Source of the DNA: Neckera pumila
Taxonomy: Eukaryota; Streptophyta; Bryopsida; Hypnales; Neckeraceae
Assembly (NCBI GenBank): GCA_963969595.1
Contig: OZ018410.1
Location: 29,950,913 to 30,014,912 of the forward strand
DNA length: 64,000 nucleotides
Direction of reading: 5' to 3'
Shown here: one piece after another, positions 1-64,000 of the stretch
Layout of the letters: the number at the start of each line of letters is the position of its first letter
Numbering within the stretch: position 1 is the stretch's first letter
Program-made: the position numbers and the translations under genes
Notes under the pieces: model-generated
Databases searched by the model: none
Told to the model about the DNA's origin: nothing
The model's input: only the letters and a program-made list of their open reading frames with translations

Positions 1-2359
1 TGAGCTGCATCACCTGCAATCATCTACTCTTTGTTGAAAGCCTCTCTTTCTACAATGTAAAGGCTTGCATATTATTTAACATTTTGAGATCATTAGTATA
101 CTCATCTTTACATATCATTTTGTGACTTGGCATAATAAATTTCTTCAGTTCAGTAATTTAGATCTTCTTTATACTTGAGAGTCACATTCACCAAATATGA
201 ATGCTATTATGTTGATTTGCATTAGAGAAAATTTCAGGCCTCCAAAGAGCTGCTCCATAGTCCTCCAAAGGATCCTGAATTACTATTTTTTGGAGCCAAA
301 AAATTGTTTTTTGTCCTATTTTCGCGCAACAGTTTCTGTTGTGGCAATGGTGCAGGAACCGAAATTTGCGAATAAAAAATAAATAATAATTATATATATA
401 TAAATCTTACAAAAAAAATTAAAGAAAAAAAAAAAAAATCTACAAATTTTGACTGCTCCGGCAAGCAATCACATACTCTGGTTGCTCACCAAGGGCACTT
501 TTCAAGTTGATAGGCCATGCATGAAATAGCATGGCATGGCAACTTGGAATGGCCCTCCCGTGGACTGAAATTTTCTCTAATGAGTGTCTTCCTAAGCTAG
601 CTCAAAGTAGTATAAGTTCTCCTATGGTTGTCTTAGAGAAAGAATCAAGTTTATCAATTGCTATTCTATTGCAACATCACCTTCTCGATGCCTGAATTGT
701 TTCATTCTACCAATAATTAGTAGTTCAAATGAACCCTCAAGCGCTCCAACGTCCAATTTTTGGATGATGTATAAATTGAAACTCTTATTTCTTTTTCATT
801 TGACTTGGATGAAAGTCACCTTAATTTGTGGGGACACTTTATCAAGTTGTTGTCCTATCTAATGGTTAAATTTGGTGTGACTAGATTATATATTTTTCCA
901 CATTTATAAAAAAAAAAACATTGATAGCTTTGGTGAATCAAAGTGTACGGATGGAATCTAAACTCAAGATTTACAACTTTTATTTGTATATCAGTTCCAA
1001 AAAATTCTTCCAAATCATACTTTATGATGACTTTTCTCATATTGTCAAGTCTGGAGAAGACGTTGGACGTTTAGGGGTAAAGGTGCTCAAACCTTCAGTT
1101 AGCGAGTACCTTAATCTAAAATTTGACTGGTTTTCTTTGGTACAGAAAGAGCTTGCAATTTGAAGCCATGTGATCATAACATTCATTAGCCTTCAAAGAG
1201 TCTGCCTTTCCCTCCCTGAGGCCACATCCGCCAAAACTCATCAATGCCGGCATGTGGTGTCATTGTTAGTTGATAGGTGTTCTTTAGCTAAATATGTTGT
1301 GGAATATTCCACACCATTTTGTCAGGGAAAAGGCAATCTTGCAGTCTGCTCTTGAATGTTATGATTAGTGCTCTTTCATGTGGACTGCCATTTCAGAATA
1401 TACAAGAAAATCATTATTGAAATTTGTTTCAATAACACTATTTTAAAATAGATTTGCACACAATTTGCCAGATGTTTATCTTAGCTCATTGCAAACACTT
1501 TGCAAGGCAAAATTGAGCATACAAACTTGCAGTTGTTAAATGCATATCCTGATCTGAGTTTATCAGACTCTACATTGTATTGAAAATTTCATTAAACCAT
1601 TTCATATTTTAGAAAGGTCACAATGTGAATGATGGGCTACAGTGATTTCCTTGTGAAGTAAACCTGATCCCGGATTCCACGATGTCCAAACTTGGTGAAC
1701 TAACAAAGATATGTCAATGAATTCAAAATTGCAATATTTTACTCCGTACAACAAATTCAACTATTCTCAATATCAACCACCCTCTTTTTCAAGCAAAATA
1801 TTTCACATAAATTGCATAATTTGTTGGATCTCTGAGGGTGGAAAAACACAGATATAAAAAAGACACAAATATTCCAAAAACAACTTCTTAACTTTAGTTG
1901 AGCTAAGTTTGGACAGCACTTTGAGCCGTTCATGAAATCTTGAAAGAGAAAACAAACTCAGGAAGCAAAAAAATTTGACTACTGAAAGCCATGGCCTACA
2001 TAACATTCAATACCAATCAGTGCTACTGCCTTCCTCAAGACAGAATGATGTGGAATATACCACATCATTTCATCCAAACATGAAATAATTTAGTGTATTC
2101 CACATCCATTAGTAACTACAAGAACAGGTAGCATTTCACACAAGACTTATCAATACTATACACAAAGAGCAATGTTAAGCGCTAAGGAGCTTAATATTTA
2201 ATCAAAGTATAAAAACAAACATCAAAGCTTTAAAATTTAACTTTGAATTAAGTATTGAGCCAAAAATTCATAGAGAACATGAAACTCAACCACTACTTTG
2301 TTTTGCTTTTATAGCCATTAATTTTTGTGATTAGAATGGAGAAGAGAAGCTTTTTTTTA
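1..2359. other. anonymous AT-rich sequence, no gene seen
   Basis: I see no supported gene here. The open frames are short (about 60-80 codons), begin and end at random and show no recognisable domain. Poly-A/T runs near 410-440 and 905-920 are the only simple repeats. Introns or decayed repeats could be hidden. Confidence 0.5.
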
Positions 2360-2930
2360 TACACATGGGATAGTAGGAGGTAGAGCAATCCATGTGGGAT
2401 ATGTATTTGAGAATTTGTTGTTTCTCAACTGCTCATAGTTAAGTTTAAAGTTGGAATTGTGTTAAACTAGAATTTCAAACTTCACTTAGGCATAATAGAA
2501 TGACATTTTGAAGAAAACTTTGAACTACAAAAATTGGGAAATTAAATAAAGTTTCATCTCCAAAAAAACCGTTTGAAATTTCAAGCCTCCAATCAAAAGT
2601 TATGGACAAATTTCATACAGGGGGTGGAAGGGAATTTGTTTTGACATTTTCAAATATCCTCCTTGAAATTTGTCCATAAATTTTTAGTGGAAGATTGAAA
2701 TATCAAATGGACTTTTGGAGATGAAACTTAACTTAATTTTCCAATCTTTGCTAGTTCAAAGTTTCTCGAGAGAAGTTATTCTACTGTGCCTAAAAGAAGT
2801 CTGAAGTTCTACTTTAAACACAAATCCTACTTTGACTTAACTATGAGCAATTGAGAAACCACAAATTCTAACTTTCATATCCCACATGGGCCATTCTACC
2901 TCCTACCACCCATGTGTACATAATGACCTT
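2360..2930. mobile_element. large palindromic (fold-back) MITE
   Basis: The two halves are inverted copies. The left end reads TACACATGGG, followed by AGTAGGAGGTAGA and CCATGTGGGATATG. The right end carries the complements, CATATCCCACATGG, TCTACCTCCTA and CCCATGTGTA. The interior arms also match (CTCATAGTTAAG against CTTAACTATGAG; CATCTCCAAAA against TTTTGGAGATG), leaving a short centre near 2620-2650. There is no coding capacity and I cannot fix a target-site duplication. A non-autonomous DNA transposon is the simplest reading; the superfamily is unknown. Confidence 0.75.
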
Positions 2931-3440
2931 CAAATCTCTACTGAAAACTCAAAAAAAAAGTGAATGATTTCAAATGGTTAGATTACATTGGTATAATATT
3001 CAATGGATACTTTGGGTTGAGGATAAACCATCTACTGTATCTTTACAATTGTTTGTTGTTTGTATGTTTCGTCCTAGAATTAGGGGAAAAAATGGAGCAC
3101 ACCGTAAATGTAATGCCACTATCATGGTATTGAAGCTTATATTAATTCTATATGGATGAAATTTGTGGATGAGGACTTTGAAGAGTACAAAGCAATCTCT
3201 CTAAATGCTATTGAATGTTATGCATGGCACAAAATTGTACTTCAATGAACCAAAAATTTTATCAGTGTTGCAGCTACAACAAAAACAATTGCCACACAAA
3301 AAGCCTTTTACAAAACATGCTTCTGAAGAATCAAGCACTTTGAAACTCTGGTGGGATGCAAATATATCCACGCCTCTTATTATGCATATGTACTATAAAA
3401 CACACCTCTTTTCACTATCTGTCTGGAGAGGCATGGGATG
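2931..3440. other. anonymous sequence, nothing recognised
   Basis: An AT-rich stretch between two MITEs. Its open frames have no recognisable domain or supporting signals. Confidence 0.4.
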
Positions 3441-3443
3441 GGT

Positions 3444-3659
3444 CACTATAAGAAATCTGCGTTTTAGGTGACGAGCCCTGATTTTTCTGGACAGATTTTA
3501 GGGGACATCCAATGTAAAAAAACCCATGTTTTCTGTCAACAAAAACGTACAATGTAACATCAACGTTGACATAAAAACATAGGTTTGTTGCATTGGATTT
3601 CACTAAAATCCATCAAGAAAAATCAGGGCTTGTCACCTAAAACAAGGGTTCTTGTAGTG
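3444..3659. mobile_element. CACTA (EnSpm) MITE with 3-bp target duplication
   Basis: A 216-bp element that starts CACTATAAGAA and ends TTCTTGTAGTG, the hallmark ends of the CACTA superfamily. It is flanked by a GGT duplication at 3441-3443 and 3660-3662; 3 bp is the size known for CACTA insertions. The terminal inverted repeats continue inward (TTTTAGGTGACGAGCCCTGA against TCAGGGCTTGTCACCTAAAA). The interior is also palindromic, with ACATCCAATGTAA-type motifs. It encodes nothing and needs a transposase in trans. A related core lies at 31080-31255. Confidence 0.9.
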
Positions 3660-3662
3660 GGT

Positions 3663-4161
3663 GTAAAATTTAAGATAATTCTGCAATACAATCATAGAAA
3701 AGTTCATTTGAATTTAGATGAAAGTATGTGGTTACCAGCCCTTTGGCTTGGCTATTGTATTTCTTCTGTTTTGCAATGGATTTCCATGTGTTTTCCAAAA
3801 AAAAAGAAAAAAGAAAAAATGTGGTTTCTTTCAACCATCTTCTGGTATTGAATTAATTCAGACTGCTTTCTTATGCAATATCTTTCTTTTGTCCATGCTG
3901 TAATTGTTTTTTTAATTAACTATGATCACTTTAGATGGTTGATAAGAGATTGATGATTGGGATCCATGATTTAGTTTACATTTTGTAATTGCACTGTGAC
4001 TGTGCAAATCTAGTGCTACTGTGAATGGAGTTATGATTCATTCTCAAAATTCTAGTAATAATATCAATTTTAACTTGCTTTTTCTTTGCCAATCGCAACT
4101 TGGCAAAGTGGTGAAACTTGCCTGAATTGAAATTATGGATTCGTTGACTTTCCAATTTGTG
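3663..4161. other. anonymous sequence, nothing recognised
   Basis: AT-rich spacer between the CACTA MITE and the Mutator-like MITE, with a short purine-rich run near 3798-3820. No gene or repeat was recognised. Confidence 0.4.
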
Positions 4162-4171
4162 TTTTCAAATG

Positions 4172-4439
4172 GCAGGACGTTAAATCCCCCATCCTTGGTG
4201 GGCCCAGTAGGGTAAATTCGGGTTTCTCAAGGGTAAAAGTAAATAAAAGCCCCCTATATTTGAGCCGTGTCTCGGGATAATTACTAGCTACCCTAGCTAA
4301 TTTGGGGGCCTTTGATTGCCAATATGAATCCAGATTTTGAAAAAAATATATATTCTGGCAAATAAAAAATTCCAGCGTTTTTCCTGGGGTAAATTCTGCC
4401 CGCGGGGCCCACAAAGGACGGGGGGATTTAACCTCCTGC
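4172..4439. mobile_element. Mutator-like MITE, copy 1 (268 bp)
   Basis: The element runs from GCAGGACGTTAAATC to GATTTAACCTCCTGC and is flanked by the perfect 10-bp duplication TTTTCAAATG (4162-4171 and 4440-4449). A 9-11 bp duplication is the known signature of Mutator-like elements. The terminal inverted repeats are long and GC-rich (inner block TGGGCCC against GGGCCCA) and surround an AT-rich centre. Copy 2 at 18067-18334 has exactly the same length. The long minus-strand open frame across this stretch is an accident of the repeat. Confidence 0.92.
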
Positions 4440-4449
4440 TTTTCAAATG

Positions 4450-4683
4450 AACTCATGGTGATGAAGTAAAAGAGTAAATCCTTGTACGTATCAAATATGA
4501 CCATCAAAGCACTGATGTCAACTTTTCTGCACATGCAGAGGCTCGGCGTGGTGTTAGTAGTACTTACATGTGTAATCAGAAATTCTATTTTTGAATTTTT
4601 TTGCAATTGTTTTGGTTCGGCTTGGGTTTGCTGGGTTTCGTCTTTTGAGATGAGATTGAAGTGCTGGTGAAATTTATGGGGAG
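4450..4683. other. spacer upstream of the TPR pseudogene
   Basis: Contains TTTTTTGCAATTGTTTTGG and other low-complexity sequence. It may include the decayed 5' leader of the pseudogene that follows; nothing else is recognised. Confidence 0.3.
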
Positions 4684-5363
4684 ATGGCATTGGTGACAAG
4701 AGCTATGAGTGTTTGGAGAGGAATGTCGACTTCATGTTCTGGTTTGAGTGTGGTGTGTGGCGAGGAGCCGACAAGAAAATTCTAGTAGGTGCTCTCGCAT
4801 TTTGATAACACATCCTCCAACCTTTCGAGGAGGCTGTTGACCTCAACCTCTGGAGATGCTATGCTGTGGAATTGCCAGGCGGTGACCTTGACTACTGCTC
4901 GTGAAACCGCTGAAGTGGAGATGCGGTCCTGAAAAGACTCGCGCGCTACTCTCCGTGGCAGCTTCAAGGCGACCTCCGCGAGTAGGTGTGAAGAATGTGG
5001 CCCTGTTTTGCAAGAAGAGCGATTCCTGCGCTTTGCAATGGTGGCACCCATCTCTGCGGCTCAGCCAAAGCGGCTGTACCATGGGCAAAGAAGAGGTGGC
5101 AATGGATATGCAGGATTGGCGACGACAGCGAAGCCCGTGGAGGAAATTCCGGCGATGGTGAGCAACAGCGAGATGCTTGCCAACTTTGAAGCAGCGCTAG
5201 ACGAGACTGGTCGCAATACGCAGATGGTCGCGAGCTCGGATGCGTGGACGGGGCCGACGCAAATCAAGCGGAGGCGTTGTTCTTGAAGGCGCTGGAATTG
5301 GCGCCTCAGGATAGCACCATCCACGCTAACTATGATAGATTCCTGTGACAGTGCGACGTGTGA
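4684..5363 (+). pseudogene. TPR-like protein pseudogene, full span but broken
   Basis: A decayed relative of the TPR gene at 15939-16634. The start reads MALVTRAMSVWRGMSTSCSG, matching MAVALRTASSFGRLASASG of the gene. A middle part matches around NCQAV and TARETAEVEM. The 3' part reads ANFEAALDETGRN and then, after a frame change near 5250, EALFLKALELAPQD and IHANYDRFL, a stop, and QCDV. The gene's Trp in LFLWQCDE has become TGA here. At least two frame disruptions and several stops make a working protein unlikely. The stretch is GC-richer than its surroundings, as expected of a former exon. Confidence 0.8.
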
Positions 5364-5938
5364 GCCCTAGTTTGGTGAACAAATCGATTAGCAGAATCCT
5401 ATTTGCAAAAACCTGCAGTCCTTCATTCTGCAAGATTGACATAGCATCCAACTTCTTGAATTGAATGATTTCGGATTTCATGTTTCAAGTCAACCAATTT
5501 TGCTAGGCGGATGTAATTTTAGGATGAATTTCTGGCCATGAATAATAGTCGGACTTGAATAGTAAGTTGCGCCAAGCAAACTTTGCATTGAACAAATTAA
5601 AGGATTTCGAAAGCATTTTATGCTGAAAACACTATCTTGTCGAAGGCATAGTACACATGCTGCTATTGTTGAAACTATATCTAATTGCTACCCCATGCAA
5701 AACCAAACCCTTCTATTTCTTGCATCATATGTATGCATGACATGAGAATGACAAATTAGAATGGCAACATTTGAAGATTCCCATTTTATCAATACACATG
5801 TTACAAGAATTTGAATTCCTTTGCTGATACGACACAAGACAATTCAATAAGTGAAATTTATAGTTTATCAAGAAAATTTAGTGATAGGAACCATGTCCAA
5901 TGTGCTCAAATATTTATTTGATGTGGTCCAAAATGACC
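5364..5938. other. AT-rich spacer, no gene seen
   Basis: Follows the pseudogene and may include its decayed 3' region (GTGTGAGCC directly after QCDV could be an old donor site). Nothing else is recognised. Confidence 0.35.
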
Positions 5939-5942
5939 TTAA

Positions 5943-6891
5943 TCCCCAAAGGTTTTGACTATGTTTTCACCAAAAACGCTCCCAAAAAAACTGCCATTTC
6001 TAGTACAAGTACCAATTTTTGGACAAAAAAACATTTTTTGGACACATGTAACCATAAGATCTTGTAGTAAACTAATTTAAGAAGATGTGGAAAAAATTTC
6101 AAAAATTCCCGCCATGTAGATCGCAAGCTATTAGCATTTAAAGTGACAAAACTCCACATTTATTGTCCCTGCCAAAAAACGAGCAACTGCACTTCACAAG
6201 GTCACATTTTGTATGAAAAAATGTCTAAAATGGTTGTAATTTTTTGGATTCATTCTTCAGGGTAAGTTGGCTACATGCTTGAAAATTTCATATCAGTTGA
6301 AATTGAACAGTTTATAGGAAAAAAATAGTAAATAGAAAGAAGTAGATAATGATTCAAAATTTTAAATTGTTAACAATTTAGTTATGGAATTGAAAAATTC
6401 CAATCCCCAATGGTTGTAATGTTGTGATCAATCTACACCTTAGGTTTTTATTTCTTTCAAAAATTATTGAAAATTGAGTTAAACAAAGGACTTCAAAGTT
6501 TATTTTAGAGTAGAGATTTCATAACTACCCGCAAACTAACCAAAACTTAAAATTCTCACAAGTTTTGTCTCAAAAATCATGATGGAATGATTCAAAGCTT
6601 TCCTCATGTATATCAATCTAGAGAACCAATTTCAAATTTTTATTTCTCAAAAAAATGATTTTTAAAGAAGTTTTTTTTGTTGTCCGGGCTGCTGCCGAGC
6701 AATGAAAACTACATATTGTACCATAACTTTTTAACATGTAGTCAAAAGTGATGAAAATTATTGGGCCTTACAACCACTCCCCAGGAAAATGTTGTGTGAA
6801 AACTTCAAAGAAAAAAAATAAAATCTCCATTCATAGTGAGCTACCCGAAATTGCTATGTTGCCAAAAAAACATCGTTAGGTCTTTTAGGGG
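5943..6891 (+). mobile_element. TTAA-flanked piggyBac-like element, family 2
   Basis: The element is 949 bp between TTAA at 5939-5942 and TTAA at 6892-6895. The left end is TCCCCAAAGGTTTTGACTA and the right end is TAGGTCTTTTAGGGG. TTAA duplication with CCC/GGG ends is the known piggyBac pattern; Kolobok also uses TTAA and is the main alternative. The interior carries sequences shared by all family-2 copies (AGATCTTGTAGT near the left, TTGCCAAAAAA near the right). No transposase frame is present. Confidence 0.8.
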
Positions 6892-6896
6892 TTAAA

Positions 6897-7133
6897 CTAC
6901 CCTGGGGATGGACAAGTGGTAGGGACTTCCGATGGAATCCACGAAGTTCCCGGTTCAACTCCCCATGCTAACATTACTCACATAGGGGATCTTTGTGCGG
7001 GCATACAAGGAGTTGTTGTTTGTCCCTTAACTTGTCCTCAAAAGGATTAAGTCCATAGCAAAAATCATGGTTGTATAGGTCTGTCCTAGCTGTGGCCTTT
7101 GAAACTTGTAGTTTCAAAATTTTTTAAAAATAA

Positions 7134-7137
<4 letters not shown>
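6897..7137 (+). mobile_element. tRNA-derived SINE
   Basis: The 5' part has an A-box-like TGGACAAGTGGT at 6909-6920 and a B-box-like GGTTCAACTCC at 6952-6962, the internal RNA polymerase III promoter arrangement of tRNA-derived SINEs. A tRNA-unrelated body follows, ending in an A/T-rich tail that runs into a TA array. It sits directly beside the right end of the preceding TTAA element. No anticodon-loop structure good enough for a functional tRNA is visible. Confidence 0.6.

Positions 7138-7207
<70 letters not shown>
7138..7207. repeat. (TA)n microsatellite
   Basis: About 70 bp of nearly pure TA, probably expanded from the tail of the SINE on its left. Confidence 0.95.
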
Positions 7208-7210
<3 letters not shown>

Positions 7211-8286
7211 ATCATTTATACTTGTAGTTCATCAAATGAACAACTGCAGTAAGATCTGACCTAAGGTAAGTGTGCTATTGACCATATACTTCGTAAAACC
7301 GCACAAAGCACCACACCGCACAAAGTCACTACACAGGCAAGTTTTTCTTAAGAAGATTTTTCCCTTGTTACTTTTAGTTTGGAATGAAATTTGCAGGAGG
7401 AAATCATTTTGCTTTGGAGGGGGGGGAAGGGGGGAAGTGAATCTTAACATGGCTTTAAATAATCGTGCCAAGTTTCATAGCTTGAAAGTTCCTATTGTAT
7501 TGAGGAGAAGGTTTTGAATTTTACCTGTGCAGTGATTGGCATGAGTCTACCTTATATAAATTTCCGATTCCCCCTACCATCTTTTCACCTCTTCAATCAT
7601 CTACACAAAGCTTGCAATTATGCAATAACAAGTAGTATCAAATTCAAAGAATAATCTAATCAACTTTTGGACTAATGATCAGGTCGGCCAAAAAATTTCT
7701 AAAGATAGGAGTTGACAATTTTGGAATCTTTATTTAATAAAAAAATTATATGAGGATAAATGAATTATTTTATTTCAAAATATCTTATGAATCATATTTC
7801 CCAACTTTGATTAATTATTTGGCAAGAAATGCCGCCCTTGACCACTCAGTACAATATTTAAGAAGAATTTCAAAAGCACCATATATAACATTATTCAACA
7901 AGTAGTTGGGTTGCCATTTGAGTCCATGTAGACAAAAGAAGTTTTTATTTAAGCTATTATATATTTATATGCAAATTAAAATGTGGTTTCATTTTGAGTA
8001 TGTAATTTCTGTGATTCCATCTTTGTTATCATGACTTGTCAATGTTCTTTAGTTTCTTTTTCATTCTTGACTAATTTGTTGAATTTTCAACATATTGCAA
8101 TAACAAATATTTTTGCCTTTTAGATTGAGCAAGCTCCCACTCCTAATGAATGATGTTATGGTTATCAATGTAAGTTATATCTTTATTTTGATGGCCATGT
8201 TCTGATTAGATTCTAGGGATACTAAAACCTGCATTCTCATGCACAATGAATCTACCATAGTTGTGAACATACTTTGATAGGATTGT
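7208..8286. other. anonymous AT-rich sequence, no gene seen
   Basis: A G-rich run (GGAGGGGGGGGAAGGGGGG, near 7418-7436) is the only marked feature. Open frames are short and unsupported. Confidence 0.4.
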
Positions 8287-8290
8287 TTAA

Positions 8291-9200
8291 CCCCTAAAGG
8301 CCCAAGGCCCTTTTTTCATCAAAAACCACTCAAAACTGCCATTTTTATAGCAAAGAGCAAAAAAAATTTAATGTGTCTTTTGCGTATTTAATCATAGGAT
8401 CTTGTACTACACTAGTGTAAGAATGTGTGGAAGAAATCTTAGAAACTTTGACCATGTAGATTGCAAGATATTTGCATATAAAGTGAAGGAATCAGTTTTT
8501 TTGCACCTTGTTCAACTACATTTTTTGGCTTTGAACCTTTTTAACTTAAAATTTTTGCTCTAATGATTTTGAATTTCTATTTTTATATGATGAAGAATTT
8601 AGTTGAGAACCTAGGAAAAAGTACAAAAAAGAAACACTTAGTTTTTACTCATTAAAAAATTGTTAAGTAGAAGTAGGTTCAAGATTGAAGGAAAAATAAA
8701 ATCATTAATAGCTCTAAGATACTGTTGAAATATACTAATCTCAATGGTGAAATTTTTCTAGCAAAAAATCTTAACCTTGTGCAACTTTTTTTTTTAAATT
8801 GTCAAAATTGAGTTCAGAAATGAATCCTACAAGTTATTTTTTCAAGAAGATGCTCTAATTGTCCAAAAAAATAAGATTGTCCATAACTTTTGCATAACAA
8901 ATCCAAATGGAATGAATCAAAGCTTCCCATGTAGATGAAAATAAGATCTACATAAAAATAAAAAAATTTAAAATTTAATTTAAAGTTTTTGTGAGGTTTT
9001 TTTTTTGCCCGCCGAACTAAAATTTGGAGTTTTCTGCCATAATTTTTGCTATCGGGCATCAATTGAAATAAAAATTACATTTTTGGAAAGCTAATGTGAT
9101 TCTCACAAAAAAAATTCAGAAAATTACAACAAATATTGAGACCATATGAGCCTGCCCAAAATCCATTTTGTCCCCTGAGGGGACAATGGACCTTTAGGGG
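8291..9200 (+). mobile_element. TTAA-flanked piggyBac-like element, family 1
   Basis: A 910-bp element with TTAA at 8287-8290 and 9201-9204. It begins CCCCTAAAGGCCCAAGGCCC and ends GGACCTTTAGGGG, with a subterminal TTTTGTCCCCTGAGGGGACA palindrome that is typical of the family-1 right end. It is non-coding. The left end is shared with family 2; the right half is different. Confidence 0.85.
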
Positions 9201-9204
9201 TTAA

Positions 9205-10050
9205 CAAATTAAAATTGTCAGTTCATCACCAAAATGGAATAAAAAAACTATAACATAAACTAGTGGCAAAGTTGCTACCATGACTATATATTGTCATAAG
9301 AAACAATATTCTATTCTACCTATAGAATAGAAGAACCCAATTTCACTTAATTAGTTGAAGAAAAACAATGAATCGAAGGAATTGTCATCAAGTATTAGTA
9401 TCTAAAACAATGAGCAAAACTACAAAAAGGAAATGCTTTTTGGAGTATTTGCCAAAGACTTAGTTACCTACAAACACATATAGCTAATAAGAATTTAAAA
9501 AATTAAACACAAAACCTCCAAGAATTTAGACACTAATATTTTTTTACCTAAAAAAATTAACAATTATAAAGTTGATGCCAACTTGCGTGGTGTTGAAGTC
9601 AAAAAGCATTGCCAATATATATGTTTTTCATAAGTTTGAGAATAATTAGCCTTCCCTCTAATTCCAACACCAAATTTGTTAGATTCATGAAGATTTTTTA
9701 ATTCAGCTCTATAGTTATAGTGAATTCTTAATACTCATTGTATCTTCAAAATAAAATACATAGCTTCAAAGCAAAAATACATCAATTCTTAAACACTTGA
9801 GGAATTTGGAATTTGGACATTTAATAATATATGACTCTTTTCAAGTTATTTTAAATTTTGCATATATAAAAAATTTATAATTATTACTTTTAGATTCTCT
9901 TCACAATCAAATTTGAAAAAATCATTCTTGTTAAAAAAAACAAAAAAAACTCTCCCTTCACTACTTCAATAAGGAGGATTTGACTCCAAATTTTATAAAA
10001 GAATATAGTTATTGTTATTAGATTTGTTATAATAGGCTAAAATTATGAAG
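9205..10050. other. AT-rich spacer, no gene seen
   Basis: Very AT-rich sequence between two TTAA elements, with no recognised gene or repeat boundary. Confidence 0.4.
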
Positions 10051-10054
10051 TTAA

Positions 10055-11251
10055 CCCCTAAAGGACCAGCATGCATTTTTTGGCTACGTAGAAATTTTAG
10101 ATAGGTACATGTAATTAGAGATTTCCATATTTTTAGCCCAAATTTTAATAGAAGGTGGGGACGGGGAATATCTTTCATATACACTAAATGCCATGACTTT
10201 TGGAAATATGAGTCAAAATTTATGGCCTTATATATTACTTTCTTTCGTAAATGGGCAGTTTGGGTAGATCATAAAAATCACTTTTTCAAAAATAAAAATT
10301 TGAAATCGATTTCCTAGAGTTGCATATACATGGAAAGCTTTAAATCATTCTATTTTGATCAATGAGGCAGAAGTTATGAGTTTTTTTTTGTTTCCGGGCA
10401 GTTATGGATTCTCCATTCTAAAATGAACTTTGAAATCCTTTATCTTACTCAATTTTCAATATTTTTTGAAAAAAACAAAATCATAAATGTAGATTGATTA
10501 TTACAACATTGCAAGCATTGGAATTGGCATTTTCTAGTTCCATAATTAAATTCTTAACAATTTAGTATTTTGAATCATTCTTTACTATTGTCTACTTACA
10601 ATTTTTTCCTATATGTTGTACAATTCCAAAGGATCTGAAATTTTTCAAGCATGTACCCAACTTGCCTTGAGTAATGAATCCAAAGAGTTACCACCATTTT
10701 GGACATTTTTTCATACAAATGTGAGCTTGTGAAGTATAACTACCTTGTTTTTTGCAGGGACAAATAAAGGTTTTTTGTCAAATCAAATGCTCATATCTTG
10801 CAATGCACAAGGTGGAAATTTTCTGAAATTTCTTCCAAATCTTCTCAAACTAGTGTACTACAAGATCCTATAGTTACATGAGCCAAAATAAGTTTTTTCA
10901 AAAACATTACAAGAATTCTGAACCCTGCAAGGGGCTGTGAGTTTTTGATTTTTGGTGCCCCCACAATGCAATTACAAAAAAATAAAAAAGTATTTTTTTA
11001 TTAAAAAAATATTTAAAAAATAAAAAAATTGACGTGGCGCTGATGTGGCACCAGTAGTGCCATGTCAGCATCCAACTTTTTTAAAATAAAAAATAATTTT
11101 GTATTTCTATTTTTTTTCCTAATTGCACTTTGGGGGTGCAAAATTTGCGGCCCCTTCGAGGGCTGGAACTTTTCCTAATGTTTGGTACTTATTCTAAAAA
11201 TGGCAATTTTTAAGTGTTTTTGGTGAATACATGGTCATGGAACTTTAGGGG
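10055..11251 (-). mobile_element. TTAA-flanked piggyBac-like element, family 2, with nested MITE
   Basis: TTAA at 10051-10054 and 11252-11255 bounds 1197 bp. Relative to the copy at 5943-6891 it is inverted: the TTTTTTGGC end is on the left and the ATGGTCATGGAAC end on the right. The extra length is explained by a separate palindromic MITE inserted at 10905-11180. Confidence 0.8.
10905..11180. mobile_element. palindromic MITE nested in a TTAA element
   Basis: The left end reads CATTACAAGAATTCTGAACCC and the right end, read on the other strand, CATTAGGAAAAG followed by CCAGCCC. Both continue with AAGGGGC and, further in, GCACCCCCA or GTGCCCCCACAATGCAATTA. The centre has a second hairpin (TGATGTGGCAC against GTGCCATGTCA). 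It is GC-richer at the ends than its host. It interrupts a stretch that is continuous in other family-2 copies, so it is younger than its host. Confidence 0.7.
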
Positions 11252-11478
11252 TTAACATGGCCTAATATGAGCATTTGATTTTGTAATGTTTGTATTGCAA
11301 GTATTAAAATATTCTTTAAATAGTCATTACTTAAAAATAAAGAAAAATCAAACATTATGTTGAATTTTATTCCTTTCTTAAATAATATATTATAATATAA
11401 AATTAAGGAAAACCATCAACATTTTTTGAAAGGTAACTTTTGAGTGCATTCAACATGTCCACAACCTTCCTAAATTTA

Positions 11479-12407
11479 CCCTCAAGGTCCTAAGGCCTTT
11501 TTTCCGTGAAAAACATTCAAAACTATCATTTCTATTAATTTGCAAAAAACAAAAAACTTTAAAATTGTTTTTTTTTGCATATCTAACCATAGGATCTTGT
11601 ACTACACCAGTGCACTAGAAAATGTGTGGAAAAAATTTCAGAAACTTTGACAGCATAGATTGCAAGATGTTTCCATTTAAAGTGAAGAAAACAAGTTTTT
11701 TTTTCACCTTATTTGACTAAGTTTTTGGGCTTTAAATCTTTTTAACTTAAAATTTTTGCACTATTGATTTTGATTTTCTAATTTTTTACATTAAAGAGTT
11801 GAGTTGAAAATCTAGGTTAATAAATTTAACCAAAAACCACTTAGTTTTCATTCATTTAAAATTTATTAATTAGAAGTAGGTTCAAGATTGTAGGGGAAAT
11901 TAAATTGTTAATAGCTCTAAAATGAAATTGAAATACAAGAATCCCAGCAATGAGAATAATTTAGCAAGCAAACTTAACCTTGCCTAATAATTATTTTTTT
12001 AAAATCATAAAAATTATATTCAAAAATAAATTATATAAGTTATTTTTTGAAGAAGATGCTTGTATTGTTCAAAAGCAAGATTGTCCATAACTTTCTCATC
12101 ACTAGTCCAAATAGAATGAATCAAAGTTATAGATGTAGACAAAAATATAATCTTTGAGAAAAAAATTAAAAAATTAAAAAAAATAAACTTTTGTGATTTT
12201 TTTTGGATTGCTCCTTGAGCAGCTTTTCAGATTCAGGGTGGGATAACTTTTGCTCCTAGGCACCGATTAAAATAAAAAGTATATTCCTAGAAAGCTAAAT
12301 TGATTTCCTATTTGTAAAAAAGATTCAAAAAATCATGTCAAAAATTGAGATCACATGAACCTACCCAAAATCCCAAGATTCACCTCAAGGACTTTGAGAC
12401 TTTAGGG
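11479..12407 (+). mobile_element. decayed piggyBac-like element, family 1
   Basis: Ends are eroded: left TTTACCCTCAAGGTCCTAAGGCC (TTAACCCC with substitutions), right GACTTTAGGGATTC. The interior follows family 1 in order (AGGATCTTGTACTACAC, then AGAAGTAGGTTCAAGAT, then AAGAAGATGCT). The flanking TTAA is no longer intact, suggesting an older insertion than its neighbours. Confidence 0.65.
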
Positions 12408-12419
12408 ATTCACTCTTTA

Positions 12420-13374
12420 GTAAACGCCCAAACATTTTTTTTGGCAACATAGCGATTTGGGGCAACTCAATAAAAATAGAGTTTATATTCTTTTCTTTGA
12501 AATTTTCACACATGTGCCTAAGGTGAGTAGATTTAAAGCCCAACACTTTTCATAATTTTTAACTACATGATTAAAACGTTATTGAATGATATGCGAGATG
12601 ATATACAATTTTTGTTGCTTGGTGGGCAGTGTGAGCATTTCAAAAAAATTCTTTAAAATTCACTTTTTGAAAAATAAAAATTTGAATTTGACTTTATAGA
12701 TTTATAAAGACGTAGAAATTGGAAAGCTTTTAATCATTCCATTTTGATTAATGAGATGAAACTTATGAAGAGTTTTAGTTTGAGGGTAATTATAGAATCT
12801 CTGCTCTAAAATAAACTTTGAAGTTCTTTATTTAACTCAATATTCAATACATTTGGAAAAAAACAAAAAAAAACATTGGGTGTAGACTGTTTATTACAAT
12901 ATTACAACCATTGGGATTGGCATTTTTCAATTCCATAACTAAATTCTTGACAATTTTGAATTTTGAATCATTATGTACTTCTTTCTACTTATTATTTTTT
13001 TTGTACATATTGTGCAATTCCAAATGATTTGAAAATTTTCAAGCATGTAGCCAACTTGCTTCGAAGAATGAATCCAAAGAGTATCCAACACTTTGGAAAT
13101 TTTTTCCTACAAATGTGACCTTGTGAAGTGCAACTGCCCAATTTTTTACAGGGACAAAAAAGTGATTTTTGTCAATTCAAACGCTAATATCTTGCAACGC
13201 ACATAGTGAAAAAATTTGAAATTTTTTCCACATCTTCTCAAACCAGTGTACTACAAGATCCTACATTTACATATGTTCAAAAATGTTTTTTTTCCTAAAA
13301 TTTAAAACTTGTAACAGAAATGACAGTTTTTTGGAGCATTTTTTGGTGCAAACATAGTCTGATACATTTAGGGG
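12420..13374 (-). mobile_element. piggyBac-like element, family 2
   Basis: The right end is sharp (CATTTAGGGG then TTAA at 13375-13378). The left end is eroded but shows TTTTTTGGCAACATAGCG, the diagnostic subterminal sequence of the other family-2 end. It is almost abutted to the previous element, giving a head-to-tail run from 10 to 14.5 kb. Confidence 0.7.
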
Positions 13375-13566
13375 TTAATAAACCCATCTATTGCCATAAA
13401 AACGGCTCTACAACCTTCCGAAGCTTAATGAAACCATCTGTTGGGATGAAAAACGACTTTGAGGAGAATAAAAGATACGTATATGTAATACTACTACTAA
13501 ACTATCCTAGTACTGAAATATAGACAAATATTTACAGAAATTCAAAAAAGCTTTAAGGAAGGTTAA

Positions 13567-14487
13567 CCCTTACAGTTCCAAGGCCATTTTTCTGTCAATA
13601 ACATCTCAAAACTGCCAGTTCTGTTGCGTTCATCAAAGAAACAAGAAAAAATAATTTTATTTAGAATCTAACCATAGGATCTTGTACTTAACTTATCTTA
13701 GATCACGTGATAAAAATTTTATAAAGTTTGACCATATAGATTAGAAGATATTTGCATTCAAAGTTGGAAAATTTTAATTTTTTGAACACTGGCTTGCAAT
13801 TTCAGATGACTTTGACTACCATTTGTAAAACAAATTTGTACTACAAACTTAGAATATCATTTTTTTATGTTGAATAATTGAGTTGAAAATATCGAAATTA
13901 AAAAAAAAAAAATACATTTGATTTTCATTCTTTAAAAAATTATTAAGTAGAAGTAGGTCCAAGATTGAAAGAAAAACTAAATCATCAATAGCTCTAAGAT
14001 GGGATGAAAACACTATAATCCCATTGGTGAGATTGTTTTAGCAAGCAAACATAGTCTTGTGAAGCAATTTTTTTTTTAAATTGTGAAAATTGCATTCAAA
14101 AATGAATCCTACAAGTTATTTTTTCAAGAAGATGCTCTAATTGCTCAAAAAATAAGATTGTCCGTAACTTTCACATAACAAATCCAAATGCAATGAATCA
14201 AAGCTTCTCATATATATAAAATTGTAATCTATGAGAAAAAAATTTAAAAAAGAAATTTAAATATTTTTTTGTGTGAGAGGTTTTCTGCTCGCCGCACTAA
14301 AAAAAATGACCTTTTCTTCCATAACTTTTGCTTTGGGGCACCAATTGAAATAAAATCTATATTCCCATAAAACTAATGTGTTTTTCTATTTTTGCAAAAA
14401 GTTTCAAAAACTAATGATGAATATTAAGCTATAGTAGCCTGCCCAAAATCCATTTTGTCTCCCAAGGGAACAACAGGACTTTAGGGG
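13567..14487 (+). mobile_element. TTAA-flanked piggyBac-like element, family 1
   Basis: TTAA at 13563-13566 and 14488-14491 bounds 921 bp. The left end is CCCTTACAGTTCCAAGGCC and the right end is GGACTTTAGGGG. Interior landmarks appear in the family-1 order. There is no coding frame. Confidence 0.8.
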
Positions 14488-14689
14488 TTAAAAGAGTAAT
14501 CTTCCGTTTGTCCACCCCCCTTACCATTCATCTATTGTTTCTGTACTCAATTCAGCTAGGCAATCAGTACTATAGATAGGGCTATCCAAAAGATACGTGA
14601 AGGTAGTTTTGAGCATTCAATTTTCTATTTATAATATAAATCAAAATTACCATTTTTTATTGTGCATAGTCAACATTGCTACCTTATGC

Positions 14690-14985
14690 AATCCCCCTCA
14701 AGCATGCCAATATTTCGGTTTCAAAAAAACGAAATTATGTTTTTAATGAATTAAAAATATAAAAATTCACAATTTTCAATGAAAATTCACAAAAAAACAT
14801 TGGTGATGAAATTTTTAAATTTGTTTGTGGAGATATGAAGGAAACATCCATGTGCATATCTTTCCTTCAACAAGCATCTCCAAAAAAATTCCACAATTTT
14901 CTCCAAAGAGATTTCAGTGGGCGCATGTCCAATGCCCTAATTTTTGAAAATAGATATCTCTTTACTATCATTAGATTTCTTTTGG
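14690..14985. repeat. single-arm copy of the 59-60 kb fold-back repeat
   Basis: Contains the landmarks CCTTCAACAAGCATCTCCAA, AGGAAACATCCA and ATCTCTTTACTATCATTAGA, all present in each arm of the palindrome at 59099-59989. Only one arm is here, so this is a solo arm or a deleted copy. No gene is present. Confidence 0.65.
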
Positions 14986-15079
14986 GTAGCCCACAATACA
15001 GTAGTTGTAACATCCAGATGTTTAATTTTTTTTCATCTATTTTGATGAATATCAGATGCTGTCCTGAGTGGCATTGAGG

Positions 15080-15668
15080 ATTCTCGCTCTTCTTTCGTGA
15101 TTGAGCTCGGGACTCCCGAAGAGGCCCTAACCTAGTTCTTCTTTCTTCCGACATTTTGATTGAGCTCCCCAATCATACCCCAATGGAATGAGCCCCATCC
15201 AACAACTTCAACAAATAACCAGCGAAGCAAAGGTGCACAGAATAACTTCGTCTGAGTCTCGAGTCCTTTGTCTGCATCCTACCAAAAGCTGGAATTGCAA
15301 GGATCCTGAACCACCCCTTTTGCACCTTCATTGGGCCGTTTCCTTGCCCTGTTCAATATTGTCAGCACTGATGTCGGAAATGAATGGATCGTTTCTAGCC
15401 AGAAAATCAATCAAAAGATATTTCTTAGCTTCACACCGAGATGGCCTCAAAGAGACATCAGTGGCACCACTGGCAAATGAAATGGAGATGCAGTAAATCA
15501 CTCCTTCGTTTCCTCAACTCGCAAATTCAAGCTGGAAAAATTGCAAGGAAGGTGGACCAATAGGATATTTGTGTACCAAATGCTCTCTAAGTTTGATTTG
15601 AGTAGCAATGCTTTAAAATCTGTACATACGAGAGAAGTATCCTCAAGAGCACTCACAAGAGTGGCAAT
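15080..15668. other. GC-richer flank downstream of the TPR gene, no gene assigned
   Basis: Base composition rises here relative to the AT-rich surroundings. A plus-strand frame of 102 codons (15188-15496) has no recognisable domain. The stretch may hold the 3' part of the neighbouring minus-strand gene. Confidence 0.3.
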
Positions 15669-15872
15669 TTAGATGAACACTGTCAACTCCTGCCTCTGCC
15701 TTTCCCGCCAATTCATGTTACACTCAGTGCCGAGTTTGCTGCGCTCCGGATACTGCACACAACTGTATTTCCTAGCCTTGCCTAAGCAGAGCATGATATC
15801 ATAGCCGTGGTTGTCTGACATCGTTAGTGGCGGATCATAGGTTTTCATGCAAACCTCCTCTGCCACAATTTG
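15669..15872 (-). other. possible downstream exon of the TPR gene
   Basis: On the minus strand a consensus acceptor (TTTGATCGCAG) precedes about 67 open codons, including MKTYDPPLTMSDNHGYDIM, ending in TAA. The TPR gene just upstream ends at a stop that overlaps a good donor sequence (GTGAGAAG). Joining the two in the obvious way does not keep this frame, so the link is tentative. I recognise no domain. Confidence 0.25.
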
Positions 15873-15938
15873 CTGCGATCAAATCCTCCACAGGGCTACT
15901 TCAATATTGAGAATAGTATAAACTAAAACGTGAGCTTC

Positions 15939-16634
15939 TCACTCATCGCACTGCCAAAGAAAGAGGGCATGACTGGCCTGTATGTCAGCATCATGGGGTG
16001 CGAGCGCCACGGCCTTGTTGTAAAGCTCCTCAGCAGCATCTAAGTCGCGCAGCGCCTTCCATGTGAACACTGCGAACTCGGACACGAGTCGCGCATCGTC
16101 GGGAGCAGCCGCAAGAGCGGCATGAAACGCCGATTTCACTGTGCTGTGGTCTTCCTCCACGATCACCTCAGTCTGGCTCGTGTAGCGCATTCGAAACTCC
16201 GCAAGCACATTCGTATACAGAGGCCGGCTACCTCGGGCACTGCACTCAACTAGGTTACCATTCCCAGACTCCGCGAGAAAAGATCGAGGCAACGGCGCAG
16301 CATGCTGCTCAATTGTCTCAGCCGTCTGGAGAGCTTCTGGTGCAGGGAGTCGCTTCTCCAACTCGATAGGCTGCTCCAAAACTTCAACAGCTTGTCTGGT
16401 CGGGAGAGGGCAAACCGACACGGCAGCAGCTTGGCAACGAGCCGGCAAATCGGTGCTCTGTGAAATTCCCGCAGTGTTCTTGGACTTGGAGAACGACGAC
16501 TCTTGATCTTTGAAGAAAGAAGCGTTCGCCTGCGAAATCCTGGAAGCTTCAATTCCACACCACACTCGAGCGCTTGCACCAGAAGCGCTCGCGAGGCGAC
16601 CAAAGCTTGACGCAGTTCTCAACGCCACCGCCAT
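15939..16634 (-). CDS. TPR-like superfamily protein (plant type)
   Basis: Predicted protein of 231 residues. Residues about 1-35 (MAVALRTASSFGRLASASG onward) are rich in Ser, Ala and Arg without acids, like an organelle transit peptide. A low-complexity middle follows. Residues about 163-231 form helical TPR-like units: FHAALAAAPDD, LVSEFAVFTW, DAAEELYNKAVALAPHDADI and ASHALFLWQCDE. The A-P-x-D turns and final FLW motif resemble plant TPR-like proteins of unknown role. I chose the second Met (eight residues in) because the pseudogene at 4684 starts at the matching residue. The stop overlaps a GTGAG donor in both this copy and the pseudogene, so the true C terminus may lie in a further exon. 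It lies in a GC-richer island. TPR repeats usually mediate protein binding; the partner is unknown. Confidence 0.75.
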   Translation of the reverse strand: MAVALRTASSFGRLASASGASARVWCGIEASRISQANASFFKDQESSFSKSKNTAGISQSTDLPARCQAAAVSVCPLPTRQAVEVLEQPIELEKRLPAPEALQTAETIEQHAAPLPRSFLAESGNGNLVECSARGSRPLYTNVLAEFRMRYTSQTEVIVEEDHSTVKSAFHAALAAAPDDARLVSEFAVFTWKALRDLDAAEELYNKAVALAPHDADIQASHALFLWQCDE

Positions 16635-17099
16635 TTCCAACGACAAAGTGCCAATCACCGCTAGAACAAACTAAAGCTTCTCTATCTAATCTCTACAATA
16701 CAGACGGTCTCTCTCCGCCTAAACCTGTGCAACAGATATTTGGCTCAAAAATTTTGTACAAAAATTTGGTAGACGGTACCAACTACTCCACGACTGCTTT
16801 GTTTAAATTGTTGCAAGAAGAGAATTGCACTCCAAACTCACTACCGGACTACGCAATTTGAACACAGAGACAATCGAAAACTCCGCAAGCAAAGGAAACC
16901 TGAACACGACTCTCTGTAAAGTACGAACGGACGGACGGACGCTGCAAGTGGGCTCTCCTTGCAGAGTAGGCTCGAAAACCCGTAGCCGATGCGGCAATGG
17001 CGAAAATCATTCGGGCGCCAGTTGCTTACATGCAACTCACAAAAGTAAGAGATACTTCTGTCTGGGTGGACCTGGGCAATGCAATTTATCTTTGACCCT
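16635..17099 (-). promoter_or_regulatory. upstream region of the TPR gene
   Basis: GC-mixed sequence directly upstream of the minus-strand TPR gene, ending where a TTAA element begins. It should hold the leader and promoter, but I cannot point to a convincing TATA box. The open frames on both strands here overlap one another and look fortuitous. Confidence 0.3.
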
Positions 17100-17103
17100 T
17101 TAA

Positions 17104-17746
17104 CTAAAATGCCCGAGCCCCAAATTTTGGTGTCAATAAATTTTTGAAGTTAAATAAAACCTAACCAAGTCGCTATTTTTAGTAGTTTATATTTTTGAAA
17201 AATTCTTTTTGAAGTCTAGTTTTAGCATCAAAAATCTGATTTTGAAAATGAATGATTATGATTTTTCTATTCAAGATTTTGTGCAAGGGTGTTCATTGCA
17301 ATCTTTATTTTTCATAGTGTTGAGGGCTTCTAGAAATGAGCCTCAAATACACTAGATCTTTGGAAAAAATTCACATTAAAAATTCATTTAAAAAATTGTA
17401 GAGTACATTTTGAGAAGCCATAAATTGATTGGGGTTATACATGTTAGGCCCTCTAAATTCATATTTTTTTGGTGACCAACTTTTTAGATTTGACATGTGA
17501 AAAGAGGATTGAAAGGCTTCAAGTCATTTTTGCAATTTTAACATTTTCATGATCAAACATTATAATCTTTCAATCCATAAGTGATATATATTTTTTTTCT
17601 TATATAATCTCTAACATGTCTAGTTTGAATTTGTATGGTTATAGTTCAAAAAGTTGTGATTGATACAACTTATCAAAATGTTGACTTGTTGTTCAATTTA
17701 GAGCAAATCTTTAGAAGCTCAAGAATAGGCCTCAGGCATTTAGGGA
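17104..17746. mobile_element. TTAA-flanked element, family 3
   Basis: A 643-bp stretch between TTAA at 17100-17103 and 17747-17750. The ends are inverted: left ACTAAAATGCCCGAGCCC, right GGCCTCAGGCATTTAGGGA. The terminal block resembles CCCTAAA of families 1 and 2, but the subterminal and internal sequences differ. The right TTAA is shared with the next element, so two insertions abut at a single site. Confidence 0.6.
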
Positions 17747-17750
17747 TTAA

Positions 17751-17890
17751 CCCCTAAAGGACCATTGTCCCTTCGGGGGACAAATGGGATTTTGGGCAGG
17801 TACCTACAAACTGAATTTTTGTTGTGATTTTTTGAAATTTTTATTCTGAAGATAATTTTAGGTTGATTTTAGGTGTAGTTACCTTAGGTG
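17751..17890 (-). mobile_element. truncated piggyBac-like element, family 1 end only
   Basis: Begins CCCCTAAAGGACCATTGTCC followed by CTTCGGGGGACAAATGGGAT, the family-1 right end read inverted, then stops matching after about 140 bp. The rest has been lost. Confidence 0.65.
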
Positions 17891-18066
17891 ACAATTTTGG
17901 CCCCTCCCTCCCTGTAAGTTATTCAGAACCAGAGGTGGACTGACAGAGGTGGTCCATCAGGTCCCGAGGTCGACGAACTTACCGTCATGATGCTTGAGTG
18001 ACAAAGACTGGAGAAACGAGAAGAATGCTTTTCATGTGCAGCTCGGGTTCGAAAGAGTTAGAGGAG

Positions 18067-18334
18067 GAAAAACGTTAAATCGAGCCATCCTTTGTGGGCC
18101 CAGCAGGGTAAATTTGGGTTTCACGAGGGTAAAAGTAAATAAAAGCCCCCTATATTTGAGCCGTGTCTAGGGATACTCACTAGCCCCCCTAGCTAATTTG
18201 GGGCCTCTGATTGCAAATATGAATTCAGATTTTGAAAATAAATAAACTTGTGGCAAATAAAAAATTTCAGCGTTTTCCCCGGGGTAAATTTGGCCCGCAG
18301 GGCCCACAAAGGATGGCACGATTTAACGTCCTGC
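18067..18334. mobile_element. Mutator-like MITE, copy 2 (268 bp)
   Basis: Same element as 4172-4439 and the same length. It is flanked by the perfect 10-bp duplication GTTAGAGGAG (18057-18066 and 18335-18344). The right end GATTTAACGTCCTGC is intact; the left end GAAAAACGTTAAATC has three changes. Inner blocks CCTTTGTGGGCCCA and TGGGCCC-type complements are preserved. Confidence 0.92.
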
Positions 18335-18344
18335 GTTAGAGGAG

Positions 18345-19466
18345 GGCCAGGACCAGGAATGGGAGGTGGTGATCGCAGCATGGAAGAGGGGAGGGGCCAA
18401 ATGGAGTGGAGGGCAGGACATGACATGAAATGTGTGCTGGAGACTTCAGTTTTACTGTTCTGTTCTGGACAGTAGAATTATTAATTACTCTGTGATTTTG
18501 GCCCTCACGTGGTGGGGGTAGTTCCCATGAATTGGTGGGAATAACTTATTTGGGAAAAAAGACATGGACCCTGGCTGAGGTGGAAGAAATTCATCCTCAC
18601 CAAGCAAAGCTGTCCAATTAACTTACAGCAACTGAAGCCCCGGCCAATGAAGGAGTTGCAACTGCAGTGAAATCCAATTCATTGGCATACTATTACTTCA
18701 CTCAGGTATTTTACTACAGTAGGAAAAAGATCCCCAATTACTTAGGGACAAATTCTCTACAAGATGATACTCAGTCAAACTTAAAAATCTTATTAAGAGC
18801 TTATGCAACAAATTTTCTACAAGAGTAAAACGGAAAACCTAAGAGAGAGCTTTCGCATGATGTTGAGTAAAACCAACAAGCAATTACATTGTGCACACTA
18901 AGGTAGAGGCACCCATTGTTGATCTGGACCCATTCCCAATTTGTAGGGGGGACTATTTCCAACGTTAGCTGGAACAAACCTAAACAATCCAATTTAAGCT
19001 TGGAATATGTTTTTCAAGGTAGGAACTAATAAGGTTATGATACATGCCCCAAAGTAGTGAGTGAAAAAGCAATTCTTGATGGATCGGAATTGGAAGAGTC
19101 TAGAGATTGGCAATTGGTCCCAAGTACTTTTTGGCTCCCAAAATTCACAGTAAATTTCAACTTTGTGAATAAAATTATGAAAAAAGTTTCAATCCCCATA
19201 TTTCCTAGCTTTCTACTTGCGAAAAATTTGCTTCGTCATAAACTTTTCATGATCTGCTGGAAAATCCCTTAAAAGATCGACAATAGGTGCCTCTACTTTA
19301 CCAGTAGTTGAATGCCTTCTTCATTAACCTCACCTTTGAGACTTCCATCTTTTTTAATTCCAAACATGAACTCAAAGTTTCCAATCATGGTCAATAATAA
19401 AGTCCAATATTTTTATCAAGGGGCCAAGCATATGGTTGGTTGGTTCCCCCCAACTGCCCCCCATTT
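18345..19466. other. anonymous sequence, no gene seen
   Basis: Mixed composition with no recognised coding region, repeat end or hairpin. Open frames are short and unsupported. Confidence 0.4.
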
Positions 19467-19470
19467 TTAA

Positions 19471-19696
19471 CCCCTTAGTGCTCCGACAGCCAAAATCTAG
19501 ACAATGAATAGAGAGGTTCCAAGGCAACTTTTTCTTACAAGAGAACCTTTCATTCATCCAAACCAATGCTAGGCTTTTTTAAAAACGAACTATTCGTATA
19601 CTGAATTTGATGAATTTGAGGTGAATTTAAATATATTTATAAAGATACAAGCAAAAAAATGTGCAAAATTCAAAAAAAGACTCAGGTGATAAGGGA
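19471..19696. mobile_element. short TTAA-flanked MITE, family 3-like
   Basis: Flanked by TTAA at 19467-19470 and 19697-19700. The ends CCCCTTAGTGCTCC and the complement of GGTGATAAGGGA are weak inverted repeats related to family 3. At 226 bp it would be an internally deleted copy. Confidence 0.5.
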
Positions 19697-19700
19697 TTAA

Positions 19701-21456
19701 GAGGTGCGGTTTAACATACTTATATCCTTTGTACCCTACTGCAGTGCCAACCAAAATGAACGGACCATGTGACCAGAGAACAAATATCTTCCCGGAGCAA
19801 GTTGGTCAAGCGAGACATTAAGGGAAGCTTGAAAGGGATTGAGAATTGGTCGCACTAAATGTTATTTTAAGGTGGACCAGCCCAACACTGTCTCCTTCGC
19901 AATTCCGTGGTCTATTGTTTGGCCCCAATTGCGTTCACTACCCATCCAAATCTGTCCAAAAAGTATCCTAAACCATTTAAGGTTCTCACAAAATTTGACA
20001 AGCTATATTAAGATTTTGACTTTAATGTCAACATGTGGTAACGTGTCAGCCTTTGATTGGTGGATTCTTAAGGGGCCAATAGATACATAGAAGGGCAGTT
20101 ATGGGTTGTTGATAGGGTGTTTATGTCTCCACTCTACGTATGATTTTGTAATTTCAGGCTGATTACTTCAAAAATTCACAAAATTGACAGTTTTGATAGG
20201 AAAATTATTATTCCACATGGGTTTGATTTTTAAAACAAGCGCACACCTCTGAAAAATATGTGCCCCTCTTGAAGATAATCAGATTGCAAATCTGGGTGGT
20301 GATATGCTGTTCTACCTTAAGTTCCCTTCCATGGAATTCTTGGGAGGCTCCTGGGCCGTCCAAGTTGCCATCACTCATCTTTCAACTGGCTTCATTTTTC
20401 CTAATTTTTGTCTCTTCCCTTCTTCCTATGCTGGAGCAGTAACTTACCTCATCTTGCATCTCTTGAGATGCTCAGAAATAATGTTCTTTTCCAAAGTCCA
20501 AGTTGGGACCATGATTCTCATATTCTCCAAAAGCAAGAGATTAGAATCATGACAATCAGGTTTTTTTTTTGGCTTTCTGGTGCCAGTTTGCACCACAAAA
20601 AAAAAATCTGGCTAAAAAAGGTTATAAAAAATGCCAAAAAAATTGGATGAAATCGCCAAACAACTTTGAAATTAAAAAAAATATTAGATAAAATCGCCTA
20701 ATTGTGGATGAAAACCATACTATACATCCTATAAGTGGATGAATGTTGCAATTTGGAGCACCACTGTAATATTTTATATCGCCACTATGTCTCTTCTTCA
20801 AAAATGAAAAAAAAGACCCTGATGACAATGTCTCAAGATATGAAACCAAGGTCAAAAGATTCTCCATGCTCCTAAAAGACAATCTTTCTCTTTCTTTTCT
20901 TTTCTTTTTTTCAATTTTCTTTAGAGGTTTAATATTGCTTCAACGGTAGGTACTCACTCAAAAATGATTTAATTTTTGGATCAATAGGTGCATTGGCTTT
21001 GTTTCTGTAGTGATAGAGTGAAAGTTATCCATCGGATACTTTGTGTCTTCAATGTCGTTTCAGTATTAATCACAATTGAAATGCTCAAAGCACTGCGTGC
21101 ATGGACGATAAATGCTTTGAAAAAGACACTTCATCCAATTACTATTCATTGATGAATGAAGAAAAAATTGTCTAATATATAGTTATTTTTTTCTAATAAA
21201 AATGGTGTTATATTTGAATGGAAAGATGAAAGAATGTTATGCATGAATCCATATTATTGATGTTTGGGAGGACCTTTCACTTATTTATTATGGTTTTAAA
21301 AATTAAAGTGATCTTATTATCTTTTTCAATATTTTTAGTTTGAGAAATTAGGGATTGAGCTGGAGGGGGACTATTTTTTTCTTACTACTTTTGAGTTGTT
21401 TAGCATTGTAGTGCAACTCAAATTCAAGCCAATAATCGACTATATATCTTGATTGA
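19701..21456. other. anonymous AT-rich sequence, no gene seen
   Basis: Contains a pyrimidine-rich run (TTCTCTTTCTTTTCTTTTCT type, near 20884-20915) and several short open frames without any domain. Nothing else is recognised. Confidence 0.4.
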
Positions 21457-21460
21457 TGAC

Positions 21461-22401
21461 CCCCTACAGGACCAAGTGTCCATTCAATGTACACAAGAAA
21501 TATTATGTAGGTTCCTACAAAGTCATTTTTGGTTAGATGAACACAATGTGTGAACATGTACATCCTTGGTGAAGAACTATTTTCTTTTCCTGATTGTGCA
21601 TCCGGATCAAAAGTTTTGCTGCCCTAAACTTTTTGGCTAGCTCGAGCAATTTGAAAATCTTTGGGAATCTTTGGGAATCTTTTGCAAAAAGCTCAACGAC
21701 TTTTGAAATTTGGCATGTATATAACCAATAAAATATGGCATACAATTGTCAAAAAAATAACAATTTTAATCCTCAAACACATTCTAAGAGGAGTCAAACT
21801 TTGTTAGCTATTAGTATTGGGACGGTTTCAAGAAAAAACATTTTTTTCTAACTTCAAATCCTATTATCTTGCAATCTACGATGTCAAAATTCTTGAAATT
21901 TTTTCTACATATTCCAAATTTTTATCAATAATTTCTCGGTCATTCAGATTTTAAATAAAGATTTTCCTCATTGCATTAAAAAATGACTGGTGTATCGCCA
22001 ATGCACTTAACCTTCTTGCATTGCAAGGTGATTTAGTATAAGCTAAACATTTCGGTTGCTTCTAAAAATTTTCATGAATGAACCTAATATCATATACTTA
22101 TGGATGGTCAAAATCCTCATTTTTGTGTAGAGCAAAAATTTTACTCTAAGAAGGCCCAAAGTCTGTTGACTTTGTTTCATAAGAATGAAAAAAAAAGGAT
22201 TCTTCACTTCAAATGTTATAATCTTTCAATTAGCATTGTCAAATAGGCTAAATTTTTTTCCCCACTTTGGTAAAATACTTCACTTCTATTTTGTACGGTT
22301 GAAGTTTAAAAAAAAGGTTTCAATTTTCATTTTTGAATAACATAGCAAAAAACGCAGTTTTTTGACAATGTCTCCTAAAAACCTCCCTGGTCCTTTAGGG
22401 G
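21461..22401 (+). mobile_element. piggyBac-like element, family 4
   Basis: Left end CCCCTACAGGACCAAGTGTCC, right end CCCTGGTCCTTTAGGGG followed by ATAA. The left flank no longer shows TTAA. The internal sequence differs from families 1-3 and recurs inverted at 24306-24975 and in part at 26108-26530. Non-coding. Confidence 0.65.
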
Positions 22402-22472
22402 ATAAATTTGATTATTTTCTAGTGCACGAAAGTATGTCACCAAATGTATGCGTAGAAACTGATTTGATTTAA

Positions 22473-23408
22473 CCCATAAAGGTTTTTGACTATGTTTTCA
22501 CCAAAATCGTTCCAAAATCGTAATTTTTAGGAGAAGTACCAAATTTTGAAAAAAAAGGACTTTTGGACACATATAACCATAGGATCTTGTAGTAAACTAG
22601 TTTGAAAAGATGTGGAAAAAATTTCAGAATTTTACACCGTGTAGATTGCAAGATATTAGCGTTTGAATTGACAAAAATGCTTTTTTTGTCCCTGCGAAAA
22701 TCCGGGCAGCTGTACTTCACAAAGTTACACTTATATGAAAAAATGTTCAAAATGATGGTAACTCTTTGGATTCATTCTTTAAAGCAAGTTGGCTACATGC
22801 TTGAAAAATTACAGATCATTTGGTATTGTACAACATATAGGAAAAAAATAGTAAGTAGAAAGAAGCAGAAAATGATTCAAAATACTAAATTGTCAAGAAT
22901 TTTGTTATGGAATAGAAAAATGCAAATCGCAACGGTTGTAATGTTATAATAATCAATATATACCCAGTGTTTGTTTGTTTTTTTCAAAAATATTGAAAAT
23001 TGAGTTAAATAATGGACTTCAAAGTTTATTTTAGAGTAGAGAATCCATAGCCACCCTCAAATTAAGAATCCTCATAACTTTTGTCTTATAGATCCAAATT
23101 GAATGATTCAAAGCTTCCCGTTTATATTTAAATCTAAAGAACTAATTTCAAATTTTTATTTCTTGAAAAAGTGATTTTTCCAGAAATTTTTTGAGCTGCC
23201 CGAACTGCCCAAAGATCAAAGATTACCACATATCATGCAATTAGTTTTTAATTATGCAGTCAAATGTTATGAAAATTGTTGGGCCTTAAAGCTATTCCTT
23301 GGTCACATCTTGTGTAAAAGTTTCAATGAAAAAAAATAAAAATTTCATTTGTGGTGAGCTGTCCAAAATCACTATGTTGCCAAAAAATGGTGTTTGGTCC
23401 TTTAGGGG
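22473..23408 (+). mobile_element. TTAA-flanked piggyBac-like element, family 2
   Basis: A 936-bp element between TTAA at 22469-22472 and 23409-23412. The left end is CCCATAAAGGTTTTTGACTA and the right end is GGTCCTTTAGGGG preceded by TTGCCAAAAAATGG. Same order of internal landmarks as 5943-6891. The open frames here are fortuitous. Confidence 0.85.
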
Positions 23409-23485
23409 TTAAATGAAATGGATCTACACTATTATATCTGTAATTGAACCAAATGAGTATGAATGAGAACCAGATTATTTTTTAA

Positions 23486-24103
23486 CCCCTAAAGGACCAA
23501 GGCCCTTTTTTTGCCAAAAACACTAAAAATTGCCATTTCTATAGCAAAATGTAAAAAAAATTGAAAAATGTTTTTTTTCCACATCTAACCATAGGATCTT
23601 ACACCTAACTAGTATGAGAGTATGTGGAAAAAATTTCAGAATTTTTGACCGCGTAGATTGCAAGATATTTGCGTTTAAAGTGAAAGAACAAGTTTTTCAG
23701 CACATTGTGGGACTAGATTTTTTGACTTTGAACATTTTTAACTTTATTTTTTTGCACTACAGAGTTTTGAGATTTTAATATTTATATTGGAGAATTGAGT
23801 TGAGAATCTAGCCAAAAAAAAAAAGTTCAAAAAAACTTATTTTTCATTATTAAGAAAATTGTTAAGTAGAAGTAGGTACAAGATAGAAGGAAATCTAAAA
23901 TATTCATATATTTTAGTTGGGATTAAAATGCACTAATCCCAATGGTGAGATTGTTCTTGCAAGTAAACTAAACCATGCAAAAAACCAAAATTTGAAAAAT
24001 TTGAAAAATTGCATTCAAAAATGAATCCTACAAGTTATTTTTTTCAAAAAGATGCTCTAACTGCCCGAAAACAAGAATGTCCATAACTTTCTCATACAAA
24101 ATC
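23486..24103 (+). mobile_element. piggyBac-like element, family 1, broken by a repeat
   Basis: TTAA at 23482-23485, then CCCCTAAAGGACCAAGGCCC. Family-1 sequence continues to the point where intact copies read CATAACTTTCTCATACAAA. It then gives way to a 13-bp tandem repeat and the GTTT array. The right half is not found nearby. Confidence 0.8.
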
Positions 24104-24155
24104 AATACCTTAAATCAATACCTTAAATCAATACCTTAAATCAATACCTTAAATC
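24104..24155. repeat. four tandem copies of a 13-bp unit
   Basis: AATACCTTAAATC is repeated four times without change, immediately before the GTTT array. The same ATACCTTAAAT precedes the GTTT array at 35.7 kb, so it belongs to a shared repeat family. Confidence 0.95.
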
Positions 24156-24156
24156 A

Positions 24157-24257
24157 GTTTGTTTGTTTGTTTGTTTGTTTGTTTGTTTGTTTGTTTGTTT
24201 GTTTGTTTGTTTGTTTGTTTGTTTGTTTGTTTGTTTGTTTGTTTGTTTGTTTGTTTG
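24157..24257. repeat. (GTTT)25 microsatellite
   Basis: About 25 perfect GTTT units. It is followed by TAGCGTGGACAACTTCC, a GC-richer flank that aligns with the flank of the shorter array at 35.7 kb. Confidence 0.97.
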
Positions 24258-24305
24258 TAGCGTGGACAACTTCCTGACCGTGCGTCCCCCGGCTAAATAT
24301 TTTTT

Positions 24306-24975
24306 CTCTACAAAAAATGAGGATTTTCACCATTCATAAGTATATGATGTTAGGTTCATTTATGCAAATTTTCAGAAGCAACTAAGATGTCTAACTTATT
24401 CTAAACCATGGTGCAATGCAAAGAGGTTAAGTGAGTTGACAATATATACACTAGTCATTTTTTGATAATTTCTTGGGCAATGACAAAATTTCTTATTTGA
24501 GAAAAAGGGAAAACTTAGAAACAAACACTTGAGATATACAGGAAAAATTTCAAGAACCTCGATTCCACAGATTGCAAAGTAATGGAGCTTGAAGTTAGAA
24601 GAAAATGTTTTGTTTTTTTTAAATTGGCCCAACATAGCTAACAAAGTTTGACTCCTCTTAGAATGTAATTTGAGAACTAAAATTTTATTTTTTGGGGATA
24701 ATTTTATGCCATATTTTTTTAGTTATGTACATGCTAAATTTCAAAGGTCAATGGGGTTTTAGAAAAAGATGCCCCAAGATGCCCACATTGCTTGGGCTAC
24801 ACAAAAAAATCAAGGCAAAGTAACTTTTGATTTGTGCACCTAAAAAGGAAAAAAAATGATATTCCTACAAAGGGGATACATGTTCACACTTTGTGTCAAA
24901 ATTTTGTGAACATCTAACCAAAATTGACTTTATAGGAACCTATCCAAATTTTCAAGTGTTTTTTCAATTGACAAT
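24306..24975 (-). mobile_element. partial piggyBac-like element, family 4 (inverted)
   Basis: Matches 21461-22401 in reverse: GATTTTCACCATTCATAAGT here against ACTTATGGATGGTCAAAATC there, and CATCTAACCAAAATTGAC here against the family start. The terminal CCCC/GGGG ends are missing. Its junction with the GTTT repeat marks a rearrangement. Confidence 0.65.
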
Positions 24976-24984
24976 TGACTTCAA

Positions 24985-26103
24985 GGGAAATGTGAGATTT
25001 TGGGTACGTTCCTATGATTACAATTTATGGCATGATTTTTGGAACTTTGTTTAAATATAAAAATATATATTAGCTTTAGAAAATATAAATTTTATTCCAA
25101 TTAATGCCCCAAAGCAAAAGTTATGCTCCATTAAACTCAAGGATCAACTTCAAGCGGGGAGTGCTAGCATGTGAACATAGAATCTATGAGTCTATGAATG
25201 TAAGAGTCTATATTATATACACCTATAATTATAGGTGTCTATATTACATGTACCTATATTATACACTCTTTCTATATTATAGTTTACCTATATTATAGGT
25301 ACATATGTTATAAACACCTTCAAATGCTTGTAGGTACACCTCCAACTAGGTTCAAGGCTTGCAAGCTCATGTCTTTGCGCTCACGTGCTAGTATCGTTGA
25401 ACCTTGAGCAAAAACAAAATTCATAAAAAAACAAACTATTATTTTTGTTTCTAATAGAAATTATGATTTTCTACATTAAAAAATGTGATTCTTTCTATTT
25501 GGATTAGTGATGAGAAAAATTATAGAGCGTCTTTTTTTGTTTGCAATTATGACATATTTAAAGAAAACACCTAATGTGTTGGATTCATTTTTAAACTCAA
25601 TTTTTGAATTTTTTGAAAAAAAATTCTACATGCTTAGTTTGCTTGCTAAACAATCTCATTGTTTGATTTTGTGAGTTTCAATTCCATCTTAGAGCTATTG
25701 ACAATGTAATTTTTCCTTCTATCATGTTCTTACTTCTATTTACCAATTTCGTAAAGAATGAAAATCAAGTGTTTAATTATTTTCACATAAGCTTCTAAAC
25801 TCAATTCTTCAATTTAATATTTTTAAATGTAAAATGTTTAAAATGCAAAAAAAGAAAGTTAAAAAGATTCAAAACCCTATAATCTAATCAAACAAGATGC
25901 AAGAAATAGCATTTTTTCACTTTGAATGCAAATATCTTGCAATCTTTGTGCTTTCTAAATTTTCTTTTATACATTTCTATACTAGTTTGGTGCAAGATCC
26001 TATGATCAAATATGCAAGAAAAAATTATAAAAAACTAAGATTTGCAATAGAAATGACAATTTTGAGAGTTTTTTGATATAAAAAGACCTTGGTCTTTTAG
26101 TGA
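24985..26103 (-). mobile_element. piggyBac-like element, family 1 (inverted), with nested MITE
   Basis: Right end CTTGGTCTTTTAGTGA followed by TTAA at 26104-26107. The left end is eroded but keeps GAGATTTTGGGTACGTTCCTA. Family-1 landmarks appear in reverse order. The extra length is explained by an inserted MITE at 25136-25408. Confidence 0.7.
25136..25408. mobile_element. MITE with CTCAAGG ends and short internal palindromes
   Basis: Ends are inverted: CTCAAGGATCAAC with GTGCTAGCATGTGA at the left; read from the right, CTCAAGGTTCAAC with ACTAGCACGTGAGC. The centre holds repeated TATAGGT/ACCTATA blocks in both orientations. It interrupts a stretch that is continuous in other family-1 copies. 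No clear target duplication. Confidence 0.6.
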
Positions 26104-26107
26104 TTAA

Positions 26108-26530
26108 CCCCTAACGGTTCATGCATTCCAATGGTGGATATGCTTTCATCACCTTGATTGTAACTTTCAAAATAATTATTTTTGGTTCAGTAGTTATGTT
26201 ACCCTAAGCTTTTCAAGTAGCTTGAGTTGTTGGTGCAAAACCCCTCTTTTACTTTTGAAATTTGGCAGGTATGTAACTTACATGATAGAGGATGCAATTG
26301 TTTAAAACAATAACCATGCATAATCCCAAAATCTCACTCCAGAAGGAGTTAAAGTTTGTTAACTTTGTCATGCCAGGTTGGAGAAAAAAAAATTCTTCGA
26401 CCTTCAAATGCTATAACCTTTCAGAGTGTGTGGGCAAGGTCTTTGTTTTTTTTTCCACACATTCCCATAGTAATCTAACACAAATTTGAACCGTTGAATT
26501 TGGGGGATGCATTTTTTCTTACTGTCCTAG
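26108..26530 (+). mobile_element. partial piggyBac-like element, family 4
   Basis: Begins CCCCTAACGGTTCATGC after a TTAA shared with the preceding element. Contains family-4 landmarks (GAAATTTGGCAGGTATGTAA). The far end is lost in GC-richer DNA. Confidence 0.55.
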
Positions 26531-27170
26531 AAATTCTAAGTTATAGCCCAAACTGGAAGATCCGAGTGGCTGGTCCAACACACTGCAGCCCCAACAAGAG
26601 TCTGTCTCAACCAACTTTGGTACCGGGCACCGAAGGCTCCACACTCATCACTCACGGAGCCTCAAGGCAAGAGCGAGGGCCCCATGCCCAGTGCAAATAT
26701 CACTCCGAGGTGAGCAAGGGCGGAAGCTCCCCGGCCCCTCATCCATGCTTCCTGCCGAAAATCAGATAACTTACTTCCTAAGTTATACAGTACCCATGCA
26801 AATCGATGACATGATGCCCTCCCGTGCTCACCAATATTAATTTAACATAGAATATTTTAGGCCTTGCAATCTACAGTAGATCATTCAATTCATGGTGTGC
26901 CATTCTCCAGCCGCAACTTTGCTTGCCTGCAGATTCACGCCCACGGATCAGACTCCCCGAGAATCCGCCAGGCTGCGTCAGTTGCTGCTGACTCAATTAG
27001 CATTTGCTGGGACAATAGTATAGTACAGTATTGTAAAATTAATTGGGCTTCTGTCGGGTGGGTTGCATCCCAGGGGAGAGTAGCAGAGTAGGAAGCTTGG
27101 GTTGGAATTGGGGAATTTGAGATTCTTTGTGAATTCTGTTGGGTCCGTTTTGTTGCCCGTGTTGTTACCC
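26531..27170. other. GC-richer island, no gene assigned
   Basis: Composition rises sharply. The overlapping open frames on both strands (up to 147 codons on the minus strand) have no domain and are probably shadows of composition. It may be the former upstream region of the TPR relic that follows. Confidence 0.3.
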
Positions 27171-27175
27171 GTGTT

Positions 27176-27441
27176 GTGGGTGGGAAGGCTATGGAGGTGG
27201 GAAGTTTGTGTGCTTGGAAACACAACGCGGACTCGGCTGCGCGAGTTCGAGTGATGTGTGGAGTGGATCCGTTGAGAATAGCCCAGCAATCGCTCTCGTG
27301 TAACTCTGATTTCCCATCGGTCTTGTTGCCGAGAAGGCTGTCGGTCTCGACCCCTGGAGATGCTCGCTGCGTTGCCATGCCAGGCGGCGACTAGCTTGGA
27401 CTGCTGTTCGGGAAACCGCTCAAGTGATGGTGATCAAATTC
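27176..27441 (+). pseudogene. 5' fragment of a TPR-like gene (relic)
   Basis: Translation from MEVGSLCAWKHNADS through AARVRVMCGVDPLRIAQQ resembles the N-terminal region of the TPR gene (SARVWCGIEASRISQ). Next comes STPGDARC, and after a frame change TAVRETAQVM, matching the pseudogene at 4684 (STSGDAM and TARETAEVEM) base by base. The TPR repeats themselves are absent. The fragment is therefore a truncated paralogue. Confidence 0.65.
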
Positions 27442-27443
27442 TT

Positions 27444-27880
27444 GGGAGAGAGTAACACATGCAATTGATTGCAGTCCAGGCAATTGGACGCAGCTTGTAA
27501 CGGATTTCTGTGAATATTGACAGCAGTGATCGAGCGTTTACAAATCTTTTTTGGAACCTGCAACTTGTGCCTTGCGATGAGAAGCTATGGACTCATGTTG
27601 CATCTATTGCATGCATTACTCCAACCATGTCTTGTGCCTGTGCTGGTTCTTGTACATGCTGATGGTGGACAAATTTGGGGAGCGAGCAACACATGGACTT
27701 GACTTTGGAATGCAGCCTGTAATGGAATTATGTGTATATTGACAGAAGAGGGTGTTCTGGAATATTCTTTGTTAAAACGAGAATTATAATGAGAAGCTAC
27801 TCATCTTCTGTACGTTGTATGCATTTACTGGAATCATATCTTGTGCATGTGCGGATTCTTGGAGGTACTGATTGCATGAG
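27444..27880 (+). repeat. two diverged tandem units of about 232 bp
   Basis: Unit 1 starts GGGAGAGAGTAACACATG near 27444 and unit 2 starts GGGGAGCGAGCAACACATGG near 27675. Shared later blocks are GTGAATATTGACAG against GTGTATATTGACAG, and CATGTCTTGTGCCTGTGC against CATATCTTGTGCATGTGC. This is an old local duplication with no coding frame. Confidence 0.7.
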
Positions 27881-27947
27881 TCTCGGTAAGTCTCTGGCTT
27901 GTAATTTTGATGACTGCAACTTTAAATGCCTCCCATCAATTTTTCAG

Positions 27948-28063
27948 GTTCTGCATTGACTTACACGATAGAGGAACCCAAGTTAGCCTTACATTTCCAC
28001 AATTCAAACAAGGATGCAGCAAGTTCCATGTTGCCCTTCTCCATTTTGTATATCACCTTCCAG
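27948..28063 (+). other. candidate internal exon of unknown gene
   Basis: Bounded by a consensus acceptor (TTTTTCAG) and donor (CAG then GTGAGA). It is open in the frame FCIDLHDRGTQVSLTFPQFK and beyond, alternating hydrophobic and polar as a folded domain would. A second possible exon begins after TCTTGTAG at 28398, but the obvious join runs into a stop. I recognise no family. Confidence 0.3.
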
Positions 28064-28139
28064 GTGAGACTGGTATCTATCCTGCACACATTGGTGAAAG
28101 GGGTATGATTTTGCTGCAGCTCTAACATTGTTCAACCCC

Positions 28140-28975
28140 GAGTTTTCTGGTTCGCAGACGGATTTCTATCACTGTAGAACATAAAATTCTAGTCGAAGAG
28201 TACCCACTCTGAGTGTTAGGGTTTAGGTAGGCCACCCATTAGCTTTGTCCTTAACTCATTCCAGCTGAGTGTCTACACCTCCCATAGACAATTAATGGGC
28301 TTCACTGGTGCATCACATTATTGAGCAATGGTAGCAAGGTGCCTTAAAGAGAAATTTCAAGTATTCTTCTTCATTAATATGAAAAAAATCTCTTGTAGAA
28401 GATCGACACTATGCTGTGGTACAGTATCTATGTTTCTCCATTGTGGAGATTTGTGTAACAAGGACGATGGTTGTATCTCTTTCCCTCTTCACCTGGCTGG
28501 TTGTTGCAAACTAGTTCAACTTTTGATGACTGCAGAACATTTTACCTCGTGTACTGATGAAGGGGAATTCATTGCTCTATGTTGTTTGCGTGTCATCAAC
28601 TCCTGTAATTCAAATCCTTCTCAAAAGAAACCCAAGAAATATTTCCATCCAAGAATACCCGGGAGAGTTAGTCTCACAAAATACCTACTTAGGGTGAAAC
28701 AAATCTCTTGGATCAAAAAAATCTCTGGAATATTTTTCGAAAACTTGAATTGCCATTCTAACTTTCTAGGGTGGGTGATTCCCCAAATTTTCAGAATACG
28801 TACACAGGACATATGATATTTGACAGATGGTCTTTCAATTAGTAATTGAAATGCCGGCAGATAATATGTAGTACAATCATTCGCATGCTGTTGGTGATCC
28901 AAAATTGCATGTAAGCAGATATTGTGAATGGGAGCAGTGACTGCAGTCGTGCAAATAGACTTCTGTAATCCCTAC
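28140..28975. other. no gene assigned
   Basis: A plus-strand frame of 162 codons (28328-28816) is open, but its composition is Cys- and Lys-rich without a domain. The minus strand has an open stretch that could be a decayed continuation of the gene relic to the right. Confidence 0.25.
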
Positions 28976-28979
28976 GCAA

Positions 28980-30558
28980 GGTGAACCAGCCTATCACCAC
29001 TCTCAATTCTGTACCCAGAGGGTACATTCCAGAAGAAAAATGCACATGTCATTTACATGATGGCAGAATCGGAATGCAGATGGTAATAGGCATGATCTCC
29101 AGAAAATGGAGCAATGTAAACTTTGAGCATTATTTGCAAGAGTTTGCCATGCAATGCCTTCAACCGGTTTAGGATGTTCTGAGAATGGCATATCAGAGTC
29201 ATTTCAACGTATTCTGAGAGACAATGTCGTACAGTACAATCACCATTTGGTAACTCTAGAACACATCTTTTTGAAGTGGGATTTTTTCACAACGAGAGCT
29301 TGCAAACTTGTGCCATACAATTCCACAATAAAAAGTGTTTCTTCTTGCTGGAGCACAGATTCAAGGGATCTGTGTTCCTGCAAGAAATTCATGAGTGAAT
29401 ATGGATGATGGACCCCCCCAGTATTACGAAGTTTGTACTATACTAAACTGGAGAAGAAGGAAGAAAAATCGTCGCATCCAGTTGCTAGTCAAGTATAGAC
29501 TAGAAGCATCAGTAACCAAGCAAAACATGGTGTTACAGACTACGAATGAAGGATTGGTAGCCAAGCAGAGGCAAAATCTATATGGATTGCATATATTGCG
29601 CACTTCTCAGCATTCGCCACCAAAATGAGGCCAGCTCGTGGCGCACCAATAACCAGGTTGTAAAAGGCACGCTCTGACTTACTAGTGCTAGAGCTTTCGA
29701 ACTCCAGTGTCTGCATTTTCCAGACACATCATACTGCATTGAATTACAGTAATACACGGTCGTTAGAAACTGCCGGTCTGAACTATGTTGATGATCTGAT
29801 ATATAGGACACGGCATCTACAGCATTTCCGTCATATGGTTTGAACAGAGAGGCTGCATTGCTTCTGTTCTCCCCAAATGCGTACCTGGAACAGACAAATG
29901 AAAATCAGAGCTTGGTGACTTGGAAGGTTTTTCATGTATAGCAGGTAGTCCGGAGTATTGTACAATGAAGGAACCTTAAAATCAAATGAGAAGAGTTATT
30001 TACATACTGTGGAGGTTAATGCCAAGCGGAATGGATCCGAGAGGGTAACATCTACATCAGTGGCCACGGCATCATACTGTGTAGTCACGGAGACTCCTTT
30101 CAGAGGATTTCTCAATTGACATATACACAACAGAATGCTCTGCATTGAATCTCCAACACCAGTCGATTGCACTGCCTTGTTGATACCAATCGTGAAAACG
30201 TATCTTCCAATCGCAATAGAAGACATTTCCTGCATTTAGAACGTTTGTAGCAGTCATGCAGTTCAAACGCAAGAAATATGCTTGAAAATGGATGCAATAG
30301 GCAAAATTACTAAAGCAACATGCTGAAATCATTTGGGTGTAATATTTTTGAGTTCTATTGATGTTCTAATTCCTTGGTGCAATGAAACAATGGTCTTCAA
30401 GAATAGTTTGCCTGCAAGTTAGTATGCCAACAGGTGGGGATGGTACGTTTCCTGTTGCCTACAAGTTGAACAACGAGAAGATTGTTCTTGGTTAGGTTTC
30501 CATCCTCACCAGATCCTTCATGAATCTGACTGAGCAACTCCCAAAACTCAATTGAATC
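28980..30558 (-). pseudogene. multi-exon gene relic, family unknown
   Basis: Four open minus-strand segments carry intron-like borders. 30558 downward, after an acceptor: DSIEFWELLSQIHEG and LVVQLVGNRKRTIPTCW. 30229-30008, between TGCAG and GTATGT: IAIGRYVFTIGINKAV and PLKGVSVTTQYDAVATDVD. 29884-29683, between TTCCAG and GTAAGT: YISDHQHSSDRQFLTTVYYC. 29377 downward, after TTGCAG: NTDPLNLCSSKKK, CVLELPNGDCTVRHCLSEY and KVYIAPFSGDHAYYHLHSD. The last runs about 130 codons in one frame through three stops (TGA, TAA, TAG), each one C-to-T step from a sense codon. Phases between segments do not join cleanly. The V-L-E-L-P-N-G-D-C-T pattern recalls OB-fold strands, which is only a guess. A wrong exon model of a live gene is possible. 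Confidence 0.4.
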
Positions 30559-30575
30559 CTATGCAAGTTGTGGAA

Positions 30576-31079
30576 ATTTACTAACAACCAAATTCTTTCA
30601 TCTTTCAAATTGTTGTGGTACAGCTCATGTAAAATGTCAAGGTCCCTTGTTGTTGGTCACCACTTGAGGCAATCACTTTTCGTATGTGAGATACTCTGAC
30701 TGACACACTGCAAGATCCTAAAATGCAACAAGCAAGCTTGTCTATGCCACAATATGTGTAATATGCCACTTGGACAAGCACAGAATCTTGAGGATGATCC
30801 AAAAAATTTCCCCCAAAATTTTAGAATACTCTTGGACTCCAGGCCCAAAATATTCTAGAAACCTTAATTCTTTGAGTACACTCATCTTCAGGTACTAAAT
30901 CCACAAAATACAACATTGGTAGGCCAATTTGCTACAACACCCTAAAATAGTTATTGCGTACTAGCCATGTCTATGCAATATTGTAAGGTGGGTACACCCA
31001 TAATCACACCCTATTTAAAACTATCCTTACCTTGCCATGTACATCTATATGTATGTAAGTTGAAGAAATGATTACAAAC
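30576..31079. other. no gene assigned
   Basis: A minus-strand open stretch (30605-30802, including YYTYCGIDKLACCILGSC) may be an upstream part of the relic to its left. It has no firm splice borders. Confidence 0.25.
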
Positions 31080-31255
31080 ACTGGAAGGAACCCGTGTTGA
31101 AAGTTGACGGATTTTGTTAGACATCCAATGTAATAACTCATATTTTTACGTGAACAATGATGTCCAATATAACATGAAGATATTACATTAGACATCATTA
31201 TTGACATAAAAACACGGTTTGTTACATTAGATGTCTAACAAAATCCATTAACATA
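31080..31255. mobile_element. palindromic core related to the CACTA MITE at 3.4 kb
   Basis: GGATTTTGTTAGACATCCAATGTAA on the left is inverted as TTACATTAGATGTCTAACAAAATCC on the right, enclosing GACATAAAAACA as in 3444-3659. The left edge CACTGGAAG is CACTA-like. The right terminus has been replaced by a poly-A run. Confidence 0.6.
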
Positions 31256-31282
31256 GACATAAGAAAAAAAAAAAAAAAACGT

Positions 31283-31663
31283 TTGTACAAATAGGCCTCC
31301 CTTGTGCGCACACTTGTAAACAATAGAAATGGTGTTGACTTCATTTTCTTTTTGAAATTTATTAGTAGGAAGTTCTCCCAAATGGCCAAATTTTTGGTTT
31401 TTTAATAACCGTTTTTCCTATATTTTACAAATTAAAACATGAAAGTATGTATTTTGGCTTCAATTCTATGTCTAAGAATTTGTCCCAAAAAATACATATT
31501 TTGATGTTTTAATTTGTAAAAATAGGAAAAACAATTATTAAAACAACCAAAAAAATTGACCATTTGGAAGGACTTTCTACTAATGAATTTCAAACAAAAA
31601 AATGGGGTCAACACCATTTCTATTGTTTACAAGTGCGCGCACAAGGGAGGCCTATTTGTACAA
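31283..31663. mobile_element. palindromic MITE with arms of about 165 bp
   Basis: The left end TTGTACAAATAGGCCTCCCT is inverted at the right as AGGGAGGCCTATTTGTACAA, and the match continues through AACAATAGAAATGGTGTTGAC. The arms stay paired inward to about 31440 and 31500. A transcript through it would fold into a long hairpin. No coding frame and no clear target duplication. Confidence 0.9.
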
Positions 31664-32899
31664 TTGTAGAGGACATAAAACAATGTATTTTTAGATGTAT
31701 TTTGGAAAGAACATGTCTGCCTACTATAGGAATATATAATAGAAATTTCAGCTAAGAATCATTAATTTAAACCTCGCAATGGTATTCAAAACCCCTAAAC
31801 TCAAAAAGTGTAATAAATCAGAGATACTAAACTTAAATACAAAATGATTTTAATTTTTTTGAAAAAGAAGGGATACGACTACAATCGAGACATTTAGAAA
31901 GACTTTTTTGTTCTTGACATTGGGTTCATAATTCAAAAGTTACAGCAGAGGACAAACCTAATTTGCCCAGGTGCAACCAAATTGACCACTCTTTCTTGCA
32001 ATCACGTAGAAGCTAGACTTGGAAAGCTTTATATTATTAGTATAGTTGCTGAAAGTAAAAAGAAACTGAATTTCACTTGATTTTGAAAGTGAAGTTGAAT
32101 TAATTCTTGCTTTGGGTGTCGGATAGCCGTGTTGTAATCTCTTCCTTCAGTTTTCTTTTTACACCAACAAGAAAAGAATAGAATGCACTCTATTGAGATT
32201 GCATTACTTTTAAATATGCAAGTAGAGACATGCTCAAGCAGTGTGTTTCCATGCATTTAAATAAATGATTAAATAAATTATCATCAAAAAATAATTGTAG
32301 AGCACTAAGCCTTAAAGAAAAATTGGAAGAAAAATTGGAAGATGGTGCCAAGTTGTTCTAATTTTGAAAACAATTTGGATGAAATTGCCAATTTTAAATG
32401 AAACTCATTCAAATATGTCAATGGGAAGATAGTTCTATCCAAAATATAAAAGAACATTACAATATTTGGCTAAATCATTTTCTTGTATGCTGTCACTTTA
32501 GCACTTTTCTAAAAACAAAACAAAAAACTGCGTACTCAGTGTAACAACACCAAAACATTTTTATGAACCCCACCTTTAAATTGGCATAATAAAGAATCCA
32601 GTTAAGAAACAACATGCAAAGTTGAGCCTAGTTTGAACAAGTGAGAGCTTGCCAAGCCAAATGAATGAACCGTTATCTTTACTTGTGAATTATGGCCTCT
32701 GTCCCACTAAAAAACTCCGAATCAAAAAATAGGGCATGTATCACTAAAAAGGTTCCATTATTTATTTTGATCAATTGATCGTTGAGCAAGCAATATGGAA
32801 TTTGATGAAATCTGATAAAAATAACTTTGCATTACTGACCACACAGGCGGTGGAGAAGGACCAAGATGAAACTATAAATTCAAATTAAAGTGAGCGGGA
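31664..32899. other. anonymous AT-rich sequence, no gene seen
   Basis: No recognised gene or repeat end. Short open frames are unsupported. Confidence 0.4.
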
Positions 32900-34050
32900 A
32901 AGAGGCAGTAACTAACTATGCTAGTCTTGGCTAACTAACTCAATATTTCTAATGAAGCTACAGAGGGGGGAGTCGAGGGACTGCATCGTATTTCCAACAC
33001 TCCCCCTCAGTCCGCTACTCCTCTGTAATTCCTGATCTGATGTTGAACTTTACTGTGATTGAACTTCAATGGTCATGGTGATGTGTGTTGAAATTTAAGA
33101 GGAACTTTTGTTTAAATCTTCCTTGCTTGACGCTTTGAATTCCTCCTGTGGAATTATCAGTTGAAGCCGACTTCTCATCTCCTGGAATTGGACTCTGCTT
33201 AGGGGTTGCATAAAAACATGGGTTGTCTGTCGTTGAGATTGGACGAACTCCAGGCAGATTCTTCCCTTCCCTTGCAAATGTGATCGCGTATCAGGTGACA
33301 CGTTTTCTTGATGTGCTTAGTACGAGCTTGGAAGACAGGATTCTTCGCCATTTTCAAGCAGCTTTGGTTATTGCAAAATATAGTAATGGGTCGTGATAGC
33401 GGCAAATGAATCTCTTCAAGCAAATTCCGTATCCACATAGCCTCTTTTGTTGCTTCTGCAAGGGCTCTGTATTCAGCCTCAGAGCTAGACTGCACCACTT
33501 CATTTTGCAGTTTGCTTTTCCAGGAGATTGGTGACATTCCGATATTCATTACATAACCTGAGGTAGACTTTCTTTCGTCCAGATCACGAAGATAATCACT
33601 GTCCGAGTACCCATGCGGTATTATGTCTCCCCCTCTTGGATAGTGAATAGCGAGGTGAGAGGTTTAAGTAACAAAAATTATGCAGGACAGCGTGAAGACA
33701 GGCTTCCCTGGGAGCAGAAGTGAACCGAGTGACAATGCCAACCGCAAATGCAACATCAAGCCGTGTATTTGTTACGTGAAGAAGCTTTCCAACTCCAGTG
33801 CAGTAGTATATGATGCCATGATCTTCAAGTAACGGTGAATCCATGTGGAGAGAAAGGCTGTTGTATACTGTAGCTTCCACTGGAGTAGGTGATAGAAGAC
33901 GGTCAGTGAGATCCATGTCTTCAAGGCATTTTTGAATGTATCGGTGATGCGACATCATGATGCCGCAGAAGCTAGAGAGAAAATCAACGCCCAATTATAA
34001 TGATAAGTTACCCAAAACTGTCATGGCAAATTCGTCCATTTAAGTTTTGG
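32900..34050 (-). mobile_element. Ty1/copia retrotransposon relic (pol 3' end and LTR start)
   Basis: From high to low coordinate: the last part of reverse transcriptase (FAMTVLGNLS, GVDFLSS, IMMSHHRYIQKCLEDM), the connection (GKLLHVTNTRLDVAFAVGIV, FTSAPREA), a frame change near 33655, then RNase H (GYSDSDYLRDLDERKSTSGY, SSSEAEYRALAEATKEAMWI, NNQSCLKMAKNPVF, RTKHI). A purine tract (GAGGGGGAG) then leads into an LTR-like start TGTTGGAAATACG, read down from 32999. Gag, integrase and most of reverse transcriptase are missing, and the far end of the LTR is not found. The element cannot move on its own. Confidence 0.85.
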
Positions 34051-34164
34051 ATTGCCAGCTTTGCATTGGGTCAATAATAACATAATGAAGTCCGCAGTCC
34101 TCCATTTGAAAATTCCAATATTGTCTTTGTTTGGGTTATGCATTGTTGATGTTGTAAGTCCTCA

Positions 34165-34285
34165 TTGAAATTAAGGTTGAAGAGTAGTCGAGAGAATTTA
34201 AATTAGTGATTTTTTTCATTTTTCATTTTCTAAAACAAGAATATTTATTGGGGAAATATTTGTTGTCTAGTCCCTTGAAAAAAGG
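34165..34285 (+). repeat. segment duplicated at 41547-41680
   Basis: TTAAGGTTGAAGAGTA, TTTTTTCATTTT, AAAACAAGAATATT and TGTCTAGTC appear in the same order at 41.5 kb with substitutions and small indels. Here the TTAA is not next to a transposon end. Confidence 0.65.
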
Positions 34286-34359
34286 AACTCAATAGGTTAT
34301 TTTCTCAAAAAGGTGCTATAATTGTCCAAAACACACTACCAATTTGTGGGTAGGTATAG

Positions 34360-34736
34360 AGTCTTTGGATTCCAAGCCTACCTACAAATTGGAATTCCTA
34401 GTAACTCTCACTTCATTAAACAAAATGGAGTGATTCAAACTTTCCCACTCTTAAATGTTTCTTTAGAACCACTTCTATCTTTTTCATTTTCAAAAAAATG
34501 ATTTTTGAGGGAGTTTTTTGAGTTGCCCAGGCTACCCGCCAAGTAACAAAAATCACATATCATGCAATAACTTTTTAATTGTGTAGTCAAAAGTTATGAA
34601 AATTGTTGGACCTTTAAGCTACTCTGTGGGCACATGTTTTGTGAAATTTTCAAAGAAAAAAAAATAAAAACTCCGTTTGTAGTGAGCTGCCCAAAATCGC
34701 TATATTGCCAAAAAACGGTGTTTGGTCCTTTAGGGG
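34360..34736 (+). mobile_element. truncated piggyBac-like element, family 2 right half
   Basis: Right end TTGGTCCTTTAGGGG then TTAA at 34737-34740, preceded by TTGCCAAAAAACGG. The left half is missing; the match begins near GTGGGTAGGTATAGAG. Confidence 0.75.
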
Positions 34737-34799
34737 TTAAGGGTCATTACTTAAAACCTTATGTCTAGGACTATACTTAAAAATTCACTTAAGACACCC

Positions 34800-35132
34800 C
34801 ATTATCTTGTAGTGACTTACTATTCCATATGGAATGAATCAAAACTTTCCATGAAGACAAAAATATGATCTAAAAGGGAAAAAAATACTTTTTCAATTTG
34901 TTTCATGTTTTGAGGATTTTTTTTGTTGCTCAGTGCGGTGAAAAAAGTACAAAAAGTGGCGTAACTTTTGCTTAGGGGTGTTGATTGAAATAAAAATCAT
35001 ATTCTCAAAAAGCTAATGTTTTTTTTTCTATTTAAAAGAAAAGTTTTAAAACATCATGACAAGAATTGAGATTGTAAGAGCCTACCCATATCCGTTTTGC
35101 CCCTCAAAAGCATACTAGTCCTAACAATGGTT
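34800..35132 (+). mobile_element. decayed family 1 right half
   Basis: Contains GAATGAATCAAAACTTTCC, TAACTTTTGCTTAGGGG and TTTTGCCCCTCAAAAG, in the order of the family-1 right end. Both termini are gone. Confidence 0.5.
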
Positions 35133-35699
35133 AACCTAGGAACAACGCCAGCGCCATTTTGTGGTATTTGGATGATAATGTAACAAACTGGATAGAGTTG
35201 AAAAGTACTTTTTCATCCGTATTTTTCATGTTAATTTTTCATGTTGGATTATGAAGAGTATCCAATTGTGTTTGTAGTCTTGCGAGTGTTTGTCTTCACA
35301 TAAATGAGAGGTTAGTAAAAAAACGGATCACAAAAATATGTTGTTTTAGTGTATTTTGGGAAGTTGTTGCTTCTTGCTTCAAATCTAAAAAATTTCCATA
35401 AAAATGATATTTTTTGAATTTGAGTCTAACTAACAAACTAAAGGTAGTTTCTACTTCAATTGGAATTTTGAAAAAATTCCTAATATTGAATATTATACTG
35501 CAATTTGAACCTTGGATGTATTTTCAATGTCTATTATTTTCTAATTATAGAATGACATGGAAATTGATTTTAGATCATGATGTTTGTCACTATAATATAC
35601 ACAAGTGGTGAAAGTTTTAGATTTTTTAAAATAATTTTCTATTGGATGTGATTTTTCTTCACTTTTTTTCTAAAAATTCTCAAAAAAATCAATTTTCCA
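35133..35699. other. anonymous AT-rich sequence, no gene seen
   Basis: No gene or repeat end was recognised. Confidence 0.4.
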
Positions 35700-35920
35700 A
35701 AAAAAATCAAAATCTATACCTTAAATTTGTTTGTTTGTTTGTTTGTTTGTTTGTTACGTTGAAATCTCACGGAACGTTCATCCCACGGCCACATCACGGG
35801 CCACGTGCTTGGTACCATTGGAAAGGGCTCGGCGAGGAGGGGTGCACGGGCTTGGTTTCGTGGCGTTTGGAACGGTGGTGCAAAAGTTATTGAATTTCAA
35901 AGTATTTATTGATTAAAAAA
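35700..35920 (+). repeat. GTTT array with conserved GC-rich flank
   Basis: ATACCTTAAAT, about eight TTTG units, then TTACGTTGAAATCTCACGG and a GC-rich body (CATCACGGGCCACGTGC) ending near CAAAAGTTATTGAA. The order matches 24104-24300, although the GC-rich part there is short. Likely a dispersed repeat that carries its microsatellite with it. Confidence 0.6.
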
Positions 35921-36802
35921 TTAAAAAATTACTTTTACTTTGATTTTGGTGGCGTTCTTGCTACTGGGAGTGGAACCGGGAGTGGAACTAGAAGTGGATG
36001 AAAATTGGGCCAAGGCCACAAGGCCACACTAGTTTTTAATGAAGTAAAGAAGACATGTAATTTCAAATGTGAAAATAAATAAATTTCTTCCATACATATC
36101 TAGTTGCAAAATGGTAGCAAATTGAGTGATGGGTAGTGAGGCCCATGTGGTCATAGGTCAGAGGTCTGTCCTTTAACCCCTAAAGGACCAAACGGTGTTT
36201 TTTGGCAACATAGTGAATTTGCGCAGCTGACTACGAATGGAATTTTTTTTTTCTTTGAAAATTTCACACAATGTGTACCCAAGGAGTGGCTTTCAAGCCC
36301 AACAATTTTAAAAACTTTTGACAACATGGTTAACAAGTTATTACATGATATGTCAATTTCAATGGTCGGCGAGCAACTCAATTTTTTTTTGAAAAATCAC
36401 TTTTAAAAAAAATAAAAATTTGAAATTGGTTTTCTAGATTTATATATACTTGGAAAGGTCTGAATTATTCCATTTTTATTTATGAGATGAGAATTATGAG
36501 GTGTTCTAGTTTGCGGGTAGGTATAGATTTCCTACTTTAACCCCTAAAAGACCAAACACTGTTTTTTGGCAACATAGCAAATTTGGGCAGCTTATTACGA
36601 ACGGAGTTTTTATTTTTTTTCTTTGAAAATTTCAGAAAAACTTGTGCCCGAGCTATAGCTTTAAGGTCCAACAATTTTCATAACTTTTGATGACACGGTT
36701 AAAAAGTTATGAAAATTGTTGGACCTTAAAGCTATACCTCGGGCAAATGTTTTGTGAAATTTTCAAAGAACAAAAACAAAAACTCTGTTAGTAGTGAGTT
36801 GC

Positions 36803-39800
36803 TGTGAGCGATTATTTACCCACCCTTGGTAAATAAGCGAGCACAACCGTGCTCTAGTTTTCGTGTGGATTCTTATACAATCTACGGGTGCCTAGCGCCA
36901 ATCTATTGTGCCTTCCAAGCAATGGATCTTCTTTTCCTATGTTCCTAACATCCACAATATACACAAAAACCAAAGATTTGAACTACGTGATGATTTCTAT
37001 TCTAACTTCTTCAGCCAAAAGAAGTCACGGTGGTTTCGAATTTGAATTAATTACAGTATTAATTTATCTATTTTAAATCATAGATCCTCTCATGCCATTT
37101 CTAAAAACATAAAATTCGACCCTAGGCCCGTCTCCTAGCAAAAGTTATGGATGGATGAAGTTTAGCCCTTTCGGGGCTATTTAAACTTCATCCACGACTT
37201 AGGTGATGTTCCCTAATTCAATTAGCTTTGAAATTTGAGCCTTAGTCTAAGAAAATTAAGACCTAACTAAATTCTAAGTTTTGATTTGGATGAATGATTT
37301 TAGGTCAACTTCATCCGTTCCTTGACCCAAAATTCATCCTTGAATCATTCTTAGGGTTCGTGGTATTTCTTAAAGTTCAAACCACTGTAGGGTTACTTTA
37401 GGGTCTTACTTTGACTTCCTAATCCTAACTTCTTCCTTTGATTAGGTTTAAATGACCTAATTCCTTCTATCCTTGTTCCTTGAAGTTTTGATTAAGCTCT
37501 AGTAAGTTATTATTTTTAGGTTTTTTTTTATTTGATTTGTTCCTTCTAGAGTCTGACCTAAGCTCTCCAAAATGTCCTTTTGCTTGATATATCACTTATC
37601 TTATCAAAAGTTATCGATGAATGAAGTTTGACCGCTAATCGGTGTTCAAAACTTCATTCTTTGATTACTCCTAACCCTAATTTGATAATTAAGTTTTAAT
37701 TTCACTTTTGAGACCTAGGTTACTTCTAGTTAATATTTCCTAATTTAACTTGTCTTGTTTATCTTCTAATCATTTTGCATCCAAATTAGGCCCTAAACTT
37801 CATCCCTCCATATCTCACTCCTTTTAACTCCAAATCCTAAGTGTGAGACGGTTTTGGAAAGCCCTAATCCTAATCTATAAGTTTTGAAATCTTAACTTAG
37901 AGGAAAAATCTAATTTTGATGCTCTGAATCGGTCTTGAACTTCGGCTAAGTGTTAAAAATACTAATCTAAACAATTAGAAAGAAGGGAAAGTGCTTAGTG
38001 ATTTACCTCAAGTTTGCCTTCATCCGCGATGTTGTAGACTAGCTCCTTGAGATATTCCCGGTCCGCCATCTTCGGGGGCTATCTTGGAATTTTGTTCACC
38101 GCTTGAAAACAAGTATTTAATACAAATTTCCTAATTCCTCCCTGCCTCTTCTTTTTCTTTCTATTGCTTCTCTTTTCTTTTGATACTATTCTACTTCAAT
38201 TATTTAAATATCCCAAGGGTTGACTAATCTTGGAATAAAATAATTGAAGTCAAGTCCTAAATAATAATTGACTCTTCAACTTCTTGGTCAATTATTATTC
38301 TATCCAAGTTTTGATGGTTCTAATTGTTCTTCCTAGATTTCCACCTAATCCTATCTCTTCCTAAATTCTCTTCAAACTCCTAAATTGTCACTTCATTTCT
38401 TTCAATTTTCAATGTGGTTCTATCTGTTGAGGTGTTTTGAGAGCTCTATGGTACTTGGAAACGTTGCACTCAAATTCCTTCCCTCCTAATTTTTCTTCTA
38501 CTAATCCTACTTCTATTTCTTAATTCTAGTTGACTACAAGCAACCTTTCACTTCTTTAGACTTCCAAATGGCATTTTTAAATCCTTGTGGGGTGAGTTCT
38601 CTTTATTGTTTTCAATTTTCAAGTCTCACCCCAAGGAAATCAAAAATTTGTTAAGCCTGGACAAGGCCGTTCGAGCCTGGACAGGTAGTTCAGAGCCGGA
38701 CAAGGCAGTTCGAGGCCTGGACAGGGCAACAGTTGGCGGAACCCTAGAGCAGTCGCCGGAAACCCAAGAGCAGTAGTCGGAACCCTAGAGCAGGAGTCGG
38801 AGCCTCCTCCCCGACGCCACGTGGCCGTGCCTTGTTGGCCAGACCCTTCACTCGCCGTCCTCTGCCACGTGGCGAGGCGTGAGAGGCTAGACCCTTCGGG
38901 TCGTCTTGATCTCTCTCGGTCCCTGGACTGGTTTGATCTCTCTCGGTCTCTGGACTGGTTTGATTTTTCTCGGGTCTCTTGGACTGGTTTGATTTCTCGG
39001 GTGTCTTTATCCAAAATTCACAACTAAAACGAACCACCCATTGACATCTAATTTGGCATCACTAAGTGGAACTTTGGTAAAAAAACTATTGTTTGGGAAT
39101 TTTGTCAAAATGCTAAATAATTCTAACACTTGAGATCAAAGCTTTGCCGTAGGTGGGAATTTTGCAAAAATGCTAAACCATTCTAACATTTGAGATCAAA
39201 GCTTCATTGTGGTTGGCTAATATCCAAAAATTATAAAGAAATCTACACTAAGTGAAGTCAAAGCTTCACCGTATGCGAAGGTTTGCAAGAAACTTAGAAC
39301 AACTTAAGACAAAGGTTGGTTAGTACAACTTTACAACTCGAATACACGTTAGTGAAGAGATGTTAGAACACAAAAGACCTTCAAGGAAAACACTAGAATG
39401 CCCCCCAAAGCGGCATACGCCTAGGTACGAAGGGGAGGGGGGGCTAGGATTAGTACACGACTTAGTAAAACAGCTTCAAATTGCTACAACAAAAGGCCAA
39501 GTTAGTATTTTAGTCAAAAATCCAAAGACAAAGACAATCTTTGAAGGGACCCCAACGTCTTTCAAAGAAAGCTTGAAAATTAGCAACAATGGAGCTTAAA
39601 ATGCTCCAAAAAACACATGTTTACAACTTTTGGCTCAAAAATGGCCAAAAAAGTCCAAACAAATGAACCAACGTGTTTTGAAAGCTAAAATAATGGCCCA
39701 AGGGGTGTTTGTGAGAGGAAAGTGATTCCCTTATATACATTTCCAAGGGTGCTCACCCCCCTCTCTTTTCCTACTAGTAATCTTATCACTTGAGATTTTC

Positions 39801-40992
39801 ATCCTAATCTTCTAATTTTTGACTTTCTATGCTGGACCAAACTTCTAACTTTTTGAAAACAACTTCAAATCACAAATGGATTGCGCCATTGGCTTCAAAA
39901 GGCCATTTTTGGACAGTACTTCCTTTGCCCCCTAAATTTAACCTCAAAAACGCAATAATACTTAGCGCCAACTGAACATCAAAAAAGGATAAAAATTCAG
40001 TCTTTGGAGTTTGAGTTTCTAAAAAAAGTAACTAGCCTAAGTTCTTTAGAAGGTCTAAAGAAGTAAGAAAAGATGCAATTTTGACTCCATTCCAATTCCG
40101 TGTGCTTTCGAGGCGCCGGTCAACTCCACCGGATTCTTCAAATTTGGCAATTGTCAGGGAATCTTGCCGGTTTGGGCACTTCTGACTATCATAATGTTTT
40201 GAAACTTGTTGGAGCATCTTCTTAGCATAAAACAAGCTAGTCTAATTTTTAGTGAAATTTTACCGCAACCTAGGTTATTTACAAGAATTTCCCATCCAAG
40301 ATTTTGGTAGTCGACCATTCGGAAAGACATTTTCTGTAAGTCAGAAAATTCTGAATCTTTTTATGGAACCTCTCATGGAATTCCACAAAAGATGTGCGAG
40401 CTCATACTCTTACTTTGCACAAAGGAGAATCAAATCTTGTCTTCTCCTTGAGAAATTGGTAACTAGGGAATCTTCTGCGTAGGGGGAAATCTTAGCAAAC
40501 TGATTTCGCCGTTGGCCTCCAAACATGATTTCCACCCAAGAATGACATATTGCATCCCTAGATTCCTCCCAAGTGTCCGTCTTGCGATTGTAACTCTTGC
40601 AGACCTAACAATTGGGGTTTTTGCTATTTCTTTGATAAAATGGGAAAGTGAAACCTATCGTCGAGAATGGACATATGACCTCAACGGTATTCCCTCAGAC
40701 CAAATTTAAACCTAAGAAATCACCTACACTGTGGTTTTGGTGATTCTAGCCCTATTTACTCTAAACCCGTCTAATCACGTGAAATCTCGGTTTTATGCCT
40801 ATTTACAGATGGGAATTGGTTTTAGTTGAGGACAACTTATTGATAAGGCATCAAATGCTATATTGGCATGTGACACACCTATTTTGGTCTTACACTCTTT
40901 TTTGGGCTTTTTGTGACTAAAAGTAAATTCAAACTTCCTATAAACGGAAAAAAAAAAATAGTGAGTCCCGGGTGACGAATCGGGACCTCACA
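36803..40992. mobile_element. 4.2-kb solo LTR or LTR-like element
   Basis: Starts TGTGAGCG and ends ACCTCACA, the TG...CA ends of an LTR with a short inverted repeat (TGTGAG/CTCACA). Flanks are GTTGC (36798-36802) and GCTGC (40993-40997): a 5-bp duplication with one change. Removing the insert restores GTGAGCTGCC, the sequence of uninterrupted copies. I find no second copy of either end inside, no primer-binding site and no gag-pol frames. A solo LTR of this size would fit large-LTR Gypsy lineages (Tat/Ogre type). A non-autonomous element is the alternative. Confidence 0.75.
38650..39005. repeat. GC-rich minisatellites inside the LTR
   Basis: Three adjoining short arrays: GCCTGGACAGG/GCCGGACAAGG units with GTTCGAG spacers (about 38657-38727), GGAACCCTAGAGCAG units (about 38735-38800), and GACTGGTTTGAT with CTCTCTCGGTC units (about 38925-39003). 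GGTC/GAGG-rich sequence and two copies of CCACGTGGC lie between the last two arrays. Open frames on both strands here are repeat artefacts. Confidence 0.8.
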
Positions 40993-41546
40993 GCTGCCTA
41001 AAATCGCTATGTTGCCAAAAAAACATTGTTTGGTCCTTTAGGGGTTAAAATAGACTTTGAACTCCTTTATTTAACTCAAATTTTAATATTTTTTGAAAAC
41101 AAATAAAAGCATAGGATGCATATTTTTAATCACAAAATTATAATTGTTGGGATTGACATTTTTCATTTCCATAATTAAATTGTTAACAATTTAGTGTTTT
41201 GAATCATTCTCTACTTCTTTCTACAACCTATTTTTTTCCTATTATGTTTTACAATTCCAAATGATCTGAAAATTTTCAAGCATGTAGCCAACTTGCTTTG
41301 ATGAATGAATCCAAGGAGTAACCACCATTTTGGACATTTTATCATTTAAATGTGACCTTGTGAAGTGCAGCTGCCCAATTTTTTGTAGGGCCAAAAAAAG
41401 GGATTTTGTCAATTCAAATGTTAATATCTCATAATCCACATGGTGGAAAATTCTGAATTTTTTTCTAAAATTTGGTACTTTTATTAGAAATGGCAGTTTT
41501 GGAGCTTTTTGGATGAAAGCATAGTCTCTGACCTTTAGGGGTTAAG

Positions 41547-41680
41547 GGTTAAGGTTGAAGAGTATTGTAGTCAGGAGAATCTGGATCACTGAATTTTTTC
41601 ATTTTCTGAGGCGTAAATAAAACAAGAATATTGATTGGAAACCTGTTTATTTTTTGTAGTCTAGTCACTCGAAAATGTCA
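41547..41680 (+). repeat. segment duplicated at 34165-34285
   Basis: Same blocks as at 34.2 kb, with an added GAGGCGTAAATA. It directly abuts the right end of the outer TTAA element, and GGGTTAAGG at the join contains a second TTAA. Confidence 0.65.
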
Positions 41681-41689
41681 CCCATATGC

Positions 41690-42102
41690 TCAATCCAAAT
41701 TCAGGCACAGACAAGAGAGTTTTTATTTTTTTATTTTTATTACACCACACAAACAATTTTATTAATTCCAGCATCTTTCTGTCAACCTGCCACCCAGGTT
41801 GAATAGGCCGAAGGCCTAGAGAGAAATGTCAACAAGTATTGTGGGAAGCGCTCTTAGATGCGGGCCATGTGGCAAAAATTAAAGCTCTGCGTAGTGCTCG
41901 CCACCAACCTCATTTGTCTGATAGATTCCACAATAGGTTTGAACGTGTTTGGCTTCAATCTCCCATCCTGGCCAGTAGGAGAGGAGATAAGGAGGTGTTT
42001 TGGAACAGGGTGCCCCATCCGAAGTGCTCTTTCATTTAGCGGTTCTTTTGTTCGGCTCTTTCGTTCAACTGTTAAGGCTTGGCTGTTGTTCTTTGTTTCT
42101 TC
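41690..42102. other. no gene assigned
   Basis: A plus-strand frame (41839-42039) is open for 66 codons. It has no recognised domain. Confidence 0.35.
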
Positions 42103-42106
42103 TTAA

Positions 42107-43029
42107 CCCCTGAAGGACTGAGGCCCTTTTTCTGCTAAAAAAGACTCAAAACTGCCATTTCTATAGCAAAAAGTAAAAAAAATTGAAAAAATGTTTGTTT
42201 TCTACATCTCACCGTAGGATCTTATACCTAACTAGTATGAGAGTGTGTGGAGAAAATTTCAGAATTTTTGACCGCACAGATTGCAAGATATCTGCGTTTA
42301 AAGTGGGAAAAACAAGCTTTTCAGCACATTGTGGGATTAGATTTTGTGACTTTGAACATTTTTAACTTTATTTTTTTGCACTACAGAGTTTTGAGCTTTT
42401 AATGTTTATACTAGAGAATTGAGTTGAGAATCTAACGCAAATAAAAAAGTTAAAAAAAAGTTAATTTTCATTATTAAAAAAATTGTTAAGTAGAAGTAGG
42501 TACGAGATAGAAGGAAAATCTAAAATATTCATATATTTTAGTTGGGATTAAAATGCACTAATCCCAATGGTGAGATTGTTCTAGCAAGGAAACTAAACCA
42601 TGCAAAAAAAAAAAAATTTGAAAAATTTGAAAAATTGCATTCAGAAATGAATCCTACAAGTTATTTTTTTCAAAAAGATGCTCTAATTGCCCGAAAAACA
42701 AGAATGTCCATAACTTTCTTATACAAAGTCCAAATGAAATGAATCAAAGCTTTCTAGATAGACAAAAATATAATCTATGAGAATAAAAATACTCAAAAAA
42801 AAAAAAAAAAATGCAAGTATTTTTTGCTGCCCGCCATCCCATGTTTTGAGCTTATTTGGTCATAACTTTTGTTCCAGGCACCAATTGTGAAAAAAAATTA
42901 TTTTCCCATGAAGATAATCAGCTTTTCTACCTCCAAAGTTTTTTTCAAAAAATCAGAAGAAAATTTCAGCCCGTAGGTACTTGCCCGAAAACACATTTGT
43001 CCCCCGAAGGGACAATGGTCCTTTAGGGG
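42107..43029 (+). mobile_element. TTAA-flanked piggyBac-like element, family 1 (best preserved)
   Basis: A 923-bp element between TTAA at 42103-42106 and 43030-43033. The left end is CCCCTGAAGGACTGAGGCCC and the right end is GGTCCTTTAGGGG after TTTGTCCCCCGAAGGGACAA. Very close to the copies at 23486 and 62390, so these three were probably active more recently. Confidence 0.9.
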
Positions 43030-43033
43030 TTAA

Positions 43034-46000
43034 TGCAGTGGGGTTCCCATTTGTTCAAAAAAAGAAAAAAAGGCCTAAGGAGCCTGATTGATTGTTTTTC
43101 TCCCCTTGTGTTTTTTTTGGTTTTTTAATGGTCACCTCCGTCTTCCAAATTTTTTTATTTATTAATTCCAATGCAAAGAAGCAACACAACAACATGCTAA
43201 GCGGATCCGAAGCTCGTTCTGACTTGAGTTTCATTTATAATTTTGTACCAAATTCTGTGAAGGAACTTGTGTGAGTGGGTGGTTCCTGTTATGCCTGCTT
43301 ACAACTGATTCATCAATATTGATAATTCTGAGAGAGCCAAGGTAGCTGTGAGATTAGCAATCTGGTCCGCCAAGGGGTAAGCTTAAAAGTTAGATATGAA
43401 CCTGATTGTGGTTCCAAAATCTGAATATTTAATTTGAATTCTGAAATTTTATATACCATACACATAATTACATAGTAGTATGTGGAAGCAAATTGAACGC
43501 ACGCATTCAATTGCGAGAAGGAATAAACTCAGAGTACAGCCAGGCCTTCAATTATACTTATTGAGACTCGTCTCGATGTATCATAACCTGAATTTGGAAG
43601 TGTGTTAACTTAACTGACTTGGTTTCTGATTAGTTGCCAAAAGTTAGTGTGTTTAGGGCTGTTTTCAAACCAGTGCCTCATTAATGCTTCTAGTTGTGTT
43701 CGTTCTGGCGATCCGTCATAATTGTTTAAATGACAAAACTTGAAGGGCTGTCGTATTTCTTTTTTCTTTTCTTTTTTAAACAAATGAAACGGAATTTTTT
43801 ATTGTTTTGAAACCCGGAGTTTATTCCAAGAAATGAACCAAGAACAAACGGCGGAAGCCGAGGGCACAACCCTAGAAAAAGAATGTCAAGATGCCAAACC
43901 ACACATGGAAAACAATGCTACTTTACACAAAGACCCTACAGATGGGTTTCTTGAGGTGCCAGGTCATATCCATACATTGTCTGAAGCCAAAGAACAGAGT
44001 ATGGAGCCAAGTGTTATCAAACTTGCGCAGGAATTTGTGTGACTTGGCTGGGTACCTCCCACAAAGGATAGAAGTCCGATACCAAGCTGTCCTCCCATGG
44101 TCCAAGATTGCCTCCCAAATGAGATGCTCCATCTTGGATTGGGCCCATGCTTCCTGACTAAACACCCATGCATTCCTCCCCATCTAGCAACACCAAACCA
44201 CTGACCCCTAAGTAAGGACCAAACCATCGTCCGCTTTTGCAATCTCCTTGGAAGACTTGACCCTAGGAGGCATTGCTGCCATGTAAAGTTGGGCCAACAT
44301 CCATCCATTGGGAGGATCGCCTGGGATAGATAGAGGATGGAAATGAAACGGAATTTCATTGCAGAGGGGGGTGGCATATTTCCAGAAACATGTCTGGAAC
44401 CTCAAATATAAGTTACAGTAGGATATATCAATATTAGGCATTGTTGTCTCTTGGCATAGTTCAGCCTGATAGCTCACATTTGTCTCAGTTTGGGCCACGT
44501 TAGAAGAAATAAATTCCATCAATTGTCATTTGGCACCTGCGATTATTACTTCGTTCCGGTATCCTCTTGCCCAACCCTCGAAGAACTTTGATTTTGCACA
44601 AGGACAGATGTAATGTGTGACGAAAAAAAGAATTTCCTGGCACAGCTTCTGAGTCTTGATAAGCATATGAGTTTTCGACTTATGACTGATCACCATCTTT
44701 GCAATTGAATGAAACACAGGTCAAACTTGCAAAGTTTTGATGTGATTGTATGAGGACATCTTTAAAGAAGCAAAGTAGCTTACTCGAGGTAGCTTGGACA
44801 CCAACTGACAAGGGACAACAATGCCCTGTGAACAAAAAATTTAGAAGCCTGTTCTCATGATTTCATGGACACCTGTAGTTCAGGGCTTTAAATACTTTGC
44901 AAACCTCACTGTTGGCTCTCAATCAGGACGTAGCAGAAACATCTTCTTTTTAAGGAAAAGTGAAGGCATTGTAACAGGGTCAACATCTTGCACCAGGACG
45001 ACGCCAACGAATCTCAATCAATGCAAAATTTGAATTCATGCCACAAATGCAGTGAATTAGGCGGATTCGAATTTCAATGTAATACGTCTGTGCATACCTA
45101 CTATGAATTGTCACCGACGCTACGCATCAAATTGACAGAGCGATACTAACAGAGTACCAGGATCCAATTTGATATTGCATGGACCTCAAGCTTGAAACAA
45201 ATTAAATCTCCTCGTACAACAAACCAGGTCAGAAACTGGAGTAACTTGGTTTCTTTTCTCCCCTGGGCACGAGTGTGGCAGCTTTCGCTGAATTTTCACC
45301 AACCGAGTAAGGGAATTACGGAAAGTAGAAAAAGAAAAAAACTTGTGGGAATCCTTCAAGTGCGCAGAAAGCCAGAAACATGTACAGCAACAGACAGGCA
45401 GTCAGATAGATTCCCCAGCCACGCTAAAATACCATTATACAGGATCGTGAGAAAGGTATCAAGCCCTGCCGTGTCAGATCAAGCGTGGAATCCGCAGATT
45501 GACGATAAATTAACTAATGCAAGCTGACAGGACTCTGCTGTTGATGAAGAAGACTGAAGCACAAAACATTCTTCTCTGAATATAGAAACAGCATAATAGT
45601 GTACCTTCTCACGCTCCGACACGGCTTTCTATACAGGTCCCTAACTAGTACGATACGTCGCAGACGACGCTCGAACTTCTCGTCACTACAAGGGCCGATT
45701 GAATGGAATCAGGATTCAAATGTGAGGGGTTGATGGAAGAACTGAAGTCGTTTGAGCTGCATGTGTATGAGGTCAAGGCTGCTAATAATTTATGGTTTTG
45801 TTTGTTATTAATGCATAACAAGTGTTGATTCTTTAATCAGGGCAAGTCTTTGAATTACATGGCCCCTGTTTGTAATTAAAATATGCATCTTGCTAGTATC
45901 GTGATTTCAATGAGCAGCTGTGTGTTTCTGCATGTGTGAAAAATGATTTACTTATGCCTGCAAGATCGATTTGCATAGTTTGTCTGTGAGCTTTATCGTT

Positions 46001-47599
46001 TGTATAAGAGCTCTGACTGGAACTTAAACGGCGAACATGTCAGTTGGTGAATATCAGCATGCTTTGGAAGTTATGGGTTGCAAGTTCTGTACTTGCAGAC
46101 CCTGGAAGCCAGGCTTTTGGTTTTCCAGAAGTTCCTGGTGTCTGCAATGGACAGTAACCCTGATTCGGAGATACAGGCAGCTACAGCAGGGTGTCCAATG
46201 TCTATTTCAAAAGCCGAAAGAACGTCAATATCCTAAAATTGGCGATATTTCATAAGTCCAAAATTGTGGCATGTATCTTCACAAGGTCAAGCTCAATCTA
46301 AAACGGTGAGTTTATAATCTTGAATAAAAACTAGGACGGGTGTAGATTTTGGGTGCGGCCTGAACCACGCCACCGTAATGGAACATGACATTAATGACAT
46401 TTGTAAATAGATACTCCGTACTAGTTTATTCAAACATTTCACACAAACAGCAGAGAATGTTTCTCATACAGACTTGACTGTAAACTACAATTCAAAGGAT
46501 ATTTCAAAAGTTTCAACAAAGAAATCCCTCCAATCTGCGCTTCCAGGAGCTATTTACAATTTGTAAAAAATACATTCAATTATAATTTTACTCATGAACG
46601 GCAGGAGTACAATCGCTCGATTCTAATGAACTTTATTCTGAAGTAACAGAAAACATTCAAAAGGGACAAACTAATCAAGCCTAGGGTAATGAAGCACAAC
46701 ACCTAAATGGTTATTTAGCATGAATGCATAATTCGCCTGCAACAGAACCAAGCTGCCCTCATCACAGCACAAATGCTAACATAACACCACAAATGCTAAC
46801 GCCACAACTTTAATCTCGGTGTTTAACAGCATGTCCTTGTAAACAATAGTTCAGACCATACTAAAACCATTTAGGTGTAACGCGTCTCCGATTGCGGAAC
46901 ACCAAATCGAACACGTTACTTCCAAAAGCAGAAGAACATCTATCGGTTACCGATCCCGGCGTGTACTGATGGCAATCCTCGATCCCCTACTGCTGCCAGC
47001 AAGTACTTGTTCGTATATTCAAAGAGTATCTGAAAATGACAAATTGCATGGACAGCAAAGAATTGTAAAATTCTGCGACCCTGAAGCCAGCCGTCGACGC
47101 AGAACAACTCGAGTACTGTAGGTCTGCAATGACAACATTCTATAAGTACCGTCTGAATCTCACCAGCAACTCGTGACAGTGGAGAGAATCGATGGTTTCT
47201 GAAATGCAAGAAGTGAAAACGACAGAACCGTCAGGAAAACGATACATACGTGCATACACCAAATTGCACAAATCAAACATTTAAAGCTAGGAACACTTAC
47301 CAGATATATGAATTCACGCAATCGGTTAACTGATCAGACGTTCACGGAAACCAGCATGCAATTGGGCTAGCAATTCGACCAGAATTCGTCAGTTCGATGA
47401 GCACCTGGTGAAACGTACGTGATATCCACAAGTCGGGGTTCGAAGTGCATCAGCCAGCGGTTTACCAGTAACTGCAGTCCTCCAATAATCTACACGCTGC
47501 CTGACTGTATTCCAATGGCAGAAAATAAAATCCTCCGATCACTGTCATGAGCAAGGGCTCGACGTCTTCGCAAATGATCCACACCTCTTCGATCCGCGG
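43034..47599. other. long stretch without a recognised gene
   Basis: AT-rich to about 43.8 kb, then mixed. Overlapping frames on both strands at 43833-44522 (one minus-strand frame of 137 codons) show no domain I can name. 45192-45527 has a 111-codon plus-strand frame without a domain. Composition rises towards 47 kb. Part of 46.9-47.6 kb may be the 3' end of the MIR166 primary transcript. Confidence 0.35.
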
Positions 47600-47613
47600 T
47601 CCATGATATGCAC

Positions 47614-47704
47614 CTGAGCTGAGGGGAATGAAGCCTGGTCCGAGGCTCATGTGCCAGCGATCGAGCGCCACAAGCATCAGACCATGCGGCATTCCTCACA
47701 GCCA
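47614..47704 (-). ncRNA. MIR166: MIR166 hairpin 1 (canonical)
   Basis: On the minus strand positions 47643-47623 give exactly the canonical 21-nt miR166 (UCGGACCAGG at the 5' end, UUCAUUCCCC at the 3' end) on the 3' arm. The 5' arm at 47674-47695 (GGAATGCCGCATGGTC) is the passenger strand. Aligning the two 29-nt arms by hand, about 23 positions pair, counting one G-U. Stem bases continue as GCTG against CAGC. The loop is about 30 nt. The arm position is the one known for miR166. Confidence 0.93.
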
Positions 47705-47781
47705 AGGTGCACAGTTGTACTTATCATCGAGGCTCCATCTGGCTTGGACTCTCACGATCGTATTTCTGCATCATGGAAGAC

Positions 47782-47874
47782 TGTCAAGGGGAATGAAGCC
47801 TGGTCCGAAGCACTTGTAAAATGGCTTGGGACCAAATATAGAGTGCTTTGGACCAAACACCATTTCCCGCGACA
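47782..47874 (-). ncRNA. MIR166: MIR166 hairpin 2 (canonical)
   Basis: Minus-strand 47808-47788 is again the exact canonical 21-nt miR166. The passenger strand GGAAATGGTGTTTGGTCC lies at 47845-47867. The lower stem pairs TTGTC with GACAG. The loop differs in sequence from the other units, as expected of independent precursors that keep only the duplex. Confidence 0.92.
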
Positions 47875-47945
47875 ATTTCCCATACTCCGAAATCACCACC
47901 ATCTTCTCACATCCCCTGCGGCACCTTCATGACAGTAATTATGCA

Positions 47946-48032
47946 ACTTTGCCAAAGGGAATGAAGCCTGGTCCGGAGCATCCGTTGGGGCATACAACTG
48001 CTTCGTTCCAGTCGTCATTCCACTCGGCAAAG
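47946..48032 (-). ncRNA. MIR166: MIR166 hairpin 3 (5' variant)
   Basis: Minus-strand 47976-47956 matches miR166 except position 1 (C for U) and position 21 (U for C). The passenger strand GGAATGACGACTGGAACG is at 48000-48021. The lower stem ACTTTGCC pairs with GGCAAAGT. If processing shifted by one base the product would begin with U (UCCGGACC). Confidence 0.88.
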
Positions 48033-48121
48033 TCGCATTTCGAAGCCTGAAGCTTGAGACTACCTTCACTTGAATGGAGCAGACAACGATGCCGGTTACT
48101 CACTAATGATGATCAAAGCAA

Positions 48122-48212
48122 GTTTGCCGAAAGGAATGCAGCCTGATCCGAAGGTTGATTTCGCCCGGGTAAAACAGCTTCGTCCCAGACACCAAACCCG
48201 CGGCAAAATCCC
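48122..48212 (-). ncRNA. MIR166: MIR166 hairpin 4 (diverged)
   Basis: Minus-strand 48151-48131 differs from miR166 at position 6 (U), 13 (G) and 20-21 (UU). The passenger side GGTTTGGTGTCTGGGACG is at 48177-48198. The lower stem TTTGCCG pairs with CGGCAAA. Pairing inside the duplex is weaker than in the other units, so processing is less certain. Confidence 0.72.
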
Positions 48213-48301
48213 ATGATGACCATCGCTGATCGACAAATTTTGCTACGCCGAAGTCGCCGGTTGCTCGTTTAGGCGACGAATCTATATGACGACCATGCAA
48301 C

Positions 48302-48388
48302 TTAGTCGAGGGGAATGAAGCCTGGTCCGGAGCTCCAGTTCGACTAGCAAAGCTAGCTTCGGCCCAGGCGTCATTCCGCTCGGCAAAG
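48302..48388 (-). ncRNA. MIR166: MIR166 hairpin 5 (5' variant)
   Basis: Minus-strand 48330-48310 matches miR166 except C for U at position 1. The passenger strand GGAATGACGCCTGGGCCG is at 48356-48377. The upstream arm starts GCGACTTTGCCGAG, identical to unit 3, so units 3 and 5 share the most recent common origin. Confidence 0.9.
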
Positions 48389-48584
48389 TCGCAATCCACT
48401 TTCGCCGCTAGCTGAAGTCGTGTTCTCGACCAGAAGATCATCACCGCAACCTCCCCATCACGACCTCAACAATAGCATTCTCAAACATATCGCGCACTAC
48501 TATTCAATGACTGTAGCAAGCATTCAGATCAATCGTGGTCGGTAACCTAGAGGCCTGAACGTACTGTTTCACCATGCACGCAAC

Positions 48585-48680
48585 TCTTCCGAGGAGTGGC
48601 TGCCTGGTCATATAGAGCAGGCTGGTGGAGACCGGCCCCTGTGTCGGTCCACACAGCATTCCACCCGAGCAGGTCACACG
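48585..48680 (-). ncRNA. diverged sixth miR166-like hairpin
   Basis: The minus strand at 48611-48591 reads GACCAGGC followed by AGCCACTCCTC, sharing the miR166 core but with an extra base and changes in the 3' half. The passenger side GTGGAATGCTGTGTGGACCG (near 48641-48665) resembles a standard miR166 passenger strand. It may be a decayed unit or one that makes a different small RNA. Confidence 0.5.
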
Positions 48681-48699
48681 CATTACAATGTAACGACCG

Positions 48700-50200
48700 A
48701 TCGCTAGTGCTACCAGAAACTCCCGTCTGAGGAATTACGAACAGAGAACGGTGATTACTCCGCCGAGGACATTCGGAATCAGTCAAGCCACGGCAATTGG
48801 AGACTAGCGTCGAAGACGGTTTTCGTGTCTACTAACTAACGCTGTGTTTGCAAGGACTGCCGAAATGACCACGAGCCGTGATCCCGGTTCCGTACTCGCA
48901 GTAATGATCGCCGCCTCGATATTCTAACGATAAAAGTCTCAATCAGTGCGTGCGGCGGATATCACAAGGCAGGGACTGGAAGTTAAGCTAGCACCGGTCG
49001 ATGGGAACTAGGGACCGATCGATCTCGCGACAACAGGCGCGATAACCTACAGGCTTGGGATTGTATCCCTTCCTACAAGAATATGCAAATCAGAGAGCGT
49101 CCAGCGCCGAGACGGACGTTGTCGAGGCGGACTGGCGCGTGAGGTTGATCGCGAGATCACCAATTGCAGCCTGTCTCACGGTTTCAACTCTACTCAACCG
49201 TCCCCTGGCCGACCGCTAGCTCCAGGCGATACACCCCATCTCCCGAGGCAGCCCTCGCCGGTGGAAGGACTGTACGAGCGGCGCGGGCTCCAGAGCCACG
49301 CCACCCAAACGTCATGAACGTCTTCCAAGGAGAAGACCACACACGCTGGAAGCGCTTGCTTGGTGTAGTACGACACTAACCGAACCTCGAAAATCCAAAA
49401 AAAGACATATAACAGAAATAAACAAAAGAAGAGCTCCGGCGCCACCTAGCTAGTACGTGACCGCGAGAATTCCAACTAGGAGATACTCCAGAGTTTCAAC
49501 AAACGACTGACCCATCCGAACTCCAAACAAACCTACCAATCGGATAACCCTTGACCGAGCGGGCTTCTCAATGCAGACCAGAATTGCGATCGAACTGGAA
49601 GTATTCCTAGCTAGCTACTTTCCCAGTTCATCCCTCCATGCATGCAAACCACCAAGCTAGCGCATGGTCAAATTGCGACTTCGACTAGCTGCACCCAAAG
49701 GTGCGACGACAGAAGATGTGTATGCTAACTAAAACAGAACCCCCCGCCCCCCGTTGCAGCAGGTAAGCTAGCGATACGTGGATATCTGGGTCCCGATAGA
49801 AGCACAACCACTGGGCGGAGACGACGACGAACGACAGTTGTAGAAACACGATCGCGAGGAACCTGAAGCTAGAGGCAGTGCGGGAAGTCAAGTGTGAGGA
49901 AGGGACGAGCGAGGGGCAAATAAATAGTCGCGAACTCGCGATGAGAGCCAAGGCGTGGCCTTCGCAGAGACGGATCCAGCAAGTTCTTTGCAGCCCAGTG
50001 ACCGCTTGCTTCCCGTCACTGACGGCCCCGGCGCTGTCCCGAGTGTTGCTCCGTCCGCCCTTGCGCCTGCCTCTGGCTGGCTGGCTGTCCCCTGGAGCTG
50101 AGCCCCTGGGCCCCTGGTTCCAGCTACTATTTTAGTTTTCCCGTTTTCCGGGGGGAGGTTCTGCTAACGGAATTGCAGTGGGGCTCTAGTGGAGTGGCCA
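48700..50200. other. GC-richer island upstream of the MIR166 cluster
   Basis: No protein gene is supported. Several frames are open because stops are rare at this composition. One minus-strand frame (49685-49951) has a hydrophobic stretch FRFLAIVFLQLSFVVVSAQ like a signal peptide, but there is no other support. The stretch probably includes leader, introns and promoter of the primary miRNA. Confidence 0.4.
49918..49927 (-). promoter_or_regulatory. TATA-like element for the pri-miR166 transcript
   Basis: On the minus strand the site reads CTATTTATTT, with a pyrimidine-rich stretch beginning about 25-35 bases downstream (CGTCCCTTCCTCACACTTG), as at many plant start sites. It is the best TATA match upstream of the cluster. 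Position and strand fit; function is inferred. Confidence 0.35.
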
Positions 50201-50516
50201 TGACGACGGTCGCGGCTCTCCCTTGCAGTCTCGCTCAACGGACGCGCTTCGGAATATCCGCTCGGGCCTTGCCCAATTTCACATCAACATTCAACAGCCC
50301 GCGTATTTGTGCCTGATTATATTCTGTTGCTGCAAGGATCCATGAGGTACTCGGATAGCAGGATTCTGCAGATGCTTCAAATAGGAGTCTTCCTTTGAAA
50401 TATATGTTTCTCCATGAAAAAAAGAAATTGGGAAAAAAATCCCTAAAATTCCAACATCTCTTTTTCAGAACTCTTTTTAGTATACTGTGATAGTTGGGTA
50501 TGGTATATGATCAACA
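50201..50516. other. no gene seen
   Basis: Transition from the GC-richer island to AT-rich DNA. No feature recognised. Confidence 0.35.
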
Positions 50517-50620
50517 CACTAGTAGAAAAAACGTATTTGAGCACTATGGAATAGTGGTGCCAAAGGCCTATATAGAACCTTGCGCATATAGGCCTTAACA
50601 CCATGCTCTCATACTGATCA
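50517..50620 (+). mobile_element. CACTA element terminus
   Basis: CACTAGTAGAAAAAACG followed by subterminal inverted motifs (GGCCTATAT against ATATAGGCC; GTGGTG against CACCA), typical of CACTA ends. The opposite terminus was not found, so this is probably a truncated element of unknown length. Confidence 0.55.
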
Positions 50621-50919
50621 TTCCTTGGCTCAAAATTTTCATTTCTATTACTAAAAACCCAATAGAGGATCCATATCATCGGATCCACAGTAAATGTCAC
50701 ATTTAGGTACTTCTACCTTACCTTGACAATGAGAAGATAGATGTGTAGAAAGATACAAAATCCTTGCTGACATGGCAAAGCACAATCACATCCTTGCTTG
50801 TCATGTTGAATGTAGGGACAAATGTAGTGATATTAGTGTAATAATGGTCCCTTTGCACTTGGGCTATTATAAAAAAAATTATCACTTAAAGGATGTTGCG
50901 GCTGCTTTTGCGGCGGATG

Positions 50920-50966
50920 AATTCTGTATGAAAATGGAAGGTCTTCTTCCATTTTCATACAGAATT
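50920..50966. repeat. perfect 21-bp hairpin with 5-nt loop
   Basis: The arms at 50920-50940 and 50946-50966 are perfect complements (core TTCTGTATGAAAATGGAAG), separated by GTCTT. No mismatch, so it is young. Too short for a usual plant pre-miRNA. Confidence 0.95.
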
Positions 50967-50969
50967 TGC

Positions 50970-52008
50970 AATGAGAGCTTTTGGATAGGAGAAAAGCAAC
51001 AAACCATAAGCTTGTACATATCATATGCAGGAGATTAGCCAATGCAAACCTCGCCCCTAAGACCGTGACTACTTTATAGAACCACTAGCTGTCCACTTTG
51101 CCCATAGCCTTACCTAGTTTTAGGGCGTTTTTAGGGATGCATAAACAACTGTTGTTACATTAAGATACTCCTACCTCAAGTCATTGTTTACTGGCACTCT
51201 ATCTTCCACTGCATTTGGAGTGTGCATGAACCTTGCAAAAATAGTTGTTCCTCTATGTTGCTTTACACGCTGTCTACACTATCCAGCCATAGTAGTAGTA
51301 TAAGTTAACTCAGGTTGATGCCATATGTTGAAAACCTATGTTTGGAGATCACAAGAGTCTCGGTCTTCTCTAGAGCATGGAACGGCACTAGCTTTGAGTA
51401 GCTTTGACGGTGCCTAGAGTAGAAAAAGTTTAGTGGGTACTACATATTGTGGAAATTGATGAGGCATTGGGTTTATTAAGTTATGCTTAGAGACAGCCAA
51501 ATCTAAGTTAAGTTAGAATTGGTGACTTTGTATTTGTGCCACTTCATGAGGCATGGCCCATATGTGTTCCTGTTCTTCTGTCATGCTGTCCGTATTTGCA
51601 CTGGTTGGTATTAATTTTGTGTCAAAACATTTCATAGGCCGTAATCTCCGGCTACATTAATGTGATTTCTCCAATATTTATTTTTCTATTAACTATGACG
51701 TCAGGGATGACGGTGAACTGTTCAAATCCCATATTTAGTGATGTGATTGAGCTCAACCCTAAAAGAACGTGGGCCCTCATGATCAAGGTAGTCTCCAAAA
51801 TATTCCAATTATTGAACTAGTAGGTGTATTCTTTGTTTCTACAGTGAACAATGCAGTCATCCACTCGACCTTGTAGGTTTGCAATGTCCTTCCAAGGTTA
51901 AATGGATGCTAGATTCCATTCTACAAGGACTTCAAACCTCAAACCGCATCTTTTTTATTTTCAATTCAAGGAAGTGCCAACTTAGGTAAATGATTGAGAC
52001 AAATACAC
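50970..52008. other. anonymous sequence, no gene seen
   Basis: Nothing recognised; frames are short. Confidence 0.35.
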
Positions 52009-52040
52009 TACTAGAAAATATCACTTTTCTGTTGTTGTTC
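52009..52040 (+). mobile_element. CACTA-like terminus
   Basis: CACTACTAGAAAATATCAC matches the CACTA terminal consensus. It is in the same orientation as the end at 50517, so the two are not one element. The partner end was not found. Confidence 0.45.
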
Positions 52041-52079
52041 TTTTTTTTTTTTTCCATGAAATTGACAGTGGGATCTTAA

Positions 52080-52775
52080 TCCCTAAAGACCTATTGTTCC
52101 TTTGAGGAACAAATGCAATTTCGGGCAAGTACCTATTGGCTAATTTTTTGTTTTGATTTTTTGAAACTTTTTTGGAAGATAGAAAAATTGATTAGTTTCA
52201 TGGGAATATTGTTTTTTTTTCAATTGATGCCCGGGAACAAAAGTTATGCCCAAATAAGCTCAAAAAGGGGAGACGGACAGTAAAAAAAATTCCAAACTTT
52301 TATTTTCTTAGCTTTTTATTTTTTTCTCATAGATTATATTTTTGTCTACGTAGAGAGCTTTTATTCATTCCATTTGGATTTGTTATGAGAAAGTTAAGGA
52401 CAATCTTGTTTTTTGGGCAATTAAAGCATCTTTTTGAAAAAATAACTTGTAGGATTCATTTCTAAATGCAATTTTTACAAATAAAAATAAATAAAAATTC
52501 TACATAAATTAGTTTGCTTGTTAGAACAATCTCACCATTGGAAGTAGTGCGTTTTAATTCCATCTTAGAAATATTAATAATTTAGATTTTCCTTCTATCT
52601 CGTACCTATTTCTATTTTACAGTTTTGTAATGAATGAAAAATTAAGTTTATTTGAATTTTTTTTCTTAGATTCTCAATTCAATTCTCCACCACAAAGATT
52701 AAGAAGGTTCAAAGTCAAATAACATAGTCCCGCAATGTGCTCATAAACTTGTTTCTTTCATTTTAAACGCAGATA
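52080..52775 (-). mobile_element. truncated piggyBac-like element, family 1 (inverted)
   Basis: TTAA at 52076-52079, then TCCCTAAAGACCTATTGTTCC. Landmarks follow family 1 in reverse (AACAAAAGTTATGCCC, GAATCTCACC-type motifs). It stops before the second terminus. Confidence 0.75.
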
Positions 52776-52789
52776 TTTTCAATTTGAAG

Positions 52790-54212
52790 TTAGAAAGGTT
52801 TGAATGTTATAATTGCGTGACTAGAAATAAAAACACAACTATAAAGAGGTCACTAAAAAACAAATATACATCTTAATAGTATGTCTTGCAATGCACAAAA
52901 TGTGTTACAAATACACCATTGGATAGACACCAAATTTTCTAACATACTAGTAAATCACCAATTGTACAAGTTTCCACTTTTGTAGTTAAAATATGTGTAT
53001 AAACTTTAATATTTTTATAAATAGAAATATTTTACAAAATGATATTTTTCATGAAAATGATGTGGATCTAAATGGATAAATTAAGGATAATCTCTTGTCC
53101 TCAATAATGTCATGTATGATAGTTTTCACTATTGTGGAACTTCTAAAGATTTATATTATTGTGTTCTGTTTCACAAAAAAAATTAATCCAAACAAATTCA
53201 TCCAAACAAATTTGTAGTTTGAAGTCACTTCCTATCCACAATTCCACTTATCATATACTATCTATTGTAATTTACATCTACATAGCAATTGTTGGGTGAC
53301 TAGTTCATGTTTAGTTCTACTAGGGTCCTTTTCAAAGTGAAAAAAGCGCCCCAACAACAGGATCATGTCTCTTTGTACTTTAAGTTTGATTTTAATCTTG
53401 CAAGCTGTGCGGTGGAAATGTAGACAATTTTCCATGAAGTTGCCTTTCCTAACCTTCTTGCAATCCCAACGGTCACATCTTTTGGATCTTATTTTTTAGT
53501 TGGTGGGGTCAACTTGAAGAGGAAATTTTGGCTTTCTAAGAAATTCGAGCTGGGCGCTGAGGGGTTAATCATATGGAACCTTGGATTGCAAGTTATACTT
53601 AAATCTAAAAGGACAAATCGTATCACCCAAGTTCGAAATGATCCAAAATGATTTGGTTGGATAAGAGCATTAGTTGCTTGTTCCTATAGTTGTCTTGAAA
53701 GTCCACCAAACATCAACATTGAAATCTCTTTAGCGTTATTTGATTGTTGACAGGTATGGTGAAGTTTCTAGAAGCATCCTTCTAAGTGTTGATTCCGGGC
53801 CTTTGAAGGCCCTCGACAACTTTCATTACATTTTACTTCAAGCAAACATCAACATTGCATTCTAATCTATTTTTATTCTTGGTTCTGGAGTCTTGTGGAA
53901 TTAGTTATTTTTTATTGAAGTTGAAAATTTTGGTCCATATTAATACTCTAAGAACATCTCTATCTTGAAATGATTACTATCCATTTATACATTGAAGAAT
54001 TCAATATCTCCTAATTTAATACACATCTCTTGGAAAAAATTCATCATAAAAATGCAAGCCTTGTGGTCCTCAATTGGATATTTATAATCAACTAGAGTTG
54101 ACCATTCCATTGTTGATGTAGTAAATATTTGCACAACATTGTTTTACACTTCTTTTTATTTCTTAAAAATGAAACCAAGTGTTTTGCACAAGAGATCAAA
54201 ATACAATTCAAA
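52790..54212. other. AT-rich sequence with one possible TTAA-element end
   Basis: GGGCGCTGAGGGG followed by TTAA at about 53565-53568 resembles the family-3 terminus at 19471. No matching left end was found. No gene seen. Confidence 0.35.
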
Positions 54213-54214
54213 CT

Positions 54215-54780
54215 AGATCCCAAAATAAGGTGGATGCACCCCCCATTGCACCGTAATCATCACTATATGTATATCTCCAAAATCAATATGTACGTGTGTT
54301 GAAGAAACAATTTTAAAGCCTCTACCAAAAAAAACTTTGACCCTTTCTAATTTTGGCATACAATATCCAAATGTTGCTTTCTTTGGTGCGTCAAAACCTC
54401 CTCTCATTTGTCAACAAGAAAATCAATGAAAATTTGACCAATCTAATAATAGCAATTTGATACAATAATAAAAAGTGGCGGTTTGGGGGAGAACCACATG
54501 AAGTATGGTGGCCCCCCTCCAAACACGCCACTGACCCTAAACCGCCATCTTCACTTCATGTAGTATACATCTCCCAAATCAATTATACATGTATCTATGT
54601 GGACAAACCTATTTTAAAGCCAAACTTTATTCCTTCCTAACTTTTGCATACGATATCCAAATGTTGCATTCTTTGGTGTATTAGAACCTCCTTTCAAGTG
54701 CCAAAAAGAAAATACAAAAATTTGACCAGTCTAATAATAGAAACTAGACACAGAAGCAAAAAAAAGTGGTGGTTTTGAGG
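54215..54780 (-). repeat. two diverged tandem units of about 290 bp
   Basis: Shared blocks in both units: ATCTCC(A/C)AAATCAAT, TTTTGGCATACAATATCCAAA against TTTTGCATACGATATCCAAA, CTTTGGTG, CCAGTCTAATAATAG and AAAAAGTGG(C/T)GGTTT. Each ends in a G-run; the second has expanded. Confidence 0.75.
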
Positions 54781-54799
54781 GGGGGGGGGGGGGGGGGGG
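54779..54799. repeat. homopolymer run of 21 G
   Basis: Twenty-one consecutive G at the end of the second tandem unit. It could fold as a G-quadruplex and is prone to length error in sequencing. Confidence 0.9.
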
Positions 54800-54800
54800 T

Positions 54801-55312
54801 ACCCACCTTCTTTGAGAACTTGGTTTTCACTAGGAGAGCATGACATGACTGGACATACAGAATTAGCTGGAACGACATGGGGAGTCCGGGGAATTTTTTT
54901 GTGTGTTGGCATGATGGAGGCCAGCCCAGAAAACTCTGTGGCCATCTCTGGCTTGAGTGTGCATTCCATGATGGATCAAGGCTCCCAATCCCCTTGAGTT
55001 GTGCCAATGTCTGCCTCAGTTTAGATTTCAGTTTCGTCTCCTGATTTCAAGGGCCACCCAGTTTCAATGAACTAGGGCATCACACCAAGCACACATACAT
55101 CCCCCCTTGGTTTCAGTTCATTGGCTTAGTAGCCTCAATCCCAAATCAAACTGCAGAAAAAAATGTGCCCAAAATTATCATGCTAGGGCTTCCGTCCCCA
55201 TTTAGTGGCACTGAAGAAGCTTTGGGAAACTCCATCAAGAGAGTATTTTTTTTTTAAATAATATAAAGGAGTAATATTGAACTTGATTACTTTCAGGGAA
55301 TACTGTAAGTTG
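54801..55312. other. anonymous sequence, no gene seen
   Basis: Mixed composition; overlapping frames on both strands without a domain. Confidence 0.35.
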
Positions 55313-55314
55313 TA

Positions 55315-55402
55315 CTCCCTGAGTCCCTCTGCCTCAAATAAATCCATGGTACTTCCATAGTTTTCCACTAGAACCCAAGGATTTATTTTGAGGCAGAGGG
55401 AG
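55315..55402. mobile_element. Stowaway-type MITE
   Basis: An 88-bp element with TA at 55313-55314 and 55403-55404. It begins CTCCCT and ends AGGGAG. The inverted repeat continues as CTCTGCCTCAAATAAATCC against GGATTTATTTTGAGGCAGAG. The left end has a small CCCTGAGT duplication. TA duplication with CTCCCT ends is the known Stowaway (Tc1/mariner) pattern. Confidence 0.9.
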
Positions 55403-55404
55403 TA

Positions 55405-57800
55405 TCTAGAAAGGAGATTAGAGTTTGTTGGATGTGCTATATCTATATATAACAAAGAGGATGTAGGGGCACTATATTCTTACATTATAGCTTGATGTCC
55501 CAAGATTTATTTTCTTACTAGAATATCTTAATTGTTCAAGTCTTCATGTAGACTTTGTGGCAATTATTGGTTCTTTTCTGCTATACTCAAGTTTGAAAGA
55601 AAAAAATACATTGGTTTTGTACTTTGAGAGGTTTAAACACGGAGCCTCTCAAGAAGAAGAAGAAATGAAGTCTAAAGATTAGTATGAATGAAGATTTAAT
55701 TTATTGTTATCTTGGTGTTTCCATTTGGGAGTAGATCCTACAATATGGAATCCTTATATTCTCACTTTAAAATATTTTAACATAAACCACTCGCGTATTT
55801 CGGAAGAATTCCCCCAATCCAACATAAGGTTCTCCATACTTGATCCTTGTTTTCCATAGATTTGAAGGGCTTCTTATATTATGTGCATATTTGACAAGGT
55901 TTGTAAATACTCTAAAGTTAATTGAAAGTCCATCTTCTACTAAACACACATAAGCTTCTTTTTTTTGCATCCTTATTGTTGCCTACTACTTTAACCAATA
56001 CGGCTTATTGAATAGAATCTTTCCATGCAATGCAATGGTAAATATAACTTGAAATGTTTGAAAATTTACACATGCAAAATTATATGAATGAGTGATTTAT
56101 TGAGAAGGATGTAGTGTCTTATTAGTTAACCAAACATCAAATCTTTCCACTGTGCATGCATATGTTTTCAATGGCACGAAATAAATATTTTTTAAATTCT
56201 ACAAGGCCTGGAACAAGGCAACAACTACCATGTCTAGACATGCTTAGAGTTTTGTGATGATTTATGAAGAAGGGATAGATCAATTTTAGATTCCCTACTT
56301 TAACTACAATCTTAAAATCTCCATTGATATGTTTATAATAAAATCTGAAGTAGACTATAAACCTAAACTATGCACAATGCATAAAACAACCAAAATTTTA
56401 TTTGCAAATTTTGGTTAGGATCTTATTTTGTTTTGGCACTCACTACCTAAACACTTAAATAAACAGAATGGATGAAATTGTCAAATTCTTCCTAGAAAAT
56501 ATTGATTTTTTATTATTTAGATTGGTGTTGCTAAGAACTTTATACATGGACATACATATGTGGATAATTTTATTATTTTTTCTTTATATGGATTTTATCA
56601 CTGTAGATGCATATTTCTCTACTAAAAGAAAATTAAAAAAAAAAGTTGGTTTAATTTCTAAAAGATATGTTGGAATCAAGGGATCATTTTAAACTTTCAT
56701 TAGTAATAAAGTATTTTGTTTAAAATAAATTGGAAGTAATTTAAGAAGATTACTTTACTTTGCAATGACTAGATTTGACTTATAAGAGTATATAAGATAA
56801 GGGAACTATAGGGATAAAAGTATGTGAAACTTTGATTAATTTACTTTCAATTCTAAAAGAGCATAGAAATTATGAGTTTATAGATTCATACAACATAAAA
56901 TTTTGAATAGATTACCGTGATGAAATTATCACATTTCAGAATCAATTTCAATAAAATTTGATTAAAATGTTTCATCATATTTTTTGAAAGCAAAATTTAA
57001 AAATATTAAAGAATTAAAAATTAAATGTTATATAAACTACTTTAGGACCGAGTGTGTTCAAATTTTGAACAACAAAAGAATGCAAACACATTCCAAAAAC
57101 ACAAAAATGCATTTTTTCATCCATCACTTTTTAGAAAATTCTTGTATTAGTTCTTTAATGTTTGTATAGTATAGATTCATTGGTAGGTTTAGCCTCAGAA
57201 TATAACTATCTTAATTCAAAAAATGATCCTTCAAAAACAAATTGAATAAAAAACATAAAATGAAAATGTTCAAAAATCACTATGATTAGAACTTAACATT
57301 TGGAACTTAAAGGAAAATTTTTTTGTTAAAATCACAAACATTCAATCTACAATCCACTTAAGAAGGACTTTTCAAATTTTGGTTTCAAATTTTATTGAAA
57401 AATATTGATTTGTGTACAAGTTGATATAACCATATGGATATGATCCATAGATTACATTTCACAACTATCAATTTAGGTTCATCATTAAATTATTATTCAA
57501 AATTGCATTTTATAATACATCTTAGACAGTTTTTGAAATTTAGACTACTGCTAGTCCTTAGGATTGAAGATATTGGAGATAGCTATGGTAGATTTGACTA
57601 TACTTATATAATCTAAAATCCAAAATCTACAACTTTTTTTATAAACCAGTTCGAATACATTTTTTTGTATTATGTTTTATAACAAAAATTTCAAATTATC
57701 ATAAAATGGAGAAAACTTATGTCAATTAGGGTTTAAGGGTTCAATTGTACTCAAAGGATGACTAGGTTTTCATACTTAAAGTAGGAGATCCGCAAAGCAC
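55405..57800. other. very AT-rich sequence, no gene seen
   Basis: Long run of anonymous AT-rich DNA. No repeat ends or coding regions recognised. Confidence 0.4.
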
Positions 57801-58820
57801 CCATTTAAGAGTCGAAACGGAATTTGGAGAGGTGAAATTTCTTGAAGTATTTTTCAATAAATTTCCTTGAAAGACAAATGGAATTGGCATCTAACCCAGA
57901 CCGTTTCATATTTTTTGGAGCTTTATGGAATTAGTTATGGATTTTTGACATTAGGAGGGAATTTGAACCCACAAAGAAGAATATTAGTGAACTCAATATG
58001 AATCAATGATATTTTTCAGATATGAAATAAGATTCATGATCATCAAGTATTCTTTTATGTGATTCCAATAAAATTTGCAATTCTGAATTCAGACTATTTT
58101 TGAGCATGCTACAACTTTAGGTACATTCTAACTTGGCTCTATGAAGGAGCGCTTGTAAAATATGAAAATGAATCCTGTAGCTGTGAGAAGAGTTATTTTC
58201 GGAAATTGTAGGTTCCGTGATTTGTGGTAAGTATGTATTGTCGGGGGTGTTCACACTTGAGCAGGTGAGCAGTGCTTACCCGTTGCCCCTGTAGTTACAC
58301 ACCTACGTACTAAGTACGACTGCAACCACGAGAGAGAGGTATGCTACTTTGTGTTATATCTCTTACAAGATTATGGCGGTGAGCTTTTGTCGATGTTCAG
58401 ATTGAAGCCCTTATATATGTAACGCTGGACCTGCTTTTGAAGCTAGCCAAATGCTCTGTCGTGCAATGTTGAACCAGATAATCCTGTGGTCGCGGCTTCC
58501 ATGAGGAGACGTCAAGTGAATACTGTAATCCTCTGGGAATTTTTTTTGATCATAATGCTTTGGCTTGTGTGCAGAGAGAAGGTGCTGGTAACTCGGTGAC
58601 CTTCAAGCTACCTCAACATACCAAAAAAATTTAGAAGACAAGTAATGGTGCACAATTTTGGACGAGGTGTGTGTTTTGAATGCAAGGGTTTGCCCACACA
58701 GGAACTGCTCTCGTAATGTCAAAATAGAGACACCGCTCTTTTGTAATGGGGCTTCGCAACGGACATTAGAAAACAGCGCTCCTACAGCCGCAATACTTTC
58801 TGAAATCTTCATTCTGATGG
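57800..58820. other. anonymous sequence with one dispersed repeat
   Basis: Around 57862-57925 (GGAATTGGCATCTAACCCAG) the sequence matches 60700-60770 in opposite orientation. Otherwise nothing is recognised; 58.2-58.6 kb is somewhat GC-richer. Confidence 0.4.
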
Positions 58821-58839
58821 GATTCTGTTGCTACAAAAA

Positions 58840-59030
58840 ACCTGGTGTTCTACCCAAAAAATTTCTCCTGAAACTCTGCATCTTTCTAGCTAACACCACA
58901 CTCACCACTCCGCCAGCAGGGACTCCACGTAGGTTCGGGGGATGACACCAGGGGGTAGTGTGAACATGCGGGTTGCAGGAGTTCGAACCACCGCTCTTTG
59001 CAAACTCCTAACACCAGGTGAGAATGGGCC
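58840..59030 (-). mobile_element. possible tRNA-derived SINE
   Basis: On the minus strand GGTTCGAACTCC (58989-58978) is a good B-box. No convincing A-box is seen at the right distance, so a SINE fragment is only a possibility. No cloverleaf tRNA can be drawn. Confidence 0.3.
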
Positions 59031-59098
59031 TTTTTTGAAGTTGCTAGACTATTTGCTAAAATCTCACTATAGAAAAAATTCGTAAGATATTGCACCCG

Positions 59099-59989
59099 AC
59101 TGTACTGTACACCCCCCTGCAAGAAAGGTTGACGCCCCCCTTTTGCACCCTTCAGCTTTTTTGACATTACTGTGAACATAATTGACATTTCTTGTTTTCG
59201 TCAATCAGCATTTGTGTCTAACCCAATCTCCCTCAAGTATACCAAATTTTTAATTTCAAAAAACCAAAACTCCATTTTTGGTGAATTTTTAAAATTTTTT
59301 TTCATAGTTTTACATGAAAATTCATAGAAAAACATTAATGATGAATTTTTTTAATTTAATTGCGGAGATACGTAGGAAACATCCAAACGCACATCTTTCC
59401 TTCAACAAGCATCTCCAAAAAAGTTTCAGAATTATCGTAGCAAAAGTTACAATGGAGGCATGAATAGTGCCCAAAATTTTGAAAATTCATATCTCTTTAT
59501 TATAATTAGATTTTGATAAAGTAATTGTACCATCATGCTCAAATGTGTAAAATCAGTTACAATGTGAGGGAAAAAAGCAAAATCTAATTACAATAAAGAG
59601 ATATGAATTTTCAAAATTTTGAGCACTATTCATGCCTCCATTGTAACTTCTGCCACAATAATTGTGAAACTTTTTGGAGATGTTTGTTGAAGGAAAGATG
59701 TGCGTTTGGATGTTTCCTACGTATCTCCGAAATTAAATTTAAAAAATTCATCATTAATATTTTTCTATGAATTTTCATGTAAAACTGTGAAAAAAAATTA
59801 TGAAAATTCATCAAAAATGGAGTTTCGGTTTTTTGAAATTGAAAGTTTGGTATACTTGAGGGAGATTGGGTTAGATACAAATGCTGATTGACGAAAACAA
59901 GAAATGTCAATTATGTTCAAATTAATGTCAAAAAAGCTTAAGGGTGCAAAAGGGGGGCGTCAACCTTTCTTGTAGGTGTGTGTACAGTC
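59099..59989. mobile_element. fold-back element with arms over 400 bp
   Basis: The left end (ACTGTACTGTACACCCCCC, AAGAAAGGTTGACGCCCCCC, TTTGCACCCTT) is inverted at the right end (AAGGGTGCAAAAGGGGGGCG, CAACCTTTCTT, TGTACAGTCA). The arms pair through TCTTTCCTTCAACAA and ATCTCTTTATTATAATTAGA to a centre near 59545. No coding frame. Long inverted repeats occur in some Mutator-like and Foldback elements; without a clear duplication I do not assign one. Confidence 0.9.
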
Positions 59990-61133
59990 ATCACATAAGC
60001 AACTGAAGGCATTGGATTTCTGAAATTGAACAAAGTCAAATGCACCAAGATTCCACACTGTAAATCCTCCAACCCCAATATAAAGCATGAATCTTCACCA
60101 GGGAGATATTTAATCCCATTCAAATTTCTCTCCTTGTCTGGAGAGAAATTATCTTTTATTTTATTTTATTTTATTGATAACAAATGGAAGAGAGAAATTA
60201 TCTTTATAGGCAAGGCATTACTCAAAAAAGCCACATTATTAGTTTTCATCCATAAGCTTAGAACATCGCCATCCATAGCATTCCATTTGACTACGGCATC
60301 AAGAAGTAGTAAGGCACTTGCTACCTTGTGAGATGTGGTAGGGCACTCAAGCCCCAATGCTAACCACCCTTTAAAATCCTTGCTAAGTTCTCTCCTTGCT
60401 TCTCACACCTCTCACTAGCCTCCACATCTTCCACAACTTTAACATAACATGGTTGTTGGTGTGGAGCCATTTTTGCTTGCAGAGGCACAATAAGCCTAGA
60501 GTGGCATTGCCAAGGCTTGGTAGTGAGACTAGTGGACCTTAGATGTAAGGTAGTCTGCTTCAAAAGTGAGCAGGCTCTAGAAGCGATCATGACATAGAGG
60601 TACATTTTGCTTTCTTCAATATACTAGTAGTGTACATTTCAAGGAGGTGGTCGGTTTTAGTGACCATTATATTTCAACTTCAAAAATTTGTAACTAATTT
60701 CACAAAGGTCCAAAAAATATGAAATGACTTGGGTTAGATGTCAATTCCATTTTTCAAGGAATTTAGATTCCACAAAAGGGCAATCAACTCTTAAATGGTT
60801 GGTTTGAGAGCAGACTACCTTAGTGAAGATTCTCATGCTACGATGTGGTGAAGATTGTTGTGCTATTGTGGGAAGTGAATTTCATGACATTTGGTGCTAT
60901 GAGGGAGTATTCTGCTCTGGCAGGCTCTCCACCTTGAGATGGAAACTCTTTTTTTCCAAAGAGACGGTGACCTTGAGATGGAAACTCTTGGTAAGAGTAT
61001 CTCCTAAAGCCCTCCAAGTATCTCCTCTCCTCTAGTTTTTGGATGATAAGCAATCAATTCCAGTGTATGTCAGGTTCAACCTTTACTTTTACCCACCAAA
61101 TAATCCATATTTGAAGGAGACCTTTGTGTTCAC
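59990..61133. other. anonymous sequence, no gene seen
   Basis: Contains the inverted relative of 57.9 kb at 60700-60770, a TTTTA run near 60155-60175 and a local direct repeat of CTTGAGATGGAAACTCTT (60929 and 60972). Frames are short. Confidence 0.4.
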
Positions 61134-61135
61134 TA

Positions 61136-61395
61136 CACTAAATAGTGCAATTGGGTTGCCTTGACAATTAGGTTGCCTTATTCTAGAAAAGTTACCTCAT
61201 GTTATCTCAAGATTCATGGCTTGTCCAGATGGAGGCACAAGCCATTCTTTGATCCCAAGCCATGAATAAGTGTATCAACCCATATAGCACACATGTATTC
61301 CCGCATCTCTGCATCCTTCTACAGTAACTAAGATATTGATATAGTGTAGAATGTCAAGATATTAGTTTGGGGCAACCTAATTGCACTATTCAGTG
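61136..61395. mobile_element. MITE with TA duplication
   Basis: A 260-bp element with TA at 61134-61135 and 61396-61397. The left end CACTAAATAGTGCAATTGGG and the inverted right end CACTGAATAGTGCAATTAGG differ at two bases; both continue GTTGCC. The TA duplication points to Tc1/mariner rather than CACTA. Confidence 0.75.
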
Positions 61396-61397
61396 TA

Positions 61398-62385
61398 CAT
61401 GCTATATTTTCTCTCAGGATTAGCAATTTTCATAGCTTACTTATTGCTTTTGCAAGATTTGTGACTTGTGATTAGTTGGAAGTATATTTAGTGACTTGTA
61501 CTCTTGGGGATTCAAGTGGCCATCCCCTTTAAATTAGACAGATCTCGATTGAAGGAACAAATTGTTTGGAGGATTGCAGGAGATGCTCTACCCCCTCTCA
61601 ATCTGGACACCCTGCCCAGGGCACGGACTGATCTGTACCCGGGTCTGGCTTTTCCTTTCTTTTTCACCTTACATTTCAAAGAAAAAAAAGAAAAACAGAA
61701 AAATTTAAGCATGAGAGCCCCCACTAACTTAATTTTGTTTTGTTGATTACCAACAAAACCTAATTAGCCTGTCCCGTACATGCATGTAATGATCAATGTT
61801 AACGTGGCCGGGTGCCTTTTATTGGGAGTCCAATAACATGGAGTACTTACCCAATGAGTCCAGTTCTCAACAAGGATTTGAAGCAAGTGTCCATGCTTGG
61901 CAGAATCTTAGGGTACATAACATTCATTTGGTCCAGATCAATAAGCTTACTGGTTGGTTCCACTCAGTAGCACTTAACGCAGAACTCAGATTTAATGGAA
62001 CACCAATCACATTTTTTTAATTTTTTTTAATTTTTAGATTTTTTAGATTTTTTTTGGAAAGAGAGGTGACCATTAAAAGAGAAAAAAGAGAAACACATCA
62101 GCGAATCACATTGTTGGTTTTAGGCAACCTGAATGGTGGAAATTGACGGCCTCTCAACCTTTGGCCATAACTTAATGTGAAGGTCACATATGAAAATACC
62201 CCCAAAGCAAAATCTTGTCAAGTTAATTCGTAAGGGACGAAGTCTACAACTATATAGACAAGCTTGAAAGTCCCTCACTATGATGCCGTACCTTGGTGGC
62301 GGTTCCTAGTTTTTATTAGCATTGGCTCACCTGTTTAGAGCATCTGCAATGCAACCAGCTTCGATTTCAAGAGAGTATCATTACA
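61398..62385. other. anonymous sequence, no gene seen
   Basis: No feature recognised beyond a T-rich run near 62014-62052. Confidence 0.4.
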
Positions 62386-62389
62386 ATAA

Positions 62390-63303
62390 CCCCTAAAGGA
62401 CCAAGGCATTTTTTCTCCCAAAAAACTCTCAAAACTGCAATTTCTAGAGCAAAGAGTAAAAAAAATTGAAAATTGTTTTTTTTGCACATCTAACCGTAGG
62501 ATCTTATACATAACTAGTATGAGAATGTGTGGAAAAAATTTCAGAAATTTTTGACTGCACAGATTGCGAGATATCTGCGTTTGAAGTGAAAAAAACAAGT
62601 TTTTCAGCACATTGCGGGACTAGATTTTTTGACTTTGAACATTTTTAACTTCATTTTTTTGCACTATAGCGTTTTGAGCTTTAAATCTTTATAGTGGAGA
62701 ATTGAGTTGAGAGTCTAGGAAAAAAATAAAATTCAAAAGAACTTAATTTTCATTCTCAAAAAAATTGTTAAGTAGAAGTAGGTACAAGATAGAAGGAAAA
62801 TCTAAAGTACTAATATCTTTTAGATGGAATTAAAATGCTTTTAATCCCAATGGTGAGATTAATCTAGCACAAATCCATGTGGAACTATTTTTTTTGAAAA
62901 ACTGTTAAAATTGCATTTGAAAATGAATCCTACTAGTTATTTTTTTCAAGAAGATGCTCTAAGTGCCCGAAAAACAAGATTGTCCATAGCTTTCTCATAA
63001 AAATCCAAATGAAATGAATCAAAGCTTTCCAAAGAGACAAAAATATAATCTATATGAAAAATGAAAAGTAAAAACTTAAATTTTTTGCAAAATTTTTCTA
63101 TTGCCCCCTCTCCCCTGTTTTGAGCTTATTTGGGCATAACTTTTGTTCCCGGGCAGCGATTGAAAAAAAAATGATATTCCCACAAAGCTTATCAGTTTTT
63201 CTATCTCCAAAAAAAGTTTCAGAAAATCATGGCAAAAATTCAGCCCGTAGGTACCTACCCAAAATCCCATTTGTCCCCCGAAGGGACAATGGTCTTCTAG
63301 GGG
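62390..63303 (+). mobile_element. piggyBac-like element, family 1, with ATAA flanks
   Basis: A 914-bp element with the left end CCCCTAAAGGACCAAGGC and the right end CAATGGTCTTCTAGGGG. Both flanks read ATAA (62386-62389 and 63304-63307) instead of TTAA. Interior landmarks are intact and close to the copy at 42107. Confidence 0.85.
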
Positions 63304-63307
63304 ATAA

Positions 63308-64000
63308 AGGGGTAATTCTAAAAAAGACTCCCCAATCCAATTGATTTAGCTCTCTCTTTATTCCCAAGCTTGTCATTATCCTTCCCAAACCCGGCAAATT
63401 TGCAAAATATAAAGGGCCCACAAGTTGGCTTGTTGTAGGGCTAGCTGTTATTGTCATACCTTTTCAAGCATTGGTACATGTGCTAATAAATTTGGCCTTC
63501 CTTTGTTTGTATGATAAATCTTATTTTAGAGTAGAATATTTTCCTCTTCTTCTTTTTATAATGCAGAAAGGTTCATTTGAAGTTTGGATTGTTGGCTTTA
63601 CATTGGATCAATTTGTTTTCACAAATTCCTGGCACTCTACGGGCCACATGGAATGCCCCGCCATTTGTTGATACAAGGATTGTTTCCCAAGAGTGCATTA
63701 TGGATGCTCTTACCACTTACCTTTTGGTCTAATCCAATACACTTATAGTTGGTCTCGTGTACTTCTCTCTCCTTGCAATAAAGGTCACCCTATATTTGCT
63801 TTAAAAAAAAATGAAAAAGAAATCCCTCACTGTGTATCCTCCATTTCTTTGCTATTTATGAGTAAAAAATTTTGGTCTTATTTTTGAGAGATAAACAAAC
63901 ATGTCTAATTTTTTGGTAGAAAATTCTAAATTGTCATGAATTCTTTAAGAAAAAAAAAATTCATACTAAATACAAATTGTATTGTAAAAATGTAAAATTT
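63308..64000. other. anonymous sequence, no gene seen
   Basis: AT-rich to the end of the window. Frames are short. AGTTTGGATTGTTGGCTTTA near 63578 resembles a piece near 34040, too short to interpret. Confidence 0.35.

Follow-up and report, generated by a model that had tools for sequence, protein, structure and literature searches.

Known clusters of MIR166 genes

The closest described systems are pairs of MIR166 hairpins. Soybean carries four two-copy MIR166 clusters (MIR166e/q, v/o, x/b and y/n) whose precursors lie 90-158 nt apart and whose ESTs contain both members (PMC5286673). The maize MIR166k/m hairpins, 142 nt apart, are a RACE-confirmed pair, and the same source speaks of two-member miR166 clusters ‘including moss’ (PMC2773440). 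PMC5869255 reports a MIR166k-166h cluster from rice and also notes clustering in Medicago, soybean and P. patens, a review lists polycistronic MIR166 pairs in crops (PMC11276106), and star sharing has been published for MIR166h/j of Brachypodium (PMC4053937). As far as these texts go (PMC5286673, PMC5869255, PMC2773440, PMC11276106), they agree with the first-pass annotation of the present locus, which took known MIR166 loci to consist mostly of one or two hairpins.

A comparison of Arabidopsis, rice and poplar that took in all MIR families gives homologous clusters as generally comprising two to three copies, with miR166 among the clustered families and eight copies of rice miR395 as the largest case (PMC2812943). 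In P. patens, 25% of miRNAs are given as polycistronic (review PMC9291395, citing Axtell 2007), and the number of MIR166 genes differs between papers, being 13 (PMC5286673) or six. Control of HD-ZIP III genes by miR166 is reported in land plants, moss and liverworts (sources including PMC9291395).

A tandem MIR166 array on the minus strand

The locus described here is very probably a plant MIR166 gene, in which tandemly duplicated hairpins on the minus strand are carried by one primary transcript. Five miR166-like 21-mers are present in the window (the whole 64-kb stretch of DNA that was analysed), all on the minus strand. Two are exact (u1 and u2) and the others differ from miR166 by one (u5), two (u3) and four (u4) mismatches. 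Start-to-start distances between neighbouring 21-mers are 165, 168, 175 and 179 bp, going from u1 to u5. The presence of five reverse complements of miR166, their spacing, and the claim that two of them encode the canonical 21-mer held as first annotated.

A search of the window allowing up to three mismatches returned five matches, namely u1, u2, u3 and u5 on the minus strand and one on the plus strand (48359-48379) that is the complement of the u5 passenger arm. The same search of 100 dinucleotide shuffles of the window returned none. The more divergent u4 21-mer is in register with those of the other four units.

When the Rfam MIR166 model was run at a lax threshold, the five minus-strand units obtained the scores listed in Table 1, with E-values of about 5e-11 to 5e-4 (4.7e-11 to 5.4e-4). 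On the plus strand, four units were matched at 21.6-41.2 bits, and u4 was matched on the minus strand alone. At gathering thresholds nothing is listed for the window, the cut-off of RF00075 being 60 bits and the best unit reaching 52.5. Our assignment to the MIR166 family is based on the mature sequence and the hairpin, not on the Rfam gathering cut-off. With all units on the minus strand and 165-179 bp apart, the array has the arrangement of a homologous MIR cluster (one strand, members less than 3 kb apart).

Table 1. Units and linkers of the MIR166 array. Bounds of u1-u5 come from a covariance model built on u1-u5, whose scores for these units are high by construction; Rfam scores are those at the lax threshold.
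Feature	Position	Strand	Details
u1, intact MIR166 hairpin	47606..47714	minus	Rfam 52.5 bits; fold z -6.3; 4/21 mature positions unpaired
u1 mature, exact canonical 21-mer, 3' arm	47623-47643	minus	predicted star ~47675-47695
u2, intact MIR166 hairpin	47771..47885	minus	Rfam 49.9 bits; fold z -7.2; 3/21 mature positions unpaired
u2 mature, exact canonical 21-mer	47788-47808	minus	predicted star ~47846-47866
u3, intact MIR166 hairpin	47939..48040	minus	Rfam 40.9 bits; fold z -8.0; 6/21 mature positions unpaired
u3 mature, CCGGACC type, 2 mismatches	47956-47976	minus	predicted star ~48001-48021
u4, degenerate MIR166 unit	48114..48216	minus	Rfam 28.5 bits; fold z -0.96; 7/21 mature positions unpaired
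u4 mature-like, 4 mismatches	48131-48151	minus	star-like ~48178-48198
u5, intact MIR166 hairpin	48293..48396	minus	Rfam 45.3 bits; fold z -6.2; 4/21 mature positions unpaired
u5 mature, CCGGACC type, 1 mismatch	48310-48330	minus	predicted star ~48357-48377
u6, ruined MIR166 unit	48576..48681	minus	both arms recognisable, hairpin lost
Linker u2-u1, 55 nt	47715..47769	minus	
Linker u3-u2, 52 nt	47887..47938	minus	
Linker u4-u3, 73 nt	48041..48113	minus	
Linker u5-u4, 76 nt	48218..48293	minus	

Four intact hairpins

Folding of the minus strand across the array, proposed as a check by the first-pass annotation, bore out an unusually stable structure. The 831-nt fold reaches -343.6 kcal/mol, whereas shuffled sequences average -283.2 (z -7.3), and none of 20 shuffles was as good. 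Folded singly, u1, u2, u3 and u5 give z-scores from -6.2 to -8.0 (0/300 shuffles as good for each), with the mature sequence on the 3' arm and a paired star. In 891-nt and 1401-nt contexts, their mature arms pair within their own hairpins with a mean probability of 0.67-0.83. The same arrangement of 3'-arm mature and paired star is lost in u4 when it is folded in context, and in u6, a further unit that we describe below.

The array is therefore better described as four intact MIR166 hairpins and two decaying units, u4 being degenerate and u6 ruined, with the case for u6 the less firm of the two. Five hairpins, each with a matching passenger strand, had originally been annotated. Both statements stand for u1, u2, u3 and u5 and are weak for u4, in which 7 of the 21 mature positions are unpaired and the mature arm is drawn into pairing with a linker, and the ruined u6 is an addition.

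Decayed units

The 104-nt core of u4 folds no better than many random sequences (54/300 shuffles as good), and for a wider stretch 3/300 shuffles were as good. Its mature arm pairs inside its own hairpin with a mean probability of 0.01-0.03 in the 891-nt and 1401-nt contexts (0.03 in the former). In the 891-nt fold the unit is without a hairpin of its own, and the minimum-energy structure pairs its mature arm with the u3-u2 linker.

The sixth unit is likely a dead MIR166 copy, a judgement made from sequence on the grounds of arm similarity and position, and not of its covariance-model score. When 12618 overlapping windows from the two strands were ranked by mean score to the arms of the five units, its 5' arm came first and its 3' arm second, a ranking computed after the likeness had been noticed by eye, and places other than u6 rank higher by best single arm score. 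The two arms are in the correct order and orientation on the minus strand, and a separate repeat search picked out 48641-48678 as the fifth member of the passenger-arm repeat family, at 66%. The hairpin itself is gone (fold z 0.35).

As a unit recognised by the covariance model alone, u6 was rejected. Its score of 6.9 bits, equivalent to E 0.74 over 3.5 kb, is not significant, it does not appear in the whole-window listing up to E 10, and unrelated palindromes in the window outscore it with up to 36.9 bits. No convincing unit further out than u6 or u1 was found with this model. Given that u4 is decaying and u6 appears to be dead, we propose that the array turns over through the birth and death of units.

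Changes that preserve pairing and the conservation of arms

A stem of 36 base pairs was predicted from the sequence alignment of the five units u1-u5. Seven of these pairs have changed on both sides with pairing kept, against a mean of 2.3 in shuffles, of which none of 500 reaches seven; the other 29 show no two-sided change. Among the alignment cells, 87.7% are paired, as against 32-46% when the partners are slid by 1 to 3 columns. The RNAalifold covariation term for the five-unit alignment is slightly unfavourable (+1.12 kcal/mol). We regard the pairing counts as supportive rather than conclusive, because the stem was itself predicted from these five related sequences.

The 3' (mature) arm is more similar than the 5' arm in eight of ten unit pairs, the excess for u3/u4 and u3/u5 amounting to about 2 points or less. 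Both exceptions, u2/u4 and u4/u5, involve u4. This pattern is consistent with a constrained guide strand encoded on minus, and with a release of u4 from that constraint.

These observations bear on whether the entire array might be a dying, silent relic, with miR166 supplied mainly by other loci. Such a view would accommodate the decay of u4 and, less surely, of u6, as well as Rfam scores that all fall under the gathering cut-off. It would also suit the promoter search, in which no TATA box was found close to the array: within 48400-52000 the minus strand has no TATAAA[AT], and a looser TATA site occurs just once in 48400-50600, at 50569. Against it, u1, u2, u3 and u5 fold strongly and have mature sequences that match miR166 exactly or nearly so, the stems carry two-sided changes, and the mature arm is the more similar one in 8/10 pairs, all features that long silence would not preserve. 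We consider a relic quite unlikely.

Origin of the array

Tandem duplication is the obvious origin of the array, judging from its sequence. The first-pass annotation had suggested that this duplication was stepwise, and of that proposal the tandem origin is borne out and the stepwise order is not. Pairwise identity among the hairpins is 67-79%, and the closest pair, u3/u5 (79%), is not adjacent. A tree of the units has bootstrap values of 59 and 35 only. None of the 15 pairs formed by the four linkers and two flanks shows significant similarity, the best being equalled by 32 of 500 shuffles. Duplication of a dimer (u2 with u4, u3 with u5) is plausible by eye and was set aside in view of the bootstrap of 35 for u2+u4 and the linkers' lack of significant similarity. 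By itself, this sequence does not allow the order of the duplication steps to be reconstructed. What is supported is the MIR166 identity of the units, their strand, their hairpins and their tandem origin.

Proposed transcription, processing and targets

Because the linkers are only 52-76 nt long, separate promoters are implausible, and a single polycistronic pri-miRNA across the hairpins is strongly suggested. This transcript would run on the minus strand from approximately 48.4-48.7 kb down to 47.6 kb. The contrary arrangement, in which every hairpin is its own transcription unit and the cluster arose by tandem duplication with no joint transcription, would agree with linkers that bear no significant similarity to each other. 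We judge it very unlikely, since spacers of this size would probably be too short to accommodate both a promoter for Pol II and a terminator, and since the soybean and maize MIR166 pairs are reported to be single transcripts (PMC5286673, PMC2773440).

A functional transcript from the plus strand, with antisense hairpins, has some apparent signal in its favour, in that the covariance model finds plus-strand matches of 28 to 68 bits (50-68 bits for u1, u2, u3 and u5) and u5 folds better on that strand (-57.6 vs -52.9 on minus), but these are features to be expected because miR166 duplexes are nearly palindromic, and the reading can hardly be entertained when minus outscores plus in 5/5 units with the covariance model (itself built on the minus strand) and in Rfam for the four units matched on both strands, with u4 on minus alone, when minus folds better in 4/5 units, and when the plus-strand 3' arms of u1, u2, u3 and u5 carry 3-6 mismatches to miR166.

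From the single minus-strand transcript, Dicer-like cutting of u5, u3, u2 and u1 would release miR166 from each 3' arm. The product of u1 and of u2 would be the canonical 21-mer. In the mature sequences of u3 and u5, C replaces the first U, and these units would give the CCGGACC type, although the cut may lie one base upstream. The 21-mer in that position, TCCGGACCAGGCTTCATTCCC, is identical in both units and would restore a 5' U. The 5' end of the u3/u5 product would be either UCCGGACC or the CCGGACC start.

MiR166 is loaded into AGO1, and the products of the array would be expected to silence HD-ZIP III mRNAs. Scored for complementarity to a putative HD-ZIP III site, u1/u2 incur a penalty of 3.0, u3 and u5 one of 2.5, their shifted 21-mer one of 1.5 and u4 one of 6.0. 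Organ polarity and meristem fate are set by the level of miR166 via HD-ZIP III genes. We infer the transcription unit, its processing, its targets and a raised dose of miR166. On these terms, an array in which four hairpins are sound and two are decaying would record a change of dose through the gain and loss of tandem units, and it would permit a test of whether hairpin number sets miR166 output.

Pairing between units was also considered. The u5 star arm pairs with the u3 mature arm at -57.3, compared with -49.8 for u3's own star arm, and with the u4 mature arm at -48.5, compared with -33.3 for u4's own. Given this better pairing, u5 could in principle serve u4, in the manner published for Brachypodium MIR166h/j. 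Against such sharing, the fold of the u5-u4 stretch loses 16 kcal/mol, going from -116.0 to -99.6, when the 3' arm of u5 is kept single-stranded. A fuller version of our model, with an array of at least six units on one transcript, birth-and-death turnover, two mature types and hairpins able to share star arms, seems to us unlikely as a whole.

The sequence around and upstream of the array has a raised GC content (0.45-0.54 over 47001-51000), and 48001-52000 has the top CpG ratio, 0.89, among sixteen 4-kb windows. This region is perhaps the promoter region of the array. Upstream of the array, at 50920-50966, lies a perfect inverted repeat whose 21-bp arms are 5 nt apart. A bacterial promoter and terminator scan was uninformative for plant DNA.

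Other features of the window

The six-frame pieces of at least 75 aa number 127, and Pfam searches with 70 of them gave only weak TPR matches and identified no target gene. One of the frames concerned is a 243-aa open frame on the minus strand (15942-16670), whose TPR match is weak, at E 4e-4, and under the Pfam cut-off. For 92 of the 105 shorter pieces around the array there was no Pfam match, the 13 omitted pieces including nine over hairpins. Searches of PDB produced four weak matches, all to one ORF, and NCBIfam one match far under its cut-off. Frames on the minus strand at 33202-33994 resemble by eye what we take to be a Copia-type reverse transcriptase/RNase H fragment, and they have no Pfam or NCBIfam match. 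A comparison of one retroelement-like stretch with plasmid records found nothing. The 17-base miR166 core has 16 single matches in prokaryote genome contigs, which we took as chance.

Repeats occur elsewhere in the window. A near-perfect palindrome at 36601-36790 folds into one long hairpin (-107 kcal/mol) and is probably a MITE-like element. Large inverted repeats are present at 59104-59988, 31283-31663 and 2360-2918, with self-reverse-complement identities of 90%, 86% and 79%, respectively. Dispersed repeats of approximately 70-92% identity and up to about 1 kb include 5939-6896, 12421-13378, 22469-23413, 42104-43033 and 62387-63307; among the matches listed, none falls around the array at 47-50.5 kb.

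Comparison with known MIR clusters

In the titles and abstract openings of the literature matches listed, no MIR166 array of at least four hairpins appears, a statement that concerns those matches and makes no claim of absence from print. The two-hairpin MIR166 loci of soybean, maize, rice and Medicago (MIR166c,d) are likewise tandem homologous hairpins at short spacing, for which a single precursor has been shown or proposed. They have two units, whereas the present array has four intact and two decaying ones. Its linkers are 52-76 nt long and the corresponding distances are 90-158 nt (soybean) and 142 nt (maize), a rough comparison only, given that hairpin bounds are drawn differently. Clusters of two MIR166 members are likewise reported for moss (Physcomitrium patens).

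Among other families, the rice MIR395 locus (Osa-MIR395m-s,x, up to eight hairpins in 497 bp; PMC2812943) is likewise a compact array of homologous hairpins. It belongs to a different microRNA family from the MIR166 array, one whose targets function in sulfur metabolism. The array adds no new mechanism: polycistronic MIR166 genes are a known kind, and the present array is a larger and mostly intact one, unusual in copy number only.
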